Assembly (NCBI RefSeq): GCF_001956915.1
Contig: NZ_MLJO01000002.1
Location: 103,917 to 167,916, forward strand
Length of the DNA stretch: 64,000 nucleotides
Source of the DNA: Intrasporangium flavum
GTDB lineage: Bacteria > Actinomycetota > Actinomycetes > Actinomycetales > Dermatophilaceae
Reading direction: 5' to 3'
The notes under the pieces: model-generated
What the model saw: only the letters and a program-made list of their open reading frames with translations
Told to the model about the DNA's origin: nothing
The model's database searches: none
Made by a program: the position numbers and the translations under genes
In this document: positions 1 through 64,000 of the stretch, in pieces
How the letters are laid out: every line of letters begins with the position of its first letter
Numbering within the stretch: position 1 is the first letter of the stretch

Positions 1-880
1 GCCGGGCCCCGTCCGCACCGAGCGCGTCGCCGGCGTCGACGGCCCGGGCCGCGTCGGCCAAGGTGGTCGACGCGACGTGCAGCGCCGCGTCGACGGCGCC
101 GAGGTGCATGAGGGCGACCTGGTCGGGCGCCCGCCGCCGGCACTGGTCGAGCAGCCTCCCCGCCACGGCGCACGCGCCGCCGAACCACACGGCGGCCACG
201 CCGATGCCGCCCCAGGCGAAGCCGGGCCGCTCGAGGTACCAGCCGGGTTCGCCCACGGGCACGGCCTCGGCGTCGTCGAAGGCGACCGGCCCGCTCGGCA
301 CGGCCGCGAGTCCGCGGGCGACCCACGGCACGGGCTCGACGCGCGTGGCGCCGGTGCGCAGGTCGACCGCGTAGAGGCGTCGGCGCTCGTCGTCGCACCA
401 GGCCGTGACCAGCGCGTGGCTCAGGGTGCCGGCGAGCGAGCACCACGGCTTGGTGCCGACGAGGTGCGTGATCCCGCCGATCGGGTGGGCCGTCAGCCGC
501 GTGCCCGGTCCCTCGGCCGCGAAGACGCCCCACGTCTGGCCGTCCGCCACGACCGGCACGTCGTACCCGGCGGCAATCGCCTCCGCCAGGATCGCGCGGG
601 CGTCGAGGTGGGGTTCGAGGGCGCGTGCCACGGTGAGGTCACCGGCCGCGACGTTCGCGAGGGCCGCCCAGAGGGTCGCGGTCGCGCCTGCGCCCGGCAG
701 CGGGAACGATTCGGGTGCAAGGGATCCCAGCTCGAGACCCGCTGCGGGGTCACCGGCTCGCTCGAGGGCCTGCTGCCGCAGGTGCGATGCCCGGCCGCCG
801 AGTGACGATCCGTGGACCGCGGGCGTGAACACGGCCGGGCCCGAGGACCCTTCGGGGCGTGGGGTGCCCGGTCGCGTCAC
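1..880 (-). CDS. acyl-CoA dehydrogenase family protein (3' end cut off)
   Basis: The gene runs off the window edge, so only the first 293 codons are visible. The visible protein matches the acyl-CoA dehydrogenase fold: a helical N-terminal part, a beta middle part containing THLVGTKPWCSLA (the usual G-x-K-x-W-x-S-x-A pattern around the flavin), and a helical C-terminal part with HLGAVDAALH. Members oxidise acyl-CoA thioesters with FAD; the substrate cannot be told. I chose the GTG at 880 because GGGAGG lies seven bases upstream; an in-frame GTG at 832 is the alternative. A weak SigB-like promoter candidate lies near 979-1004. The C-terminus and catalytic base cannot be checked. Confidence 0.8.
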   Translation of the reverse strand, partial: MTRPGTPRPEGSSGPAVFTPAVHGSSLGGRASHLRQQALERAGDPAAGLELGSLAPESFPLPGAGATATLWAALANVAAGDLTVARALEPHLDARAILAEAIAAGYDVPVVADGQTWGVFAAEGPGTRLTAHPIGGITHLVGTKPWCSLAGTLSHALVTAWCDDERRRLYAVDLRTGATRVEPVPWVARGLAAVPSGPVAFDDAEAVPVGEPGWYLERPGFAWGGIGVAAVWFGGACAVAGRLLDQCRRRAPDQVALMHLGAVDAALHVASTTLADAARAVDAGDALGADGAR

Positions 881-1170
881 GCGGTGCCCTCCCGGGGCGT
901 ACGTCGCCGGCGCGCTCGGGGCCACGGGCGTCCTCCATCGTCGGTGCGAGGGGCCGGCCCCCTGCGGTCGAGCACCCCGTACCCCGCGGGCGGCGCGCTG
1001 ACGCACCGCACAGGCAGGTGGTCCGAGAGCGCGCGCCAGGACGACGCCGCCCCGACTGCGCTTCTGAACCAGGACGACGCCGCCGTGGTGCGCTTACCCC
1101 GCGCGGGCCCGTCCGATTCAGGGTCGTTGTCGCACGGTCGGGTTCGGCTGTGGGTGGCGGGTCCGAGAGG

Positions 1171-2151
1171 TTAGCCTCGCACCCGGCGGCGGTCGTCCTG
1201 GAGGGTCTCGTGAGGGGCCTCGCCGAACCGGCGCCGGTACGCGGCGGCGAACCGACCCTGGTGGTAGAAGCCCCACCTCATCGCGACGTCGGTCACGGTC
1301 GTCCCGTCGTCGCGCTGCCCGAGGGAGAGGTCGCGACGAGCACGGTCGAGGCGGACCCGGCGCAGGTACTCCGACGGGGTCGTCTCGAGGTGGCGCCGGA
1401 ACGCCTGCTGCAGCGCCCGCGGCGTCACCCCGGCCGCGTCGGCCAGCTCGGCGAGCGTGAGGGGGTCGGCCGCGTGGGCCTCGATGTGGTCGAGGGCCCG
1501 CGACAGGGCTGTCGAGGACGCCGCGTCCTCGCGGTCGGCGACGGTCGGGCTGATGTCCGCCGTCGTGGGGAAGGCGTGGAGCACGGCGGTGGCGACGGCG
1601 TGCGACACCGCCTGGCGTGACAGGGCGTGCTCGGCGGTCGCCGGGTGGGCCAGGGCACGTGCGGCGTCCTCGATCGCCTCGCTCAGCGCGCGGCCGCGTC
1701 GGGCCGTCAGCGGACGGTGGTCGAGCAGCCGGACGGGCGACAGGTCATCGTCCCGGCCCGGGGCCAGCTCGGTGAGCAGCTGGGGGTCGAACATCGTGAC
1801 GCTGTAGCGGGCGCGGTCCACGGTCCCGGCGTACGGCCGGTCCGGCGGGGCCAGGGTGAACACCTCGCCCGCCCCGAAGGACCGACTCCGGCGGCCGCCC
1901 CCCACCCGATGGCCGGCGATGGCGCCCTCGTGGACGCTGCACAGGCTGATCCGACCGAGCGGGAGCACGTCGTAGCGCATGGTGAAACCGACGTCGAGGT
2001 GGTCGATGCTGAGGGCGTCCGGCCCCTCGACCCGGTCGACGTGGGCGTGCGGGTCGGGCGTCGTGCTCCCGATCCGCATCGGTGCGTAGGCGTCGCTGAG
2101 GAACGCCTCGATCCGACCGAGATCGGTGCTGTCGAAGACCACGGAGTCCAT
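1171..2151 (-). CDS. AraC family transcriptional regulator
   Basis: This 326-residue protein has an N-terminal sensor region of the AraC-binding-like type (about residues 20-190) and a C-terminal double helix-turn-helix (about residues 225-320). The latter carries the family patterns LTLAELADAAGVTPRALQQAFRR and VAMRWGFYHQGRFAAAYRRRFG. The reading frame stays open far upstream, but the added peptide is low-complexity. The ATG at 2151 begins a typical sensor-domain sequence, so I use it. It points away from the GAF-ANTAR genes and toward the acyl-CoA dehydrogenase. The effector and target genes are unknown. Confidence 0.85.
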   Translation of the reverse strand: MDSVVFDSTDLGRIEAFLSDAYAPMRIGSTTPDPHAHVDRVEGPDALSIDHLDVGFTMRYDVLPLGRISLCSVHEGAIAGHRVGGGRRSRSFGAGEVFTLAPPDRPYAGTVDRARYSVTMFDPQLLTELAPGRDDDLSPVRLLDHRPLTARRGRALSEAIEDAARALAHPATAEHALSRQAVSHAVATAVLHAFPTTADISPTVADREDAASSTALSRALDHIEAHAADPLTLAELADAAGVTPRALQQAFRRHLETTPSEYLRRVRLDRARRDLSLGQRDDGTTVTDVAMRWGFYHQGRFAAAYRRRFGEAPHETLQDDRRRVRG

Positions 2152-2357
2152 GGCACGTCCGTTCGCGTGCGGCCTGACGGCCGTCGGTGTCCCTCGAGGT
2201 CGAGGGGACGGGCGAGCCGCGGTCTGACCCCACGCCGTCACCTCGAAAGTACCCCCTCCCGAGCCTTCGGGCGCCTTTCGTGCCTCGCGGATCTGCTCGG
2301 GCATCCGTTCGGGCGTCCGCTCGGGACTCGCTGGGGGCGACAGGGCGGGGCACCCGT

Positions 2358-2387
2358 TTGCCTCGTTCGTCGGGCATCGTTTAGGTT
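2358..2387 (+). promoter_or_regulatory. candidate housekeeping promoter before the ANTAR cluster
   Basis: TTGCCT (2358-2363) and TAGGTT (2382-2387) are separated by 18 bases, a plausible primary-sigma promoter. It is the best promoter I see in the 338-base gap from 2152 to 2489. That gap also holds three imperfect 12-bp direct repeats (about 2295-2330) and a perfect 8-bp hairpin, GCACCACG with CGTGGTGC (2451-2471), in what would be the leader. I see no other gene in the gap. Confidence 0.4.
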
Positions 2388-2489
2388 CGAGCCGGGCGCA
2401 CCTCCCTGCGCCCCATTCGAGTTGCCCGACCGCCTTGTGTCCGCGGTCCTGCACCACGTGCCCCGTGGTGCCCAGGATCGGAGAGTCAC

Positions 2490-2579
2490 ATGCCTGCGTG
2501 CCGTCGGTGCCCGTCGCAGCCCCGCCGTGGGGTGGACCCCCGGCCGAGCGCCCGCGTGCGACGGGTGGGTTCGCGGTGA
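2490..2579 (+). CDS. candidate 29-residue upstream ORF
   Basis: An ATG at 2490 follows a good ribosome site (GGAGAG, four-base spacer) and opens a 29-codon frame. The peptide is arginine-rich with a CRRC pair near its N-terminus. Its TGA stop overlaps the GTG start of the GAF-ANTAR gene as GTGA, the arrangement used elsewhere in this window for coupled genes. The GAF-ANTAR start itself has no clear ribosome site, so re-initiation after this small ORF is plausible. No family is recognised and the peptide may be only a leader. Confidence 0.4.
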   Translation: MPACRRCPSQPRRGVDPRPSARVRRVGSR

Positions 2580-3298
2580 CCGACGGGCTCAACCCCGCGG
2601 CCCTGGCCGCCAGCCTGCGCCGCCTCGACGAGCGCGGCGACCCGAGCGCCCTGCGCCCCTCGCTCCAGCGGGTCATCGAGGCCTGCGACCAGCTCTTCGA
2701 CGTCGACGGCAGCGGCCTGATGCTGACCGACGAGCACGGCGACCTGCACTACACGGCGGCCTCCGACGGCCCCGGCACCCTCCTCGAGCAGGCACAGGTC
2801 GAGACCGGCCAGGGCCCCTGCATCGACACCTTCACCCACGACCTCGCGGTGGAGACACCTGACGTCGTGACGGACTCCCGCTGGCCCGACCTCGGACGCC
2901 GGCTCGAGGGGCTCGGGGTCGCCGCGGTGCTCGGCGTCCCCGTGCACCTCGCGGGGGTCTGCGTGGGCAGCCTCAACCTCTACCGCGCGCGTGCCGGGGC
3001 GTGGGCCGACGCCCAGCAGCCCGCGCTCGAGAAGTTCGCCGAGGTCGCCGAGACGATGATGTCGGCGGCGATTGCGGCCGACCGCGCGGGCGAGGTGGCG
3101 AGCCAGCTGTCCTACGCCCTCGACTACCGCGCCCCGATCGAGCGCAGCGTCGGCTTCCTCATGGGCCGCGACGGGATGTCGCAGCCCGACGCGTTCAACC
3201 TGCTTCGCTCGACCGCGCGCAACAGCCGGCGCAAGGTCGCGGACGTCGCCGAGCACCTGCTCGGCACAGGCCTGTTGCCGGGAGAGGAGCGCACGTGA
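2576..3298 (+). CDS. GAF and ANTAR domain-containing protein
   Basis: The 240-residue protein has a GAF domain (about residues 20-160) with family patterns such as GSGLMLTDEHG, ETGQGPCIDTF and LGVPVHL. A C-terminal ANTAR domain (about 170-235) shows APIERSVGFLMGRDGMSQPDAF. ANTAR domains bind paired hairpins in mRNA and act as antiterminators, and GAF domains sense small ligands or redox state, so this is probably a signal-responsive RNA-binding regulator. The GTG at 2576 overlaps the stop of the upstream small ORF. The end overlaps the next gene by GTGA. The third ANTAR gene in the cluster is a close paralogue. Confidence 0.88.
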   Translation: MTDGLNPAALAASLRRLDERGDPSALRPSLQRVIEACDQLFDVDGSGLMLTDEHGDLHYTAASDGPGTLLEQAQVETGQGPCIDTFTHDLAVETPDVVTDSRWPDLGRRLEGLGVAAVLGVPVHLAGVCVGSLNLYRARAGAWADAQQPALEKFAEVAETMMSAAIAADRAGEVASQLSYALDYRAPIERSVGFLMGRDGMSQPDAFNLLRSTARNSRRKVADVAEHLLGTGLLPGEERT

Positions 3299-3828
3299 GC
3301 CCCGAGAACCCCGAGGACCCCGAGGTCCTGCTGCAGCCCCGGTCGGCCGCCCCGGCGACAGCGGCCGGCGGCCTGCTCGACGGTCACCCCGGCCCTCCCG
3401 CGCCCCGTGTCGCCGGGCCGGTGCTGCGGCCGGAGGCACTCGATGCCCTCCAGCGCCTCGTCGACGCCCTCGTCGACGAGCCCGGCGGCAGCGAGGACGA
3501 GGCCCCCGCGGACCGTGTCCCCACGGCCGAGCTCGACGACGTCGTGCGGCTCCTCGGCGGCGAGGGCGGCCCGGTGCCGGAGGTGCTGCTCCTCGCGCAC
3601 CGGGCGGTGGCCCTCCGCCTCGAGCGGGACAACCTGCGCGTCGCGCTCGAGACGAACCGCTCGATCAGCGCCGCAGTCGGGGTGCTCATGGGCCTGCACC
3701 ACGTGACCCAGGACGACGCCTTCGACCTGCTCGTGCGCGCGAGCCAGAACCGCAACCGCAAGCTGCGGGACATCGCCGAGGACGTCATCCGGACCGGCGT
3801 GCTCCCCGCCTCGGAGGAGCCGGAGTGA
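3295..3828 (+). CDS. ANTAR domain-containing protein
   Basis: This 177-residue protein starts at a GTG overlapping the previous stop (GTGA), so the two genes are surely translated together. The first half is proline- and acid-rich with no domain I recognise. The C-terminal 60 residues form an ANTAR domain: a leading helix, then NRSISAAVGVLMGLHHVTQDDAF and NRKLRDIAEDVI. It lacks a GAF sensor and may work with its neighbour as an RNA-binding partner. The partner and RNA target are unknown. Confidence 0.8.
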   Translation: MSPENPEDPEVLLQPRSAAPATAAGGLLDGHPGPPAPRVAGPVLRPEALDALQRLVDALVDEPGGSEDEAPADRVPTAELDDVVRLLGGEGGPVPEVLLLAHRAVALRLERDNLRVALETNRSISAAVGVLMGLHHVTQDDAFDLLVRASQNRNRKLRDIAEDVIRTGVLPASEEPE

Positions 3829-3842
3829 GGGCGTTCGAGGCT

Positions 3843-3868
3843 GTCTGACAAGCCGAGGGCGCGGGTAG
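3843..3868 (+). promoter_or_regulatory. candidate SigB-type promoter for the second GAF-ANTAR gene
   Basis: GTCT (3843-3846), a 16-base spacer and GGGTAG (3863-3868) fit the relaxed actinobacterial SigB pattern GNNT-N14-16-GGGTA. It ends about 35 bases before the chosen ATG and about 20 before the alternative GTG. The minus-35 box is one base away from GTTT, so this is weaker than the strict copies near 5.9, 10.1 and 54.2 kb. Confidence 0.45.
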
Positions 3869-3903
3869 CGTCGACACGTACCCGATCCGTGAGCGAGGCT
3901 CCG

Positions 3904-4728
3904 ATGACGTCCCAGGCCGAGTCCGGCCGTCCCAGCCCGACCGTCGACCCTTCGGCGCTCGCGACCCGTCTGGCCGCGGTGGCCGACAGCGACGGCCAGG
4001 CCCTGCTCGAGCCCTCCCTGCGCAGCATCGCGGTGGCGTGCGACGACCTCTTCCGCGTGGACGGGACGGGCATCATGCTCGCCGACGAGTCGGGCGAGCT
4101 GCGCTACGTCGTGGCCACCGACGACGTCGGTCGTCGCCTCGAGCAGGCGCAGCTGCAGACCTCCGAGGGCCCGTGCATCGACGCGTTCGTGCGGGGTGGA
4201 CCCGTGACCGTCCCGGACCTCGCCGTCGACCGACGGTGGGTGCGGTTGGCGCGAGCCTTGTCCGACAGCGAGATCCGTGCGGTTCTCGGAGTGCCGATCA
4301 ACCTCGGCGGCGCTCCGGTCGGCACCCTCAACGTGTATCGGACCGAGGAGACGGTGTGGGGCGAGGACGTCGCCGCGGCCCTGGTTCGGTTCGCCGAGGT
4401 CGCCGAGCAGCTGATGGGAGCCGCCGTCGCGGCCGAGCGGGCCGGGGCCCTGGCCGCCCAGCTGACCTACGCCCTCGAGTACCGCGCCCCCATCGAGCGC
4501 GCCGTCGGCTTCCTCATGGCGCGCGGCGGCCTGACGCAGCCCGACGCGTTCGAACTGCTGCGGTCCACGGCACGCAGCAGTCGTCGACGCATCGGTGAGG
4601 TCGCGAACGCGGTGCTCGCGTCCGCCGACGGGGCTGACGGCGCGTCCGGCGACGGGTCCGGCTCCGACGCGTCTTTCGAGCGCGGGGTGCCCGTCCGACG
4701 CCGTTCCGGGCCGCCCGGCGGCCGCTGA
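3904..4728 (+). CDS. GAF and ANTAR domain-containing protein (second copy)
   Basis: This 274-residue paralogue of the protein at 2576-3298 has the same layout: a GAF domain (about residues 25-165) with GTGIMLADESG and SEGPCIDAF, then an ANTAR domain (about 175-240) with APIERAVGFLMARGGLTQPDAF. A disordered Gly/Ser/Asp-rich tail of about 30 residues follows. I chose the ATG at 3904 because GCGAGG sits five bases upstream; a GTG at 3889 adds five residues. It has its own SigB-like promoter candidate and is followed by a strong bidirectional terminator, so it may be transcribed apart from the first two ANTAR genes. Confidence 0.88.
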   Translation: MTSQAESGRPSPTVDPSALATRLAAVADSDGQALLEPSLRSIAVACDDLFRVDGTGIMLADESGELRYVVATDDVGRRLEQAQLQTSEGPCIDAFVRGGPVTVPDLAVDRRWVRLARALSDSEIRAVLGVPINLGGAPVGTLNVYRTEETVWGEDVAAALVRFAEVAEQLMGAAVAAERAGALAAQLTYALEYRAPIERAVGFLMARGGLTQPDAFELLRSTARSSRRRIGEVANAVLASADGADGASGDGSGSDASFERGVPVRRRSGPPGGR

Positions 4729-4778
4729 GCGATCTGCTGAGCGACCCGCCGGGCGATCGGCCGGGCCGGGCCCCGAGG

Positions 4779-4818
4779 GTGTCCCCGGGGCCCGGAAGTC
4801 CCCCGGCCCCGGGGACAC
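4779..4818. terminator. bidirectional terminator between converging genes
   Basis: A perfect 14-bp stem, GTGTCCCCGGGGCC (4779-4792) with its complement at 4805-4818, lies between the second GAF-ANTAR gene and the sigma factor gene, which converge here. There is no T-run, so it is called by position and stem strength only. Confidence 0.6.
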
Positions 4819-4836
4819 GTGCAGGGGGCTCGGCGC

Positions 4837-5763
4837 TCAGCCGGCGAGCGGTTCGGGCTCCCCGAGCTCGTCGCGCAGCTGCTGGAAGGTGCGCCCGAGC
4901 AGCCGGGACACCTGCATCTGGGTGGCGCCGAGCTCGGCGGCGATCTCGCGCTGGGTCCGGTCCTCGACGAAGCGCAGGTGCAGCACCCGGCGGGTCCGCG
5001 GGGACAGGGACGCCAGGGCGCGGCCGAGGTCGACGTGGTCGCAGAGCCGCTCGAGGTCGGGGTCGTCCTCGCACACGGCGTCGGCCACGTGGTTCTGCTC
5101 GCCCGTCGTGGTCGGCAGGTCGATGGACAGCGGCCGGAAGCTCGAGTCCGAACCCTCGGCCTCGCCCATGGAGACCGTGTCGACGCCGAGCGCGTCCGCG
5201 AGCTCGTCTCGGGTCGGGGTGCGGCCCAGCTCGTGGGTGACCACCTCACGTTTCTGGCGCAGGGCGAGGCGCAGCTCCTGCACCCGGCGGGACGGGCGCA
5301 CGACCCAGCCGTGGTCGCGGAAGTGGCGCTTGAGCTCGCCAGAGACCGTGGGCACGGCGTAGCCGGCGAAGGAGGCACCGACCCGCGGGCGGTAGCGGCG
5401 GATCGCCTTGAGCAGGGCCAGGCGGGCGACCTGGAGCAGGTCGTCGCGCTCGATGCCGCGGTTGCAGTAGCGGCGGGCGAGGCCGTCGCAGAGGTCGGCG
5501 TGCAGCGCGAAGATCTGGTCGACGACGCGATGGCCCTCCGGGGTGTCGGCGCCACCGGCCTCGGCCAGCTCGGCGAAGAGGGCATCGGTACGGGCGTCGC
5601 GCTGCGCGTGGACGCGTGCGGACTCGGCCCGCAGCTCGGTGCGGTCCCGCCGGTTGGTGTCCGCGAGGGCGCCTCCGGAGGTCCCTCCGGGTGTTTCACG
5701 GGGCGTCTCGACCGTGCGGGCGGGTGTGCGGACAGGGGTGGACGTACGGGTGGAAACGGTCAT
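4837..5763 (-). CDS. SigB/SigF/SigG family RNA polymerase sigma factor
   Basis: The 308-residue protein is a sigma-70 factor of the general-stress type. Region 2 contains the core-binding and minus-10 reading segment (RDDLLQVARLALLKAIRRYRP, then FAGYAVPTVSGELKRHFRDHGW). Region 3 begins at PSRRVQELRLALRQ, and region 4 ends the protein with QREIAAELGATQMQVSRLLG. A disordered N-terminal 60 residues is extra. The ATG at 5763 has GGAGGACC just upstream. No anti-sigma kinase or antagonist gene adjoins it. SigB-type promoter motifs cluster around it, which suggests the regulon it reads. Confidence 0.9.
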   Translation of the reverse strand: MTVSTRTSTPVRTPARTVETPRETPGGTSGGALADTNRRDRTELRAESARVHAQRDARTDALFAELAEAGGADTPEGHRVVDQIFALHADLCDGLARRYCNRGIERDDLLQVARLALLKAIRRYRPRVGASFAGYAVPTVSGELKRHFRDHGWVVRPSRRVQELRLALRQKREVVTHELGRTPTRDELADALGVDTVSMGEAEGSDSSFRPLSIDLPTTTGEQNHVADAVCEDDPDLERLCDHVDLGRALASLSPRTRRVLHLRFVEDRTQREIAAELGATQMQVSRLLGRTFQQLRDELGEPEPLAG

Positions 5764-5889
5764 GCCGGTCCTCCGTCGTTTGGTACGACAAGAGTCGGCA
5801 CGTGATTGGACCGCTCGAATCTCCTTCGACCCTCGCACCGCGGTGACCGAGGGAAAAGCCGAAATGCGAAGCCTCGGGCCCCGGATGGC

Positions 5890-5914
5890 GTTTGCGCGGC
5901 GCCGCCTCGGGTAG
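5890..5914 (+). promoter_or_regulatory. strict SigB-type promoter for the SDR stress gene
   Basis: GTTT (5890-5893), a 15-base spacer and GGGTAG (5909-5914) match the actinobacterial SigB/SigF consensus. It ends 60 bases before the SDR start codon, and the SigB-type factor gene is divergent just upstream. The 127 bases between the two start regions hold nothing else I can name. Confidence 0.75.
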
Positions 5915-5974
5915 TTGCCGGTCGGGAGCACGTCGGCGCGAGGCGCCGGGCCCGCGAGCGGTCAGGAGGAAGTC

Positions 5975-6880
5975 ATGGCGTCGTCCGAGATCGGCGAGCG
6001 CGCAGCGGCCATGGTGCGAGACGACGAGCGCGGGGGTTTCCCGCCCCAGCAGGAGCCGCCAGGGCTGACGAGCCGGATGCAGCCGGTGCCGGACCACGGT
6101 GAGACCACCTACGTGGGACACGGCCGCCTCACCGGGATGAAGGCGCTCGTCACCGGAGGGGACTCCGGGATCGGCCGAGCCGTCGCGATCGCCTTCGCCC
6201 GCGAGGGCGCCGACGTGGCCATCAGCTACCTCGAGCCCGAGCAGTCCGACGCCGAGGACACCCTGGAGTGGATCCGCCGCGAAGGTCGCACCGGCGCCCT
6301 GCTGCCCGGCGACCTGACCCAGCGGCAGACCTGTCTGCAGGTCGTCGCCGACACGGTGCGCGAGCTCGGCGGCCTCGACATCCTCGTCAACAACGCCGGG
6401 TTCCACTGGGACAAGGGGGCCAAGGGCCTCGAGGGCCTCCAGCCCGACAACGTCCACCGGGTCCTCGGCACCAACCTCGAGGCGGTGCTCTGGCTCTGCC
6501 AGGCGGCGCTGCCGCACCTCGGTCCGGGGTCGTGCATCATCAACACCACCTCGATCCAGGCCTACGACCCGTCCCCGAGCCTGCTCGACTACGCCGCCAC
6601 GAAGGCCGCTCTGAACAACCTGACCGTAAACCTCGCGGCGTCATTGGGGCCCAAGGGAATCCGCGTCAACGCCGTGGCACCGGGCCCGATCTGGACACCG
6701 CTGCAGCCTGCCACGCGCGAGGCGGACAAGATCGAGACCTTCGGCGCGCAGACGCCACTCGGCCGGGCCGGCCAGCCGGCGGAGGTGGCGCCGGCGTACG
6801 TCTTCCTCGCCTCCCCGAGCGACGCGAGCTACGTGTCGGGCACCGTGCTCGGCGTCACCGGTGGCGGGGCGGTGTTCTGA
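5975..6880 (+). CDS. SDR family oxidoreductase, general-stress type
   Basis: The 301-residue enzyme has a short-chain dehydrogenase core. The nucleotide site is TGGDSGIGRA, NNAG follows strand four, the catalytic Ser lies in INTTSIQAY and the YAATK motif supplies Tyr and Lys. The N-terminal 45-residue extension and the overall sequence resemble the Bacillus general stress protein 39 (YdaD) group, oxidoreductases of unsettled substrate. The ATG at 5975 follows AGGAGGAAGTC, an excellent ribosome site. A strict SigB-type promoter lies 60 bases upstream, and the UdgX-like gene follows 19 bases after its stop, so the two are probably one stress operon. Confidence 0.88.
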   Translation: MASSEIGERAAAMVRDDERGGFPPQQEPPGLTSRMQPVPDHGETTYVGHGRLTGMKALVTGGDSGIGRAVAIAFAREGADVAISYLEPEQSDAEDTLEWIRREGRTGALLPGDLTQRQTCLQVVADTVRELGGLDILVNNAGFHWDKGAKGLEGLQPDNVHRVLGTNLEAVLWLCQAALPHLGPGSCIINTTSIQAYDPSPSLLDYAATKAALNNLTVNLAASLGPKGIRVNAVAPGPIWTPLQPATREADKIETFGAQTPLGRAGQPAEVAPAYVFLASPSDASYVSGTVLGVTGGGAVF

Positions 6881-6899
6881 TGCCCGCCACCGCGGGCCC

Positions 6900-7604
6900 A
6901 TGAGCTCCTCGGGCCGTGGAGCGGCCACCGCCCCTCCCCACCGCCCACGGCCCGAGGACTTTCCCGGCGCGGCGCAGTGGGTGCCGCCGAGGGCGTCCGT
7001 CGCCGAGCTGCGGGCCGCCGTCAACGACTGCCGCGGGTGCGACCTGTTCCTCGCGTCGTGCCAGGCGGTCATGGGCGAGGGCCCGCCCGACGCGCACGTC
7101 ATGGTGGTCGGGGAGCAGCCCGGTGACCAGGAGGACCTGGCCGGCCGACCGTTCGTGGGCCCGGCCGGCCGGCTGCTCGACTGGGCGCTGGCCGACGCCG
7201 GGTTCGACCCGGGCGCCGTCTTCCGCACCAACGTCGTCAAGCACTTCCGCCACACGCAGCGGGGGAAGCGGCGCATCCACGAGGGCCCGTCGCGCTGGCA
7301 CGTGGCCGCCTGTGAGCCGTGGTTGCTGGCCGAGCTCGGCGCCGTCCGCCCGTCCGTGGTGGTCCTCCTGGGCGCCACGGCGGGCCAGGCGGTGTTCGGC
7401 ACCTCCTTCCGGGTCGGTGCCATGCGCGGTCGTCGGCTCGAGTGGCCCGCCGAGCACCCGTCGGCGTGGGCGCCGACCGCCGTGGTGGCGACCGCCCACC
7501 CCTCCTCCGTGCTCCGGTCCCGCAGGCGCGACGAGGACCTGTCCGTCCTCGTGGCCGACCTCGTCATGGCGCGGCAGCTGCTCGATGACCTGTCCGAGGA
7601 CTGA
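6900..7604 (+). CDS. udgX: UdgX-like uracil-DNA glycosylase
   Basis: The 234-residue protein belongs to the uracil-DNA glycosylase superfamily near family 4. It has the active-site motif GEQPGDQEDLAGRPFVGPAG (from about residue 66), an early Cys pair (CRGC) and a later CEPW consistent with the iron-sulfur ligands, and HPSS near residue 200. It also carries KRRIH (about residues 123-127), the inserted loop that defines UdgX, whose histidine forms a covalent bond with abasic DNA after uracil removal in Mycobacterium. Location behind a SigB-controlled SDR gene suggests a role in stress repair. The start could also be the GTG at 6861, overlapping the SDR gene. Confidence 0.85.
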   Translation: MSSSGRGAATAPPHRPRPEDFPGAAQWVPPRASVAELRAAVNDCRGCDLFLASCQAVMGEGPPDAHVMVVGEQPGDQEDLAGRPFVGPAGRLLDWALADAGFDPGAVFRTNVVKHFRHTQRGKRRIHEGPSRWHVAACEPWLLAELGAVRPSVVVLLGATAGQAVFGTSFRVGAMRGRRLEWPAEHPSAWAPTAVVATAHPSSVLRSRRRDEDLSVLVADLVMARQLLDDLSED

Positions 7605-7623
7605 CGGACCGGCCCACGGGTAG
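7599..7623 (+). promoter_or_regulatory. candidate SigB-type promoter (relaxed)
   Basis: GACT (7599-7602), a 15-base spacer and GGGTAG (7618-7623) fit the relaxed GNNT-N15-GGGTA form. It overlaps the end of the udgX-like gene and stops 36 bases before the flavoprotein start. The minus-35 part is degenerate. Confidence 0.4.
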
Positions 7624-7659
7624 GGGGCCGGGGACCACCCGTCACGAGAAGGAGCCCCC

Positions 7660-8265
7660 ATGCCGCTGCGCGCGACCGCCCTCAACTGCACCCTCAGCGC
7701 CTCGCCGGCCGAGTCGAGCACCGAGCTGCTGGCCCAGCAGGTCCTCGACGAGCTGGCCCGCCACGACGTCACCGGGTCGGTCGTGCGCGTCGTCGACCAC
7801 GACGTGCGCCCCGGCGTCGAGCTCGACATGGGCGACGGCGACGAGTGGCCGGGCATCCGCGAGACGATCATGGCCAGCGACATCCTCGTGCTCGCCACCC
7901 CGACCTGGCTCGGCCAGCCCAGCAGCGTCTGCCAGCGCGTCCTCGAGCGGCTCGACGCCGAGCTGTCCGAGAAGGACGAGCAGGGCCGCCTGCGCACGTA
8001 CGGCAAGGTTGCCGTCGGGGTCGTCGTCGGCAACGAGGACGGCGCCCACCACATCAGCGCGGTGCTCTTCCAGTCGCTCAACGACGTCGGCTTCACGATC
8101 CCGGCCGGCGGCGTGACGTACTGGAACGGCGAGGCCATGCACGGCACGGACTACAAGGACCTCGGGTCGACGCCCGAGACCGTGGCGGGCACGACGACGA
8201 CGCTGGCGGCCAACGCGGCCCACCTCGCGAGGGCGCTCGCCGACGCTCCCTACCCGCCGTCCTGA
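7660..8265 (+). CDS. flavodoxin-like NAD(P)H-dependent oxidoreductase
   Basis: The 201-residue protein looks like the flavodoxin-fold NADPH-dependent FMN reductase family. The first strand leads into an FMN phosphate loop (NCTLSASPAESSTELL), and ILVLATPTWLGQPSSVCQRVLERLD forms the typical second FMN-binding loop. GVVVGNEDGAHH follows the central strand. Such proteins reduce flavins or quinones and some protect against redox stress. The ATG at 7660 follows GAGAAGGAG. A relaxed SigB-like promoter precedes it. Its 3' end overlaps the 3' end of the opposite-strand gene by 16 bases. Confidence 0.82.
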   Translation: MPLRATALNCTLSASPAESSTELLAQQVLDELARHDVTGSVVRVVDHDVRPGVELDMGDGDEWPGIRETIMASDILVLATPTWLGQPSSVCQRVLERLDAELSEKDEQGRLRTYGKVAVGVVVGNEDGAHHISAVLFQSLNDVGFTIPAGGVTYWNGEAMHGTDYKDLGSTPETVAGTTTTLAANAAHLARALADAPYPPS

Positions 8266-8864
8266 CCGGCAAGGTCCACGCGCCCGTGCACGAGTGCGCG
8301 GACGCTCTCGTCGTGGAGCCGCTCGAGCGCGTCGACGCGTCGGCTCGCGGTGGCCACGAGCGACCTCAGGTCGAGGTCTTCGAGCCGGGCGGTGAGCGGC
8401 CCCAGTCCCTCCAGCTGCTGCCAGGCGAGCAGCATCTGCCACAGGCGCTGCGAGCCGAGGGCTGCGAGGCCGAGGGCCTCGACCTCGACGACGTCGGTGA
8501 GCGGCGTCCGCTGCGTCCACGAGCCGTTGGGCTTGAGCCGACCCAGGCGTTCCGCGACGAGCGTCGACGCGCGTCGGGCCCGGCTCGGTTCGACACCGAG
8601 GGCGCACATGAGCCGGCCCAGGGCCTCGCGGTCGGCCCGCACCTCGTGCACCATCCCGCCGAGGACCTGCCGCGCTGACGCCTGAAGGTGGCTGCGGGCC
8701 GTCAGGCCGAGCCGGGCGGCCCCGGCTGCGAGGGCGGCGTCGTGGTCGCGGAGGTAGACGACGAGCTGGTCACGGGTCGAGGGGCCGGAGGGGTCAGAGG
8801 TGCTGGGGTTGCCGGTCGCCGACGTTGCGGCGGCCTGCGGTTCGGGGCTCGCGGGAGGGTTCAC
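8250..8864 (-). CDS. unknown alpha-helical protein coupled to the alcohol dehydrogenase
   Basis: The 204-residue protein is not recognised. After a proline- and serine-rich N-terminal 30 residues it is almost entirely predicted helical, with repeated Arg/Leu/Ala heptads, and has no signal peptide or membrane segment. Its GTG start overlaps the alcohol dehydrogenase stop as GTGA, so both should be made from the SigB-type promoter at 10055-10079. It could be a stress-related structural or DNA-binding bundle protein; that is only inference. Confidence 0.7.
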   Translation of the reverse strand: MNPPASPEPQAAATSATGNPSTSDPSGPSTRDQLVVYLRDHDAALAAGAARLGLTARSHLQASARQVLGGMVHEVRADREALGRLMCALGVEPSRARRASTLVAERLGRLKPNGSWTQRTPLTDVVEVEALGLAALGSQRLWQMLLAWQQLEGLGPLTARLEDLDLRSLVATASRRVDALERLHDESVRALVHGRVDLAGQDGG

Positions 8865-10045
8865 GGCTGCAGCACCACCTTGAGGCAGCCGTCGTGCTTG
8901 TCGCGGAAGGTGCGGTAGAGGTCGGGAGCGTCCTCGAGGGCGCCGTGGTGGGTGGCGAACGACTCGAGCCCGAGCACGTCGTCGTCGGCGTCAACGATGT
9001 CGAGCAGCTCGTCGGTCCACCGCCGCACGTGGCACTGGCCCATCCGGATCGTCAGGCCCTTGTCGAAGAGGTCCATCATCGGCATCGGGTCGGCCGAGCC
9101 GCCGTAGACGCCGCTGACCGACAGCGTCCCGCCGCGGCGCACGGCGTCGACGGCGGTGTGCAGGGCCGCGAGCCGGTCGATGCCCCCGTGCTCGATGGCG
9201 GCCCGCGCGATCGCCTTGGGCATCCGTGCCGCCGCCTTGATCGCCTGCTCCGAGATCGGGTTGCCGTGGGCCTCCATGCCGACCGCGTCGATGACGGCGT
9301 CCGGCCCACGCCCGTCGGTGAGCTCGCGCAGGGCGTCCGCGACGTCGTCGACGCCGGAGAGGTCGACGACCTCAGCGCCGCTGGAGCGGGCGAGGTCGAG
9401 CCGGTCGCCCACGAGGTCGACGCCGATGACGCGCCCGACGCCCCGGTGCACGGCGCTGCGCACGGCGAGCTGCCCCACGGGCCCGAGGCCGAGCACGGCG
9501 AGGGTGTCGTTGCCGTTGACGCCGGCGTGGTCGACGGCCTGCCACGCCGTGGGCAGGATGTCGGAGAGGAACACGTAGCGCTCGTCGGGCAGGCCGTGGC
9601 GCACCTCGACCGGCCCGAAGTCGGCGTGCGGCACCCGCACGTACTCGGCCTGGCCGCCCGGCACCGACCCGTAGAGGCTCGTGTAGCCGAAGAGGCTCGC
9701 GCCCTTGCCCTGCTCGGTGTTCTGCGTCGTCTCGCACTGCGCGAAGAGCCCCCGCGCGCACATCCAGCAGCGGCCGCAGGAGATGTTGAACGGGACGACG
9801 ACGCGGTCGCCGGGCTCGAGGGTCCCAACGCCGGAGCCGACCTCCTCGACGATGCCCATGAACTCGTGGCCGAGCACGTCGCCCTGGCGCAGGTACGGCG
9901 CGAGCACCCCGTAGAGGTGCAGGTCGGAGCCGCAGATCGCCGTCGAGGTGACCCGCACGATCGCGTCCGTCGTGTGTTCGATGGTCGGTTCGGGTACCTC
10001 GGCGACGCGGACGTCTTCCATGCCCCACCAGCAGACAGCCTTCAT
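8861..10045 (-). CDS. zinc-dependent alcohol dehydrogenase
   Basis: The 394-residue enzyme is a medium-chain dehydrogenase of the group that includes glutathione-independent formaldehyde dehydrogenases. Catalytic zinc ligands are visible in AICGSDLH and GHEFMGIVEEVG. The four structural-zinc cysteines lie in CGRCWMCARGLFAQC, and the NAD site is VLGLGPVGQLA. It probably oxidises a small aldehyde or alcohol with NAD. A strict SigB-type promoter ends ten bases upstream of the ATG, so the transcript would be leaderless or nearly so. The unknown helical gene follows by a GTGA overlap. Confidence 0.88.
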   Translation of the reverse strand: MKAVCWWGMEDVRVAEVPEPTIEHTTDAIVRVTSTAICGSDLHLYGVLAPYLRQGDVLGHEFMGIVEEVGSGVGTLEPGDRVVVPFNISCGRCWMCARGLFAQCETTQNTEQGKGASLFGYTSLYGSVPGGQAEYVRVPHADFGPVEVRHGLPDERYVFLSDILPTAWQAVDHAGVNGNDTLAVLGLGPVGQLAVRSAVHRGVGRVIGVDLVGDRLDLARSSGAEVVDLSGVDDVADALRELTDGRGPDAVIDAVGMEAHGNPISEQAIKAAARMPKAIARAAIEHGGIDRLAALHTAVDAVRRGGTLSVSGVYGGSADPMPMMDLFDKGLTIRMGQCHVRRWTDELLDIVDADDDVLGLESFATHHGALEDAPDLYRTFRDKHDGCLKVVLQP

Positions 10046-10054
10046 GCCCGGGAC

Positions 10055-10079
10055 CTACCCGGCGTGTCGCGCACGAAAC
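10055..10079 (-). promoter_or_regulatory. strict SigB-type promoter for the alcohol dehydrogenase operon
   Basis: On the minus strand GTTT (10079-10076), a 15-base spacer and GGGTAG (10060-10055) match the SigB consensus with the same spacing as the SDR promoter at 5890. The minus-10 box lies just ten bases from the ATG at 10045. Confidence 0.75.
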
Positions 10080-10128
10080 GGTCGGCCGGAGCGGGGCACG
10101 GCGACCGGATGCCGCGAGAGGAGATCCC

Positions 10129-11157
10129 ATGGACACCACCGAAGGCACTGCCACGACGACCCGGTCGCCCACGCCGAGGCCTGCGCCCACGCCGGTGGGC
10201 GCGTCCGGCGACGGAGCACCGGTGGCACTGGTGCTCGGGGCGTCCCGCGGGCTCGGCCTGCTCCTCGCGCGCGAGCTGCTGGGACGCGGCCACCGCGTCG
10301 TCGTCGCGGCCCGCGACGAGCGCGAGCTGGCCACCGCCGTGGAGCAGCTCGCGGCCGAGGGGGAGGTGCACGCGCGGGCCTGCGACGTCGGGGACGCCGA
10401 TGCCGTCGGAGCCCTCGTCGGCGACGTCGAGCGGGAGATCGGCCCCGTCGAGGTGCTCCTCACCGTGGCCGGCACCATCCAGGTCGGGCCGGCGCGAGCC
10501 ATGGCCCTCGGCGACTTCGAGGACGCCATCGCGACGATGACATGGGGCCCGATCCACGCCGCTCTGTCGGTGCTGCCGCACATGCAGCGTCGTGGCCACG
10601 GACGCATCGGCACCGTCACGTCGATCGGCGGGATGGTGTCACCGCCGCACCTGCTGCCCTACGCCACGGCGAAGTTCGGGGCCGTAGGGTTCTCCGACGG
10701 CCTGGCCGCGGCCCTCAGCGGGTCCGGCGTCACCGCCACCACCGTGGTCCCCGGGCTGATGCGCACCGGCTCGCACCAGCGCGCCACCTTCGCCGGCGAC
10801 GCTCCCGCGGAGTACGCGTGGTTCGCGCCGGCCGCATCGCTTCCCCTGCTGTCGGTCGACGCCGAGCGCGCGGCCCGGCGCATCGTCGACGGCGTGCTGG
10901 CGGGCAAGCCGATGGTGGTGCTGACGCCGCTCGCCTGGGTCGGCATCCGCGTGCGCGGCCTCGCGCCGGCGACGACCACGCGGGTGCTCGGGCTGCTCGG
11001 GCGGTTGCTGCCGGAGCGGCCCGAGAGGGGCAGCCGTCGCACCGTCGCAGGTCTGGAGGCAGCCCGTCGGCTGGCCTCGCCCCTCGTGGACCGCCTGACC
11101 GTGGCCGGGGACCGCGCAGCGACGCAGACCAACCAGTCCCCGCCGCCGGGGGAGTGA
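10129..11157 (+). CDS. SDR family oxidoreductase
   Basis: The 342-residue protein has a 25-residue Thr/Pro-rich leader, then an SDR core: nucleotide site GASRGLG, VAGT in place of NNAG, Ser in TVTSIGGM and the YATAKFG motif. A C-terminal extension of about 100 residues with hydrophobic stretches may contact the membrane. The substrate is unknown. The ATG at 10129 follows GAGAGGAGATCC. The last codons run into a 13-bp tandem repeat whose first unit contains the stop. It is divergent from the SigB-controlled alcohol dehydrogenase. Confidence 0.83.
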   Translation: MDTTEGTATTTRSPTPRPAPTPVGASGDGAPVALVLGASRGLGLLLARELLGRGHRVVVAARDERELATAVEQLAAEGEVHARACDVGDADAVGALVGDVEREIGPVEVLLTVAGTIQVGPARAMALGDFEDAIATMTWGPIHAALSVLPHMQRRGHGRIGTVTSIGGMVSPPHLLPYATAKFGAVGFSDGLAAALSGSGVTATTVVPGLMRTGSHQRATFAGDAPAEYAWFAPAASLPLLSVDAERAARRIVDGVLAGKPMVVLTPLAWVGIRVRGLAPATTTRVLGLLGRLLPERPERGSRRTVAGLEAARRLASPLVDRLTVAGDRAATQTNQSPPPGE

Positions 11158-11198
11158 CCCGGGGGAGTGACCCGGGGGAGTGAGCCGGGGGAGTGACC
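11147..11198. repeat. four 13-bp tandem repeats at the end of the SDR gene
   Basis: CGGGGGAGTGACC is repeated four times head to tail (11147, 11160, 11173, 11186); the third copy has one change. The first copy carries the SDR stop codon, and every unit contains GGAGTGA, a ribosome-site-like run followed by a stop. Confidence 0.85.
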
Positions 11199-11302
11199 CG
11201 GGACCCCGACCGGGCGTCCAGCCTTCTCCCAGCCTTTCCTGACCATCTCCTGACCGAGCCCGGCCGTAGCCCCGGGTGGTGTCGGATCGTTGACCCGGTC
11301 GA

Positions 11303-11324
11303 GCGAGAACGCCGTCGTTCTCGC
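11303..11324 (+). promoter_or_regulatory. leader hairpin upstream of the secreted BNR gene
   Basis: GCGAGAACG (11303-11311) and CGTTCTCGC (11316-11324) form a perfect 9-bp stem with a four-base loop, 58 bases before the BNR gene start. A TTGACC box sits upstream at 11290. It could be an attenuator, a terminator for the SDR gene or an mRNA-stabilising hairpin; it matches no riboswitch I know. Confidence 0.35.
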
Positions 11325-11382
11325 CCGATGGTGGTCACCACACGCCTCGGGGGCGTCGTCTCTTCGCGATCCAGGAGAACGC

Positions 11383-13488
11383 ATGCTGTCACCCACGTCC
11401 CGCGTGCCGCGCTTCCGCGCGCCGCGCTCCCGCGCCGTGCCCCTGCTCGCGGCCGCCTCCCTCGTCGGGGGGCTAGTCGCCGCGGCGCCCGCCCTGGCCG
11501 CGACGCCCGACAACGGCTCGGTCTCCGACACGAGCACGAGCGTCCAGTGGTCCGCCGGACCGTTCGCGGCGCCCAACGTCACCGGCACCACCGGTGACGT
11601 CACGTGCGGGCCGGGCCTGTGCGACGACTTCGCCCTGCACGTGACGACACCGGCCGGCTACGGCGACACCCACCAGCTGACGGTCAAGGTGGGCTGGGGC
11701 AACGCCGCCGCCGACTTCGACGTCTACCTGCTCGACCACAGCGGCGCCGTCGTCGCCTCGTCGGCGTCGAGCTCGGACCCCGAGGTCGTCGTCGTGCCGC
11801 CGACGAGCGGTGACTACACCGTGCGGGTCGTGCCCTTCGCCCCGCTCGGGGAGTCGGTCACCGGCACCGCGAGCCTGACCGACGTGCCGGCCAACCCGGC
11901 CCCCGGCACGGCCACGCCGCCGACCTTCAGCCAGTACGGCGCCCCGGCGTCGTTCGCCCGGGCGCACGACGCCGGCGAGCCGTCCATCGGCAGCAGCCAC
12001 GCGACGGGCTCGACCTTCTACCAGGCGCTCTACGACACGTACAAGGCCACGTGGGACGACACCGTCTCGCCGTCGAAGGTCACGTGGACCGACGTCTCGG
12101 CCACGCCGGCCAAGGGCTGCGCCACGGGTGGCTCCACCTCGCTCGACCCGATCGGCTTCACCGACGCCAGGACCGGTCGCGTCTTCGAGAGCCAGCTCGC
12201 CGGCAAGACCTCCCTCATGTGCTACTCCGACGACGAGGGCAAGACGTGGTCGCCGAGCCAGGGAGGCGGCCTCAACTCCGGCGTCGACCACCAGACGGTC
12301 GGCGGAGGGCCCTACTCGCCGGGCGGGATCGGTGCGCTGCCCACCTCGACGTACCCGAACGCCGTCTACTACTGCAGCCAGGACATCGCCGACGCCAACT
12401 GCGCCTCGAGCCACGACGGTGGCGTGACGTTCGGGCCGGCGATCCCGATGTACTCGCTCCTCGACTGCGGTGGCCTGCACGGTCACGTCAAGGTCGCCCC
12501 GAACGACGGCACCGTGTACGTGCCGAACAAGTCGTGCGGCGGCAACCAGGCCGTCGCCGTCAGCGAGGACGGCGGCACGACGTGGTCGGTGCGCAAGGAC
12601 CCCGCGAGCACCGCGGGCGACTCCGACCCGAGCGTCGGCATCGGCGCCAAGGGCACGGTCTACATGGGCTACCAGGCGGCCGACGGCACGCCCCGCGTCG
12701 CCGTCAGCCGCGACAAGGGCAAGACGTGGACCGACGACCAGAACGTCGGCGCGAGCCTCGGTGTGCACAACACTGTGTTCCCCGCCGTCGTCGCCGGTGA
12801 CGACGACCGCGCCTCGTTCGCCTTCATCGGCAGCACCACCTCCGGCAACTACCAGGACGCGACGAACTTCAAGGGCGACTGGCACCTCTACGTCTCGACC
12901 ACCTACGACGGCGGCAAGAGCTGGGTCACCGTCGACACGACGCCGACCGACCCGGTCCAGCGCGGCTCGATCTGCACCGGCGGCACGACGTGCGGCAACG
13001 ACCGCAACCTGCTCGACTTCATGGACGCCACGGTCGACCGCACCGGACGCGTCGAGGTGGGCTACGCCGACGGGTGCACCGGCGCGTGCGCCCAGCCCGG
13101 CGGCGCCCAGAACTTCGACGCCTACGCCACCATCGCGCGCCAGCAGACCGGCAACACGCTCTACGCCGCCTACGACGCGCTGCCCAACCTGACGCCGACC
13201 GCGATGACGGTGGCCAAGGCGGGTGGGCTCTACGCCACCAGCGCCACCGTCGCCAACACCGGCAAGGCGCCGGCCTCGGGCGTCACGGCGCGCCTCTTCG
13301 TCGACGGCGTCAACGTGGCCACCTCGGCGCCGACCGACCTCGCAGCGGGCCGGTCCACGACCGTGGCCTTCCCGGGCGTGCGGCTGGCCAAGGGCACCCA
13401 CGCGGTCGCCGTCGTGGTCGACCCCGACGGCCGCATCCGCGAGTCGGACGAGGGCGACAACCGGCGCCAGACCCAGGTGACCCGGTGA
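11383..13488 (+). CDS. secreted BNR/sialidase-fold protein with CARDB domain
   Basis: The 701-residue protein begins with a Sec signal peptide ending near residue 40 (APALA). A region of about 120 residues resembles a pre-peptidase C-terminal type beta domain. A long beta-propeller-like part carries BNR repeats (DDEGKTWSPS, EDGGTTWSVR, RDKGKTWTDD, YDGGKSWVTV). A C-terminal CARDB-like domain (about 600-700) has the pattern NTGKAPASGVTARLFVDG. This suits a cell-surface or extracellular sugar-binding or glycan-cleaving protein. No sialidase arginine triad can be assigned confidently. CAGGAGAAC precedes the ATG, and the end overlaps the lipoprotein gene by GTGA. Confidence 0.85.
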   Translation: MLSPTSRVPRFRAPRSRAVPLLAAASLVGGLVAAAPALAATPDNGSVSDTSTSVQWSAGPFAAPNVTGTTGDVTCGPGLCDDFALHVTTPAGYGDTHQLTVKVGWGNAAADFDVYLLDHSGAVVASSASSSDPEVVVVPPTSGDYTVRVVPFAPLGESVTGTASLTDVPANPAPGTATPPTFSQYGAPASFARAHDAGEPSIGSSHATGSTFYQALYDTYKATWDDTVSPSKVTWTDVSATPAKGCATGGSTSLDPIGFTDARTGRVFESQLAGKTSLMCYSDDEGKTWSPSQGGGLNSGVDHQTVGGGPYSPGGIGALPTSTYPNAVYYCSQDIADANCASSHDGGVTFGPAIPMYSLLDCGGLHGHVKVAPNDGTVYVPNKSCGGNQAVAVSEDGGTTWSVRKDPASTAGDSDPSVGIGAKGTVYMGYQAADGTPRVAVSRDKGKTWTDDQNVGASLGVHNTVFPAVVAGDDDRASFAFIGSTTSGNYQDATNFKGDWHLYVSTTYDGGKSWVTVDTTPTDPVQRGSICTGGTTCGNDRNLLDFMDATVDRTGRVEVGYADGCTGACAQPGGAQNFDAYATIARQQTGNTLYAAYDALPNLTPTAMTVAKAGGLYATSATVANTGKAPASGVTARLFVDGVNVATSAPTDLAAGRSTTVAFPGVRLAKGTHAVAVVVDPDGRIRESDEGDNRRQTQVTR

Positions 13489-13937
13489 GGGCGCGGGTCG
13501 GCCTCGCGCTCGGAGCGCTCGCCGGTGTGCTCCTGCTCGCCGGGTGCGGCGACGAGATGGAGGACGCCATGGCCGAGACCGCCTCGGGGTCGACGCCGGC
13601 CCCGCTCGTCTGCGCGAAGGACGCCAAGCCCGTCGCCCTGCCGGACGGGTTCCCCTCGCAGGCAACGCTGCCCGCCGGCTACGTCGTCTCCGCCGTCGAG
13701 GCCCGCAGCGGTGGCCGCACGGTGGTGACGGCCGTGTCGCCGAAGGCGTTCGAGCAGACCCTGGCCGACATGCAGGGCGCGTACTCCACGCGCGGCTGGA
13801 CCGCGTCCGAGGGCGAGGTCGAGGAGCGCGACGCCGAGTCCAACTTCGACGGCAACGGGCTGCGTGGCCGCTGGGCGATCCGGCAGATCCCGGACTGCAC
13901 GGGCAACACCTCGGTGAGCGTGCTCATCGGCAAGTGA
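13485..13937 (+). CDS. small lipoprotein
   Basis: The 150-residue protein starts at a GTG that overlaps the BNR gene stop (GTGA). Its signal peptide ends in a lipobox, LLLAGC, so the mature protein should be lipid-anchored from that cysteine. The rest is a small mixed alpha/beta domain with a second cysteine pair (VCAKDAKP and PDCTGN) and no recognised family. The coupling suggests it works with, or tethers, the secreted BNR protein. Confidence 0.8.
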   Translation: MRARVGLALGALAGVLLLAGCGDEMEDAMAETASGSTPAPLVCAKDAKPVALPDGFPSQATLPAGYVVSAVEARSGGRTVVTAVSPKAFEQTLADMQGAYSTRGWTASEGEVEERDAESNFDGNGLRGRWAIRQIPDCTGNTSVSVLIGK

Positions 13938-13942
13938 CCGCT

Positions 13943-13975
13943 CGGTGGCGGGGCGACCGACGCGCCTCGCCACCG
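13943..13975 (+). terminator. hairpin after the lipoprotein gene
   Basis: CGGTGGCG (13943-13950) pairs with CGCCACCG (13968-13975) just after the lipoprotein stop. The loop is 17 bases and there is no T-run, so confidence is modest. Confidence 0.4.
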
Positions 13976-14041
13976 GGCTCCCGGGTCGCGTCATCGGGCC
14001 GCACCGTTTGCAGGACGCCGCAGCCACCTCCGGAGCACCAT

Positions 14042-15862
14042 GTGCTCATGCGCGACGCGGTGTCCGGGGACGGCGGGCGGCGCCCGGCCCGTCACCGTCC
14101 GGCGCCGGGCGACCTCGGCGTGCTCGTCGTCGTCGCTGCCGCCTACTACCTCGGGGCGCGCCTCGGGCTCGGCCTGTCGCTCGTCGAGCACAACGTGACG
14201 CCGCTGTGGCCTCCGACGGGGATCGCGGTGGCCGCCTTCCTGCTGCAGGACCGCAGGCGCTGGACGGCCGTGACGGTGGCGGTGCTCCTGGCCGCGTTCG
14301 CCGTCAACCTGCCGATCAGCACGGGGCCGGTACCGGCGGCCGTGACGGCCCTGGGCAACGCCGCGGCCCCGCTCGTGGCCGCGCTGCTGCTGCGCCGGGT
14401 CGGCTTCCGTCGACAGCTGGACCGCCGGCGCGACGCCCTGGCCATCGTGCTGCTCGGCGCGCTGGCGAGCATGCTCGTCAGCGCCACCGTCGGGGCCGGC
14501 ACGCTCGCGGCGTCGGGGTCGATCCCGATGAGCGAGCTGCCCTCCGCGTGGGCCGTGTGGTGGACGGGCGACGCGATGGGCGTCCTCGTCGTGACGCCGT
14601 TCCTCCTCGCGGTGCCGCTCATCACCGACGGCACGTGGGGCCGGTGGCAGTGGCTGGAGGGCGCTGCCGTGCTCGTCGCGACCGGCCTGGTGTCGGCGTG
14701 GGCGGCCTTCTCGCAGCTGGCGGTCCTCGTCCTCGTCCTGCCCGTCCTGGGCTGGGCGGCGTGGCGTCTGCAGCTGCGCGGTGCCGCACCCGCCGCGCTC
14801 GTCGCGTCGGTCGTCGCGACCTCGGCGGCGGCGCACCAGAGCGGACCGTTCGCGGGGCTCAGCCTCCTCGGGCAGATGCTGAGCCTCCAGTCGTTCAACG
14901 CGTGCGTGGCGCTGACGTCGTTCTTCCTCGCCTCGCTCGTCAGCGAGCGCCTCGACGCCGCGGCAGCCCTCTCCCGGTGGGCGGCCGACCTCGAGGTGCG
15001 CGTGGCGCAGCGCACCGCCGACCTGTCCGAGGCGAACGCGCGGCTGCGGCGCGAGATCCGCTCGCGGTCCCGGGCGCAGCGGCAGCTGAGCCACGAGGAG
15101 GCCCGGGCCGAGCGCGAGCACGAGATCGCCGGGGTGCTCCAGCGCAGCATGCTGCCCGGCCGGCTGCCCGACCTGCCCGGCATCGGCGTGGCCGCCCGGT
15201 ACGTGCCCGCGACGACCGACGTCCAGGTCGGCGGCGACTGGTACGACGTCATCCCGCTCCAGCGCGGGCGGGTCGGTCTCGTCATCGGCGACGTCGCCGG
15301 CCACGGCGTGCAGGCCGCGGCGACGATGGCGCAGGTGCGGATGGCCGTGCGTGCGTACGCCGTCGAGGACCCGTCACCGGTGAGCGTCCTGTGCCGCGTG
15401 CACCGGCTGCTGTCACGGCTCGCCGCCGACGAGATGGTCACGCTCGTCTACCTCGTCGCCGACCCCTCGAGCGGCACGGTGCGCCTCTCGAGCGCCGGCC
15501 ACCCGCCGCCCCTGCTCGTCCACGCCGGGGCCTCGCGGCACCTCGACGGCGCGCTGTCCCCGCCGCTCGGGGTGACTCCCGAGCCGTCCTACACCGAGGT
15601 CGTCCACGCGCTACCGCCCGGGGCGACCCTGCTGCTCTACACCGACGGCCTCGTCGAACGCCGCGGCGTCGCGATCACGGACGGCCTCGAACGGCTCGCG
15701 GCCAGCGCGGTCCGCCTGGTGGGGGAGGACGGCACCGACCTCGGGGCGCTGTGCGACGCACTCCTGCACGACCTGCTCGGTGACGCCGACCGCTCCGACG
15801 ACGTCGCCCTCGTGGCCGTCCGGACCGAGCCGGTGGTGCAGGGTCGGCCCGACCCGTCCTGA
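14042..15862 (+). CDS. MASE1-sensor PP2C-type (SpoIIE/RsbU) phosphatase
   Basis: The 606-residue protein has an N-terminal MASE1-like membrane sensor of about eight helices (about residues 15-300), marked by TPLWPPTGIA. A coiled coil (about 305-365) joins it to a C-terminal SpoIIE-type PP2C phosphatase (about 375-600). Metal-binding motifs are GGDWYDVIPL, GDVAGHG, SAGHPPPLL and YTDGLVERR. Proteins of this class dephosphorylate anti-sigma-factor antagonists and so activate SigB-type factors, which fits the sigma factor at 4.8-5.8 kb, although the partner-switching genes are absent here. GTG at 14042 has GGAG six bases upstream; ATG at 14048 is the alternative. Confidence 0.88.
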   Translation: MLMRDAVSGDGGRRPARHRPAPGDLGVLVVVAAAYYLGARLGLGLSLVEHNVTPLWPPTGIAVAAFLLQDRRRWTAVTVAVLLAAFAVNLPISTGPVPAAVTALGNAAAPLVAALLLRRVGFRRQLDRRRDALAIVLLGALASMLVSATVGAGTLAASGSIPMSELPSAWAVWWTGDAMGVLVVTPFLLAVPLITDGTWGRWQWLEGAAVLVATGLVSAWAAFSQLAVLVLVLPVLGWAAWRLQLRGAAPAALVASVVATSAAAHQSGPFAGLSLLGQMLSLQSFNACVALTSFFLASLVSERLDAAAALSRWAADLEVRVAQRTADLSEANARLRREIRSRSRAQRQLSHEEARAEREHEIAGVLQRSMLPGRLPDLPGIGVAARYVPATTDVQVGGDWYDVIPLQRGRVGLVIGDVAGHGVQAAATMAQVRMAVRAYAVEDPSPVSVLCRVHRLLSRLAADEMVTLVYLVADPSSGTVRLSSAGHPPPLLVHAGASRHLDGALSPPLGVTPEPSYTEVVHALPPGATLLLYTDGLVERRGVAITDGLERLAASAVRLVGEDGTDLGALCDALLHDLLGDADRSDDVALVAVRTEPVVQGRPDPS

Positions 15863-15879
15863 GACGGGGTTCGTTCGAC

Positions 15880-16077
15880 TCAGGAGAAGAGCCAGCGGAC
15901 GACCGTGACGGCACCGACGACGAGCACCGCGCCGAGGGCCAGCACGCCGACGAGGCACCCGAGCGCGCCGGCGGCCTCGCGCACCGAACCACGCGTCCGC
16001 TCATCCGGAAGATCGGGGTCAGGGACACGACGGGTCGGGAGGTCCTCGATCGCGGACAACCGGGTGCGCACGTGCAC
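15880..16077 (-). CDS. small single-pass membrane protein
   Basis: The 65-residue frame has a charged N-terminal half and one transmembrane helix near its C-terminus (LGCLVGVLALGAVLVVGAVTVV). It looks like the tail of small phage-holin-like or DUF3618-like proteins, but I cannot assign a family. The same frame continues upstream through a TGA at 16101-16099 to an ATG at 16170, so the real gene may be longer and interrupted. It converges on the PP2C gene with a 17-base gap. Confidence 0.5.
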   Translation of the reverse strand: MHVRTRLSAIEDLPTRRVPDPDLPDERTRGSVREAAGALGCLVGVLALGAVLVVGAVTVVRWLFS

Positions 16078-16098
16078 GGAGGTGGTCGCCGTGTCGGG

Positions 16099-16170
16099 TC
16101 ACCGTGGGAGGTCAGCCTCGACGCGCCCCATGAGGCGCTCGCGCAGCTCGCGGTGGGCATCGGAGGTCAT
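16099..16170 (-). other. upstream in-frame segment ending in TGA (possible broken N-terminus)
   Basis: From ATG 16170 a 23-codon frame (beginning MTSDAHRELRERLMGRVEADL) ends in TGA at 16101-16099, in the same frame as the membrane protein that begins seven codons later. The peptide is a well-formed amphipathic helix, typical of the cytoplasmic start of such small membrane proteins. Either the gene has acquired a nonsense change or this is a separate leader peptide. Confidence 0.35.
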
Positions 16171-16306
16171 CGGGCGAGCATGGCAGGCAAGGGCGCCCGG
16201 CCGCCGGTGGTTTTGCGCGCGTCGCGGCCGACCCGGCCGGGGTCGGGGCCGCACAGACCTACACTGGAGACGCGTCGCTGCAGGGGATCACGAGGGGTGG
16301 ACGCTC

Positions 16307-17764
16307 ATGTCGGCTCGACGCTCGACCATCGTCGCGGCCTGTGCCGCGGCCGCGCTCGCGGGGGCTGCCGTCCCCGGCCTGACGGCCCGCGCCGCGACGC
16401 TCGCCGCGCCCGCGCGGGTGACCCTGGTCAGCGCCGCCACCGCGGCACTCACCCCCGTTGACCTCGCCAAGGCGACGCTCGCCCGGATGACCACGGCCCA
16501 GCGCGTCGGCCAGCTGTTCATGGTCGGGGGTCCGGCCACCGGGCTCGGCAGCGCGACCGAGTCGGCCATCACCCGCTACCACGTCGGCAACCTCGTGCTC
16601 ACCGGTCGCACGACGAGCGGCACCGCCCCGGTCCGGGCCCTCACTGCCCACGCCGACGCGCTCACCACGTCGGCGGCCACGGCCGGCGTCCCGTTGTTCA
16701 TCGCCGCCGACCAGGAGGGTGGCTACGTCCAGGTGCTCCAGGGACCCGGGTACTCCCGGATGCCCACGGCGCTCACCCAGGGCAGCTGGTCCGACGCCAC
16801 CCTGACCGCGAACGCGACGACGTGGGGCTGGCAGGTGCTGCGCTCCGGCGTCGACCTCGACCTCGCCCCGGTCATGGACACCGTCGCCAAGAGCTTCGCC
16901 TCCTCCAACCTGCCGATCGGCTACTACCAGCGCGAGTACGGCTACACGCCCTCGGTCGTCGCCGACAAGGGCACGTCCTTCCAGCGCGGCCTGCAGGTCT
17001 CCGGCCTGGCGACGACCCCGAAGCACTTCCCGGGCCTCGGCCGCGTCACGGGCAACACCGACACGTCGGCCGGCGTCACCGACACCGTCACGACCCGAAC
17101 CTCCGCCGACCTCGTCCCCTTCAAGGCGGCGCTCGACGCCCACGCCCGCGTCCTCATGGTGTCCTCGGCGTACTACCGGCTCATCGACGCCACGCACCCG
17201 GCGGTGTTCTCACCGACGGTCATCGGCGGGATGATCCGCCACGACCTCGGCTTCACCGGCATCGTCATCAGCGACGACCTCGGCAACGCGCGGCAGGTGA
17301 CCGGGTGGACGCCGGCCGCCCGCGCGGTCCACTTCCTCGAGGCCGGCGGCGACGTCGTGCTCACCGTGGACCCGACGGTGGTCCCGGCGATGGTCTCGGC
17401 CGTCACGTCGAAGGCCGCCACCGACAGCGCGTTCCGCGCGAAGGTCGACGCCGCCGCCCTCCGGGTGCTCACCGTCAAGGCCCAGGACGGCCTGCTCGCC
17501 CCGCGCCCACCGGTCGACGGCGTGCTCGGCACCTCGACCGTCGTCGCGCTCCAGCGCTGGCTGGGGACCACCCGCACCGGTGTGTTCGACACGGCGACGA
17601 TCCGGGCCCTGCAGGCGCGCATCGGGATGACGGTCGTCGGGGTGTGGGGCCCCAACTCGATGGCGGCGATGCAGTCCTACCTCGGCATCTCACGCGACGG
17701 CGCCACCTCCTGGAACGCCCGCACCGTCGCCCAGCTCCAGCGCTACCTGGCCACCCAGCTCTGA
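16307..17764 (+). CDS. secreted GH3 beta-N-acetylhexosaminidase with peptidoglycan-binding domain
   Basis: The 485-residue protein has a signal peptide (first 29 residues, ending TARA) and a glycoside hydrolase family 3 barrel of the NagZ type (about 60-400). Key motifs are ADQEGGYVQ, KHFPGLGRVTGNTDTS and ISDDLGNAR; the Asp of SDDL (about residue 322) is the expected nucleophile. A C-terminal peptidoglycan-binding-1-like repeat follows (about 415-480). It should remove N-acetylglucosamine from cell-wall fragments outside the membrane. A TACACT minus-10 box lies at 16260-16265. Confidence 0.88.
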   Translation: MSARRSTIVAACAAAALAGAAVPGLTARAATLAAPARVTLVSAATAALTPVDLAKATLARMTTAQRVGQLFMVGGPATGLGSATESAITRYHVGNLVLTGRTTSGTAPVRALTAHADALTTSAATAGVPLFIAADQEGGYVQVLQGPGYSRMPTALTQGSWSDATLTANATTWGWQVLRSGVDLDLAPVMDTVAKSFASSNLPIGYYQREYGYTPSVVADKGTSFQRGLQVSGLATTPKHFPGLGRVTGNTDTSAGVTDTVTTRTSADLVPFKAALDAHARVLMVSSAYYRLIDATHPAVFSPTVIGGMIRHDLGFTGIVISDDLGNARQVTGWTPAARAVHFLEAGGDVVLTVDPTVVPAMVSAVTSKAATDSAFRAKVDAAALRVLTVKAQDGLLAPRPPVDGVLGTSTVVALQRWLGTTRTGVFDTATIRALQARIGMTVVGVWGPNSMAAMQSYLGISRDGATSWNARTVAQLQRYLATQL

Positions 17765-17789
17765 GCCGCGCCCGGCCTGCGCCGACGCG

Positions 17790-18095
17790 TCAGTCGATCG
17801 ACTCGCTCCGCACCTCGGTGGTCGGGGCCGGGACGTCGGTGACGCGGGCGGCGTGCGCCGACACAACGTACGGGTTGCCCTGGGCGACCTCGTCCGCGAC
17901 GGCCTCGACCCACGGGTCGGGCATCGGTCCCAGACCCGCCGCGTCGACGGCCTCGACGAGCGCCCGGACCACCTCCGGGTGGCTGCGGCCACCCTCGCGG
18001 GCCATGTCGTTGATGATCGTCTGCAGTCGCTCGTCTCGCGCGCGGGCGATGTTCTCGCGCTCGGCGTCGTCCATCGGGTCCGTGGTCGGCTCCAT
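17790..18095 (-). CDS. conserved small protein of unknown function
   Basis: The 101-residue soluble, acidic protein begins at an ATG preceded by GAGGAGGCGG. It is largely helical (ENIARARDERLQTIINDMAREG; HPEVVRALVEAVDAAG) and ends in a polar tail. I recognise no family. Upstream on the same strand GGGTAC occurs with only a poor minus-35 match, so SigB control cannot be claimed. It converges on the GH3 gene with a 25-base gap. Confidence 0.65.
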   Translation of the reverse strand: MEPTTDPMDDAERENIARARDERLQTIINDMAREGGRSHPEVVRALVEAVDAAGLGPMPDPWVEAVADEVAQGNPYVVSAHAARVTDVPAPTTEVRSESID

Positions 18096-18251
18096 GGCCG
18101 CCTCCTCGGGGTCGGGTTCTCGGTCGGGCGCGCTCCTCCGGAGGTGGCCGTACCCGCTCGGTTCGACTCCGGCACGCTCGTTTCCTAGACTCTCTGGGTC
18201 CATCTGCACGGATCCGGGCTCAGGGGACCGGACGAAGACCGGAAGGCCGTC

Positions 18252-20765
18252 GTGGGTTCCCTCGTCCTCGAAGCCGTCCTCTCGAGCGTGCTCGCCACGC
18301 TGGGATGCCTCCTCTCCGCACCACGCCGCTCCTCGGGCCGCGTGCGTCGCGCCACCCCCGCCTCGTGGCCGGCCCGAGCGCTGTTCCCGCTCGTGCCGCT
18401 CGCCCTCGTCGGCGCGGGGACGCTGGCCGTCGCCGACGCGTCCGAGGTGGTCGTGGCCGTCGGCGTGCTCTGGGTGGCCACGCTGCCCTGGCTCGGCAAG
18501 ACGTCACGCTGGGGGGTCTGGGCCCACTCCGCGTGGGCGCTCGCGGTCGCCGCGGGCCTGTCCTACGTCGGCGCGATGCTCTGGTGGACGCTCGACTCCG
18601 GCCTGAGCGGCCTGACCCTCGTCGGCGCCTGGCTGCTGCTCGGGCTCGAGGCGGCCGCTTTCCTGCTCCTGCTCGCCTACGGCTGGGAGGTCGTCGACGT
18701 CCTCGGCAGCCGGCGCTGGCACCGCCGGCTCGCGCCCGGCACGACCGCCGTCGCCGCGACGCGCACCGACCTGCCGTTCGTCTCGATCCACGTGCCGGTC
18801 CACAACGAGCCGCCGGACCTGGTGCTCGACACCCTCCGCTCGCTCGCCGCCCTCGACTACCCGGCGTACGAGGTGCTCGTCGTCGACAGCAACACCGAGC
18901 GCGACGCGCTCGTGGCCCCGGTCGCGGACTTCTGCGCCGAGCACCCCGACGTGTTCCGGTTCCACCGCCTCCTCGACTGGCCCGGCCACAAGGCCGGCGC
19001 ACTCAACTACGCCCTGACCGTCACCGACCCGCAGGCGCTCGTCGTCGGCGTCGTCGACGCCGACCACCAGGTCGACGCCGACTGGCTCCTCCAGACCGTC
19101 GGTGCCTTCGAGGACCCGCAGGTCGCCTTCGTCCAGAGCCCGCGTGACTACCGGGACTGGGAGGGCTCGGGCTACCTGCGCCGCCTGTACTTCAGCTACG
19201 ACTACTTCTTCTCGGTCTCCCAGCCCTCCCGCGACGAGCGCGACGCCGCGGTCTTCGGCGGCACCATGGGCCTCGTCCGGCTCAAGGCGCTGCGCGACGT
19301 GGGCGGCTGGGACGAGGGGTGCGTCACCGAGGACGCCGAGCTGTCGCTGCGGCTGCTCGCGGCCGGCTACAGCGGCCACCACCTCGACCGCTCCTTCGGC
19401 CGTGGCGTCCTGCCGCTGACCTTCGAGGCGCTCAAGCAGCAGCGGTTCCGGGCGTGTTTCGGCGGCATGCAGATCCTGCGCCGGCACTGGCGCACGCTCC
19501 TGCCGTGGAGTCGCACCCCGCTGGACCGCAGCCAGCGCCTCGCCCACCTCGTCGGCGGCCTCCAGTGGGTCGGCGACCTGCTCTCGCTCGTGTTCGCCGC
19601 GGTCGTCGTCGTCAGCCTGCTCGACGTCGCCCTCGGTGACGGGCTCGTCCTGCAGCGTCTGGGCGGTCTCGTGCTCGTCGCGGTCCCGGCCCTCATCCTC
19701 TTCGGCCTGCTGCGCGCGGTCGCCGTCGTCAAGGTCGTGGCGCAACGGGCCACCTGGCGCGACGCGCTCGGTGCCTTCGTCACGTGGCTCTCGCTCGGCT
19801 GGGTCGTCTCGGCCGCCGTGGTCCGTGGGCTCACCGCCCCCGAGGGCGTCTTCGACCGGACGCCGCGGGCCACGGCCGACACGAGCGTGTCCGGCGCCGT
19901 CCGGTCCAACCGGGTCGAGCTGGCGTCGGCGGTCGTCGCCGGCGTCGCGGTGCTGACGGCGGTGCTCGTGCGTCCCGGCGCGGTGACGCTCGGTCTCGCC
20001 GCCCTGCTCGTCGTGCCGATCGTCGGGTGGCTGGCCGCACCCGCCAGCACGCTCGCGGCGGCGCGCGCCGACCTGCCTCCCGGCCTGCGCGCACGGCGCG
20101 ACTCGGAGCGCGCGCGGGCCCGGTGGGGACGCTCCGGCGGCGCTGGCGGCGCCCGCGGCTCCCGCGCCTCCCGCGGCTCCCTGGCGACGGCCGCCGGGGT
20201 GGCGGTCGTGCTCGGCGTCGTCGTGCTCGTCGTCTCCCCGGCCTCCCAGCAGACACCGCGCGACAGCGCGCTGCCGGGCGTCCCCCGCACGAGCGTCCGG
20301 GTCCAGCCCGACCCGGCGCTCGGCGACGGAGGCAGCACGTGGGCCCCGTCGACGGGTGGAGCCGGTGTCGCCGGTGCGGCCGCCACGGGGACCCCGGTCC
20401 CCGGTTCCACCTCCGTCGGCCCGACGAGCGCGTCCGGCGCCACGGGCGCCGCGGGCGCGGCGAGCACCGGGGCCGCGACGCGCGTGAGCCCGTCGACGGT
20501 CTCCCGCGGCGGATCCCGCACGACGACCCCGCCGACCTCGCCGTCCGCGACGCAGCCGTCCGGGACCACGTCCACCTCGGCGTCGCCGCCGGGCCAGACC
20601 AAGACCGTGCCGGGTGCCACGAACCGCCCGACGAAGACGAAGAGCGCCTCTCCGGCGCCCTCGTCCGCGCCGCTGGCGACCTCGTCGTCCTCGACGCTGT
20701 CGATCCCGCTGTCGATCTCCGCGTCGGTCTCGGTGTCCCTGCCCGTGTCGCTGCCGGTGCCGTGA
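18252..20765 (+). CDS. cellulose-synthase-like family 2 glycosyltransferase
   Basis: The 837-residue membrane protein has four N-terminal membrane helices, then a GT2 domain (about residues 180-420). The processive-synthase motifs are VDSNT, DADHQVD (near 270), TED (near 358) and QQRFR (near 395, a variant of QxxRW). Membrane helices follow, and a long Ser/Thr/Pro/Gly-rich low-complexity tail (about 690-837) comes after a final hydrophobic segment. It probably polymerises and exports a beta-linked polysaccharide. No c-di-GMP PilZ domain or BcsB-like partner is seen nearby. A TAGACT minus-10 lies at 18186-18191; the start is GTG. Confidence 0.85.
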   Translation: MGSLVLEAVLSSVLATLGCLLSAPRRSSGRVRRATPASWPARALFPLVPLALVGAGTLAVADASEVVVAVGVLWVATLPWLGKTSRWGVWAHSAWALAVAAGLSYVGAMLWWTLDSGLSGLTLVGAWLLLGLEAAAFLLLLAYGWEVVDVLGSRRWHRRLAPGTTAVAATRTDLPFVSIHVPVHNEPPDLVLDTLRSLAALDYPAYEVLVVDSNTERDALVAPVADFCAEHPDVFRFHRLLDWPGHKAGALNYALTVTDPQALVVGVVDADHQVDADWLLQTVGAFEDPQVAFVQSPRDYRDWEGSGYLRRLYFSYDYFFSVSQPSRDERDAAVFGGTMGLVRLKALRDVGGWDEGCVTEDAELSLRLLAAGYSGHHLDRSFGRGVLPLTFEALKQQRFRACFGGMQILRRHWRTLLPWSRTPLDRSQRLAHLVGGLQWVGDLLSLVFAAVVVVSLLDVALGDGLVLQRLGGLVLVAVPALILFGLLRAVAVVKVVAQRATWRDALGAFVTWLSLGWVVSAAVVRGLTAPEGVFDRTPRATADTSVSGAVRSNRVELASAVVAGVAVLTAVLVRPGAVTLGLAALLVVPIVGWLAAPASTLAAARADLPPGLRARRDSERARARWGRSGGAGGARGSRASRGSLATAAGVAVVLGVVVLVVSPASQQTPRDSALPGVPRTSVRVQPDPALGDGGSTWAPSTGGAGVAGAAATGTPVPGSTSVGPTSASGATGAAGAASTGAATRVSPSTVSRGGSRTTTPPTSPSATQPSGTTSTSASPPGQTKTVPGATNRPTKTKSASPAPSSAPLATSSSSTLSIPLSISASVSVSLPVSLPVP

Positions 20766-20771
20766 CCGGGT

Positions 20772-20800
20772 CGCCCATCCGCGCGCGACGCGGGTGGGCG
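20772..20800 (+). terminator. hairpin terminator after the glycosyltransferase
   Basis: CGCCCATCCGCG (20772-20783) and CGCGGGTGGGCG (20789-20800) form a 12-bp stem with one G-T pair and a five-base loop, seven bases after the stop codon. Confidence 0.6.
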
Positions 20801-20846
20801 CCGCCCGCGGGCCGAGAACACCGGCGTCCGCTGGCAGGATGACGCC

Positions 20847-21683
20847 ATGAGCTCGGACGTCCCCCTCAGCGTGCGCACCCCGTCCCCGCTCGGGGAGTTC
20901 CTCCGTGCCCGCCGCAAGGCCCTCGCGCCGGAGGACGTCGGCATCAAGCGTGCCAAGGGGCGCCGGCGCGTCGGCCTGAGCCGCACCGAGGTGGCCGAGC
21001 TCGCCAACATCTCGGTCGCCTACTACGACCTCATCGAGCGCGGCCGCGACCTGCGGCCCAGCGCGTCGGTCCTCGACGGCCTGGCCCGGGCCCTGCGCCT
21101 CGACGCCGACGGCCGCAGCCACCTGCACGGCCTCGCCGCCGGCGGGCCCCGACGCCGCCGCGTCGAGCCGGAGGAGCTGACCGACGAGCTCGCCGACCTG
21201 CTCGACGCCGTGCACCCGAACCCCGCCTACGTCGTCGGCGCGCGGTGGGACGTCATCGGGGCCAACCGGGCCGCCTGCCGCCTCTTCACCGACTGGGAGG
21301 GCCGGCGGGCCAAGCGCGAGCGCAACCTGCTGTGGTTCTACTGCTGCGACCCGGCCGCGCGCTCCCTGTTCGTCGACTGGCAGCAGGAGGCCGCCGACCA
21401 GCTCGCCCTCTTCCGCGAGGCCTACGCCCGTCACCCCGACGACCCCGGCTACCAGCGGGTCCTCGACGAGGTGTTCCGCGGCAACCCCGACACCGTCGAC
21501 TGGTGGGAGCGCCACGACAGCGACCCGAGGCGCGGGCGCACCAAGCGCATCCGCCTCGACGACGGCCGGGTGGTGCGGCTGCGCCAGCTCGTGCTCCAGG
21601 TGCTCGACGAGCCCGACATCCGCGTCATCAGCTACTTCGCCGACACCGACGACGACCTCGACGCCGCCGACCTCGACAGCTGA
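20847..21683 (+). CDS. XRE-type regulator with MmyB-like ligand domain
   Basis: The 278-residue protein has an N-terminal helix-turn-helix (about residues 15-95, with LSRTEVAELANISVAYYDLIERGRDLRPS). A C-terminal MmyB-like domain (about 110-270) contains ARWDVIGANRAACRLF and LLWFYCCDPAAR. Proteins of this architecture are local repressors, often of an adjacent oxidoreductase, and the C-terminal domain may bind a fatty acid. Here the next gene converges, so no obvious target adjoins. The ATG follows CAGGATGACGCC. Confidence 0.85.
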   Translation: MSSDVPLSVRTPSPLGEFLRARRKALAPEDVGIKRAKGRRRVGLSRTEVAELANISVAYYDLIERGRDLRPSASVLDGLARALRLDADGRSHLHGLAAGGPRRRRVEPEELTDELADLLDAVHPNPAYVVGARWDVIGANRAACRLFTDWEGRRAKRERNLLWFYCCDPAARSLFVDWQQEAADQLALFREAYARHPDDPGYQRVLDEVFRGNPDTVDWWERHDSDPRRGRTKRIRLDDGRVVRLRQLVLQVLDEPDIRVISYFADTDDDLDAADLDS

Positions 21684-21693
21684 CCGACAGGGA

Positions 21694-21726
21694 GGGCGCC
21701 CCGACCCACGAACGGTCGAGGCGCCC
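21694..21726. terminator. bidirectional terminator
   Basis: GGGCGCCCCGACC (21694-21706) pairs with GGTCGAGGCGCCC (21714-21726), a 13-bp stem with one mismatch. It lies midway between the converging MmyB-like regulator and HerA-like ATPase genes. Confidence 0.65.
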
Positions 21727-21748
21727 CGGTCGGCGGCAGCGGTGGCTG

Positions 21749-23338
21749 CTAGCGCTTGCGGGTGCCGAAGATGCTGCGGGTGATCTCGCGGCCGATGACC
21801 GTGCCGGCGGACCGGATCATCGAACGGAACGCCGAGGACTGCACCACCTGCTCGACGATGCCGGGCTCGGGCTTGGCGGCACGCGTCGCGGGCCCCGGCG
21901 CAGGGGCCGAGGGAGCCGCGGGGGCAGGTGCCGGTGCGGCCGGGGCCGGGGCCGCCTGGAGCCGGGCAGCGAGCTTCTCGTAGGCGGACTCGCGGTCGAG
22001 CACGTCGGCGTACTTCGCCTTGAGCGGCGACGTGGCGACGATGCCGTCGAGCGTCGCCTGGGGCGAGGGGTCCATGAGCGAGTTGGGCGCCTTCATGCGC
22101 GTCCAGGCCACCGGCGTCGGCACGCCCTTGTCCGACAGCACCGTGACGACGGCCTCGCCGATGCCGAGGCTCGTCAGGAGCTTCTCCATGTCGTAGGCCG
22201 TGTGCGGGTAGGTGGCGATCGCCTGCTTCAGGGCCTTGGCGTCGTCGGGGGTGAAAGCGCGCAGCGCGTGCTGGACGCGGTTGCCGAGCTGGGCCAGGAC
22301 GCCGGACGGGACGTCCTTGGGCGACTGGGTCACGAAGAAGACGCCGACGCCCTTGGAGCGGATGAGCCGGACGGTCTGCTCGATGGCCTGCAGGAACGCC
22401 TTGCTCGCGTCCTGGAAGAGCAGGTGCGCCTCGTCGAAGAAGAAGACGAGCTTCGGCTTGTCGACGTCGCCCTCCTCCGGCAGGTCGTGGAAGAGGTCGG
22501 CGAGCAGCCACATGAGGAACGTCGAGAACAGCTGCGGCCGGTCCTGCACCTGCGGCAGCTCGAGGCAGGAGACGATGCCGCGGCCGTCGGCTCCGACCCG
22601 CAGCAGGTCGGCGGTGTCGAACTCCGGCTCGCCGAAGAAGTCGCCCGCGCCCTGGTCCTCGAAGGTGATGAGGTTGCGCAGGATGACGCCGGCCGTGGCG
22701 CTCGAGAGGCCGCCGAGGTCCTTGAGGTCGGCCTTGCCCTCGTCGGAGGTCAGGTGCGTGATGACGGCGCGCAGGTCCTTGAGGTCGAGCAGCGCCAGGC
22801 CGTTCTTGTCCGCGTAGTGGAAGATCAGCCCGAGGCTGCTCTCCTGGGTGTCGTTGAGGCCGAGGACCTTGCTGAGCAGGGTCGGGCCGAACCCGGTGAT
22901 CGTGGCGCGGATCGGGATGCCGGTGCCCTTGCCGCCGAGCGTGTAGAACTCGCTCGGGTAGGCCTTCGGCTGCCACTCCATGCCGACGTCGGCGGCCCGC
23001 GCGGTGATCTTGTCGCCGCCCTCGCCGGGCGTCGCGATGCCGGACAGGTCGCCCTTCATGTCGGCGAGGAACACCGGCACCCCGGCGTCGGAGAGCTGCT
23101 CGGCCATCAGCTGGAGCGTCTTGGTCTTGCCCGTGCCGGTGGCGCCCGCAACGAGGCCGTGCCGGTTGAGCACGCTGAGCGGGATCTGGACGGGCGCATC
23201 GGCGTGGGCCGTGCCGTCGACGACCGCGGCGCCGAGCTTGAGCACGCCCCCGTCGAACGCGTAGCCCGCCCGGATCTCGTCGATCTGGGCGGTGTCGGTG
23301 GTGGCTTCGTCCGGTGCCTCGCTGGCTGAACCGCTCAC
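21749..23338 (-). CDS. HerA-like ATPase, DUF853 family
   Basis: The 529-residue protein matches the DUF853/YjgR group of HerA-like helicase ATPases. Walker A is GATGTGKT (residues 65-72), Walker B is in LVFFFDEAHLLF (near 296-307), and FFVTQSP gives a sensor segment. A linker of Ala-Pro repeats (near 455-490) precedes a basic C-terminal end. HerA-type ATPases form hexamers that pump DNA; the cellular role of this group is not settled. No NurA nuclease adjoins it. The GTG at 23338 begins the conserved region. Confidence 0.85.
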   Translation of the reverse strand: MSGSASEAPDEATTDTAQIDEIRAGYAFDGGVLKLGAAVVDGTAHADAPVQIPLSVLNRHGLVAGATGTGKTKTLQLMAEQLSDAGVPVFLADMKGDLSGIATPGEGGDKITARAADVGMEWQPKAYPSEFYTLGGKGTGIPIRATITGFGPTLLSKVLGLNDTQESSLGLIFHYADKNGLALLDLKDLRAVITHLTSDEGKADLKDLGGLSSATAGVILRNLITFEDQGAGDFFGEPEFDTADLLRVGADGRGIVSCLELPQVQDRPQLFSTFLMWLLADLFHDLPEEGDVDKPKLVFFFDEAHLLFQDASKAFLQAIEQTVRLIRSKGVGVFFVTQSPKDVPSGVLAQLGNRVQHALRAFTPDDAKALKQAIATYPHTAYDMEKLLTSLGIGEAVVTVLSDKGVPTPVAWTRMKAPNSLMDPSPQATLDGIVATSPLKAKYADVLDRESAYEKLAARLQAAPAPAAPAPAPAAPSAPAPGPATRAAKPEPGIVEQVVQSSAFRSMIRSAGTVIGREITRSIFGTRKR

Positions 23339-23389
23339 GCGTCGAACTCTAGCCCGCGCGTACACGGGTTCGCTGTCTATGCTGACCCG

Positions 23390-23686
23390 GTGATTTTCAA
23401 GGCCGTCGGCGACTCCCGCCCGTACCCGGACCACGGACTCGAGACGACGAAGGACTGGTCGAACGTGCCGCCACGCGTCGTGCAGCTCGGCGAGCTCATC
23501 ACGACCAAGAGCACGCTCGACCTCCGGGGTCTGCTCGCCGACGACTCGACGTTCTACGGCGACCTCTTCCCGCACTGCGTCGAGTGGAAGGGCGAGCTCT
23601 ACCTCGAGGACGGCCTGCACCGGGCTCTTCGCGCCGCGCTGCAGCAACGTCCTGTCCTTCACGCCCGAGTCCTCGTACTCTCCTGA
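23390..23686 (+). CDS. conserved small protein, ParB-like core (VapB-annotated group)
   Basis: The 98-residue protein belongs to an actinobacterial group often labelled VapB-like antitoxin. It has MIFKAVGDSRPYP at the start and LYLEDGLHRALRAALQQRPVLHARV at the end, the latter resembling a ParB-type DGxHR motif. No toxin gene adjoins it, so the toxin-antitoxin label is doubtful. A TATGCT minus-10 box (23378-23383) lies just seven bases before the GTG, so the transcript is probably leaderless. The LytR_C gene follows in the same direction. Confidence 0.75.
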   Translation: MIFKAVGDSRPYPDHGLETTKDWSNVPPRVVQLGELITTKSTLDLRGLLADDSTFYGDLFPHCVEWKGELYLEDGLHRALRAALQQRPVLHARVLVLS

Positions 23687-23732
23687 CACACGCGCACCAC
23701 AGGGGGTGGTGCGCCGAGACGAAGGAGACCCG

Positions 23733-24275
23733 ATGTCGGAGGTCGCGAACGACGACGGCGGCGGCACCTACCGCGTGCGGCGCCAGCGTCGGTCGACCAT
23801 CGTCATCGCCGTCGTGCTCCTGGCGCTCGCCGGCGCCTTCTACTACGCGTCGAGCTACTGGAACGCCTCGCAGCCCAAGCCCGGGCCGTGCAGCACGGAG
23901 CCGGTCGTCGTGCCGCTCGAGCCGCGCGACGTCGCCCTCAACGTCTACAACGCCACGGGCCGGCGCGGGCTCGCCGCGGCCGTCGCCAAGGGGGCCGTCA
24001 CGCGCGGCTTCTCGGTCAAGGCCGTGGCCAACGACCCGAAGAACGCATCGGTCAAGGGCGTCGCCGTGATCCGCTTCGGCCCCGAGGGGGCGGAGTCGGC
24101 GCGACTGCTCAAGCAGTACGTGCCCAAGGCGTCCTACGTCAACGACAAGCGCAAGGGCGACACCATCGACCTCGTCGTCGGCGACGCGTGGCAGATGTTC
24201 GGGGCGACGCCCGCCGCGCCGACCCCCACCTCGACGTTGCGGCCCTGCCCCACCGTCACCGTGACCGACGGCTGA
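23733..24275 (+). CDS. membrane-anchored LytR C-terminal domain protein
   Basis: The 180-residue protein has a basic N-terminus, one transmembrane helix (about residues 24-42) and an extracytoplasmic LytR_C domain (about 65-160) with ALNVYNATGRRGLA and VVGDAWQMFG. A Pro/Thr-rich end follows. Such domains occur beside LytR-CpsA-Psr ligases that attach polymers to peptidoglycan; the ligase domain itself is missing here. GAAGGAGACC precedes the ATG. The gene ends just before an array of ACGCGTCGGG decamers. Confidence 0.82.
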   Translation: MSEVANDDGGGTYRVRRQRRSTIVIAVVLLALAGAFYYASSYWNASQPKPGPCSTEPVVVPLEPRDVALNVYNATGRRGLAAAVAKGAVTRGFSVKAVANDPKNASVKGVAVIRFGPEGAESARLLKQYVPKASYVNDKRKGDTIDLVVGDAWQMFGATPAAPTPTSTLRPCPTVTVTDG

Positions 24276-24290
24276 GGCAGCCGCGTCAGG

Positions 24291-24360
24291 ACGCGCCGGG
24301 ACGCGTCGGGACGCGCTGGGACGCGTCGGGACGCGTCGGGACGCGTCGGGACGCGTCGGG
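24291..24360. repeat. seven ACGCG-based decamer tandem repeats
   Basis: ACGCGTCGGG is repeated head to tail from 24291 to 24360; copies 1 and 3 differ by a base or two. A further GACGCGTC follows at about 24371. The array fills the space between the converging LytR_C and phosphoesterase genes. Each full unit contains ACGCGT. Confidence 0.9.
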
Positions 24361-24397
24361 CACTTCTCCGACGCGTCCCGCCCCGTGCGTCGGACCC

Positions 24398-25441
24398 TCA
24401 GGACGCGTAGGGGATGCGCTCCCACGACAGGACGTGCTCGGCGCCCGGCCGGGTGACCGAGACCTTGAGGAAGTCCTTGTTGTTGCTCGACCCGTCGACG
24501 GTGACCCGGGTCAGGTTCGGGGCCGAGCCCTCGACGCCGTAGAAGTCGAGCCACTTCGACCCGGCCGCGAGCGGGTGGTCGGCGTTGTAGACGTGGCTGT
24601 CGCCGTTGAAGAGGTAGACCTCACCGTCGAAGTCGCGCGACTGCGCGACGAGCTCGCGCACGAGTGGCTGGAAGGCCGAGTCGTCGGCCCAGGTGACCTC
24701 GTAGGTCGGGTCGAACATGTCGGCCTGGGTGAAGAGGGCCACCGCGCGGTCGTGGCGCTGGCGGGCCGAGGCGAACGCCTTGCGCACCTGTGCGACTGCG
24801 GCGTCCATGCGGGCGCGCTCCTCGGCGGCCTGCTCCGGGGTCGGGCTCGAGAAGCCGAGCTCGGGCCAGGGGAGCAGCCCGTTGTTGCTGCCGACGACGT
24901 GCAGCGTCGCCAGCTCGACGCCTTGGCGGCGCAGGGAGACGTTCTCCGGGAAGCCCTGTGCTGCTTGGGAGTCCACGGTCATCGGGTCGGCGCTGAGGGT
25001 CTGTCCCGGCGTGGGGAAGAACGTCCGGCGGACCGCGGCCAGGCGCTCGAGCGGGTTGTACGTGCCGTTGTTGGTGCGGTGACAGTCGGTCCACTCGTTG
25101 TCGCCCGGGGTGTAGAGCAGCGGCATCGTGAACCGGTCGAACTGCGTGCGGACCATGTCGAAGTACTCGTCGGTGCACTGCGAGGAGCCGTTCTTGATGT
25201 CGCCGACGTGGATGGTGAAGGCCAGCCCCGGCGTGGCGTCGATCTGGTCGACCCAGCGGGGGAAGGCCGCGACCTGGGCGTCGCCGTACGGCACGTCGCC
25301 GATGACGGCGAAGGAGAAGTGGCCGTCCTTGCCCTGGCCCGGCGGGACGTCGGAGGTGGGTGCGGCGGCCGCCGCCACGGCCGGGATCGCGAGGAGGGCG
25401 GCGGCGACGGCCGCGACGACGGGGGTGCGGGAGATGTGCAT
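24398..25441 (-). CDS. secreted metallophosphoesterase
   Basis: The 347-residue protein has a signal peptide (first 27 residues) and a calcineurin-like phosphoesterase fold. Metal-site motifs are IGDVPYGD, HVGDIKNG, YTPGDNEW and NGDSHVYNADH. It should act outside the membrane on a phosphate ester or phosphodiester of unknown identity. The ATG at 25441 has GGGAG ten bases upstream. It converges with the LytR_C gene across the decamer array. Confidence 0.85.
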   Translation of the reverse strand: MHISRTPVVAAVAAALLAIPAVAAAAAPTSDVPPGQGKDGHFSFAVIGDVPYGDAQVAAFPRWVDQIDATPGLAFTIHVGDIKNGSSQCTDEYFDMVRTQFDRFTMPLLYTPGDNEWTDCHRTNNGTYNPLERLAAVRRTFFPTPGQTLSADPMTVDSQAAQGFPENVSLRRQGVELATLHVVGSNNGLLPWPELGFSSPTPEQAAEERARMDAAVAQVRKAFASARQRHDRAVALFTQADMFDPTYEVTWADDSAFQPLVRELVAQSRDFDGEVYLFNGDSHVYNADHPLAAGSKWLDFYGVEGSAPNLTRVTVDGSSNNKDFLKVSVTRPGAEHVLSWERIPYAS

Positions 25442-25494
25442 GACTGTTGTTCTCCCGCAAGGCGGCCCGGGCCGCCACCAACGCCGCGTGAACG

Positions 25495-26511
25495 TCAGAC
25501 GTCGAGTCGGGCCAGCGTCGCCACCATGAGCGCCTTGATCGTGTGCATCCGGTTCTCGGCCTGGTCGAACACGACCGACGCGGCGGACTCGAAGACGTCG
25601 TCGGTCACCTCGAGCTCCTTGAGCCCGAACTGCTGGTGGACGTCCTGGCCGACCTTCGTGTCGAGGTCGTGGAAGGCGGGCAGGCAGTGCATGAACCTGA
25701 CCTGCGGGTTGCCCGTCGCCGCAAGCAGATCCGCGTTCACCTGGTAGGGGCTCAGCTGCTCGATGCGCTCGGCCCACACCTCCTTGGGCTCGCCCATCGA
25801 GACCCAGACGTCGGTGTGCACGAAGTCGACGCCGCGCACGCCCTCGGCGACGTCCTCGGTCAGGGTGACCCGGGCGCCGGTCTCGTCGGCGTAGCGGCGG
25901 GCGATGGCAACGACGGCGTCCGAGGGCCACAGCGCGCGCGGGGCCACGATGCGCACGTCCATGCCGAGCATCGCGCCGGTGACGAGCAGCGAGTTGCCCA
26001 TGTTGAAGCGGGCGTCGCCGACGAACGCGAAGGCGATCTCGCCGTCCGGCTTGCCGCCGCCGTGCTCGCGCATCGTCAGGGCGTCGCACAGCGACTGCGT
26101 CGGGTGCCAGTCGTCGGTGAGGCCGTTCCACACCGGCACGCCGGCGTAGGCCCCGAGGGTCTCGACGACGTCGTGGCCGGCCCCGCGGTACTCGATGCCG
26201 TCGTAGAACCGGCCGAGGACGCGCGCGGTGTCCTTGGCCGACTCCTTGTGGCCGATCTGCGAGCCGCTCGGGTCGAGGTAGGTCGTGCTCGCGCCCTGGT
26301 CGGCGGCCGCGACCTCGAACGCGCAGCGGGTGCGCGTCGACGTCTTCTCGAAGACGAGCGCGATGTTGAGCCCGGTGAGGTGGCGCGGCTCGCGGCGCTC
26401 GCGCTTGGCGGCCTTGAGGTTCGCCGCGAGGTCGAGCAGCGCCCGGAACTCGGCGGGCGTCAGGTCGGTCTCCTTGAGCAGGGAGCGTCCGTAGAGGGCG
26501 TCGAGCGTCAT
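25495..26511 (-). CDS. argF: ornithine carbamoyltransferase
   Basis: The 338-residue enzyme joins carbamoyl phosphate to ornithine to make citrulline, or runs in reverse in arginine catabolism. Carbamoyl phosphate residues lie in STRTRCAFE, with HPTQ and [10 protein letters not shown] (near residue 271) as further active-site motifs, and SMGE supplies ornithine contacts. The sequence looks closer to the E. coli ArgI/ArcB type than to the shorter ArgF usual in actinobacteria, and no other arginine gene adjoins it. It may therefore be a second, catabolic enzyme (arcB-like). Confidence 0.9.
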
Positions 26512-26554
26512 GGACCGATGTTTCCAGCCCGGGGCCGGGTGCGGCAAAGCGGTC

Positions 26555-27541
26555 TCAGGTCAGCTGGCGCCACGCATCGCGGACGCGCTCGACCGCGGCC
26601 CGCGCGAGGAGGGGTGCGGCGACGTTCACGCCGTTGCCGACGCAGAGCACGACGTCGTCGAGCCGGTGCGTGCCCGGGCGGCCGGCGTGGGCGGCCCACC
26701 CGTCGCGGACCCGACGCAGCTGCTCGACGCCGAGGAACGGCGACGGCTCGTCAGGCTGGTAGCGCGCGCCGAGCGGGTAGTCGCGGCCGGGACGGCTGGT
26801 CATCTCGACGTGGCAGCCGAGCACGTGCCGCACGCCGTGCTCCTCGGCGAAGGCGACGAGCCGGTCGAGCGAGGCCGCCATGGCATCCGGGTCCTCGACG
26901 TAGAGCCGGCCCGGGTAGACGGTGTCGCCGGTGTGCAGCAGCCCGGTCGCGCGGTCGTGGAAGGCGACCGACGCCGCGTGGTGGCCGGGGATCGCCAGCA
27001 CGTCGACGACGCGCCCGCCGAGGTCGAAGGGTGCCGACGCGTCGGGCGTGGGGGACGCGTCGGTCAGGGATGCGTCGGGTGCGTCGGGTGCGTCGGGTGC
27101 GGCGGGTGCGGCGGACGCGTCCGGCGCGGTGAGGCCGAAGAACGCGTGGACCGACGCGGCGTCGTGGGCGACGACCGTCGTGCGCGGGCGGTCGGCGAAG
27201 GCGGCGTCGCCCGCGACGTGGTCGCCGTGGGAGTGGCTGTGCGCGACGACGAGGTCGATGCCGCCGAGCTCTTCGGAGCGCGTCCACGCGTCGACCTGCT
27301 CGTCGACGACCGCGCGCAGGCCCGCGCCAGGGACCGCGCCGGTGTCGACGAGGAGGGCGCGCTCGCGGCCGAGGAGCAGCAGGACGAACGGCGCCTCGTA
27401 GGTGAGGTCCTTGCTCTGGCGCACGAGAACCGTTCCGGCAGCGAGCTGCTCGACCTGGTGGTCGGGGTCGGTGCGGTGGCGGCGGGAGCGCGAGCCGTGG
27501 ATCCAGCGGTGGCTCGTGTCGAGGGGGAGGGGTTCGGGCAT
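26555..27541 (-). CDS. MBL-fold metallo-hydrolase with a low-complexity insert
   Basis: The 328-residue protein has the metallo-beta-lactamase fold with the zinc motif HSHSHGDH, a further histidine in PGHHAASV, and the Asp ligand in [11 protein letters not shown]. The substrate is unknown. An insert of Asp/Ala/Ser/Pro repeats (about residues 139-177) interrupts the domain and is encoded by GACGCGTC-type repeats like those in nearby spacers. Outside the insert the domain looks intact, so it may sit in a surface loop. Confidence 0.82.
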
Positions 27542-27709
27542 GCGGCTGATTCTGGTGGGTGGTGCGGGTTGGGGGCATCTCTATTCGGGCTGAGGACACG
27601 ACGCGGTGCGGGGGACGGGGAGACCGGCGGTCGCCCCGGTCTCGGTCGCGTGGACGGGCCGCGACGGCCGATTTCATCCCCGCCGGTCTCCTCCGGTAAC
27701 CTCCCCCAC

Positions 27710-27797
27710 GGAGGATTCGCATAGTGGCCTAGTGCGCACGATTGGAAATCGTGTTGGGATAAAACCCTCGGGGGTTCAAATCCCCCATCCTCCGCCA
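27710..27797 (+). tRNA. tRNA-Ser (GGA)
   Basis: An 88-base cloverleaf with encoded CCA. GGAGGAT pairs with ATCCTCC in the acceptor stem, the anticodon loop reads TTGGAAA with anticodon GGA, the long variable arm is typical of serine tRNAs, and the T loop is GGTTCAAATCC. Confidence 0.95.
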
Positions 27798-27798
27798 A

Positions 27799-27841
27799 CG
27801 AGAACGGCCCGCATCGCACGCAGCGATGCGGGCCGTTCTCG
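27799..27841 (+). terminator. terminator after tRNA-Ser
   Basis: A perfect 19-bp stem (27799-27817 with 27823-27841) and a five-base loop begin two bases after the tRNA CCA end. The stem contains GAGAACGGCCCGC. It overlaps the upstream region of the MFS gene, whose start lies 30 bases on. Confidence 0.8.
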
Positions 27842-27870
27842 CTGTCGGTGCCGGGCGGCAGACTTGCGCG

Positions 27871-29205
27871 GTGACCACCCACGCCTCGACCGGCCGCCCG
27901 CGCCTGTCCTCGTTCTGGCACGACCTGCCGCGCGAGGGCCGCTGGCTCATCTCCACCGTCCTCGTCCAGTCGATCGGCACCGGGCTCGTCCTGCCGTTCC
28001 TCGTCGTCTACCTCCACGAGGTCCGCGGCTTCCCGCTCGAGACCGTCGGTCTCCTCCTCGCCTTCCAGGCCGTCGTCGGCATCGTCGTCGTCACGCCCGC
28101 CGGCGCGCTCATCGACCGCATCGGCGCCCGTCTCGTCTACGCCAGCGCCCTGCTCGCCCTCCTCGTCGGCGACGTCGTCCTGGCCCTCGCCACGACGCTG
28201 CCGCAGGCGGTCCTCGCGCTGCTGTTCTTCGGCTACGGGTTCGGGGTCGTGTGGCCGGCGTCCAGCTCGCTCATCGGCTCGGTCGTGCCGAGCGAGCAGC
28301 GCCAGCGGTACTTCGGCATCAACTTCACCCTGCTCAACCTCGGCATCGGCATCGGCGGCATCGTCGGGGGCCGCTTCGTCGACGTCGCGCGGCCCGGCAC
28401 CTTCGTCACGATCTACCTGCTCGACGCCGCCAGCTACCTGCTGCCGCTCGCGATCCTCCTCGGCCCGCTGCGCCGCGCCGGCGGCCGCGCGCCCGCCTCG
28501 CCCGACCACGATGCTGGCGAGCGCGTCTCCTACCGCAGACTGCTGCGCGACCCACGGCTGCGCGCCCTGCTCGGCCTCGGCGCCGTCGCCGCGATCGTCA
28601 GCTACCCGCAGCTCAACGTCGGCATGCCCGCGTACGCGCGCGCCGAGGGGCACGTGTCCACCGAGGCGCTGGGCTACGCGTTCGCCGCCAACACCGTCGT
28701 CATCGTGCTGCTCCAGCTGTTCGTCCTCCAGCGCATCGAGGGCCGACGCCGCACCCGCGTCACCGTCGTCATGGCCGCCACGTGGGCCGTCGCGTGGGCG
28801 CTGCTCGGGGCCACCTCGCTCGTGCCCGGCACGGTCGCGGCCACCGTCCTGCTCTGCGCCACCGCCGGCGTCTTCGGGCTCGGCGAGACGATGCTGCAGC
28901 CCACGAGCGCCGCCATGGTCAACGACCTCGCACCCGACCACCTCCGGGGCCGTTACAACGCGCTCAGCTCGCTGATGTTCTCCCTCGCCTTCGCCGGTGG
29001 TCCGGTCGTGGCCTCGTTCCTGGTCGGCCGCGGCCTCGGCTGGGTCTACATCGGCTTCCTCGTCGGCGGCTGCGTGCTGCTCGCCGCCATGGCCCTGCGC
29101 GTCGAACGACGCATCCCGCCGCACGTCAACGGGGTCCGCGAGCCCGACCCGCTCGTGGCCGCGACCACGTCGACGGGCACCCCGCCCGACCGGATTTCCG
29201 GCTGA
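27871..29205 (+). CDS. MFS transporter
   Basis: The 444-residue protein has 12 predicted membrane helices and the MFS loop 2-3 signature TPAGALIDRIGARLV. A basic central loop (GRAPASPDHDAGERVSYRRLLR) separates the halves. It resembles drug or metabolite exporters (MdtH-like group), but the substrate is unknown. I chose the GTG at 27871; the frame is open to 27826, but that part overlaps the tRNA terminator stem. The SRP RNA gene follows. Confidence 0.85.
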   Translation: MTTHASTGRPRLSSFWHDLPREGRWLISTVLVQSIGTGLVLPFLVVYLHEVRGFPLETVGLLLAFQAVVGIVVVTPAGALIDRIGARLVYASALLALLVGDVVLALATTLPQAVLALLFFGYGFGVVWPASSSLIGSVVPSEQRQRYFGINFTLLNLGIGIGGIVGGRFVDVARPGTFVTIYLLDAASYLLPLAILLGPLRRAGGRAPASPDHDAGERVSYRRLLRDPRLRALLGLGAVAAIVSYPQLNVGMPAYARAEGHVSTEALGYAFAANTVVIVLLQLFVLQRIEGRRRTRVTVVMAATWAVAWALLGATSLVPGTVAATVLLCATAGVFGLGETMLQPTSAAMVNDLAPDHLRGRYNALSSLMFSLAFAGGPVVASFLVGRGLGWVYIGFLVGGCVLLAAMALRVERRIPPHVNGVREPDPLVAATTSTGTPPDRISG

Positions 29206-29232
29206 CCGACGCCCCGGCATACACTGGCGCCC

Positions 29233-29322
29233 GGCACCCCGCGTGGTGGTACCTCTCCGAACTCCCCCAGGGCAGGAATGCAGCAAGGGTAGGAGAGCTC
29301 TTCCAGGTACGCGGGGTGTCCC
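29233..29322 (+). ncRNA. ffs: SRP RNA, small bacterial type
   Basis: The apical helix is clear: a GGAA tetraloop closed by GCA/TGC, below it the conserved symmetric loop with CAGG on the 5' side and AGCA on the 3' side. This helix binds the Ffh protein. The long outer stem is formed by GGCACCCCGCGT and ACGCGGGGTGTCC, and TTTT follows at 29323. A TACACT minus-10 box at 29220-29225 places the start close to 29232. Ends are accurate to a few bases. Confidence 0.88.
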
Positions 29323-29370
29323 TTTTCCCCCGGTGGCGCGCCCCATCGAGTTGGCAAGGCGTCCCGCGCG

Positions 29371-29410
29371 TCACACCCGCATGGGACTGGTCACACCCGC
29401 ATGGGGCTGG
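29371..29410. repeat. two 20-bp direct repeats after the SRP RNA
   Basis: Two adjacent 20-base copies beginning TCACACCCGCATGGG (29371 and 29391) differ at one base. CGTCACACC at the left and GGAGTGACG at the right make the whole block roughly palindromic, like other spacer elements in this window. It lies where the SRP RNA gene and the LacI gene converge. Confidence 0.75.
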
Positions 29411-29443
29411 AGTGACGGGGCGCTCACTCGATGAAGGGGTGGG

Positions 29444-30526
29444 TCAGGGTGGGGGAGCGGTGGTGCTGCCGACGCGGAGCGTCACGGGCTGGGTCACGCT
29501 GCGGACGCGTCGGCCCTCGAGGCGCCGACGGACGAGGTCGCCGAGCACCCGCCCCTTCTCGCGCCCCCGCTGGTCCATCGTCGTGAGCCGGTGCGGGAGC
29601 CACGGCAGGTCGACGCCGTCGAACCCGGTGACCGACAGGTCGGCCGGCACGCGCAGGCCCAGCTCCTCGGCGGCGATGACGACGCCGGCGGCGATGACGT
29701 CGGACTGGCACACGACCGCGGTCGGACGCCTCCCGGCCGGGCGGTCGAGCAGCAGGCGCCCCATGGCGATCCCGCCCTCGACCGAGGAGCCGTCGCCCGT
29801 CTGCACCGCTTCGGCGCCGGGACCGAACACGTCGCGGAACCCGATGAGACGCCCGGTCGAGGGGATCGTGACGTCCTTGGCCGACACCTCGGTGTCCGGC
29901 ACGGCACCGGCGACGCTGCGGTAGGTCAGTGGCATCGCGACGTGGGCGACGCGTCGGTGGCCGAGCTCGCGCACGTGGCGGGCCACCTCGGCTCCGGCCG
30001 CGCGCTCGTCGACGCGCACCTGGGTGACGCGCCGGTCGCCGGGCACGCCGGTGCTGAACATCGGGATGCCGCGCGAGGCCAGGTGCCCGACCGCCGGGTG
30101 CTCGCCCGGGCCGCACAGCGAGAAGACGACGGCGTCGAGGGCCAGGCCCGACAGCTGCTGGACGACGGTGTCGAGGTCGTCGGTCGGCTGGCCGAGCAGG
30201 AGCATCCCGGTGGGGACCGACTCGAGCACCTCGGCGAGGCCGTCGAGGACGGCGATGCCGAAGGGGTCGCGGAACGCCGTGCGCAGCCGGCCCTCGACGA
30301 GCACGCCCACCGCGCCGGCCCGCCCCTGGCGCAGCGACGACGCGAGGGGGTTCGGCCCGGTGAAGCCGAGAGCGGCTGCGGCCTCGCGCACCCGGATGGC
30401 GGTGGCCTCGGCGACCGGGCCCTTGCCGCTGAAGACGAGCGACGCGGTCGAGACTGAGACGCCGGCGCGCTCGGCGACGTCGCGGAGCGTCGGGCGGGCT
30501 TGACCGGGGGGCGTCATGGGAGGCAT
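29444..30526 (-). CDS. LacI family transcriptional regulator
   Basis: The 360-residue protein has the LacI DNA-binding head (TLRDVAERAGVSVSTASLVFSGK, residues 13-35) with the hinge helix PNPLASSLRQGR, and a periplasmic-binding-like sensor domain to the C-terminus. It is divergent from an MFS gene, and a perfect 29-base palindrome fills the space between them, so it almost certainly represses that transporter and itself. The ligand is unknown, probably a sugar or related small molecule. ATG at 30517 is an alternative start. Confidence 0.88.
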   Translation of the reverse strand: MPPMTPPGQARPTLRDVAERAGVSVSTASLVFSGKGPVAEATAIRVREAAAALGFTGPNPLASSLRQGRAGAVGVLVEGRLRTAFRDPFGIAVLDGLAEVLESVPTGMLLLGQPTDDLDTVVQQLSGLALDAVVFSLCGPGEHPAVGHLASRGIPMFSTGVPGDRRVTQVRVDERAAGAEVARHVRELGHRRVAHVAMPLTYRSVAGAVPDTEVSAKDVTIPSTGRLIGFRDVFGPGAEAVQTGDGSSVEGGIAMGRLLLDRPAGRRPTAVVCQSDVIAAGVVIAAEELGLRVPADLSVTGFDGVDLPWLPHRLTTMDQRGREKGRVLGDLVRRRLEGRRVRSVTQPVTLRVGSTTAPPP

Positions 30527-30530
30527 GCTA

Positions 30531-30559
30531 TCGAAACGATTCGACTCGAATCGTTTCGA
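30531..30559. promoter_or_regulatory. operator palindrome between lacI-type and MFS genes
   Basis: TCGAAACGATTCGA (30531-30544) and TCGAATCGTTTCGA (30546-30559) are perfect reverse complements around one central C. The GAAACG element is typical of LacI-family operators. It starts five bases from the regulator ATG and ends 33 bases before the transporter ATG, so one bound dimer could block both genes. Confidence 0.85.
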
Positions 30560-30592
30560 CCATCAACGCGAGAGAAATGAGAGGCTGGGCCG

Positions 30593-31807
30593 ATGGCCGG
30601 CGTCGCCACCCCCGAGCTGAGCGTCGTGCGCACCGCGCGCACGGCGGTGTTCACGGCCTTCGCGATCAACGGCGCGGCTTTCGCGGCGTTCGCCTCCCGC
30701 GTGCCCGACCTGAAGCACGAGCTCGCGCTCTCCGCAGGCCAGCTCGGCCTGACGCTGCTCGCCGCCTCGCTCGGCTCGGTCATCGGCCTGCCGCTGTCCG
30801 GCTGGATCGTCCACCACCTCGGAGCGGCGCGCACCCTGCTCGGCGCGGCCACCGTGCAGGCCGTCGGCTTCGTCGGCGTCGGCCTCGGCGTCACCGTCCT
30901 GCAGGAGCGCGCGGTCGTCATGGCCGGGCTCTTCCTCGTCGGCATGGGTGCCGGCGTCTTCGACGTCGGCATGAACCTCGAGGGCGCCTCGGTGGAGCGG
31001 CTGCTCGGCCGCGCGATCATGCCGCACTTCCACGCGGCCTTCAGTGGTGGCACGGTCGTCAGCGCCCTCGTCGGGGCCGGCCTGTCGGCCCTGCACGTCT
31101 CGATACTCGCCCACCTGCTCGGCGTCGTCGTGCTGCTGCTCGTCATCACCCCGTGGTTCCTGCGGGCCTTCCTGCCCCGCTCCGTCGAGGTGGACGAGCA
31201 CGGCGAGGAGGTCAAGGAAAAGGCCGGCATCGCCGCGGCCTGGCGCGAGCCGCGCACCCTGCTCATCGGCGTCGTCGTGCTCGCCGCCGCCTTCACCGAG
31301 GGCACCGCCAACGACTGGGTCGGCGTCGCGCTGTCGGAGGGCTACGGCCTCGAGCGCTGGGTCGGGGTCATCGGCTTCGCCGTCTTCCTCAGCGCCATGA
31401 CCGCCGGGCGGATCCTCGGCACCCGCTTCCTCGACGCGAAGGGCCGACTGCCCGTGCTCCGCGTCCTGTTCGTGTCGGCGGTCGTCGGCTGCGCCCTCGT
31501 CGTCTTCGGCGGCCCCGTGCTCGCCTTCGTCGGCGCCGCGATCTGGGGCGTCGGGGCGAGCCTCGGCTTCCCCGTCGGCATGAGCGCTGCCGCCGACGAC
31601 CCCCGCCGCGCCGCCGCCCGCATGAGCGTCGTGTCGACGATCGGCTACACCGCGTTCCTGGCCGGGCCCCCGCTGCTCGGCTTCCTCGGCGACCACGTGG
31701 GCGTGCTGCACTCGCTGCTCGTCGTCGGGGTGCTGTGCGGGGTGGCGCTCCTCGCGCTGCCCGCCGTCCGTGAGCCCGAGCAGCAGCGGGTCGACGCCCG
31801 CAGCTGA
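30593..31807 (+). CDS. MFS transporter controlled by the LacI-type regulator
   Basis: The 404-residue protein has about 12 membrane helices and resembles the YbjJ/fucose-permease-like side of the MFS superfamily: ASRVPDLKHELALSAGQLGLTLLA, then GMGAGVFDVGMNLEGA and FHAAFSGGTV. The central loop is charged (DEHGEEVKEKAG). The adjoining LacI-family repressor suggests a sugar-like substrate, but this is inferred from position. The 3' end faces a 51-bp repeat dimer. Confidence 0.85.
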   Translation: MAGVATPELSVVRTARTAVFTAFAINGAAFAAFASRVPDLKHELALSAGQLGLTLLAASLGSVIGLPLSGWIVHHLGAARTLLGAATVQAVGFVGVGLGVTVLQERAVVMAGLFLVGMGAGVFDVGMNLEGASVERLLGRAIMPHFHAAFSGGTVVSALVGAGLSALHVSILAHLLGVVVLLLVITPWFLRAFLPRSVEVDEHGEEVKEKAGIAAAWREPRTLLIGVVVLAAAFTEGTANDWVGVALSEGYGLERWVGVIGFAVFLSAMTAGRILGTRFLDAKGRLPVLRVLFVSAVVGCALVVFGGPVLAFVGAAIWGVGASLGFPVGMSAAADDPRRAAARMSVVSTIGYTAFLAGPPLLGFLGDHVGVLHSLLVVGVLCGVALLALPAVREPEQQRVDARS

Positions 31808-31834
31808 GCCAAACGCGTGGCCACGACCTGCACG

Positions 31835-31922
31835 GGAAGTGCGCCGTGGCGGAGTTGGCGCGGGGTTCTGGGGTCGGATCGCGCCGGAAGTGCGCCCTGG
31901 CGGAGTTGGCGCGGGGTTCTGG
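31835..31922. repeat. 51-bp-period repeat dimer, locus A
   Basis: Two copies (31835-31871 and 31886-31922) of a 37-base sequence beginning GGAAGTGCGCC differ at one base and start 51 bases apart. Each unit contains a degenerate palindrome, GTGCGCC facing GGCGGAG. The same element, also with a 51-base period, occurs at 46370-46451. It fills the gap between a converging MFS gene and the Eis-like gene. Confidence 0.88.
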
Positions 31923-31934
31923 CGGGGCCGCCGG

Positions 31935-33173
31935 TCAGAAGTACTCGGTGATGTACGGGGTCGCGGCGAAGATCGCGTCGAGGGCGGCGTCGGTGTCGGG
32001 GGACCCGCCGTCGAGCAGGCCGGCGAGGCGCAGCCGCGAGGCCGACCACCCGCACCACAGCGCCGCGAGGCCGCGCGCGTCGACGCAGGACACCGACGCG
32101 TCGGCGCCGCCTGACCCCATGGCGCCACCCGACGCGTCGGGTGCGGCCTCGGCGACGCGGGTGGCCGTCCCGGACCCGCCGTCGACGGCGAGACGCCACC
32201 GACCGGCGTTGGCCGGCGCGTCGGGGTCGGCGACGTCGAGCTCGACCGCGGCCGACGTGTGGGTCGCGAAGCCGCGTCCGGCGAACGCGGGGGCGAGGTC
32301 GATGACGCGAGCCATCCACGGCACCTGCGTGACCGAGGCCTCGGGCAGGCCGGCGAGCGCCAGCATGACCGGGTCGCGCGGGTCGAGGTAGGTGTGCACG
32401 GTCGGGACGGCCGAGGAGCCCGAGCCGACGACGCCCCAGAGAGCCGCGGCCGTGGCCGCGTCGGCGGCGACGAGGTGCTCCACGGTGGCGGCCTCTCCCG
32501 ACAGGTCGTAGACGACGAAACCGGTCGGCTCGCCGGACCCGGCGTCGTGGCCGGCGACGTAGGTGATGAGCGTCTGCTCCTCGAGCATCCGGCGGAACAC
32601 CTCGGCGCGCGGCACCATCGGCCCGCTCTGCCCGTGGCGCGCCTGGGCCGTCCGCGTCAGGACGGTGAGGGTGTCGGCGTCCTCGGGCGTCGCGGGGCGG
32701 ACGCGCCGACCGTCGGCCGCTGAGCCGAGTGCGCGGACGAGGTGCGACGGGAAGGTGGTCCGCGACTGCACGCCACCGACCTCGTAGCCCGAGCGCCGGT
32801 AGAGGGCGGGGGCGGTGGGGAAGAGGCAGGACACGACGTCGCCGAGCTCGCCCATCCGGGCGACGAGGGCCCGCGTCAACGTGGTCGCGACGCCGCGGCC
32901 GCGCGCGCTCGGCTCGACGTAGACCCCGGCGACGCCACCCATCGACAGGTGCCGCCCGCCCCACGCCTGCTCGAACGGCCGGATGCGCCCCGCGCCGACC
33001 ACGGCGCCGTCACCGTCGGTGACGACGACCATCCGCCCGCCGAGCGTCTCGGCCGCGACGCGGTCCCACCAGTCGGTGCCGCCGATGCCGAGCGGCCCGA
33101 AGGAGCGGTTGCGGATGCGGAGGACGGCCGCCAGGTCGTCGCGGGTGGCGTCGCGGGTGCGCAGGTCGGTCAT
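31935..33173 (-). CDS. Eis-like GNAT N-acetyltransferase
   Basis: The 412-residue protein has the three-part Eis layout. An N-terminal GNAT domain has the acetyl-CoA site VYVEPSARGRGVATTL, a second GNAT-like domain follows, and a C-terminal sterol-carrier-like domain ends in an aromatic residue (TEYF), whose free carboxylate acts in catalysis in Eis. Mycobacterial Eis acetylates aminoglycosides and some proteins. A short Asp-Ala-Ser-containing insert (about residues 344-361) is encoded by GACGCGTC motifs. The natural substrate here is unknown. Confidence 0.87.
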   Translation of the reverse strand: MTDLRTRDATRDDLAAVLRIRNRSFGPLGIGGTDWWDRVAAETLGGRMVVVTDGDGAVVGAGRIRPFEQAWGGRHLSMGGVAGVYVEPSARGRGVATTLTRALVARMGELGDVVSCLFPTAPALYRRSGYEVGGVQSRTTFPSHLVRALGSAADGRRVRPATPEDADTLTVLTRTAQARHGQSGPMVPRAEVFRRMLEEQTLITYVAGHDAGSGEPTGFVVYDLSGEAATVEHLVAADAATAAALWGVVGSGSSAVPTVHTYLDPRDPVMLALAGLPEASVTQVPWMARVIDLAPAFAGRGFATHTSAAVELDVADPDAPANAGRWRLAVDGGSGTATRVAEAAPDASGGAMGSGGADASVSCVDARGLAALWCGWSASRLRLAGLLDGGSPDTDAALDAIFAATPYITEYF

Positions 33174-33218
33174 GCGCCCGAACCTAACGACTGCCGGCGG
33201 GCACGGGCGACCGGGTTG

Positions 33219-34634
33219 TCAGGCGCGGTGCAGGTAGGTGAGCCGCCGCACCTTCGAGACCGCCCAGGCCAGGACCCCGTAGACGAGCCAGCCGATGACC
33301 GACAGCCACGTGTACCGGCCGGCCTTGGTCAGCACGGCGATGAGCGAGCCGAGCACGACGACGGTGAGCGCCGGCACGGCGTACCAGGCGATGACCATCT
33401 GCGGGCGCAGCACGAACGTCGGCGACCCGCGGAACGCCGCCAGCACGTTGCCCGCGGCCACGAGGACGAGCACGAGCCACAGCGAGAGCACCGCGCTGGC
33501 CGGCAGCGAGCCGATCGCGGCGGCGACGGCCGACCAGCAGCCGAGCACGAGGGCCGTCAGGACGGTCGGGACCGTCGCGTGCGCCACCGCCTCGGTGACC
33601 TCGCCGGTGCCGAGCAGCGACGGCGTGCCGACGTTGTCGGCCTGCAGGCGCAGGCCCTCTGCCCAGGCGCCGAAACCGAGGTAGAGCGGGAGCAGGCCGA
33701 TCGTCGCCGCGATGCTCGGGGCCGCCGGCTGCGTGAACGCCCACGTGACGATCGCGCCGCCCAGGAGGGTCAGCCCCAGGCCCGAGAGGAACGCGCCCGG
33801 CGTGCGGCGCAGGCCGATGACGTCGCGGCGCACGAGCACCCCGAACGGGCGGCCGGGCCTGAGCCGGGCGCTGCGGCCGTGCCGCACCGGACGCGTCAGG
33901 GCCAGGCGCGCGGTGCGCAGGTTGCCGGTGAGCGCCGACCCGGCCATCGTCGAGGTGTTGGCCGAGTGGGTGCGCAGCGACTCGGCGTGCAGCTCGCGCA
34001 GCGCGTCGGGGACCCGCCACAGCAGGCTGAGGCCGCGGTCGGGGCCGGGCCACGAGCGCACCTGCGACCAGAGCCACAGCCGCGAGGCGAGCACCCCGAG
34101 CACGGTGCCCGAGAGCGTCGTCACGACCATCGTCACGATCCCGCCGAGGTGCGCGAACGCGAGGCCGGCACCGATCGTCAGGCCGCTCAGCGCCCCGACG
34201 AAGAGGCCGCCGATCGCGGCGTAGCGCCACCAGCGACGCAGGGCGAGCGACCGGTCGAGCGGGGCCTGGAGCACGAGGTCGATCCACGGCATCGGCGGCA
34301 CCACCGGGCCGCGGAACCGGCCGGCGAACACGACGGCACCGAGCAGCGCGGCGACCGACGCCACGAGCAGGGCGATGGCCTCCGGCGAGCGCAGCTGCCG
34401 GCCGAGCGAGCTCGCGTCGGAGGTGCGGAAGACGGTCTGCACGATCGGCAGGCCGTAGACAAGCGCGCCGAGGAACAGGACGTAGCCGGCGTAGAGGCCC
34501 TGCTGGCGCGCCTTGCGGGCGGCCTCGCCGCCGATGACCCAGTCGGCTTGGCCGAGGAGGTCGTGGTCGTCGTAGTCGACGGTGTCGTGCTCGAGGTGGC
34601 CGGCCGTGTCGTCGATGTCGTCGGGGGTGCTCAT
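33219..34634 (-). CDS. ABC transporter membrane protein (DUF6297-like)
   Basis: The 471-residue protein has about ten to twelve predicted membrane helices arranged as two similar halves and an acidic N-terminal 30 residues. It begins 11 bases after the ATPase stop on the same strand, so it is surely the membrane part of that transporter. The sequence resembles the actinobacterial family DUF6297. What it exports is unknown. Confidence 0.8.
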   Translation of the reverse strand: MSTPDDIDDTAGHLEHDTVDYDDHDLLGQADWVIGGEAARKARQQGLYAGYVLFLGALVYGLPIVQTVFRTSDASSLGRQLRSPEAIALLVASVAALLGAVVFAGRFRGPVVPPMPWIDLVLQAPLDRSLALRRWWRYAAIGGLFVGALSGLTIGAGLAFAHLGGIVTMVVTTLSGTVLGVLASRLWLWSQVRSWPGPDRGLSLLWRVPDALRELHAESLRTHSANTSTMAGSALTGNLRTARLALTRPVRHGRSARLRPGRPFGVLVRRDVIGLRRTPGAFLSGLGLTLLGGAIVTWAFTQPAAPSIAATIGLLPLYLGFGAWAEGLRLQADNVGTPSLLGTGEVTEAVAHATVPTVLTALVLGCWSAVAAAIGSLPASAVLSLWLVLVLVAAGNVLAAFRGSPTFVLRPQMVIAWYAVPALTVVVLGSLIAVLTKAGRYTWLSVIGWLVYGVLAWAVSKVRRLTYLHRA

Positions 34635-34645
34635 CGCGGGTCCGG

Positions 34646-35302
34646 TCAGCGTGCCGGGACGATGTCGACGACGCGGGTCGCGAGCGACTGAGTCAGCTCG
34701 GGGTCGTGGCAGGCCATGACGACGGTGGTGCCTGCCTCGATCCGGTCGCGGATGAGGTCGGCGACGACCTGGCGCTTGGCCGTGTCGAGCCGCTGCTCGG
34801 GCTCGTCGAGGAGCACGACGCTCGCCGGGCGCGAGAAGGTCAGGGCGAGGCGGAAGAGCTGTTCCTGACCGGACGACAGCTCGTGCGGGAACCGGTCGTC
34901 GAGGTGGGCGATGCCGAAGCGCTCGAGCAGGGTCAGGCTGCGATCGTCGGACGTCACGGGCTCGCCGCCCCACGTCGAGTCGATGAGCACGAGGTGGTCG
35001 ACGAGCGTCAGGTCGCGGTAGGTCGTCGGAGCCCCGAGCAGGGCCGCGACGGCGGCGCGCACCGCCCGGTCGCGTTCGTCGGCCTCGCGGCCGCCAATCG
35101 TCGCCGTGCCCGTGGTGGGCACGAGCAGGCCGCCGATGATCCGCAGCAGGGTCGTCTTGCCCGACCCGTTGGGCCCGCGCAGCACGATGCACTCGCCGGG
35201 GTCGGCGTGCACGTCCGTCGCGAGCAGGAGCGTCGTGTCGTCGATCGTCTTGCTGACGCCCTCCGCACGGACCTCGCCGGTCAGCACCGCGACCGCAGCC
35301 AT
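34646..35302 (-). CDS. ABC transporter ATP-binding protein
   Basis: The 218-residue ATPase has Walker A GPNGSGKTT, signature LSSGQEQLF (a variant of LSGGQ), Walker B VVLLDEPEQRLD and the switch histidine in ACHDPEL. It energises the membrane protein encoded next. I chose the ATG at 35302, with GGGACGG upstream; a GTG at 35308 adds two residues. There is no substrate-binding protein, so export is more likely than import. Confidence 0.87.
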   Translation of the reverse strand: MAAVAVLTGEVRAEGVSKTIDDTTLLLATDVHADPGECIVLRGPNGSGKTTLLRIIGGLLVPTTGTATIGGREADERDRAVRAAVAALLGAPTTYRDLTLVDHLVLIDSTWGGEPVTSDDRSLTLLERFGIAHLDDRFPHELSSGQEQLFRLALTFSRPASVVLLDEPEQRLDTAKRQVVADLIRDRIEAGTTVVMACHDPELTQSLATRVVDIVPAR

Positions 35303-35395
35303 CTGCACCCGTCCCTTCGCCAGAACCCTGTCGAGGCCACCGTATGCCGCGGCCCGGCGCCGACGCCGCCCGGGCGGCTCCGGCGCGGGCGCCGC

Positions 35396-35857
35396 TCAGC
35401 CCTGCTGCGGCACCGGCGGGCCCGCCACGAGCGCCACGGCGGTCAGCGCGAGCACGGCGGCGACGCCGACCCCGACCGCGACGCCCGGTCGCGCGAGGAG
35501 CGTGGCGACGACGCGTTCGGCCGGCGTCACGGGCTGCTCGCCGTCACGGCCGAGGCGCCAGCCGCCCTCGAGGCGTCCGCGCCGCTCGAGGCGCCGCTCC
35601 CACCAGATGGTCAGGAACGGCGGCACGGCGCTGAGCAGGCCGAGCGCGGCCTCGCGCAGGGTCCACCGCTGGTTGACCCAGAGCAGGAGCGTCACGAGGC
35701 AGAAGGCGATGAAGACGACCCCGTGTGCCAGGCCGAAGACGCGGACGCCGAGGTCGGTCGTGCGGGTCACGTACTTGAGGACCATGCCGAGCAGCAGCAG
35801 GGCCCACGTGACCACCTCCGCGGCGGCGAGGCGTCGGTAGAGGGTGCGAGGGGTCAT
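35396..35857 (-). CDS. DUF3817 integral membrane protein
   Basis: The 153-residue protein shows the DUF3817 pattern: YRRLAAAEVVTWALLLLGMVLKYVTRTTDLGVRVFGLAHGVVFIAF, then two further helices and WWERRLERRGRLE. A fourth hydrophobic segment lies at the C-terminus. The function of the family is unknown; it is common in actinobacteria. GTAGGAGACGCC precedes the ATG. Confidence 0.85.
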   Translation of the reverse strand: MTPRTLYRRLAAAEVVTWALLLLGMVLKYVTRTTDLGVRVFGLAHGVVFIAFCLVTLLLWVNQRWTLREAALGLLSAVPPFLTIWWERRLERRGRLEGGWRLGRDGEQPVTPAERVVATLLARPGVAVGVGVAAVLALTAVALVAGPPVPQQG

Positions 35858-35927
35858 GCGGCGTCTCCTACGTCGTGTCGTACTGGAGCGCCCAGTGTGC
35901 CAAACCCGTAGGTAGCGCGATCGCCCG

Positions 35928-36049
35928 CACCTGTGTCACTGCCCCGCTGGGTGGGGCACTGACGCAGGTGGCGTGTCCCGACGGTGCTGCTCGGTGCCCT
36001 CTACGTCACTGCCCCGCTGAATGGCTCACTGGCTGGATGGGGCGCTGAC
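35928..36049. repeat. two A(C)TGC stem-loop elements in a 218-base spacer
   Basis: Element one (35928-35970) pairs CACCTG-GTCACTGCCCC with GGGGCACTGAC-CAGGTG; the arms mismatch only at the C of CACTG and one outer base. Element two (36005-36049) begins with the same GTCACTGCCCC and ends GGGGCGCTGAC. They lie between the end of egtD and the DUF3817 gene. The same design recurs at 62305-62474. I see no gene in this spacer. Confidence 0.75.
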
Positions 36050-36075
36050 GGCGGACGTCGTGCTCGAGGGTGTCC

Positions 36076-37074
36076 TCAGCCGGTGCGCCGGGCCAGCGTC
36101 AGCGCGAAGTCGCCCGCGGCGTCGGTCCACGTGCGCTCGACGTCGAAGCCCGCGGCCCCGAGCTCGGCGGCGAGCCGTTCGGGCCGGAACTTCGTCGAGA
36201 TCTCGACGCGGATCTCCTCGCCGTGCGCGAGGTCGAAGACGAGGTCGGCCCCCGGCACCGTGACCCGCTGCGGCATGTCGGCCCGCAGCCGCAGGTCCAT
36301 CCGCTCCTGGCGCGGGTCCCAGAACGGGACGTAGGAGAACGCGTCGACGTCGAAGTCGGCGCCGAGCTCGCGGTTGAGCACGTGGAGACAGTTGGTGACG
36401 AAGGCCGCCGTGACGCCCTGGCTGTCGTCGTAGGCGGCGATGAGCCGGTCGGTGCTCTTGACGAGGTCGGTGCCGAGGAGGAACCAGTCGCCGGGCTCGA
36501 GGCTGTCGGCGAGGGCCCCGAGGAACGCCGCGCGCTCCTCGACGTAGAAGTTGCCGATGGTGCCACCGAGGAACGCGACGAGGCGCCGGCCCCCGCGCGG
36601 CAGGTGGCCCAGGTGCAGGGTGAAGTCGCCGACGAGGGCCTCGACGCGCAGGCCCGGATAGCGCTCGCAGAGCATCGCCGCGGCGTCGCGCAGCGTCTGC
36701 TCGGACACGTCGACCGGCACGAACCGCTCGAGGTGCCCGACCGAGGTGAACGCGTCGAGGAGCGTGCGGGTCTTGTCGCTCGTGCCGCTGCCGAGCTCGA
36801 CGACGGTGGTGGCGTCGCAGGCCCGGACGATGTCGGCGGCGTGGTCGCGCAGGATCTCGCGCTCGCGCTCGGTGGGGTAGTACTCCGGCAGCCGGGTGAT
36901 CTCGTCGAAGAGGCCCGAGCCGGCGTCGTCGTAGAGCCACTTGGGCGGCAGGGTCCGCGGCTGCGAGCCGAGCCCGCGCCGGACGTCGGCGACGAGGGAG
37001 CCGGAGGCCCAGTCGGGGTCGAGGGCCACGGTGACGACGGGCTCCTGCCCGCCCCGAGCGTCGGCGGCGCTCAC
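36076..37074 (-). CDS. egtD: L-histidine N(alpha)-methyltransferase EgtD
   Basis: The 332-residue enzyme trimethylates histidine to hercynine with SAM, the first step of ergothioneine synthesis. Family motifs are PPKWLYDDAGSGLFDEITRLPEYYPTERE, the SAM site ELGSGTSDKT, and FLGGTIGNFYVEERAAFL. Length and order match mycobacterial EgtD. Its GTG start overlaps the egtB stop (GTGA), so the two are coupled. Confidence 0.93.
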   Translation of the reverse strand: MSAADARGGQEPVVTVALDPDWASGSLVADVRRGLGSQPRTLPPKWLYDDAGSGLFDEITRLPEYYPTEREREILRDHAADIVRACDATTVVELGSGTSDKTRTLLDAFTSVGHLERFVPVDVSEQTLRDAAAMLCERYPGLRVEALVGDFTLHLGHLPRGGRRLVAFLGGTIGNFYVEERAAFLGALADSLEPGDWFLLGTDLVKSTDRLIAAYDDSQGVTAAFVTNCLHVLNRELGADFDVDAFSYVPFWDPRQERMDLRLRADMPQRVTVPGADLVFDLAHGEEIRVEISTKFRPERLAAELGAAGFDVERTWTDAAGDFALTLARRTG

Positions 37075-38417
37075 CGCACGCCCCCGTCGGCGAGGCGGAC
37101 GCCGGACAGCGCCCAGCGCGAACCGGGCGGGAAGAAGTTGCGGTAGGTGGCGCGGGCGTGTCCCGGCGGGGTCAGCGCGCAGCCGCCGCGCAGCACCATC
37201 TGCCCCGACATGAACTTGCCGTTGTACTCGCCGATGGCGCCGGCCGGCGGGTGGTAGCCGGGGTAGGCCAGGTAGGCCGAGGACGTCCACTCCCAGCAGT
37301 CGCCGTACACCTGGCGCAGGTGCCCGGTGGACGGGCCGGCCGCGCGCGGGTGGAAGGTCACGGTGTCGGCGAGGTTGGCGGCCGCGTCGGCGCGTGACGC
37401 GTCGGTGCCGGACGCGTCGGTGCCGGACGCGTCGGCCTGGCCGTCGGCGACCACGGCGTGCTCCCACTCGACCTCGGTGGGCAGGCGCTTGCCGGCCCAC
37501 GTGGCGTACGCGTCGGCCTCGTAGTGGCTGACGTGGCTGACCGGCAGGCCCGGGTTGACCGGCCACGTGCCGCTCAGGGTGTGCTCGAACCAGATGCCGT
37601 CGACCTCGGTCCAGTAGAACGGCGCCCGCCAGCCCTCGGCCCGCACCCGGCCCCAGCCGTCGGAGAGCCAGAGCTCGTGCCGGTCGTAGCCACCGTCGGC
37701 CATGAACCGCAGCCACTCGCCGTTGGTGACGAGCCGGTCGGCGAGCCGGTACGGCTCGAGCCAGGCCTGGTGCAGCGGCAGCTCGTTGTCGAAGGAGAAC
37801 CCTCCGCCGCGGTGGCCGATCTCGACGAGGCCGCCCTCGACGTCGACCCAGCCGAGCGCGTCGGGCTCGGAGTCGGGGCTGGGGGTGCCGGCGTAGGCCG
37901 GCTGGAGCGGGTTGAGCGACAGCACGTGCTTGATGTCCATGAGGAGCAGCTCCTGGTGCTGCTGCTCGTGGTGGAAGCCGAGCTCGATGGTGGAGGTGAG
38001 CTTCTCGAGGGCGCCGCCGTCGAGGGTCTGCACGAGGTCGCGCATGCGTGCGTCGACGTTGTCGCGGTAGAGGCCGACGTCGTGGGCGCCGGGGCGGCTG
38101 ATGAGGCCGCGGTTCGGGCGCGCGTAGCGGGGGCCGACACCCTCGTAATAGCTGTTGAAGAGGAACCAGTAGCGGTCCTGGTAGGGCGTGAACGACGGCT
38201 CGTGGTCGGCGAGTACGAAGGTCTCGAAGAACCACGTGACGTGCGCCCGGTGCCACTTCGTCGGCGAGACGTCGGGCATCGACTGGACGGTCTGGTCCTC
38301 GGGGGACAGCGGAGCGGCCAGCGCCTCGGTGTGGGCGCGGACCTCGTCGTAGCGGGCCACGATCGTGTCGGCGTCCCACTCGTGCACGGCTGTCGGGTCG
38401 GGTGTCGGATCGGACAT
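37071..38417 (-). CDS. egtB: ergothioneine sulfoxide synthase EgtB
   Basis: The 448-residue non-haem iron enzyme joins hercynine to a thiol using oxygen. A DinB-like N-terminal domain carries the iron ligands in WHRAHVTW and the HX3H motif of GFHHEQQHQE. A formylglycine-generating-enzyme-like C-terminal domain has GKRLPTEVEWEHA and RGGCALTPPGHAR. A short Asp-Ala-Ser-rich insert (about residues 327-346) is encoded by three GACGCGTCGG units. egtA, egtC and egtE are not beside it. A TAGGGT minus-10 box and GGAAGAGG ribosome site lie upstream. Confidence 0.92.
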   Translation of the reverse strand: MSDPTPDPTAVHEWDADTIVARYDEVRAHTEALAAPLSPEDQTVQSMPDVSPTKWHRAHVTWFFETFVLADHEPSFTPYQDRYWFLFNSYYEGVGPRYARPNRGLISRPGAHDVGLYRDNVDARMRDLVQTLDGGALEKLTSTIELGFHHEQQHQELLLMDIKHVLSLNPLQPAYAGTPSPDSEPDALGWVDVEGGLVEIGHRGGGFSFDNELPLHQAWLEPYRLADRLVTNGEWLRFMADGGYDRHELWLSDGWGRVRAEGWRAPFYWTEVDGIWFEHTLSGTWPVNPGLPVSHVSHYEADAYATWAGKRLPTEVEWEHAVVADGQADASGTDASGTDASRADAAANLADTVTFHPRAAGPSTGHLRQVYGDCWEWTSSAYLAYPGYHPPAGAIGEYNGKFMSGQMVLRGGCALTPPGHARATYRNFFPPGSRWALSGVRLADGGVR

Positions 38418-38591
38418 CGTGTGACCTCTTCCTGGCGGTCGCTGACGGCGCTGGTTGCACCCGGACCTGAACGCCTTCGACCCTAGGTCGGCCCGCCGAC
38501 AGCCACCACCCCGTTGCGGGACGCGCGGCCAACCGTAAGGACCTGTTCACCGGGCAGACCGGCGTCGGTCCGGACGGTTAGGGTTCCGTGC

Positions 38592-41294
38592 ATGGCCACC
38601 GCCCTGTACCGCCGCTACCGGCCCGAGAGCTTCGCCGACGTCATCGGCCAGGAGCACGTCACCGAGCCGCTCATGCAGGCGCTGCGCACGGGCCGGGTCA
38701 ACCACGCCTACCTCTTCAGCGGCCCGCGCGGCTGCGGCAAGACCACGAGCGCCCGCATCCTGGCCCGCTGCCTCAACTGCGAGGAGGGCCCGACGCCGAC
38801 CCCGTGCGGCACCTGCCAGTCGTGCGTGGCGCTCGCGCGCGGCGGCACCGGCAGCGTCGACGTCATCGAGATCGACGCGGCCAGCCACGGTGGCGTCGAC
38901 GACGCCCGCGACCTGCGCGAACGCGCGTCGTACGGCCCCGCGCAGAGCCGGTTCAAGATCTACATCATCGACGAGGCGCACATGGTGACGCCGCAGGGCT
39001 TCAACGCGCTGCTCAAGATCGTCGAGGAGCCGCCCGAGCACGTGAAGTTCGTGTTCGCCACGACCGAGCCCGAGAAGGTCATCGGCACGATCCGCTCGCG
39101 CACGCACCACTACCCGTTCCGGCTCGTCCCGCCGGCCAAGCTCACCGCCTACATGGAGCGCCTGCTCGAGTCCGAGCACGTCGCGACCCAGCCGGGGGTG
39201 CTCAGCTTCGTCACGCGCGCGGGCGGCGGCTCGGTCCGCGACTCCCTGTCGGTGCTCGACCAGCTCATCGCCGGCTCGGGTCCCGAGGGGCTGACCTACG
39301 ACGGCGCGGTGTCGCTGCTCGGGTTCACCGACGGCGAGCTGCTCGACAGCACCATCGACGCGCTCGCGGCCGGCGACGGCGCGGCCACCTTCCGCCAGGT
39401 CGACAAGGTCATCGAGTCGGGCCACGACCCCCGCCGGTTCATCGAGGACCTCCTCGAGCGACTGCGCGACCTCATCGTCGTCGCCGCGGTGCAGGAGGGT
39501 GCGGCGCAGGTGCTGCGTGGCGTCCCGGAGGACCAGCTCGAGCGGATGCGCGTGCAGCAGTCCGCCTTCGGCCCCGGGGCCTTGTCCCGCGCGGCCGACA
39601 TCGTCAACACCGGCCTCACCGAGATGACCGGCGCCACCGCGCCCCGCATGCAGCTCGAGCTCATCTGCGCGCGCATCCTGCTGCCGGCCTCGTCGGGCGA
39701 GCAGGGCTACGCCGCACGCCTCGACCGCCTCGAGCGTCGCCTCGAGGTCGGCGGCGTGCCGACCGCCGCCCGCGCCGATGCGCCGGCACCCCCGGCCCTC
39801 GCGGCCCCGCCGCGCACCGTCTCCGACTACACACCCCCGTCGAGCGGCGCGACCTCTGGTCCGTCCCTGCCCGCCGGCGGCATGGGCGGGGGTGGCCGCA
39901 GCAGCGGCGTCGACCTCGGCGCCTCCGCCGGGGCTCCCGCATCCGCTCCCGCCTCCGCGTCCGCCTCCGCGCCCGCCTCCGGGCCGTCGATGGCGGGGCC
40001 GGGTGACGCCGGACGCGTCGACGCCGCCCGCGCCGAGGTGGGCGCGCCCCCGGTGGTCGCGCCGGCCGAGTCCGTCGGGGGTCCGTCGGCCGTCGAGGAG
40101 GCGCAGCGCGGCCCCGGGCACTCCACGCCCGGCGCGTCGGCGCCCGAGGTCGTCCACGACCCGTCCCGCGGTGTCGCGCACGCGCACGGCGAGAGCCCTG
40201 CGGCTTCGTCGTCGGAGGTCTCCGCAGCCGACGCGGCCCCGAGCGGCGGCATGGACACCGACGCCATCCGCCGGGCGTGGCCCAACGTCCTCGGCCGCAT
40301 CTTCACGATGCGCCGCATCACGTGGACCTTCGTCTCGCAGAACGCCCAGGTCACTGCCTTCGACGGGCGCACCCTGACCCTCGGCATCGCGACCGCCGGC
40401 CTCACGACCACCTTCCGCTCGGGCAACCACGCCGAGATCGTCCGCCAGGCGCTCATCGACGAGCTCGGCGTCGACGCCCTCGTCGACGGCGTCCACGTGG
40501 CCGAGGTGTCGCAGCAGGCTCCCGTGGCCCCGCCCGCGGGTTCGGTTCCGCCCCCGCCCGACGAGGCTCCCGCAGGGGGCGGCGACGCTCCGGACGGGGC
40601 CGGTGGCTCCGCCGGCGCTAACCCCGCTGCGGCACAGGGCGTTCCGGGCAACGACGGCCCCGGTGCCTCCGCCGCGCGCCCGTCCTGGGGTGACGCCGGC
40701 GCCGGGCACGACGCCGGGGCCGCGGGGGGTGCCGCGGGCGGTGCCTCCGGTGGCGGCCAGGGCGGTCAGGGCGGCTCGGGCGGTGCCGCGCCGAGCGCCC
40801 GCCTCGCCGACGCCGGCCTCAGCCCGGTGTCCGGCCGCTCGCTCGAGGACAACGCCGGCTGGGGGAGCGTCTCGGGCCCGCCGCCCGACTGGGCCACCGG
40901 TCCTGCCGGCGACCCGTCGACCGGCGCGCCGTCCGCAGCGTCCCCGGCCGCGGGCGCCACGGCCACCGCCGTGGCCGCGCCTCCGGTGGGTGCGCCGAGC
41001 TCGCCGAGCCAGCCGCAGGCCGCAGCCAGCCCGTCCGCCGACTCCGCCCCGGCGGCGCCGACGGCCACTGCGCTGCGGGGGGCCAGCGCCGCCCGCGCCG
41101 CGTTCGCCGAGGCGAGGTCGGCGAGTGCCCGTCGCGCGACCACGGGTGCCGACGACGAGCCCGCCCCCGCACCCCTCACCGACGACTCCGCGGTGAGCGA
41201 CGACGACGAGGACATCGTCGTGTCCGGCGACATCGGCCGGTCGGTCATCGAGAAGGTGCTCGGCGGCCGGGTCGTCCAGGAGATCGAGGACTAG
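38592..41294 (+). CDS. dnaX: DNA polymerase III gamma/tau subunit
   Basis: The 900-residue protein is the clamp-loader ATPase. Walker A is GPRGCGKTT, the zinc module is CLNCEEGPTPTPCGTCQSC, Walker B is IIDEAHM and the sensor segment is FATTEPEKVIGTIRSR. The conserved part ends near residue 380. A very long Ala/Pro/Gly/Ser linker follows, with a small tau-like domain (about 555-640) inside it. A TAGGGT minus-10 box ends only a few bases before the ATG, so the mRNA is probably leaderless. I see no slippery site that would make gamma. Confidence 0.95.
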   Translation: MATALYRRYRPESFADVIGQEHVTEPLMQALRTGRVNHAYLFSGPRGCGKTTSARILARCLNCEEGPTPTPCGTCQSCVALARGGTGSVDVIEIDAASHGGVDDARDLRERASYGPAQSRFKIYIIDEAHMVTPQGFNALLKIVEEPPEHVKFVFATTEPEKVIGTIRSRTHHYPFRLVPPAKLTAYMERLLESEHVATQPGVLSFVTRAGGGSVRDSLSVLDQLIAGSGPEGLTYDGAVSLLGFTDGELLDSTIDALAAGDGAATFRQVDKVIESGHDPRRFIEDLLERLRDLIVVAAVQEGAAQVLRGVPEDQLERMRVQQSAFGPGALSRAADIVNTGLTEMTGATAPRMQLELICARILLPASSGEQGYAARLDRLERRLEVGGVPTAARADAPAPPALAAPPRTVSDYTPPSSGATSGPSLPAGGMGGGGRSSGVDLGASAGAPASAPASASASAPASGPSMAGPGDAGRVDAARAEVGAPPVVAPAESVGGPSAVEEAQRGPGHSTPGASAPEVVHDPSRGVAHAHGESPAASSSEVSAADAAPSGGMDTDAIRRAWPNVLGRIFTMRRITWTFVSQNAQVTAFDGRTLTLGIATAGLTTTFRSGNHAEIVRQALIDELGVDALVDGVHVAEVSQQAPVAPPAGSVPPPPDEAPAGGGDAPDGAGGSAGANPAAAQGVPGNDGPGASAARPSWGDAGAGHDAGAAGGAAGGASGGGQGGQGGSGGAAPSARLADAGLSPVSGRSLEDNAGWGSVSGPPPDWATGPAGDPSTGAPSAASPAAGATATAVAAPPVGAPSSPSQPQAAASPSADSAPAAPTATALRGASAARAAFAEARSASARRATTGADDEPAPAPLTDDSAVSDDDEDIVVSGDIGRSVIEKVLGGRVVQEIED

Positions 41295-41369
41295 CCTGGC
41301 GACGAGCACGGCGAGCACGGCGAGCCCGACGCGCGTCGGCGGCCGAGCCGGACGCGCCCGGCCCGGCGG

Positions 41370-42245
41370 TCAGCGCGACAGGCCGAGCTCCCGGGTCAGT
41401 CGCGGGACCACGGCGGCGAGCGTCGGGTCGAGCGCGCCGCGCGAGATGACCGACAGCCGCACCGGCAGGTCGACCCGGCACGCGAGCACCCGGTCGTCAG
41501 GGCCGGCCGAGCGTCGGGCCGCGCTCGAGGGCAGCACGGCGACGGTGCCGCGCTGTCGCGCCATGTCGACGGCCACCGGCGCCGTCGCGGCGTAGCGGGT
41601 GGTGCCCCCGAGCGCGGCGACCCGCTCGGCGATGAGGGGCCCGGAGTTGTCCCACGCCGTGTACACGACGTCGAGGTCGCGGAACGGCCGCGCGCCGCGT
41701 CGAGGCCCGTCGACGCCGCTCGGCACGAACGTCACGAGGCGATCGGTGCCGAGCCGCGTGGCCACGACGTGCCTCGGCAGCTGCATCTGCTCGGCCACCC
41801 CCACGACCGCCGCGTCGAGGCTGCCCTCGTCGACGTAGGCGACCATCTCGCGGCCGTGGTAGACGATCTGGCGCACCTGCACCTCGTCGCCGATCAAGGT
41901 GTCGAGCACGGGGAAGAGGTAGGCCGACAGCCCCGCGAACGTGCCGATGCGCAGGGTTCGGGCCCGCGCGGCGGAGCGGACGTTGGGGAAGACCTGCTCG
42001 AGGTGGCCGAGGATGTGCTCGGCCTGGCGCACCAGCTCCGCCCCGGCAGGGGTGGCCGTGGATCCGGTGGTGTCCCGGACGAACAGGGCTGTGCCACAGC
42101 GGCGCTCGAGCCGGGCGAGCCGTTGCGACAGGGCCGGCTGGCTCACGAGCAGCTCGCGGGCCGCGGATCCGAGCGACCGGGTGCGGTGCAGCGTCACGAC
42201 GAGACGCAGGTCGTCGATGTCGGGCACCGCAGCCAATGAGGCCAT
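41370..42245 (-). CDS. LysR family transcriptional regulator
   Basis: The 291-residue protein has the LysR winged helix at the N-terminus (LRLVVTLHRTRSLGSAARELLVSQPALSQRLARLERRCGTALFVR) and a two-lobed effector domain. It is divergent from an MFS gene with a 72-base gap, the usual layout for a LysR regulator and its target. The inducer is unknown. Confidence 0.9.
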   Translation of the reverse strand: MASLAAVPDIDDLRLVVTLHRTRSLGSAARELLVSQPALSQRLARLERRCGTALFVRDTTGSTATPAGAELVRQAEHILGHLEQVFPNVRSAARARTLRIGTFAGLSAYLFPVLDTLIGDEVQVRQIVYHGREMVAYVDEGSLDAAVVGVAEQMQLPRHVVATRLGTDRLVTFVPSGVDGPRRGARPFRDLDVVYTAWDNSGPLIAERVAALGGTTRYAATAPVAVDMARQRGTVAVLPSSAARRSAGPDDRVLACRVDLPVRLSVISRGALDPTLAAVVPRLTRELGLSR

Positions 42246-42317
42246 AGACCTACCTTATGACCTGCGCCCAAGGGTGGGCGTCTACCGGCGCCGTGGCGTC
42301 CCCGGGAGGCTCGACGC

Positions 42318-43580
42318 ATGGGTCCCAGACGTGCCATCGCCGTGGTCCTCGCCTCCAACGCGGTCGAGTACCTCGCCTTCCGGTTCACCCAGGTCGCCCT
42401 GCCCGTCGTCGTCGTCCAGCAGCTCGGGTCGGCATCGACGGCGGGGCTCGTCGCCGGCGCCTCGGGCGTGCCGGTGCTCCTGTCGCCGTGGTGGGCCCGA
42501 CGCCTCCGGTCCCGCGTGGTCGACGGCCGCGGCCTCGCCGTCGTGGCGCTCTGCCAGGCGGGGGCGCTCGCGCTCGTGCCGCTCGCCGTCGCGGTCGGCC
42601 TGCTGCACCCCGTGCTCCTGCTCGCGGTCGGACTCGTCGTCGGTGCCGGGGACGCCCTCGCCGCGCCGGGCCGCACCGCGCTGCTCGGAGACCTCGGCGA
42701 CCGGCTCGGCGAGGCCACTGCGACGCGCGCCGTGACGTGGGACGACGCGTCGCGCCGGGCCACCATGGTCGCCGGTCCCGCGCTGGCCGGCCTCGGCGTC
42801 CACGCCGGGCTCGTCGACGCGATGCTGTGGGTCGAGGCGGCCGGGCTCGTGCTCTCGGCCGTCGTCGTGCGCCGCGTCGTGCTCGACCACTCCTCGGAAC
42901 CGGCGTCCCGACCCGTGGACACCGCTGACGCCCCCGTCGGCACGCGCGGCACGCCCGACGCGCCCGGCATCCTCGAGTCGGTGCGCGCCCACCCGCACGT
43001 CGTCCGCGGCTGGGTCATGCGCGGCACGAGCTGCCTGCTGTGGTTCGCCTTCGTCCTCGGGCTGGCCGTCGCCGGCGAGCGCTCGGGCGAGCCGGGCGTC
43101 CTCTACGCGTGGGGCCTGTCGGCGTACGGGATCGGCTCGCTCGTCACGACCGTCGTCGTCGCGCACCGCCCGCTCGCGGGCCGCCCGCTGCGACTGGCCA
43201 CCCTGGCCTGGGTCGGGCAGGGCGCGGCCTTCGCGGCCATGGGTCTGCTCCAGTCGCCCCTCGGCGTGGCGGCCACCGCGGCGGCCGCCGGCCTCGTGAC
43301 GGTCGTGGGCATCCGGGCCATCACCCAGGTGATCCTCACGCAGACCCAGGGCCCGGCCCGGCGGTCGGCACTCGCCGGCCAGGCCGTCGTCGTCAACGCG
43401 ACCTCCGCCCTCGGGCTTCTCGTCGGCGGTGTCGTCATCGACCACGTCGGGGTGGGGCCGACGCTCGTGGGATCAGGTGTCGTCACGGCGCTCGTCGCCC
43501 TCGCGGCGGGCTCGTTCCGGGCGCCGACGCCGGGTACTCCTTCGCATACGGGAAGAGTCGGGATTCGGACATCGCGATGA
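42318..43580 (+). CDS. MFS transporter divergent from a LysR gene
   Basis: The 420-residue protein has about 12 membrane helices, with short polar loops and a proline-rich central loop (ASRPVDTADAPVGTRGTPDAPG). It looks like a drug or metabolite exporter of the MFS_3/Bcr-like sort. The substrate is unknown. The divergent LysR gene is the likely regulator. Confidence 0.82.
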   Translation: MGPRRAIAVVLASNAVEYLAFRFTQVALPVVVVQQLGSASTAGLVAGASGVPVLLSPWWARRLRSRVVDGRGLAVVALCQAGALALVPLAVAVGLLHPVLLLAVGLVVGAGDALAAPGRTALLGDLGDRLGEATATRAVTWDDASRRATMVAGPALAGLGVHAGLVDAMLWVEAAGLVLSAVVVRRVVLDHSSEPASRPVDTADAPVGTRGTPDAPGILESVRAHPHVVRGWVMRGTSCLLWFAFVLGLAVAGERSGEPGVLYAWGLSAYGIGSLVTTVVVAHRPLAGRPLRLATLAWVGQGAAFAAMGLLQSPLGVAATAAAAGLVTVVGIRAITQVILTQTQGPARRSALAGQAVVVNATSALGLLVGGVVIDHVGVGPTLVGSGVVTALVALAAGSFRAPTPGTPSHTGRVGIRTSR

Positions 43581-43604
43581 CCTGACCGGCGGTAGGTTCG
43601 GAGC

Positions 43605-44366
43605 GTGACCTTCGAGGTTGCGGCCGACGCCTACAACCGCTTCATGGGGCGCTACTCGGGGCCGCTCGCCGTCCGCTTCGCGGACTGGGCCGGGGTCGGC
43701 ACCGAGCCGGTCCGCGCGCTCGACGTCGGCTGCGGGCCGGGAGCCCTGACCCGGGTGCTCGTCGACCGTCTCGGCGTCGACGCCGTGTCCGCGGTCGACC
43801 CGTCGCAGCCGTTCCTCGCCGCGCTGCGCCACGAGTACCCGACCCTCGACGTGCAGGTCGGCGGGGCCGAGCAGCTGCCCTACCCGGACGACCTCTTCGA
43901 CGTCGTCCTCGCCCAGCTCGTCGTGCACTTCATGGCCGACCCCGTCGGGGGGCTGCGCGAGATGGCCCGGGTGGCGCGACCGGGCGGCACGGTGGCCGCG
44001 TGCGTCTGGGACCACGCCGGCGGGGGTGGACCCCTGGCGCTCTTCTGGCGGGCCGTCGCCGACCTCGACCCCGAGGCCAGGGGCGAGGGTGACCTGCCCG
44101 GCGCGTCGGAGGGCAGCCTCGCCCTCCTCTTCGACGAGGCCGGGCTCACCGGCATCGAGGACACCGCGCTCACGGTCCCGGTGCGGCACGCGACGTTCGA
44201 GGAGTGGTGGGAGCCGTACACGCTCGGCGTCGGCCCGGCCGGCGACTACGTCCGCTCGCTGACGCCCGAGCGACGCGACGCCCTGCGCGGGCGGTGCCGC
44301 GAGCTCGCGCCCGAGGCGCCCTTCCACGTGCTCGCGACCGCGTGGGCCGTACGGGCCCGCGCCTGA
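43605..44366 (+). CDS. class I SAM-dependent methyltransferase
   Basis: The 253-residue protein has the class I methyltransferase fold: motif I ALDVGCGPGAL, an acidic end to strand two (VDPSQPFL), motif with LPYPDDLFDVVLAQLVVHFM, and RPGGTVAACVWD. It most resembles the UbiE/Methyltransf_11 group. The acceptor is unknown. A TAGGTT box just upstream of the GTG suggests a leaderless transcript. Confidence 0.85.
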   Translation: MTFEVAADAYNRFMGRYSGPLAVRFADWAGVGTEPVRALDVGCGPGALTRVLVDRLGVDAVSAVDPSQPFLAALRHEYPTLDVQVGGAEQLPYPDDLFDVVLAQLVVHFMADPVGGLREMARVARPGGTVAACVWDHAGGGGPLALFWRAVADLDPEARGEGDLPGASEGSLALLFDEAGLTGIEDTALTVPVRHATFEEWWEPYTLGVGPAGDYVRSLTPERRDALRGRCRELAPEAPFHVLATAWAVRARA

Positions 44367-44436
44367 GGCGTCCACGGGCTGGTCGCCCAGGGGGTCGCGA
44401 GCGGTCGTGACCGGCGGGTAGCCCTACAGTTGGCGC

Positions 44437-45111
44437 ATGTTCTACAGCCTCGGGCGCAACCTGCTGTACCCGCTGTCCCACGCGCTGTACCGGCCCACCA
44501 TCGAGGGCAAGGAGAACATCCCGCGTGAGGGCGGGGTCATCGTCGCGAGCAACCACCTGTCGTTCATCGACTCCTTCGCCATCCCGCTCGCCTCGCCCCG
44601 GCAGGTGCGCTTCCTCGCCAAGGAGGAGTACTGGACCGGCCCCGGTGTCGGCGGCTTCCTGCGCAAGGGCTTCTTCAGCGCCGTCGGGATGGTGCCCGTC
44701 AACCGCCACTCGCCGACGGCCGCGCAGGAGAGCCTCGACGCCGCGCTCGAGGTGCTCAAGAACGGCGACGCGTTCGGCATCTACCCCGAGGGCACGCGCT
44801 CGCGCGACGGTCGCCTGTACCGCGGCCGCACCGGCGTCGCCTGGCTCGCGCTGACCGCCCGCGTGCCGGTCGTGCCGGTCGGGTTGATCGGCACCGAGGA
44901 CATCCAGCCGGTGGGCGCGAGCTTCCCCCGTCTGGCCAAGGTCACGGTGCGCTTCGGCGAGCCGATCCCGGTCGAGGAGTACCAGGGCATGCCGGCCGGC
45001 AAGGCCCGGCGCCTGCTCACCGACCGCGTCATGGAGGCGATCGCCGCCCTGTCCGGCCAGGAGCGCGCCGACACCTATAACGAGGTCCCGGGCGGCGAGC
45101 CGACGGTCTGA
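44437..45111 (+). CDS. 1-acyl-sn-glycerol-3-phosphate acyltransferase family protein
   Basis: The 224-residue membrane-associated enzyme has the PlsC-type motifs NHLSFID (HX4D catalytic pair), GMVPVNRH and IYPEGTRSRDG, then VPVGLIGTEDIQP. It should transfer a fatty acyl chain to lysophosphatidic acid or a similar acceptor. The upstream TACAGT box (44425-44430) lies about seven bases before the ATG, so a leaderless start is likely. Confidence 0.87.
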   Translation: MFYSLGRNLLYPLSHALYRPTIEGKENIPREGGVIVASNHLSFIDSFAIPLASPRQVRFLAKEEYWTGPGVGGFLRKGFFSAVGMVPVNRHSPTAAQESLDAALEVLKNGDAFGIYPEGTRSRDGRLYRGRTGVAWLALTARVPVVPVGLIGTEDIQPVGASFPRLAKVTVRFGEPIPVEEYQGMPAGKARRLLTDRVMEAIAALSGQERADTYNEVPGGEPTV

Positions 45112-45172
45112 CGCGGGGCGGGGCCGCCCCGACCGGGGCTCGTCCTCATGCAGGTGCTGTAGCCCGTCTACG

Positions 45173-45208
45173 GCATCTGCACGTTGCAGATGCGACCGTG
45201 TCGCATCT
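45173..45208. promoter_or_regulatory. two overlapping perfect inverted repeats before the Ni/Co permease
   Basis: Repeat one: GCATCTGCA (45173-45181), CGT, TGCAGATGC (45185-45193). Repeat two: AGATGCGAC (45188-45196), CGT, GTCGCATCT (45200-45208). Both are perfect 9+3+9 dyads and share AGATGC. They end at a TAGCGT minus-10 box (45208-45213), so a bound protein would block transcription. A metal-responsive repressor is the natural guess; none is encoded beside it. Confidence 0.8.
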
Positions 45209-45220
45209 AGCGTGGCCCTC

Positions 45221-46330
45221 GTGACCGCAGCGACCACGACCCGCCGCCCCGTGCGCGCCCGCCTCGCCGCACGCGTCGGGCCGCAGGAGCGTCGGAGCAT
45301 CGCCGGGATGGCGGTGTTCGTCGCCCTGCTGCACGTCGTCGGCTGGGGCCTGCTCGTGTTCCTCGTCGCACCGGCCGAGTACCGCGTCGCCGGGCAGCTG
45401 TTCGGCGTCGGGCTCGGGGTCACCGCCTACACGCTCGGCATGCGGCACGCCTTCGACGCCGACCACATCGCCGCCATCGACAACACGACGCGCAAGCTCA
45501 TGGCCGAGGGCCAGCGCCCGATGAGCGTCGGCTTCTGGTTCAGCCTCGGCCACAGCTCGGTCGTCTTCGTCATGGTCATGCTGCTCGCGGCCGGCATCCG
45601 CGCCCTCGCCGGCGCCCTCACCGACGACGGTTCGACGCTCCAGCAGGTCACCGGCGTCTGGGGCACCACGGTGTCCGGCGTCTTCCTCCTGCTCATCGGC
45701 CTGGTCAACCTCGCCGCCCTCGTCGGCATCCTCAAGGTGTTCCGCCGGATGCGCGCTGGGCACTTCGACGAGGCGGAGCTCGAGCGGCAGCTGGACAAGC
45801 GCGGCTTCCTCAACCGGATCCTCGGCCGCGTGACGCGCACGGTCACCAAGCCGTGGCACATGTACCCGGTCGGGCTGCTCTTCGGCCTGGGCTTCGACAC
45901 CGTCACCGAGGTGGGGCTGCTCGTCATCGCCGGAGGTGCCGCCGCGGCCGCCCTGCCCTGGTACGCCGTGCTCGTCCTGCCGGTGCTCTTCGCCGCCGGC
46001 ATGTCGCTGCTCGACTCGATCGACGGCACCTTCATGAACGTCGCGTACGGGTGGGCCTTCAGCCGACCGGTCCGCAAGATCTACTACAACATCACCGTCA
46101 CCGCCCTGTCGGTCGCGGTGGCCCTCGTCATCGGCGTCATCGAGCTCGTCGGGCTGCTCGCCGACAAGCTCGGCATCACTGAAGGCCCGCTCGCCTGGAT
46201 CGCCTCGATCGACCTCGGCGACATCGGCTTCTGGATCGTCGGGCTCTTCGTCGTCACCTGGCTCGTCGCGGTCGCGATCTGGCGGTACGGGCGCATCGAG
46301 CAGCGCTGGGAGGCCTCGCTCGCCGACTGA
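45221..46330 (+). CDS. nicT: HoxN/NicT-type nickel/cobalt permease
   Basis: The 369-residue protein has about eight membrane helices and the NiCoT signature RHAFDADHIAAIDNTTRK, whose histidines and aspartates select the metal. FSLGHSSVVFV, GLGFDTVTEV and SLLDSIDGTFMN follow. It imports Ni(II) or Co(II) for enzymes such as urease, hydrogenase or B12-dependent enzymes; none is in the window. I chose the GTG at 45221 because the minus-10 box at 45208-45213 would give a leaderless mRNA there; GTG 45212 is the alternative. Metal control is suggested by the paired palindromes upstream. Confidence 0.9.
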   Translation: MTAATTTRRPVRARLAARVGPQERRSIAGMAVFVALLHVVGWGLLVFLVAPAEYRVAGQLFGVGLGVTAYTLGMRHAFDADHIAAIDNTTRKLMAEGQRPMSVGFWFSLGHSSVVFVMVMLLAAGIRALAGALTDDGSTLQQVTGVWGTTVSGVFLLLIGLVNLAALVGILKVFRRMRAGHFDEAELERQLDKRGFLNRILGRVTRTVTKPWHMYPVGLLFGLGFDTVTEVGLLVIAGGAAAAALPWYAVLVLPVLFAAGMSLLDSIDGTFMNVAYGWAFSRPVRKIYYNITVTALSVAVALVIGVIELVGLLADKLGITEGPLAWIASIDLGDIGFWIVGLFVVTWLVAVAIWRYGRIEQRWEASLAD

Positions 46331-46369
46331 CGCGTCCGCCCGACGCGTCCCGCCGCCCGACCTCCGACC

Positions 46370-46451
46370 CGAAGTCCGCCATGGCGCCGTTCCAGTCGCG
46401 TTTCGACGCGTCACGCCACCGGAAGTGCGCCATGGCGCAGTTCCAGCGGGG
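46370..46451. repeat. 51-bp-period repeat dimer, locus B
   Basis: Copy one (46371-46395, beginning GAAGTCCGCCATGG) and copy two (46421-46451, beginning GGAAGTGCGCCATGG) have GAAGT starts 51 bases apart, as at 31835-31922. Copy two contains GGAAGTGCGCC facing GGCGCAGTTCC, a palindrome with one G-G mismatch per arm. It lies between the converging nickel permease and aminotransferase genes. Confidence 0.85.
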
Positions 46452-46458
46452 CTCGGGG

Positions 46459-47706
46459 TCAGGCGGGACCGATGCCGGTCGCGGCCGCGCGGGCGGCTCG
46501 CAGGTGGGGGAGGGCTGCCTCGAGCGAGTCCGCGGTCGCGGTGAGGCAGATGCGGAACCAGCCCGGCGTCTCGAAGATCGCCCCCGGCATGACGAGGACA
46601 CCGCGGTCGGCGAGGTCCCCGACGAACGACTCGTCGTCGGGCGCGGGCGAGCGCACCCAGAGGTAGAAGGTGCCCTCCGGCGTCGCGACCTCGTACCCGG
46701 CGTCCCGGAGCCCGGCCACGGTGCGGTCGCGCTTGGCCTCGAGGCCGGCGATGTCGTGCGAGAGCTGCTCGAGCCGCGGCGTCGCGTGCTGCATGACGGC
46801 GTTCGGGAAGAGCCAGCCGGCAGCGATCTGCATCATGTCGACGGCCTCGAGCAGCTCCTCCCGGCCCGCGATGCCCGGCGGCACGGCGAGGTAGCCCAGG
46901 CGTTGGCCGGGTGCGAGCAGCGTCTTGCCGTACGAGTAGCAGATCGCGGTCTGTTCGTAGAACTCCGCCGGGCTGTGGAACTCGTTGCCGGAGAACACGA
47001 TCCGGTTGTACGGCTCGTCCGACACGATCCAGATCCGCCGGCCGTGCCGTGCCGACGCGTCGTCGAGCAGCCGCGCCAGGGCACGCAGCGTGTCGGGGGA
47101 GTAGATGCGTCCGGTGGGGTTGTTCGGCGAGTTGACGATGACGATGCGGGTGCGCTCGGTGATGGCCGACGCGATGGCGTCGAGGTCGAGGTCGAAGCTC
47201 GGTTCGCGGGCCTTGACCTTGACCGGCACGAGCCCGGCCTCGAGGGCGAGCGGCTCGTAGAGGAACCACGGCGGCAGCGTGTAGACGACCTCCTCGCCCG
47301 GGTCGGCGAGCACCTTCATGGCCACGGTGATGGCGCCGAACCCGCCGGTCGTCATCCGCAGATCGCCCGCGGTCCAGCCGAGCGGCACGACCCGCTCGAG
47401 CGAGGCCGCGGCCGCCTCCTGGGCGCCCACCTCGCTCTGCTTGTAGGCGAACCACAGCTCGTCGCGGGGCACGGCCGCCTCGCGCAGGGCCTCGACGTAC
47501 TCCGCCGTCTGGACCTCGTGCGGGTCGCCGAAGGTGAGGTCGAGGACACCGGGCTCGAGGCGTCGCTCGGCGTAGCCCGACCGCATCCGGAAGTCGAACA
47601 TCTTGCGGAAGGGGACCGCGGCCTGCACCCGCGCGGCGCGCGTCGACGTCGCTGTGAGCCCGTGACCGTCCCGGCCCGAGCCGGGGCCTGCTGGCTGCTC
47701 GCCCAT
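46459..47706 (-). CDS. class I/II pyridoxal-phosphate aminotransferase
   Basis: The 415-residue enzyme has fold-type I aminotransferase motifs: FGDPHEVQ near the start, TTGGFGAI for the phosphate loop, NSPNNPTGRIYS, SDEPYNRI (the Asp that contacts the PLP nitrogen) and CYSYGKTLLAPGQRLGY with the catalytic lysine. The amino donor is unknown. GAGGGAGGACG lies just before the ATG at 47706. Confidence 0.87.
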   Translation of the reverse strand: MGEQPAGPGSGRDGHGLTATSTRAARVQAAVPFRKMFDFRMRSGYAERRLEPGVLDLTFGDPHEVQTAEYVEALREAAVPRDELWFAYKQSEVGAQEAAAASLERVVPLGWTAGDLRMTTGGFGAITVAMKVLADPGEEVVYTLPPWFLYEPLALEAGLVPVKVKAREPSFDLDLDAIASAITERTRIVIVNSPNNPTGRIYSPDTLRALARLLDDASARHGRRIWIVSDEPYNRIVFSGNEFHSPAEFYEQTAICYSYGKTLLAPGQRLGYLAVPPGIAGREELLEAVDMMQIAAGWLFPNAVMQHATPRLEQLSHDIAGLEAKRDRTVAGLRDAGYEVATPEGTFYLWVRSPAPDDESFVGDLADRGVLVMPGAIFETPGWFRICLTATADSLEAALPHLRAARAAATGIGPA

Positions 47707-47815
47707 CGTCCTCCCTCGGACGTGCGGATCGACCCGTCCACGGTACGCGCGGGCTGCCACGCGCGTCCGCGGTTCGGTGACCGCGGGCGTCACCGGTCGG
47801 GCTTAGGGTTGCGGT

Positions 47816-48415
47816 GTGTACGAAGGCGCGGTGCAGGACCTCATCGACGAGCTCGGACGGCTCCCCGGCGTGGGGCCCAAGAGCGCCCAGCGCATCGCCT
47901 TCCACCTGCTGCAGGCCGACTCCGAGGACGTCACGCGTCTCGTCACGGCGCTCACCGAGGTCAAGGCGCGCGTCCGCTTCTGCGAGGTGTGCGGCAACGT
48001 CGCGCAGGCCGAGCGCTGCCGCATCTGCGCCGACCCGCGTCGCGACCAGACCTCCATCTGCGTCGTCGAGGAGCCCAAGGACGTCGTGGCCATCGAGCGC
48101 ACCCGCGAGTTCCGCGGCACCTACCACGTGCTCGGCGGCGCCATCAGCCCGATCGACGGCATCGGGCCCGACGACCTGCGCGTCCGCGAGCTCATGACCC
48201 GCCTCGCCTCCGGGGAGGTCGAGGAGGTCATCATCGCCACCGACCCCAACCTCGAGGGCGAGGCCACGGCCACCTACCTGAGCCGCCTGCTGCGCGACGT
48301 CGGCGTCACGGTCACCCGCCTCGCCTCCGGGCTGCCCGTCGGTGGCGACCTCGAGTACGCCGACGAGGTCACCCTAGGGCGCGCCTTCGAAGGTCGCCGA
48401 CGCGTCGACGCGTGA
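47816..48415 (+). CDS. recR: recombination protein RecR
   Basis: The 199-residue protein has the RecR layout: helix-hairpin-helix ([17 protein letters not shown]), a four-cysteine zinc finger ([16 protein letters not shown]), a Toprim domain ([40 protein letters not shown]) and a Walker-like end. With RecF and RecO it loads RecA at gaps. A TAGGGT box lies five bases before the GTG start, so the mRNA is probably leaderless, like dnaX. Its stop lies in the first unit of a 23-bp repeat array. Confidence 0.95.
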
Positions 48416-48498
48416 GCCCCCGCCGCGCCGACGCGTGAGTCTCCGGAGTGTCCTCGCGTGAGCGTCCCGGGCATCGACGCGTGAGGGTCCGAAGCGTC
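48407..48498. repeat. four 23-bp-period repeats beginning at the recR stop
   Basis: GACGCGTGAG (one copy reads CTCGCGTGAG) starts at 48407, 48430, 48453 and 48476, an exact 23-base period; the rest of each unit is C/G-rich and less conserved. The first copy contains the recR TGA. The array shares the ACGCG core of other repeats in the window. Confidence 0.85.
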
Positions 48499-48545
48499 GG
48501 TGCCCCGGTCCCGACGGCGTCGACCCATGCGGCATGCTGGTGCCC

Positions 48546-49148
48546 ATGAGCACGGAGCCGGGGACCGCCGCCACCGCAGACCACGAGGCAGACCACGAGA
48601 TCGACGACCTCGCCGGCCTCGCCGACCTCACGGCGGCCGAGGCCAGCGCCTTCCTCACGTCGGTCACCGAGGTGGCCTCGGGCAGCTCGCCCGACACCGC
48701 CCTGCCGATCCTGACGCTGGCCCTGTCGCAGGTGCTCGTCGCGGGTGCGCGGCTCGGCGCGATCCAGGACGTCGTGCCCGAGGAGCGGTTCGAGCCGGAC
48801 GCCACCGACGACGACGCCGACCCGCTGCGCACCGGCCTGGCCAACGTCTTCGCCGGCATCGACGACTACGTCTACGTCATCGACCCCATCACCTCGTCCG
48901 ACCGGGCCGACGGCTCGATCACCAACGACCTCGTCGACGTCGCGGTGGCCCTGAGCCACGGCCTCAAGCACTACGCGACGGGCCGACGCGTCGAGGCGCT
49001 GTGGTGGTGGCAGTTCAGCTACCTGTCCGAGTGGGGCGACCGCGCCATGACGGCCCTGCGCGCGCTCCAGTCGATCCTGTCGCACCTGCGTCTCGACGTC
49101 GACGACGAGACCGTCGGCGAGGCCGAGTTCGACGCGCTGCACCCGTGA
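48546..49148 (+). CDS. DUF5063 domain-containing protein
   Basis: The 200-residue acidic soluble protein matches DUF5063, which in actinobacteria commonly lies between recR and aspartokinase as it does here. Recognisable parts are EASAFLTSVTEVASG, DDYVYVIDP, SITNDLVDVAVALSHGLKHY and ALWWWQFSYLSEWGDRAMTALRAL. The function is unknown; gene order suggests a link with repair or with the following biosynthetic gene. Confidence 0.85.
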   Translation: MSTEPGTAATADHEADHEIDDLAGLADLTAAEASAFLTSVTEVASGSSPDTALPILTLALSQVLVAGARLGAIQDVVPEERFEPDATDDDADPLRTGLANVFAGIDDYVYVIDPITSSDRADGSITNDLVDVAVALSHGLKHYATGRRVEALWWWQFSYLSEWGDRAMTALRALQSILSHLRLDVDDETVGEAEFDALHP

Positions 49149-49339
49149 CGCGTCGCGCCCTCCGCTGACGGCTCGCGTGGCCCTCGGACGGGCCGCGGTC
49201 GCACCCTTCCGGAACCGCAGATCCTCCGGTCGTCGGGGGCCTGCGGCGGACGTCTCACGATGACGACCGGCCGGCGGCCGGACGGCCCCTCCCGCCTACA
49301 CTCGGGGTGCCCTGTCAGCGAGCAGAACCGGAGCCCCAG

Positions 49340-50611
<1,272 letters not shown>

Positions 50612-50640
50612 GGCTCGACGGCTGAGAGGTCGGCCACTCG

Positions 50641-50686
50641 GGTCGAGGTGACCGGTCGCGCTCCGGCGCGCCGAACCACCTCGACC
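50641..50686 (+). terminator. terminator after aspartate kinase
   Basis: GGTCGAGGTG (50641-50650) pairs perfectly with CACCTCGACC (50677-50686), and a smaller GC-rich hairpin lies within the loop. It begins 29 bases after the lysC stop and isolates the operon from the BNR gene. Confidence 0.6.
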
Positions 50687-50704
50687 GGACTACGTTCGGC
50701 GGGT

Positions 50705-51832
50705 ATGACCAGACCTGCGCGACTCGTCCTCGCGGCCCTCGCCGCGTCCGCCCTCCTCACGGGGACCGCCATGACCTCCTCCGCCGGCCCCGCGCCGATG
50801 CCCGACGCCGCCCGTCCCGCCGCGGACACCGCCCGGCACCACGGCCCCGACGCGTCCGACTGGTCGTGGACGCCGACGCCGACCGGCACGACGGAGCGCT
50901 TCCGCGGCCTCGCGCCGGTCTCGCGCGACGTCGCCTGGGTCAGCGGCACCAACGGCACGGTGCTGCGCACGACCGACGGTGGCACGTCGTGGCGCGACGT
51001 CAGCCCGGCGGGCCTCGGCACCGACGCGCTGCAGTTCCGCGACATCGAGGCCTTCGACGCGCGTCATGCCGTCGTGCTCTCGATCGGCGAGGGGACCGAC
51101 TCGCGCATCCTGACGACCGACGACGGCGGCGCGAGCTGGACCGAGACCTTCCGCAACACCGACCCGGCCGCCTTCTACGACTGCCTGGCCTTCAGCTCGC
51201 CGCGCCGCGGCCTGGCCATGAGCGACCCCGTCGACGGGAAGTTCCGCCTCGTCGAGACCCGTGACGGCGGACGCTCGTGGTCGCCCGTCGACCCGGCCGG
51301 GATGCCGGGCGCCGAGGCCGGCGAGTTCGGCTTCGCGGCGTCCGGCACCTGCCTGAGCACCGGCGCCGGCGGCCGCACCTACCTCGCGAGCGGCGGCGTC
51401 GACCCGGCGCGACTGTTCACCTCGACCGACCACGGCCACACGTGGACCGTCGCCGACACCCCGGTCGCAGGTGGCGCGTCGGCCGGCATCTTCTCGGTGA
51501 CCTTCCGCGACGCGCGTCGCGGCGTCCTGCTCGGCGGCGACTTCGCGGCCCCCACCGGTGCCGAGAAGAACGCGGCGTGGACCGACGACGGCGGCCGCAC
51601 GTGGCACGCCTCGACCTCGAACCCGTCGGGCTACCGGTCCGGCTCGGCCTGGGTGTCGCACACGTCGCGGACGGTGCTCGCCGTGGGTCCGAGCGGCTCG
51701 GACGTGTCGACCGACGGCGGCCGCTCGTGGTCGACGTTCGACACCGGCAGCTTCGACTCGGTCGAGTGCACGTCCGACGGCGCCTGCTGGGCCTCGGGCG
51801 AGCAGGGTCGCGTCGGCGTCCTGCACCGCTGA
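50705..51832 (+). CDS. exported BNR/Ycf48-like beta-propeller protein
   Basis: The 375-residue protein has a signal peptide (about 28 residues) and then regular beta-propeller repeats with BNR/Ycf48-type tips: TTDGGTSWRDV, TTDDGGASWTET, TRDGGRSWSPV, STDHGHTWTVA, TDDGGRTWHAS and STDGGRSWSTF. It is probably an extracellular or surface protein with carbohydrate- or protein-binding function; no catalytic residues are clear. A TACGTT box just upstream of the ATG suggests a short or absent leader. Confidence 0.82.
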   Translation: MTRPARLVLAALAASALLTGTAMTSSAGPAPMPDAARPAADTARHHGPDASDWSWTPTPTGTTERFRGLAPVSRDVAWVSGTNGTVLRTTDGGTSWRDVSPAGLGTDALQFRDIEAFDARHAVVLSIGEGTDSRILTTDDGGASWTETFRNTDPAAFYDCLAFSSPRRGLAMSDPVDGKFRLVETRDGGRSWSPVDPAGMPGAEAGEFGFAASGTCLSTGAGGRTYLASGGVDPARLFTSTDHGHTWTVADTPVAGGASAGIFSVTFRDARRGVLLGGDFAAPTGAEKNAAWTDDGGRTWHASTSNPSGYRSGSAWVSHTSRTVLAVGPSGSDVSTDGGRSWSTFDTGSFDSVECTSDGACWASGEQGRVGVLHR

Positions 51833-51876
51833 CGCGTCCGCCTGAGCCCCACCGCCGGCGAACGAGCCTCCACCCC

Positions 51877-52025
51877 GTCGAGTGGGCACTTGGTCTCGCT
51901 GGCGCCCGTGACAAAGTGCCCACTCGACCCGGGAATTCCCGTCGAGTGGGCGCTTGGTCTCGCTGGCGCCCGTGACAAAGTGCCCACTCGACCCGGGAAT
52001 TCCCGTCGAGTGGGCGCTTGGTCTC
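51877..52025. repeat. 64-bp tandem repeat with 15-bp stems, 2.3 copies
   Basis: GTCGAGTGGGC starts at 51877, 51941 and 52005, an exact 64-base period; the third unit is cut short after about 21 bases. In copy one GTCGAGTGGGCACTT pairs perfectly with AAGTGCCCACTCGAC across a 22-base loop; copy two has one mismatch. Each full unit also contains the palindrome CGGGAATTCCCG. The array fills the gap between a converging BNR gene and the FAD enzyme gene. Confidence 0.92.
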
Positions 52026-52045
52026 GACGCGTCGGTCCCGAGGCG

Positions 52046-53386
52046 TCAGCGGGCGACCGCCGGGACGGCGCGGGCCACGACCTCGGCGAGCTCGCCTCGG
52101 GTCGGGCCCGGGTCGAAGGGGTGTCGCCAGCCGGTCGCGTAGACGGCGCGGGCGCGGTCCTCGGCCACGCGCAGGCTCGCCGGCAGGGCGGCCATCGCGG
52201 CGTACGGCCCGATGGCCTCGCCGATCGAGGGGTCGCGGTCGGCGGCCATCATGATGACGTCGGAGGGCAGCGGCCCGGACAGGTCGACGTCGTCGCCGGC
52301 CCACCGCCGGGCCTGAGCGGAGTCCATCTGCACGTGGTCCTCGACCCACGGGCGCATCCGCTCCTCACCGAACGCGTCGAGCCCGCAGGCCACGGCCTCG
52401 AGGTCGGTGCCGTGCTCGTCGACGAGCCGGAGCAGCTCGGCCACCTGGAGCAGCGACGTGGTGATGCCGCGTCCGAAGTTCGGCGTCGTCGTGCAGACCG
52501 AGTCGCCGACGAAGACGAGCCCGGGCAGTGCCGGCCTGCCGTCGGGCCCGCGCTGCCCGCGGTAGACGTTGAGCAGCGGGCCGCCGGGGAGCACGTCGGT
52601 CAGGGGCACGGCCACGGACGGGTCGGTCCACGCGGCGAGTCCGGGCACGGCGGCCGCGGCGGCCTCGAACGCCGCGCCGTGGCGCAGGTCGAGCAGGCTG
52701 CGGTCGGAGGTGTTGCGGATGATGAGGGCGGAGAAGATGCCCTGCTCGTGGAGGAAGACGAGCACGCCGAAGCCGTCGTAGCTGCCCTGCCAGGCGACGG
52801 GGTTGGTGAGCGGCGGCTGCTGCCCGGGCCGGAGCCGGTACTGGCGGTCGACGTAGGCGATGCCGCACTCGCCGCCGATGCCGGGAGCGCGGAGGTGGCG
52901 GTTGACCCGGCCGGACCGGCCCGAGGCGTCGATGACGAGGTCGGCGGGGACGTCGTGCCCGTCGACGCTGAGGCCCCCGACGCGTCCGCACCGGGTCGTG
53001 ACGCCGTCGACGTGCCCGGTCGCGAGGGTGAGCCCGGGCTGGTGGGCGGCGGTGGACCGGACGGCGCGCTCGAAGGTCTCGCGGCGTGACCGCATGCCGC
53101 CGAGCACCTCGGTGCCGTCGGGCAGGGTCATGGTCACCGGTTCGGCTCCGGCCGCGAGCCAGGCGTCCCACGCCCCTGGCGCCACGTCGCGCAGCGTCTG
53201 GCCGACCTGGGCGCGGAAGGCGTGTGCGTGGTGGAACTGCATGACGCCGCGGCGGTCCCAGCGTCCGCCGGCCGGTGGCCCGGCGTCGCGGTCGACGGCG
53301 ACGACCTCGTGCCCGCGGCGGGCGAGGCCGATGCCGGCGACGAGCCCGGTCGGTCCTGCTCCGATGATCGCGACCTTCACGATCAT
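52046..53386 (-). CDS. FAD-dependent oxidoreductase, monooxygenase/halogenase-like
   Basis: The 446-residue protein has an N-terminal Rossmann site (VAIIGAGPTGLVAGIGLARRG), the acidic end of strand two, and the second FAD motif GLVFVGDSVCTTTPNFGRGITTSLLQV. The middle part resembles geranylgeranyl-reductase or tryptophan-halogenase-like flavoproteins, but the halogenase WxWxIP motif is absent. The substrate is unknown. It is divergent from a TetR gene 45 bases away, which probably represses it. Confidence 0.83.
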   Translation of the reverse strand: MIVKVAIIGAGPTGLVAGIGLARRGHEVVAVDRDAGPPAGGRWDRRGVMQFHHAHAFRAQVGQTLRDVAPGAWDAWLAAGAEPVTMTLPDGTEVLGGMRSRRETFERAVRSTAAHQPGLTLATGHVDGVTTRCGRVGGLSVDGHDVPADLVIDASGRSGRVNRHLRAPGIGGECGIAYVDRQYRLRPGQQPPLTNPVAWQGSYDGFGVLVFLHEQGIFSALIIRNTSDRSLLDLRHGAAFEAAAAAVPGLAAWTDPSVAVPLTDVLPGGPLLNVYRGQRGPDGRPALPGLVFVGDSVCTTTPNFGRGITTSLLQVAELLRLVDEHGTDLEAVACGLDAFGEERMRPWVEDHVQMDSAQARRWAGDDVDLSGPLPSDVIMMAADRDPSIGEAIGPYAAMAALPASLRVAEDRARAVYATGWRHPFDPGPTRGELAEVVARAVPAVAR

Positions 53387-53430
53387 CACCCCCAGTTGGT
53401 GTTACTGTCGGTGTATTGACTTAACCCAGA

Positions 53431-54117
53431 GTGAAAGCACAGGGCGATGACGTCAAGCGGTTTCCGGGAACTGCGGTGAGTGCGGGCCCGAAACGGGCGT
53501 ACGTGTCCGGTTTGCGTGAGGCACAAGCCCGCCGGACCCGCCGTGCCGTCGTCGAGGCGGCGAGCGAGCTCTTCGTCGAGCAGGGCTACGCGGCGACGAC
53601 GATCGACGCGGTGGCCTCCCGCGCAGGTGTCAGCCGCAAGACGGTTTTCGACGCGGTCGGCGGGAAGGTCGCCCTCCTCAAGGAGGCGTACGACTGGGCG
53701 ATCGTCGGCGACGACGAGCCGGTCGCGTTCTCCGACCGCCCTGCCATTCGCACCCTCCAGGCCACGACCGACCCCGCGGAGGCCCTGGACCGCTGGGTCC
53801 GCATCGTGCGCGACGTGGCGCGCCGCGTCGCGCCCATCGGCACGGTCCTCGTCCTCGCGTCCGACACCGACGCCGAGGCCGCGGCACTCAAGCGCACCGC
53901 CGACACCAACCGCCTCTTCGGGGCGCAGCAGTTCGTCCGGCACCTCGCGGCCGTGGGGGGCCTGCGTCCCGGGGTCACCCGCGCCACGGCCGCCGACGTG
54001 TGCTGGCTCTACATGGACCCGATGCTCTACAACCGCCTCGTCGTCGAGCGTCGGTGGTCGGTGGCCCGCTATGAGGCCTTCCTCCGAAATGCCCTCGGCG
54101 CAGCGCTTCTCGCCTGA
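53431..54117 (+). CDS. TetR/AcrR family transcriptional regulator
   Basis: The 228-residue protein has the TetR DNA-binding head (RRAVVEAASELFVEQGYAATTIDAVASRAGVSRKTVFDAVGGKVALLKEAYD) and a helical ligand domain. It is divergent from the FAD enzyme, its likely target. The 44-base gap has a repeated GGTGT (53394 and 53410 area) but no clear palindrome. The GTG at 53431 is the longest likely start; GTG at 53476 begins closer to the conserved head. Confidence 0.85.
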   Translation: MKAQGDDVKRFPGTAVSAGPKRAYVSGLREAQARRTRRAVVEAASELFVEQGYAATTIDAVASRAGVSRKTVFDAVGGKVALLKEAYDWAIVGDDEPVAFSDRPAIRTLQATTDPAEALDRWVRIVRDVARRVAPIGTVLVLASDTDAEAAALKRTADTNRLFGAQQFVRHLAAVGGLRPGVTRATAADVCWLYMDPMLYNRLVVERRWSVARYEAFLRNALGAALLA

Positions 54118-54161
54118 TGTGTGGCGTCGGCCGGCGGCCCGCGGGGCCGTTCCCGGCCGAT

Positions 54162-54186
54162 GTTTTCGATCCGGCCACACGGGTAT
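54162..54186 (+). promoter_or_regulatory. strict SigB-type promoter near 54.2 kb
   Basis: GTTT (54162-54165), 15 bases, then GGGTAT (54181-54186) match the SigB/SigF consensus exactly. It lies 53 bases before the start of a small ORF, with the topoisomerase IB gene downstream. Confidence 0.75.
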
Positions 54187-54238
54187 GGTCGAAGAGGTAA
54201 CCACCTGTCCGCATCCTCGGGGGATGAAGGCGATAACC

Positions 54239-54445
54239 GTGACCCCTCACGAATCCCACCTCAACAGCGACGGAACGGTCTTCCCGCCGGTCACGCCCGA
54301 CCCGCCCCTGCCGCCGGGGATGGAGGACATCCCGGTGCCCGACATCGTCCCGGTCCGCGCGCCCGACGGCCCCGACCGGGCCGTCGACACGCGGGACGCC
54401 TCTCGCGCCGCGCCCACCCCCGAGAGCGACACCGCCTCCGCCTGA
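54239..54445 (+). CDS. small proline-rich protein under SigB-type control
   Basis: The 68-residue frame encodes a Pro/Asp-rich, apparently unstructured protein (VTPDPPLPPGMEDIPVPDIVPV). GTG at 54239 has GAAGG eight bases upstream; ATG at 54224 is possible, whereas the ATG at 54185 would precede the transcription start predicted from the promoter. No family is recognised. The strict promoter 53 bases upstream argues that it is real. Confidence 0.5.
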   Translation: MTPHESHLNSDGTVFPPVTPDPPLPPGMEDIPVPDIVPVRAPDGPDRAVDTRDASRAAPTPESDTASA

Positions 54446-54517
54446 GCGACGCCCGCCGCTGCACCGGCCGGCTGCCACCCGTGTGCTGACGCGTGCCCCG
54501 CGGGGTACGTGTGGCCC

Positions 54518-55552
54518 ATGAGACTGCGGCGCAGCACCATCGACGGCCCCGGCGTGCGCCGCGTCCGTCGTGGCAAGGGGTTCGGCTACGTCGACGCCGA
54601 CGGGAAGGTGATCGACGCCGACACCCGCGAGCGCGTCAAGTCGCTCGTCATCCCGCCGGCCTGGCAGGACGTCTGGATCAGCCCGCACCCCAACGGGCAC
54701 ATCCAGGCCGTCGGCACCGACGATGCCGGACGCCGCCAGTACCTCTACCACGAGAAGTGGCACGAGGCCCGGGGCCGCGAGAAGCACGACCGCGTGCTCG
54801 CCCTGGCCACGTGCCTGCCGGCCGCCCGCAAGCAGCTGGCGAACGACCTGCGCGACCGCGGTCTGGGCCGGCGTCGCATCACCGCGGCCGCGCTGCACAT
54901 GCTCGATGCCGGCCTGTTCCGCACCGGCGGCGAGGAGTACGAGTCGCAGAACGGCTCGTACGGCGTCGCGACCCTGCTGCGCCAGCACGTCACCGTGAGC
55001 GGGGAGGACATCACCTTCGAGTTCCCCGCCAAGTCCGGGGTGCTGCGCGAGGCGGTCATGACCGACCAGCTGCTCGCCCGGCTCGTCCTGTCGCTCAAGC
55101 GGAGCAGCTACCCGGGGGAGCGGCTGCTCGCCCACCGCGACAAGACCGGCTGGCACGAGCTGCACTCGGCTGACCTCAACGTCGCCTTCAAGGAGCTCGT
55201 CGGCGACGAGTTCACCGTCAAGGACCTGCGCACGTGGGCGGCCACGGTGACGGCCGCCGTGGCCCTGGCGCAGACCGGTCCGGCCGAGACCGAGCGCGAG
55301 CAGAAGCGCGCCGAGAAGGACGCGATGAAGGTCGTCTCGGAGCACCTCGGCAACACCCCGGCCGTGGCGCGGCGCTCGTACGTCGACCCGCGGGTCCTCG
55401 ACGAGTACGCCGTGGGGCGGACGGTCGCCCGCGGCCTGAGCCGGCTGACCAAGGCCGACCGGACGCGTCTGGAGAACGGCGAGCTGGTGCGGGTCCGCGA
55501 CCGCGACGCCCTCGAGCGCGCCGTGATCCGACTCGTCAAGGGCGCCGCGTAG
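54518..55552 (+). CDS. DNA topoisomerase IB
   Basis: The 344-residue enzyme is a poxvirus-like bacterial topoisomerase IB, which relaxes supercoils through a 3'-phosphotyrosine. Visible parts are GFGYVDADGKVID, IPPAWQDVWISPHPNGHIQAVG, FRTGGEEYESQNGSYGVATLL, the KDLRTWAAT motif and RRSYVDPRVL with the catalytic Tyr near residue 287. GGGTAC lies 15 bases before the ATG with a poor minus-35, so SigB control is possible. It sits between two SigB-type promoter candidates. Confidence 0.9.
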   Translation: MRLRRSTIDGPGVRRVRRGKGFGYVDADGKVIDADTRERVKSLVIPPAWQDVWISPHPNGHIQAVGTDDAGRRQYLYHEKWHEARGREKHDRVLALATCLPAARKQLANDLRDRGLGRRRITAAALHMLDAGLFRTGGEEYESQNGSYGVATLLRQHVTVSGEDITFEFPAKSGVLREAVMTDQLLARLVLSLKRSSYPGERLLAHRDKTGWHELHSADLNVAFKELVGDEFTVKDLRTWAATVTAAVALAQTGPAETEREQKRAEKDAMKVVSEHLGNTPAVARRSYVDPRVLDEYAVGRTVARGLSRLTKADRTRLENGELVRVRDRDALERAVIRLVKGAA

Positions 55553-55571
55553 CGGCACCCGCACGGGGTAC
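55547..55571 (+). promoter_or_regulatory. candidate SigB-type promoter (relaxed) for the DUF7218-like gene
   Basis: GCGT (55547-55550), 15 bases, GGGTAC (55566-55571) fits GNNT-N15-GGGTA. It lies 52 bases before the DUF7218-like start, overlapping the topoisomerase stop. Confidence 0.4.
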
Positions 55572-55622
55572 GGGCCCGGCGAGGACGACGGACCTCCGGC
55601 GTCACGACGAGAGGAGAACCCA

Positions 55623-55895
55623 ATGCCGAATCGCAAGAGCCCCGGGCCCTCGGTGAAGGACGCGAAGACCTACGAGGCGCTGCGTGACGAGGGCGCCAGC
55701 AAGGAGAAGGCGGCCCGCATTGCCAACGCCGCCGCCAACACCTCCCGCTCATCGGTCGGCCGGAAGGGCGGCGAGGCCGGCAGCTACGAGGACATGACCA
55801 AGGACGAGCTGCTGAAGCGGGCCCGGGAGATCGGCATCGAGGGCCGGTCGTCGATGACGAAGTCCCAGCTGGTCTCCGCCCTCCGCCACCACTGA
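55623..55895 (+). CDS. small DUF7218/Rho-N-like protein
   Basis: The 90-residue basic protein begins with PNRKSPGPSVKDAKTYEALRDEGASKEKAARIANAAA, typical of the DUF7218-like group, and ends in a SAP/Rho-N-like helix pair (MTKDELLKRAREIGIEG, then MTKSQLVSALRHH). Such ends often bind nucleic acid. It follows topoisomerase IB with its own relaxed SigB-like promoter, which suggests a nucleoid or stress role. GAGAGGAGAACC precedes the ATG. Confidence 0.8.
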   Translation: MPNRKSPGPSVKDAKTYEALRDEGASKEKAARIANAAANTSRSSVGRKGGEAGSYEDMTKDELLKRAREIGIEGRSSMTKSQLVSALRHH

Positions 55896-56041
55896 GCCTG
55901 CCCGGTCGCCGGTGACCGTGCCCTTCCGAGGTCGACGAGCTGGGTGTCCCTCCGGAGTGCCCGCTCCCGCATCCGTTCCGACGCGACGCGGGGCGCCGGC
56001 GTCGCTAGGGTGCGGGCACCACAACAGGGGAAAGGACACTC

Positions 56042-56446
56042 ATGTCTGCACGCTTCACGGTACGGACCGTCATGACCGCCGTCGCCGCGCTGACCGCGGC
56101 GCTCGTCGTGCCGCTCACCGCCGCTCCGGCCCAGGCGAACTCGTTCACCAAGTACGTCTACCAGGGCAAGTTCTGGTACGACGACGGGGCGGACCAGTTC
56201 TGCGCCCGCGCCGACGAGACCAACATCAACGACCGGGCCGTCCTCGAGGTGACCCTCACGCCGTACGACAGCTCGCGGGGCCCGTCGATCTCCTTCGGTG
56301 ACACCGACAGCCCCGGGGCGACGTGCCGCAGCCTCGCCACGGCCTACGAGGACACGTACTACAAGGCCGTCGTCAAGAGCCTGACGCACTTCGACCGTGT
56401 CGACGGCTCCACGTACGAGAAGACGGTCGTCAGCTTCTACAGCTGA
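56042..56446 (+). CDS. small secreted protein of unknown function
   Basis: The 134-residue protein has a clear signal peptide (first 32 residues, ending APAQA) and a small beta-rich mature domain of about 100 residues with two cysteines (DQFCARAD and GATCRSL) that could pair. No family is recognised. GGGGAAAGGA precedes the ATG, and a strong terminator follows. Confidence 0.75.
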   Translation: MSARFTVRTVMTAVAALTAALVVPLTAAPAQANSFTKYVYQGKFWYDDGADQFCARADETNINDRAVLEVTLTPYDSSRGPSISFGDTDSPGATCRSLATAYEDTYYKAVVKSLTHFDRVDGSTYEKTVVSFYS

Positions 56447-56480
56447 GCGCCCTGCCCCGGCCTCCGGGGCGATCGACGCC

Positions 56481-56510
56481 CGACCCCTGCCGGTCCTCCG
56501 GCAGGGGTCG
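56481..56510. terminator. bidirectional terminator
   Basis: CGACCCCTGCCGG (56481-56493) pairs perfectly with CCGGCAGGGGTCG (56498-56510) around TCCT. It lies between the converging secreted-protein and drug-exporter genes. Confidence 0.75.
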
Positions 56511-56533
56511 CCGCGTCGTGCGGCCGGTGCGCC

Positions 56534-58039
56534 TCAGGCGCCCGAGCCCTCCACGGCGCCGACCTCGACCTCGTCGGCCACCGCGTCGTCGGTGGCGTCC
56601 TGCCGCAGGTCGTCGGCCCGGGTGGCCGGCATGAGCAGCCCGGCCACGATGCTGACCGCCGCGGCCACGAGGACCGCGAGGAACACCGCGCTCGAGCCGG
56701 CACCGACGGCGTCGGGCGACGCGTCGCCGCCCGACCGCGCGATGACGGCGTTGGCGATGGCACCGAAGACGGCGACGCCGACGGCGCTGCCGACCGAGCG
56801 CATGAACATGTTCGAGCCGGTCACGACGCCCCGCTCGTGCCACGGCACCGACGCCTGGGCCGCGATGAGCGTCGGGGTGGCCACGAGCCCGAGGCCGAGG
56901 CCGACGACGAAGCACGACAGCGCGGTGGTCCACACGTTCGGGTGGGCGCTGACGAGCCAGAGCACGAGCGAGCCGACACCCGCGACGACCAGCCCGATGA
57001 GGGCCGTGGGCCGGAACCCGATCCGCAGGTACAGGCGGCCCGACTGGGAGGCCGAGACCGGCCAGCCGAGCGTCAGCGCCGCCACGGCGAGCCCGGCCAC
57101 GAGCGGCGTCGCGCCGGTCGTCCGCTCGAGGAACGTGGGGACGTAGGAGGTGAGCCCGATGAGGACGCTGCCCACGCCGATGGAGATGAGCGAGGTGGCC
57201 ACGATGAGCCGGCGGCCGAAGATCTGCAGCGGCAGCACCGGCTCGGCCGCCCGCCGCTCGATGACGACGAACGCCGCGAGGAGCACGCCGCCGACGACGA
57301 ACGCACCGATGCTCTGCCACGAGGACCACGCCCACGCCTGGCCGCCCTCGAGCACGGCGAGGATGAGCAGCGTCATCGAGACGGTGAGGACGCTCGCGCC
57401 CGCGTAGTCGATGCGGTGCCGGCTGCGCTCGACGGACTCGTGGTAGCTGCGCCAGAGCATCCACGCGGCGAGGAGGCAGAAGGGGATGTTGACGAGGAAG
57501 ATCCAGCGCCACGAGACGAACTGGGAGAAGACGCCGCCGAGCGTCGGGCCGACCACCGAGGACATCGCCCACACGGACGCGATGTAGCCCTGGGCCTTGG
57601 CGCGCTCGGCGACGGTGTAGATGTCGCCGGCGATGGTGATCGTCAGCGGCAGCACCGCGCCCGCGCCGAGGCCCTGGACCGCGCGCATGACGATGAGCGA
57701 GCCCATGTCCCAGGCCAGGCCGCACATGACCGAGCCGAGCAGGAACAGCGCGATGCCGAAGAGGATGACCGGCTTGCGGCCCAGGGTGTCGGCGAGCTTG
57801 GCGTACACGGGCACCGACACCGCCTGGGCGAGCAGGTACACGGAGAAGAGCCACGGGAACTGGGCGAGGCCGCCGAGGTCGTCGACGATCGAGGGCACGG
57901 CCGTGGCGATGATCGTGGAGTCGAGGGCGATGAGCGCCGTCGAGAGCATGAGGGCGATGAGGATGGGCCCCCGCTCGGACCGGAACCCCACGCCGCTGCG
58001 TCGCCGGGCCGCGGCGTCGGTGGGTGTTTGCTGATTCAT
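56534..58039 (-). CDS. DHA2 family multidrug MFS exporter
   Basis: The 501-residue protein has 14 predicted membrane helices. DHA2-type motifs are LDSTIIATAVPSIVDDL in helix 1, KLADTLGRKPVILFG in the loop between helices 2 and 3, and the antiporter motif in SSVVGPTLGGVFSQFVSWRWIFLVNIP. It should export hydrophobic drugs against protons. GAGGAGCGCC precedes the ATG at 58039. No regulator gene adjoins it. Confidence 0.9.
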   Translation of the reverse strand: MNQQTPTDAAARRRSGVGFRSERGPILIALMLSTALIALDSTIIATAVPSIVDDLGGLAQFPWLFSVYLLAQAVSVPVYAKLADTLGRKPVILFGIALFLLGSVMCGLAWDMGSLIVMRAVQGLGAGAVLPLTITIAGDIYTVAERAKAQGYIASVWAMSSVVGPTLGGVFSQFVSWRWIFLVNIPFCLLAAWMLWRSYHESVERSRHRIDYAGASVLTVSMTLLILAVLEGGQAWAWSSWQSIGAFVVGGVLLAAFVVIERRAAEPVLPLQIFGRRLIVATSLISIGVGSVLIGLTSYVPTFLERTTGATPLVAGLAVAALTLGWPVSASQSGRLYLRIGFRPTALIGLVVAGVGSLVLWLVSAHPNVWTTALSCFVVGLGLGLVATPTLIAAQASVPWHERGVVTGSNMFMRSVGSAVGVAVFGAIANAVIARSGGDASPDAVGAGSSAVFLAVLVAAAVSIVAGLLMPATRADDLRQDATDDAVADEVEVGAVEGSGA

Positions 58040-58191
58040 GGCGCTCCTCGGGTCTGGTGGCGACACTGGAGGGACAAGTGGCTCGGCGTGCCCTGCATTC
58101 CCGGGCGGCGCGATCGGTCGTCGCCCGAGGGGGTACGGGGCCCTCAGCAGTCGCTGGTCCGGTCCCGTCCCGATGGCGCGGAAGGAACCCG

Positions 58192-59313
58192 ATGGTCCGA
58201 ACTCTCGGCATCGAGGAGGAGATGCTCCTCGTCGACGTCCGCAACGGCCGCCCACGACCGCTGTCCAGCCTGCTGCTCATCCGGGCCGCGCACGCACCGC
58301 CCGAGGTGGCCGGCGTCGGCGTGCACGGCGCGGTCGAGGGAGAGTTCCAGCAGCAGCAGATCGAGACGCACACCGCACCGGCCGCCGAGCTGTCGGTGCT
58401 GCGCCGGGAGGTGCAGCGGTGGCGGGCCGAGGCGATCCGGGCCGCCCGCGGCACCGGCTCGGGGGTGGCCGCACTCGCGACCTCGCCGCTGCCGGTGCAC
58501 CCCGTCGTCGCGCAGTCGACGCGGTACTCGTGGATGGAGGACCGCTACGGCCTCATCGCGCGCGAGCACCTCATCTGCGGCTGCCACGTGCACGTGTCGG
58601 TCGACGGCGACGAGGAGGGCGTGGCCGTCATCGACCGGATCCGCGTCTGGCTGCCGACCCTGCTCGCCATCACCGCCAACTCCCCGTTCTGGCGGGGCGA
58701 GAGCACCGGGTACGCCAGCTTCCGCTCGCAGATGCTGGCCCGCTGGCCGTCGTGGGGTCCGCCGGACGTCTACGGCTCGGCCGAGGCCTACCACCGACGC
58801 GTGCGCGAGATGGTGCTCAGCTCGGTCATCCTCGACGAGGGCATGGTCTACCTCGACGCCCGGCTGTCCGAGCACTACCCGACCGTCGAGGTGCGGGCCG
58901 CCGACGTGTGCTTCACCGACGAGGAGGCCGTCGTCCTGGCGGCCCTGTGCCGCGCGCTCGTCGAGACGGCTGCCGGGGAGTGGCGACGCGGGCAGCCGCC
59001 ACCGGACGTGCCGACCCAGCTGCTGCGCTTCGCCTCGTGGCAGGCGGGGCGCGACGGCATCGAGGGGCAGCTCATCGACTGGCGCAGCGGGCTGCCGCGG
59101 CCGTGCTGGTTCGTGCTCGGTTCACTGCTCGAGCACGTGGGCCCGGCCCTCGAGGCCGCGGGCGACCTCGTCACCGTGACCGAGGGACTGGACCGGCTGC
59201 GCGAGGAGGGCAACGGTGCCGTGCGCCAGCGGGACGTGTTCGCCCGGACGGGCCGGCTCACCGACGTCGTGGCCGAGGCCGTGCGCGTCACGGCCTGCCA
59301 CGTCGACGCCTGA
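58192..59313 (+). CDS. YbdK-type carboxylate-amine ligase (GCS2 family)
   Basis: The 373-residue enzyme belongs to glutamate-cysteine ligase family 2, with RTLGIEEEMLLVD at the start, HGAVEGEFQQQQIETHTAP, CGCHVHVSVDG and LLAITANSPFWRGESTGYASFR. Family members join glutamate or a related acid to an amine using ATP. In actinobacteria the EgtA enzyme of ergothioneine synthesis is a neighbouring subfamily, but this protein looks closer to YbdK, so the substrate is open. GGAAGGAACCCG precedes the ATG. Confidence 0.85.
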   Translation: MVRTLGIEEEMLLVDVRNGRPRPLSSLLLIRAAHAPPEVAGVGVHGAVEGEFQQQQIETHTAPAAELSVLRREVQRWRAEAIRAARGTGSGVAALATSPLPVHPVVAQSTRYSWMEDRYGLIAREHLICGCHVHVSVDGDEEGVAVIDRIRVWLPTLLAITANSPFWRGESTGYASFRSQMLARWPSWGPPDVYGSAEAYHRRVREMVLSSVILDEGMVYLDARLSEHYPTVEVRAADVCFTDEEAVVLAALCRALVETAAGEWRRGQPPPDVPTQLLRFASWQAGRDGIEGQLIDWRSGLPRPCWFVLGSLLEHVGPALEAAGDLVTVTEGLDRLREEGNGAVRQRDVFARTGRLTDVVAEAVRVTACHVDA

Positions 59314-59319
59314 ACCGGC

Positions 59320-60042
59320 TCACGCGTCGGTGGGGAAACGGACGTCCCGCGCCGTCGTGAAGGTGCGCCGGCCCATCTCCAGCTGGCTGAGCGCGTAGAG
59401 CAGGGCCGTGACGACGCCGACGACCACCGTCAGGGCTGTTCCTGCCCCCGAGGCGTCGGCGACCAGGGCGCCCAGGGTGCCGGCGACGAGCGTGTTGACG
59501 GCCATGAGGAAGACGCCGGTGCTGCCGACGACGTGCAGCACCGTGTTGCGACGGCGCCCCAGCGCGTACGTGTGCATGAGGCCTGCGTCGTCGTCGTGGA
59601 TGCCCGCCGTGAGGTAGGGCGCCAGCTCCGGGACGAGGTCGACGTAGGCGTGCCGGATGCGGTTCATCGCGCGCACGAGGTCGGCGTCCTCGAGGCTCGC
59701 CGTGTTGATGCGGACCGCCGTCAGGGTGCCCATGACGAGGGCAGCCGACGCGAAGCCGATCGCGAGCACCCGGAACGGCGTGCCGAAGCCCGTGGCCTGC
59801 GCCGTCAGGGCGAGCACGACGAGGAAGGCCGACAGCACCGTGAGATGGATCTGGATGCGGCTCATGATCTCCGACCACGTCATCGACCGCGTGCCGAGCA
59901 GGCTCCAGTGCTCCGTCGAGAGGAAGACCGGCAGCGGGGAGGCTGCCGACCCCGAGGCTCCGGACGCCGAGGCTCCGGACCCCGCCGAGGGCTGCCCGGC
60001 GGAGGGGTCGGCACCGGGGAGCGGGTGGGTGCCGTCGGTCAT
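59320..60042 (-). CDS. membrane protein of unknown function (DUF2270-like)
   Basis: The 240-residue protein has a disordered Ser/Gly/Ala-rich N-terminal 35 residues, then four membrane helices in two pairs (about 68-105 and 160-215) separated by a soluble region of about 50 residues. This part resembles DUF2270-like proteins; I am not certain. It converges on the YbdK-type gene with a six-base gap. The ATG follows GCGGCGAC, a weak ribosome site. Confidence 0.65.
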   Translation of the reverse strand: MTDGTHPLPGADPSAGQPSAGSGASASGASGSAASPLPVFLSTEHWSLLGTRSMTWSEIMSRIQIHLTVLSAFLVVLALTAQATGFGTPFRVLAIGFASAALVMGTLTAVRINTASLEDADLVRAMNRIRHAYVDLVPELAPYLTAGIHDDDAGLMHTYALGRRRNTVLHVVGSTGVFLMAVNTLVAGTLGALVADASGAGTALTVVVGVVTALLYALSQLEMGRRTFTTARDVRFPTDA

Positions 60043-60142
60043 GTCGCCGCTCCTTCGCGCGCACGGTGGTTGGCCTCCAGTGTGCGGCGCGCGAGCACCC
60101 GACGCTGCGGGTTCGGGGCCGAGGGAATGGGAGAGTGGGGCC

Positions 60143-61174
60143 ATGCGTGAGCTGCCGGTGACCCTCGACCTGCCCCGTCCGTGGACCGCGCGGGTCCCCG
60201 ACGCCGACGACGCGCCCGCGGTGGCTGCGCTGCTCGCCGACCACCAGCGCGCGGCCAAGGGGTCCTCGGGCGTCGACCCCGACGCCGTGCTCGGCCAGCT
60301 GGCCGGCATCGGGTCGTGGACGCGTCGGCAGGCCCTCGTCCACGACCCCGAGGGTGCGCTCGTCGCGTGGCTGTCGGTGCACGACCGGGCGGCGGGGCGC
60401 ACCGTCGTCGAGGTCACGGTGGCGCCCGCGCTGCCCGAGGCCGACGCCGGGGCGCTCGCCGGCGCGCTCTTCGCGTCGGGTCGGCGGCACGCGCTCGACA
60501 TCGCCGCGATGCGTGGCCTGCGCTCGACGCTTCTCGACTCGGGCGCGTACGCCGACGACCCGCGGCAGCAGGGCTGGCTCTCGGCCGCCGGGTACGAGTG
60601 CACGCGCACGTGGCTGCAGATGACCCGACGCGTCGCCCCCGAGGAGGCCACGAGCCTGCCCGGGCCGCGCGTGGGCGTCACGGTACGGCCCGTCGAGCAG
60701 CACGACGACGGCCTGCCGGTGGCCGCCGACCTGCAGGCGGTGCACCGGGTGCTCGAGGAGTCGTTCCAGGACCACTTCAGCAGCTACCGCGAGAGCTTCC
60801 CCGAGTTCGTCATGCGGCTGCGCGAGGACCCCGGCCACCGGTGGGACCACTGGTGGCTCGCCACGGTGCAGACCGACGACGGCGAGCTGCCGGCCGGCGC
60901 CGTCGTCTCCACCGTGCTGCCGCCCGACGCCGACGGGGTCGAGGGGAGCTACATCGACTACATCGGCGTGCACCGCAGGGCGCGCGGCCGCGGCGTCGCG
61001 AAGGCGCTGCTGCGCCGCGTCATCGCCGAGGCGGCGGCGCAGGGGCGCAACCGCGTCGGGCTCGAGGTGGACGCCGACTCACCGACCGGCGCCGACGGGC
61101 TGTACACGGCGATGGGGTGGGTGACCGACTACCGCACCCAGTCCTGGCACCAGCACCTCGACGTCGAGCGCTGA
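60143..61174 (+). CDS. tandem GNAT acetyltransferase, MshD-like
   Basis: The 343-residue protein has two GNAT domains. The C-terminal one (about 175-340) has the acetyl-CoA loop VHRRARGRGVAKALLRRVI, and GLEVDADSPTGADGLYTAMGW closes the fold. The order resembles MshD, which makes mycothiol, but the sequence is too different for that name without a search. The substrate is unknown. The ATG follows GGGAGAGTGGGG. Confidence 0.83.
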   Translation: MRELPVTLDLPRPWTARVPDADDAPAVAALLADHQRAAKGSSGVDPDAVLGQLAGIGSWTRRQALVHDPEGALVAWLSVHDRAAGRTVVEVTVAPALPEADAGALAGALFASGRRHALDIAAMRGLRSTLLDSGAYADDPRQQGWLSAAGYECTRTWLQMTRRVAPEEATSLPGPRVGVTVRPVEQHDDGLPVAADLQAVHRVLEESFQDHFSSYRESFPEFVMRLREDPGHRWDHWWLATVQTDDGELPAGAVVSTVLPPDADGVEGSYIDYIGVHRRARGRGVAKALLRRVIAEAAAQGRNRVGLEVDADSPTGADGLYTAMGWVTDYRTQSWHQHLDVER

Positions 61175-61175
61175 G

Positions 61176-62000
61176 TCAGGTCGCGGCGGCGCACGCCCGA
61201 CGCGTCTCGGCCACGAGCGTCTCTGCGTCGCGCAGCGTCGCGGCGAGGGCCCCCGGTGTCGTGCCAAGGGCGCCGAGGAGGCGGTGGGCCCGGGCCGTGA
61301 AGTCGGTTGGCGCGATGGCGAGGTCACCGGCCTCGGCGACGGCCCCCTTCTCGTTGACCACCCACCGTCCCGCCCGCGCGTGCAGGCCGTGGGCGCACAG
61401 CGTCACGGCGCGGAAGACGCACCCGGCGACGTAGGTGGCATCGGCCCGGCCGACCGCCTTGCGTGCACCGGCGAGCAGGAGCTCGGCCTCCCATAGCCCA
61501 CCGACCACGGCCGCGGTCAGGGCCGGTGGGTAGTCCTGAACCTGCTGCTGGAGGGTCGTGAGCGCGCCCGACGGGTCGGCGAGCACGACGCCGAGCGCCA
61601 GCTCACCGGCGTAGGCGAAGTCGGGCACGCCCAGCGGGTGGCCGGCCTGCGGGTGGAACTCGAACCGGCCCTCCTGCGCGTCGGCCCAGGAGCGGCGCAC
61701 GCGGGCCACGTCGCGGTAGATCCAGTCGACGGCCGTGCCGTCGAGGTGCAGCCAGGCGCCGCCGTCGACCCACGGGCCCCAGCCGCCCGGGGCGGTCACC
61801 TCGGCCTCCGCGTCGCCGAGCCGCCGGGCCAGGATCTGGAGAGCGGCGACGTCGAGCGGGGCCTCGTAGTACAGGCCGAGGTCGACGTCCGAGTCGGGAG
61901 CGTGCCGGCCGCGGGCCCGGCTCCCACCGAGCACGACCCCGACGATGCCGTCCACCTCGACGAGGGCATGCGCGATCGCCTCCAGCTGCGGCTGCTCCAT
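61176..62000 (-). CDS. nucleotidyltransferase domain protein
   Basis: The 274-residue protein has the nucleotidyltransferase motif VLGGSRARGRHAPDSDVDLGLYY (near residues 22-44), with a third acidic residue in TAVDWIYRD. A helical C-terminal domain follows. The layout matches aminoglycoside-nucleotidyltransferase-like and MNT-type proteins. No HEPN partner adjoins it. Its actual substrate is unknown. It abuts the GNAT gene (one-base gap, opposite strands). Confidence 0.82.
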   Translation of the reverse strand: MEQPQLEAIAHALVEVDGIVGVVLGGSRARGRHAPDSDVDLGLYYEAPLDVAALQILARRLGDAEAEVTAPGGWGPWVDGGAWLHLDGTAVDWIYRDVARVRRSWADAQEGRFEFHPQAGHPLGVPDFAYAGELALGVVLADPSGALTTLQQQVQDYPPALTAAVVGGLWEAELLLAGARKAVGRADATYVAGCVFRAVTLCAHGLHARAGRWVVNEKGAVAEAGDLAIAPTDFTARAHRLLGALGTTPGALAATLRDAETLVAETRRACAAAT

Positions 62001-62021
62001 GCACCCATCCTGTCGCCCCAC

Positions 62022-62075
62022 AACGCCGCAGGGCCCGCTGGATGACTTCGTCATTCCAGCGGGCCCTGCGGCGTT
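62022..62075 (-). terminator. large palindrome after tRNA-Pro
   Basis: Arms at 62022-62042 and 62055-62075 are 21-base reverse complements (core CGCCGCAGGGCCCGCTGG), with a small inner stem ATGAC/GTCAT. It begins one base past the tRNA CCA and ends 21 bases before the nucleotidyltransferase start. Best read as the tRNA terminator. Confidence 0.8.
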
Positions 62076-62152
<77 letters not shown>

Positions 62153-62304
62153 GTTCGCTGCCGTTCGGGCGTACCCGGGGCAGCAAGCAGAGACTCTAGC
62201 GCAGGCCCCCGCCCATCTCCGAATCGGGCCCCCGGGCGCGGTCCCTCGCCTCCGGTGGGTCACTGTCGCGTCCGGTGCAGCAGGGTCGGAGGCGCCGTTC
62301 CCAC

Positions 62305-62474
62305 GTCACTGCTGCGCCCGTGCAGCCCCGTGCAGCACTGTGCAAGCCGACTCTCCTACGTCAGTGCTCACTCTCGCTGAGCATTGACGCAGGAACCGGG
62401 GAGCGAGCTCTCCGGCCGGTGGCCCCTGCTGCGTCGCTACGTCAGTGCTCACTCTGGCTGAGCAGTGACGCAGG
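62305..62474. repeat. three A(G/C)TGC stem-loop elements in a 344-base spacer
   Basis: Element one (62305-62342) pairs GTCACTGCTGC with GCAGCACTGTG. Element two (62354-62394) has 17-base arms starting TCCTACGTCAGTGCTCA. Element three (62436-62474) pairs CGTCAGTGCTCA with TGAGCAGTGACG. Elements two and three are near-copies. The arms repeatedly mismatch at the base between CA and TG. The whole spacer 62153-62496 holds these and the tRNA promoter, and no gene I can support. Confidence 0.78.
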
Positions 62475-62496
62475 AGCCGGTGCGGGTGTGGTGCCG

Positions 62497-63432
62497 TCAG
62501 GCCTGAGAACGCGGCACGAGGGTCAGCAGGGTCGCCTCGGGGCGGCAGGCGAGGCGCACCGGCGCGGTCGGCGCAGTGCCGAGGCCGGCCGACACCTCGA
62601 GCCACGCGGCGTCGGCGGGCGCCTGCGACGACGGCGTCGATCCGGCGCCGGGCCACCACCGCGACACACCCTTGACGCGCGAGGTGTCGAGGTCGCAGTT
62701 GGTGACGAGGGCCCCGTAGCCGGGCACGCAGACCTGTCCGCCGTGGGTGTGGCCGGCCAGGACCAGCTGCGCGCCGTCGGCCGTGAACGCGTCGAGCACT
62801 CGCTGGTAGGGCGCGTGCGTCACGCCGATCGTCAGGTCTGTCGACGGGTCGGCGGGGCTGCGGACGAGGTCGAGCCGGTCGTAGCCCAGGTGCGGGTCGT
62901 CGACGCCGACGAGCTCGAGGCGTAGGCCGCGCACCTCGAGCACCCGGCGACGGTTCGTCAGGTCGGTCCAGCCGCGGTCGAGGCCACGGCGCAGGTCGTC
63001 GGTGGGTAGGCGCGGCGTCGAGCCGACGCCCTTGGCGTGGTGGCGCGTCAGGTACCGCAGCGGGTTCTTCACCTTCGGCGCGAAGTAGTCGTTCGACCCG
63101 AAGACGTAGGCGCCCGGCACGTCGAGGAGCAGGTCGAACGCGTCGAGCAGGGCCGGCACGGCGTCGTGCGAGGCGAGGTTGTCACCGGTGTTGACGACGA
63201 GGTCGGGGTCGAGCGAGGCGAGGCTGTGCACCCACGCGGCCCGGGCGCGCTGGCGCGGGACGAGGTGGATGTCGGACACGTGCAGCACCCGCAGCGGCCG
63301 GCTGCCCTCCGGCAGGACGGGAACCTCGAACCGCCTGAGCACGAAGGCGTTCCGCTCGACGAGCGAGGACCACCCGATCACTGCGGCCCCGGCGGCCCCG
63401 AGGCCGAGCACGGTCTTCGTCACGGCATGCAT
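62497..63432 (-). CDS. membrane-anchored metallophosphoesterase
   Basis: The 311-residue protein has an N-terminal hydrophobic segment (residues 8-24) that acts as an anchor or signal, then a calcineurin-like phosphoesterase domain with HVSDIHL, NTGDNLASHDA, VFGSNDYF, THAPYQRVLD and LAGHTHGGQV. It resembles YkuE/YaeI-type enzymes that act at the membrane on phosphate esters such as UDP-diacylglucosamine-like lipids; the substrate is not proven. GAGG lies just before the ATG at 63432. Confidence 0.87.
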   Translation of the reverse strand: MHAVTKTVLGLGAAGAAVIGWSSLVERNAFVLRRFEVPVLPEGSRPLRVLHVSDIHLVPRQRARAAWVHSLASLDPDLVVNTGDNLASHDAVPALLDAFDLLLDVPGAYVFGSNDYFAPKVKNPLRYLTRHHAKGVGSTPRLPTDDLRRGLDRGWTDLTNRRRVLEVRGLRLELVGVDDPHLGYDRLDLVRSPADPSTDLTIGVTHAPYQRVLDAFTADGAQLVLAGHTHGGQVCVPGYGALVTNCDLDTSRVKGVSRWWPGAGSTPSSQAPADAAWLEVSAGLGTAPTAPVRLACRPEATLLTLVPRSQA

Positions 63433-63511
63433 GGGCCTCATCCTCGCACCCCTGACCGGACCGGCGAGAAACCCGGCGAGGGCGTGCGGCGCGACCTGAG
63501 AGACTGACGCC

Positions 63512-63967
63512 ATGAGCACCCTCAAGGATCAGCTGAAGTCCGACCTCACCGCCGCGATGCGCGAGCGAGACCAGGTGCGGTCCGGCTCCATCCGCATGGC
63601 CCTGACCGCCGTGACGAACGAGGAGGTCGCCGGCAAGGAGCACCGCGAGCTGTCCGACGACGACGTGCTCAAGGTGCTGGCCAAGGAGGCCAAGAAGCGT
63701 CGCGAGGCGGCCGAGGCCTACACCGGCGCCGGCCGTGCCGAGCTGGCCGCGAAGGAGGAGGCCGAGCTCGCGGTGCTGGAGACCTACCTGCCGAAGCAGC
63801 TCGGCGACGACGAGCTCGAGTCCATCGTCCGCGAGGCCGTCGCTGCGTCCGGCGCGACGGGGATGCCCCAGATGGGGCTGGCCATGAAGGCCGCGAACAC
63901 CGCCGTCGCCGGGCGTGCGGAGGGCGGTCGCGTGGCCGCCGTCGTCCGGCGCGTCCTCGCCGGCTGA
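63512..63967 (+). CDS. GatB/YqeY domain-containing protein
   Basis: The 151-residue helical protein matches the YqeY family, which resembles the tail domain of the GatB amidotransferase subunit: LKDQLKSDLTAAMRERDQVRSGSIRMALTAVTNEEV, then LSDDDVLKVLAKEAKKRREAAEAY and ETYLPKQLGDDEL. It may bind tRNA, but the role is not established. It is divergent from the phosphoesterase gene with a 79-base gap. The 33 bases after it hold nothing recognisable. Confidence 0.9.
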   Translation: MSTLKDQLKSDLTAAMRERDQVRSGSIRMALTAVTNEEVAGKEHRELSDDDVLKVLAKEAKKRREAAEAYTGAGRAELAAKEEAELAVLETYLPKQLGDDELESIVREAVAASGATGMPQMGLAMKAANTAVAGRAEGGRVAAVVRRVLAG

Positions 63968-64000
63968 ACCACCTGCCGCAGACCTGACGAAGGGGCCGAC

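Follow-up and report, generated by a model that had tools for sequence, protein, structure and literature searches.

Three promoter-like sites at gene starts

This locus raises the question of whether three copies of the motif GTTT-N15-GGGTA, found in a single 64,000-nucleotide stretch of the Intrasporangium flavum genome (the window, meaning here the whole stretch that was analysed), are promoters of a stress regulon, and whether UdgX, DNA topoisomerase IB (TopoIB) and an unknown helical protein belong to it, as originally predicted. On sequence evidence we consider it very likely that the three sites are promoters, read by RNA polymerase with the SigB/SigF-type sigma factor whose gene adjoins the first site. 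Genes of DNA protection would in this way be linked to the general stress response.

The first site (5890..5913, + strand) ends 62 nt upstream of the ATG of a gene for an SDR family oxidoreductase that is followed by udgX. The second (10056..10079, − strand) precedes a zinc-dependent dehydrogenase gene with leaderless geometry, the end of the −10 element lying 11 nt from the ATG, and the third (54162..54185, + strand) lies 39 nt from the ATG of a small ORF before the TopoIB gene. Exact matching confirmed all three at these coordinates and strands, each before a gene start and none inside a gene (3/3). The identical 15-base spacer claimed for them also held, N15 being the sole spacing at which GTTT-Nk-GGGTA was found when spacings of 5–27 were scanned in the window. 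Dinucleotide shuffles of the window gave 0.03 strict sites, against the 3 real ones.

Spacing and clustering near the sigma genes of relatives

Across 49 stretches centred on SigB-type sigma genes in genomes of the family (914,594 bases, window excluded), GTTT-Nk-GGGTA was found 19 times at k=15 and 12 times at k=16, and 0–1 times at every other spacing from 3 to 30 except for 4 at k=21. The comparison of motifs inside and before genes that had been proposed as a refutation came out in favour of the prediction here as in the window, with 0/31 of the N15/16 sites inside called genes. A same-strand called gene was present 10–250 nt downstream of 24 of them, the remaining 7/31 having no called gene in that range; the genes next after the sites, named by eye, include CsbD-like, hemerythrin-like and DUF7218 genes and one SDR orthologue.

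Moreover, strict sites cluster at such sigma genes. Among the 123 sites used from other genomes, 14 are no more than 5 kb away from a SigB-type gene, compared with 0.30 expected. The reference for this test was 51 SigB-type sigma genes (E≤2.3e-33), and it used 126 of 150 listed strict sites (188 in all), three of these being the window's own; the 24 sites left out belong to G014, a genome without a SigB-type gene among the 51.

The sigma factor and its paralogues

The SigB/SigF/SigG-like sigma factor of the window (4837..5763, − strand; 308 aa) is encoded divergently from the SDR gene and has sigma70 regions 2, 3 and 4, with PF04542, PF04539 and PF04545 all over cut-off. Its best NCBIfam match, SigB/SigF/SigG (TIGR02980), scored 215.9 bits, under the cut-off of 234.35, and we therefore name it SigB/SigF-like rather than a full member of that family. 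It shares 48–50% identity with its syntenic counterparts, compared with about 80% for the SDR and the dehydrogenase encoded there. The window contained no match to the RsbW-like HATPase_c_2 family (anti-sigma kinase); the genome's best match is on contig C3.

Two further SigB-type paralogues are encoded in the genome, on contigs C5 and C14, the former 48% identical to the window sigma factor. Their presence opens the way to a different reading, in which the promoters are genuinely of SigB type yet are read by the C5 paralogue, or by several overlapping paralogues, the neighbouring sigma factor having some other main task. The Terracoccus sigma factor at the syntenic place indeed shares 57% identity with the C5 paralogue and 50% with the window sigma factor, and SigB homologues of S. 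coelicolor are described in PMC8346170 as sharing promoters. However, the strict site is absent from the 20-kb stretches around both the C5 and the C14 paralogue. A sigma tree did not cluster overall by the presence of a motif within 5 kb (15 changes, compared with 14.4 when shuffled), and the only clade to stand out was the C14 type, with motifs in 0/7 neighbourhoods. On this tree the window sigma factor is nearest to that of G021, where no strict motif lies within 5 kb, and groups with it and with that of G015, which has two. On balance we regard a paralogue as a possible but doubtful reader, and infer that the sites are read by the sigma factor of the window.

The dehydrogenase operon

The dehydrogenase (8861..10045, − strand; PF08240/PF00107) is a zinc-dependent enzyme of the alcohol/formaldehyde type, whose nearest NCBIfam, fdhA_non_GSH, is far under its cut-off. 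Its promoter is the best conserved. A strict GTTT-N15/16-GGGTA, with GGGTA at −15/−16 from the ATG, was found in 8/9 orthologues with 78% identity or more (the window counted among them), and among these close orthologues the distance to the ATG is fixed while the spacer sequences differ. None of the 21 orthologues of 73% identity or less has a strict site, and three of them (L308, L315 and L318) have a relaxed one. These figures come from the upstream DNA of 30 of the 85 matches, loci with identical sites (L291 and L066, L292 and L065, L295 and L067, L298 and L071) being counted once.

The second gene of the operon (8250..8864, − strand), which overlaps the dehydrogenase stop codon, encodes the helical protein. 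A ferritin fold like that of YciE/YciF is tentatively predicted for it, although in sequence the protein differs from these ferritin-like stress proteins, with 9–17% identity among the matches listed and no Pfam family matched. Within its 18-member family two proteins weakly match DUF2383 (best E 0.0017) and none matches a YciE/YciF family, which we take to be DUF892.

SDR and UdgX

The SDR (5975..6880, + strand; PF13561/PF00106) has orthologues of 78–82% identity in Terracoccus, Terrabacter, Humibacillus, Intrasporangium and others. The udgX gene (6900..7604, + strand) encodes a covalent uracil-DNA binding glycosylase (TIGR03914, 223.6 bits over a cut-off of 189.95, scored on the longer frame 6861–7604) and probably starts at the ATG at 6900. 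This ATG is just 19 bases past the SDR stop codon, so that the two genes form a tight pair. GEQPG, KRRIH and HPSSVLR are all present in the translation, in agreement with the UdgX motifs GEQPG, KRRIH and HPSS as defined in PMC10359453.

Footprinting of the SDR promoter with the strict motif failed, GTTT-N13–17-GGGTA being found within 300 nt upstream in 3/80 orthologues, one of these copies (L140) overlapping the start codon, and in none of the seven closest. Five of these seven have GGGTA approximately 37–43 nt upstream, with GCGT, GTCC or GCAT at N15 as the −35 element and never GTTT; these distances were extrapolated from the first residue of the window SDR and are uncertain by a few nt, the window's own GGGTA being at −66. 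The −35 element of the regulon is often degenerate.

UdgX itself recurs with the motif. In 5/17 other genomes, from three genera, it has its own strict N15 site in the 260 nt upstream, and it lies 5 kb or less from a SigB-type gene in at least 7/18 UdgX-bearing genomes. The latter is a lower bound, since neighbourhoods were viewed to ±1.5 kb (contig permitting) in all 17 others and more widely in about two thirds. At locus L327 a stretch of about 5 kb contains genes for a sigma factor, TopoIB and UdgX, with strict motifs.

To our knowledge, the cellular role of UdgX is unsettled. In the open-licence literature no paper was found that joins UdgX and stress with "sigma factor", that contains MSMEG_0265 (presumably the locus tag of the M. 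smegmatis UdgX) or that joins SigB, Intrasporangiaceae and regulon. The link of UdgX to SigB-type regulation looks new. The distribution of UdgX in bacteria is described as sporadic (PMC10776899). If a SigB-type sigma factor switches UdgX on, the question of when a cell needs it would become answerable: under general stress, alongside TopoIB. We lean, by a little, towards UdgX, an enzyme that gives itself up when it crosslinks to uracil-containing DNA, being a general-stress protein that is family-wide under SigB-type promoters, either in an SDR-udgX operon by the sigma gene or with a promoter of its own, and that would join TopoIB and the YciE-like ferritin-fold protein in a module for protecting the chromosome in times of stress.

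Topoisomerase IB, the small ORF and DUF7218

The small ORF behind the third site (54224..54445, + strand) encodes a conserved protein of 73 aa from an unnamed family, with 25 proteins listed at E≤0.001, the window's own among them, and had no plasmid match. Its orthologues precede TopoIB in L146 and L148 and adjoin DUF7218/SDR genes in Intrasporangium oryzae, and all three other orthologues examined have GGGTA 30–75 nt upstream. TopoIB (54518..55552, + strand; PF01028 and PF21338, both over cut-off) begins 72 nt after the small ORF and has a GGGTA −10 element of its own directly before it (54503..54507, + strand), 15 nt before the ATG and with a weak −35. It is the small ORF that the 54162 site fronts, TopoIB having a likely weak −10 element of its own.

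Function could then be confined to the dehydrogenase site, perhaps with that of SDR-udgX, the 54162 site serving the small ORF alone and TopoIB being transcribed from an unrelated promoter. The 72 nt gap, the poor −35 before TopoIB and the 48 kb between the 54162 site and the sigma gene would all fit. Against this, GGGTA is found at −15/−16 before the ATG in 6/9 TopoIB orthologues with 55% identity or more, compared with a background of 10/737 called genes of the sigma-centred stretches with GGGTA at −15 or −16. In L150 the TopoIB element is a complete GTTT-N16-GGGTA, the small-ORF orthologue of Intrasporangium oryzae follows GGTT-N15-GGGTA, and L327, as described above, brings all three kinds of gene together. 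Amongst 16 more distant TopoIB loci a single one, L154, carries GGGTA at −15 relative to its called start; the close comparison covers 9 of 27 loci, the fragmentary TopoIB of G007 (60%, L169/L171) being left unjudged. We therefore think a regulon restricted in this way unlikely, and retain the reading in which all three sites are SigB-type promoters.

Downstream of TopoIB lies a gene for a DUF7218/Rho_N small protein (55623..55895, + strand; PF23855). Its orthologues in L223 and L244 start 45–48 nt after a strict motif, and GGGTA is present within 120 nt upstream in 6/8 DUF7218 genes examined, window included. The strict motifs in L223 and L244, together with GTGT-N16 in L065/L067, make the DUF7218 family a likely member of the regulon. 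The window gene's own site at 55547, GCGT-N15-GGGTA, is degenerate. It is one of three relaxed sites that had been proposed, all of which, read by eye, lie at the coordinates given but with −35 elements other than GTTT. GTCT-N16-GGGTA before the second GAF-ANTAR gene (3843..3867, + strand) is a one-mismatch match and a weak SigB-like site, its GTCT class being weakly over-represented near the sigma genes of relatives. The GACT-N15 site at 7599 and the GCGT-N15 site belong to classes outside the enrichment test; they were therefore left uncounted and these classes are unsupported.

Motif counts in the genome and the family

The 4.25 Mb draft genome contains three strict GTTT-N15-GGGTA sites, all within the window, as against approximately 6 expected from base composition or approximately 2 when the shuffle value of the window is scaled up. 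The claim that the sites are far more numerous than expected by chance thus stands for the 64-kb window and falls for the genome as a whole, where strict N15 sites are no more numerous than composition predicts. The proposed genome-wide enrichment test likewise showed no excess with up to one mismatch, at N15 (55 sites, compared with 61 for the reversed pattern) or at N16 (66 compared with 75), nor did strict sites across the family genomes (188 compared with 188). As a control the reversed pattern, which begins with ATGGG, is imperfect; the profile of spacings within that DNA was therefore used instead. What is unusual is that all three genome copies lie within one 64-kb window, at gene starts. 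These counts would suit three chance copies of a nine-base pattern in a large genome, without joint regulation, but we consider this highly improbable, as the chance of the second and third site joining the first in one such window is 2.3e-4, the profile of spacings around sigma genes is not easily produced by chance, elements recur in orthologues of the dehydrogenase, UdgX and TopoIB genes, and for the dehydrogenase site that conservation already refutes it.

Elsewhere in the genome, sites with a single mismatch likewise show a bias away from genes, 15/27 lying inside genes compared with 88% coding, and the regulon is therefore probably not purely local. The "local" regulon of the original prediction is accordingly kept as regards clustering at the sigma gene and widened to include probable remote members. 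In GC-rich actinobacteria SigB regulons can be read via orthologues, spacing, position and neighbourhood, where genome-wide motif counting fails.

Taken together, the spacing preference, the clustering at SigB-type genes and the recurrence at dehydrogenase, UdgX, DUF7218 and TopoIB orthologues speak for the promoter type as well as for the predicted membership of UdgX, TopoIB and the helical protein. Our reading is of a SigB/SigF-type general stress regulon that appears clustered at its sigma gene yet not confined there. Under stress the sigma factor would be released by a predicted partner switch, perhaps via the SpoIIE-type phosphatase 8 kb away, and would then transcribe SDR-udgX, the dehydrogenase operon and the small ORF/TopoIB genes, the dehydrogenase and TopoIB mRNAs probably being nearly leaderless. 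A protective role towards DNA and redox balance is predicted for the products: at uracil sites UdgX becomes crosslinked to DNA, supercoils would be relaxed by TopoIB, iron or oxidants may be dealt with by the YciE-like ferritin-fold protein, and the dehydrogenases may clear toxic aldehydes.

Comparison with known systems

The SigF regulon of M. smegmatis, as presented in PMC4694148, resembles the window in its GTTT-N15/16-GGGTA promoter (consensus GTTT-N(14–19)-GGGTA) and in the many SigF-dependent genes near sigF (MSMEG_1768–1804 among them). An oxidoreductase (MSMEG_1782) and a "Type I topoisomerase" (MSMEG_1784; GTGT-N16-GGGTA) are amongst its members and are down in the sigF mutant, and hemerythrin-type proteins and S-(hydroxymethyl)glutathione dehydrogenases are also included. 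The word "uracil" is absent from the main text of that paper and UdgX is therefore not named there; no counterpart of the small ORF or of the YciE-like protein was recognised in the parts of its gene table considered. It differs, moreover, in that an RsbW gene is listed near sigF, whereas the window lacks a HATPase_c_2 match. According to PMC8346170, GTTT..GGGTA is also the promoter of SigB in Bacillus subtilis and S. coelicolor, and several SigB paralogues can occur in one genome, as here; the S. coelicolor SigB, SigL and SigM promoters differ in a loose −35 of GNNT, compared with GTTT at a spacing of 15/16 in our strict sites. Lastly, the EcfG general stress response of Sphingomonas melonis (PMC6599016) depends on an unrelated type of sigma factor and a GGAAC..GTT-like promoter, yet there too topoisomerase IB is a member of the regulon with a promoter motif of its own.

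Strict promoter-motif sites in the window and the draft genome

A motif scan of the 64 kb window returned exactly three copies of GTTT-N15-GGGTA, all at the places named in the original prediction and each before a gene start. The first (5890-5913, plus strand) precedes the SDR of the SDR-udgX operon, with 62 nt from the last GGGTA base to the ATG at 5975. The second (10079-10056, minus strand) precedes the zinc dehydrogenase, 11 nt from the ATG at 10045, and the third (54162-54185, plus strand) lies 39 nt from the ATG at 54224 of the small ORF before topoisomerase IB (TopoIB). GTTT and GGGTA are combined at no other spacing between 5 and 27 in the window. Moreover, dinucleotide-keeping shuffles of the window gave a mean count of 0.03, against the three observed.

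The original prediction had also argued from rarity, which is right for the window but wrong for the genome. The draft genome spans 4.25 Mb (81% complete), with the window at the end of contig C12, and the only strict N15 sites found in it are the window's three; approximately six are predicted genome-wide from base composition, and therefore there is no excess. Strict N14 and N16 forms each add two further sites. Likewise, N15 sites with at most one mismatch show no genome-wide excess over the reversed pattern (55 versus 61). Site position is more telling than the genome-wide count: of the 52 one-mismatch N15 sites, 27 were taken into the position test, and 15 of these fall within called genes, fewer than the coding fraction of 0.88 would give (binomial P 1.9e-5), whilst nine have a called gene no more than 250 nt downstream. 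Genes behind these nine include, by eye, superoxide dismutase and a DUF2383-like protein, as well as an RsbW-like HATPase gene on contig C3. The latter (G000:C3:51374-52047, L010), the genome's best match of this kind, starts 249 nt after GTTG-N15-GGGTA and is a candidate for an anti-sigma factor that itself belongs to the regulon.

The promoter type in related genomes

Across 59 family genomes strict sites were as common as the reversed pattern (188 versus 188). Although not enriched overall, the strict motif is concentrated at SigB-type sigma genes (51 used): of the 123 sites used in other genomes, 14 lie no more than 5 kb from such a gene (0.30 expected). In 49 stretches around SigB-type genes (914,594 bases, window left out), GTTT-Nk-GGGTA occurred 19 times at k=15, 12 times at k=16 and four times at k=21, with 0-1 at every other spacing from 3 to 30. 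The four N21 copies (stretches L202-L251) are all upstream of a gene. The original prediction had set sites inside genes against those before them; here none of the 31 strict N15/N16 sites is inside a called gene, whilst 24 are 10-250 nt before a same-strand called gene and seven are not. Downstream genes include, by eye, CsbD, hemerythrin (HHE), DUF7218, a DUF2795-like protein and an orthologue of the window SDR. A G[ACG]TT -35 element at spacings 15/16 is also over-represented upstream of genes in these stretches, far more than the remaining single-base variants tested. In the same stretches the distance between GGGTA and the start codon peaks at exactly -15 (9 of 737 called genes), which implies nearly leaderless mRNAs and suggests that they are common in this regulon. 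Microproteins of approximately 30 residues, apparently single-helix membrane proteins and alike by eye, were seen at L233:17472-17564, L327:10628-10720, L273:1160-1252 and L070:337-435; a strict motif lies 11 nt (L233) and 44 nt (L327) ahead of the gene.

Promoter motifs at orthologous genes

The dehydrogenase promoter was compared in 30 of 85 orthologue matches. At ≥78% identity, eight of nine orthologues, window included, carry GTTT-N15/16-GGGTA with GGGTA at -15 or -16 from the ATG, and the ninth retains GGGTA alone; the strict site was found in none of the 21 more distant orthologues. The order sigma, SDR, dehydrogenase, second SDR forms a conserved block in Terracoccus and Terrabacter. 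In strain URHB0013, SDR and UdgX occur together with the dehydrogenase and the dehydrogenase promoter, and part of a sigma gene lies beside the SDR (L066; G066/L278 is the same contig). The nearest named relatives of the window SDR are from Terracoccus, Terrabacter, Humibacillus and Intrasporangium. Its strict site is absent from all seven closest SDR orthologues, five of which have GGGTA approximately 37-43 nt upstream with GCGT, GTCC or GCAT as the -35 at N15.

A search of 149 family genomes found UdgX in 18 (E≤1e-30). Among the 17 others, five, from three genera, have a strict N15 site no more than 260 nt ahead of UdgX, one has GGTT-N15 and one GCTT-N15; in two UdgX follows the SDR, as in the window. 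At least seven of the 18 have a SigB-type gene no further than 5 kb from UdgX, and all categories together give 11 of the 18 some SigB-type link.

The small-ORF family comprises 25 listed proteins, the window's own included, all unnamed or 'hypothetical'. The ORF precedes TopoIB in two other genera. In Intrasporangium oryzae it adjoins DUF7218 and SDR close to a SigB-type sigma gene, and it starts 30 nt downstream of the first base of GGGTA in a GGTT-N15-GGGTA site; in the remaining two orthologues GGGTA lies at -54/-75 and -56, and the -35 elements are poorer. Before TopoIB itself, GGGTA stands at -15/-16 from the ATG in six of nine orthologues (≥55% identity). The window copy (54503-54507) has a poor -35, whilst locus L150 has GTTT-N16-GGGTA at this place. 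Strict motifs accompany sigma, TopoIB and UdgX in locus L327, where the three genes lie within approximately 5 kb; in genome G029 a 9-kb contig carries UdgX, the dehydrogenase, a helical-protein relative and TopoIB. Thus, genes that are separated by as much as 48 kb in the window are neighbours in other genomes.

The sigma factor and the proposed regulon

Regions 2, 3 and 4 were all detected in the window sigma (4837-5763, minus strand), whose top NCBIfam family is SigB/SigF/SigG, with a score below the family cut-off. It is 48-50% identical to syntenic sigmas, against approximately 80% for the neighbouring SDR and dehydrogenase, and therefore has diverged fast or been replaced. On a tree it groups with the G021 sigma, which has no strict motif inside 5 kb, and the G015 sigma, which has two, with support of 97/83 and 95/84. 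The paralogue on contig C14 falls in a clade with motifs in none of seven neighbourhoods, and the motif label does not cluster across the whole tree. A SpoIIE-type phosphatase is encoded at 14042-15862; no RsbW-type HATPase_c_2 match was found within the window. Three consecutive ANTAR-domain genes (GAF-ANTAR, ANTAR, GAF-ANTAR; 2576-4728) lie beside the sigma gene, and ANTAR-type genes adjoin sigma in Terracoccus and Terrabacter too.

The sites, their spacing, their positions and their recurrence in relatives are direct observations, and a SigB/SigF-type general stress regulon is most likely. A partner switch of some kind would free the sigma factor, which would then read GTTT-N15/16-GGGTA and weaker forms at neighbouring and remote genes. 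We infer the stress signal and which sigma paralogue reads the sites; UdgX and TopoIB would be induced and may have a joint protective role.

We found no paper in the open-licence literature that places UdgX under sigma-factor control. The consensus of M. smegmatis SigF is the same as here, and in a sigF mutant two genes near sigF, for an oxidoreductase and a 'Type I topoisomerase' (the paper's label), lost expression (PMC4694148). The SigB promoters described for S. coelicolor and B. subtilis share this type (PMC8346170), and a topoisomerase IB is listed for the Sphingomonas EcfG stress regulon (PMC6599016). Therefore, regulons of this type are already known, as are members of the topoisomerase, oxidoreductase and dehydrogenase kinds.
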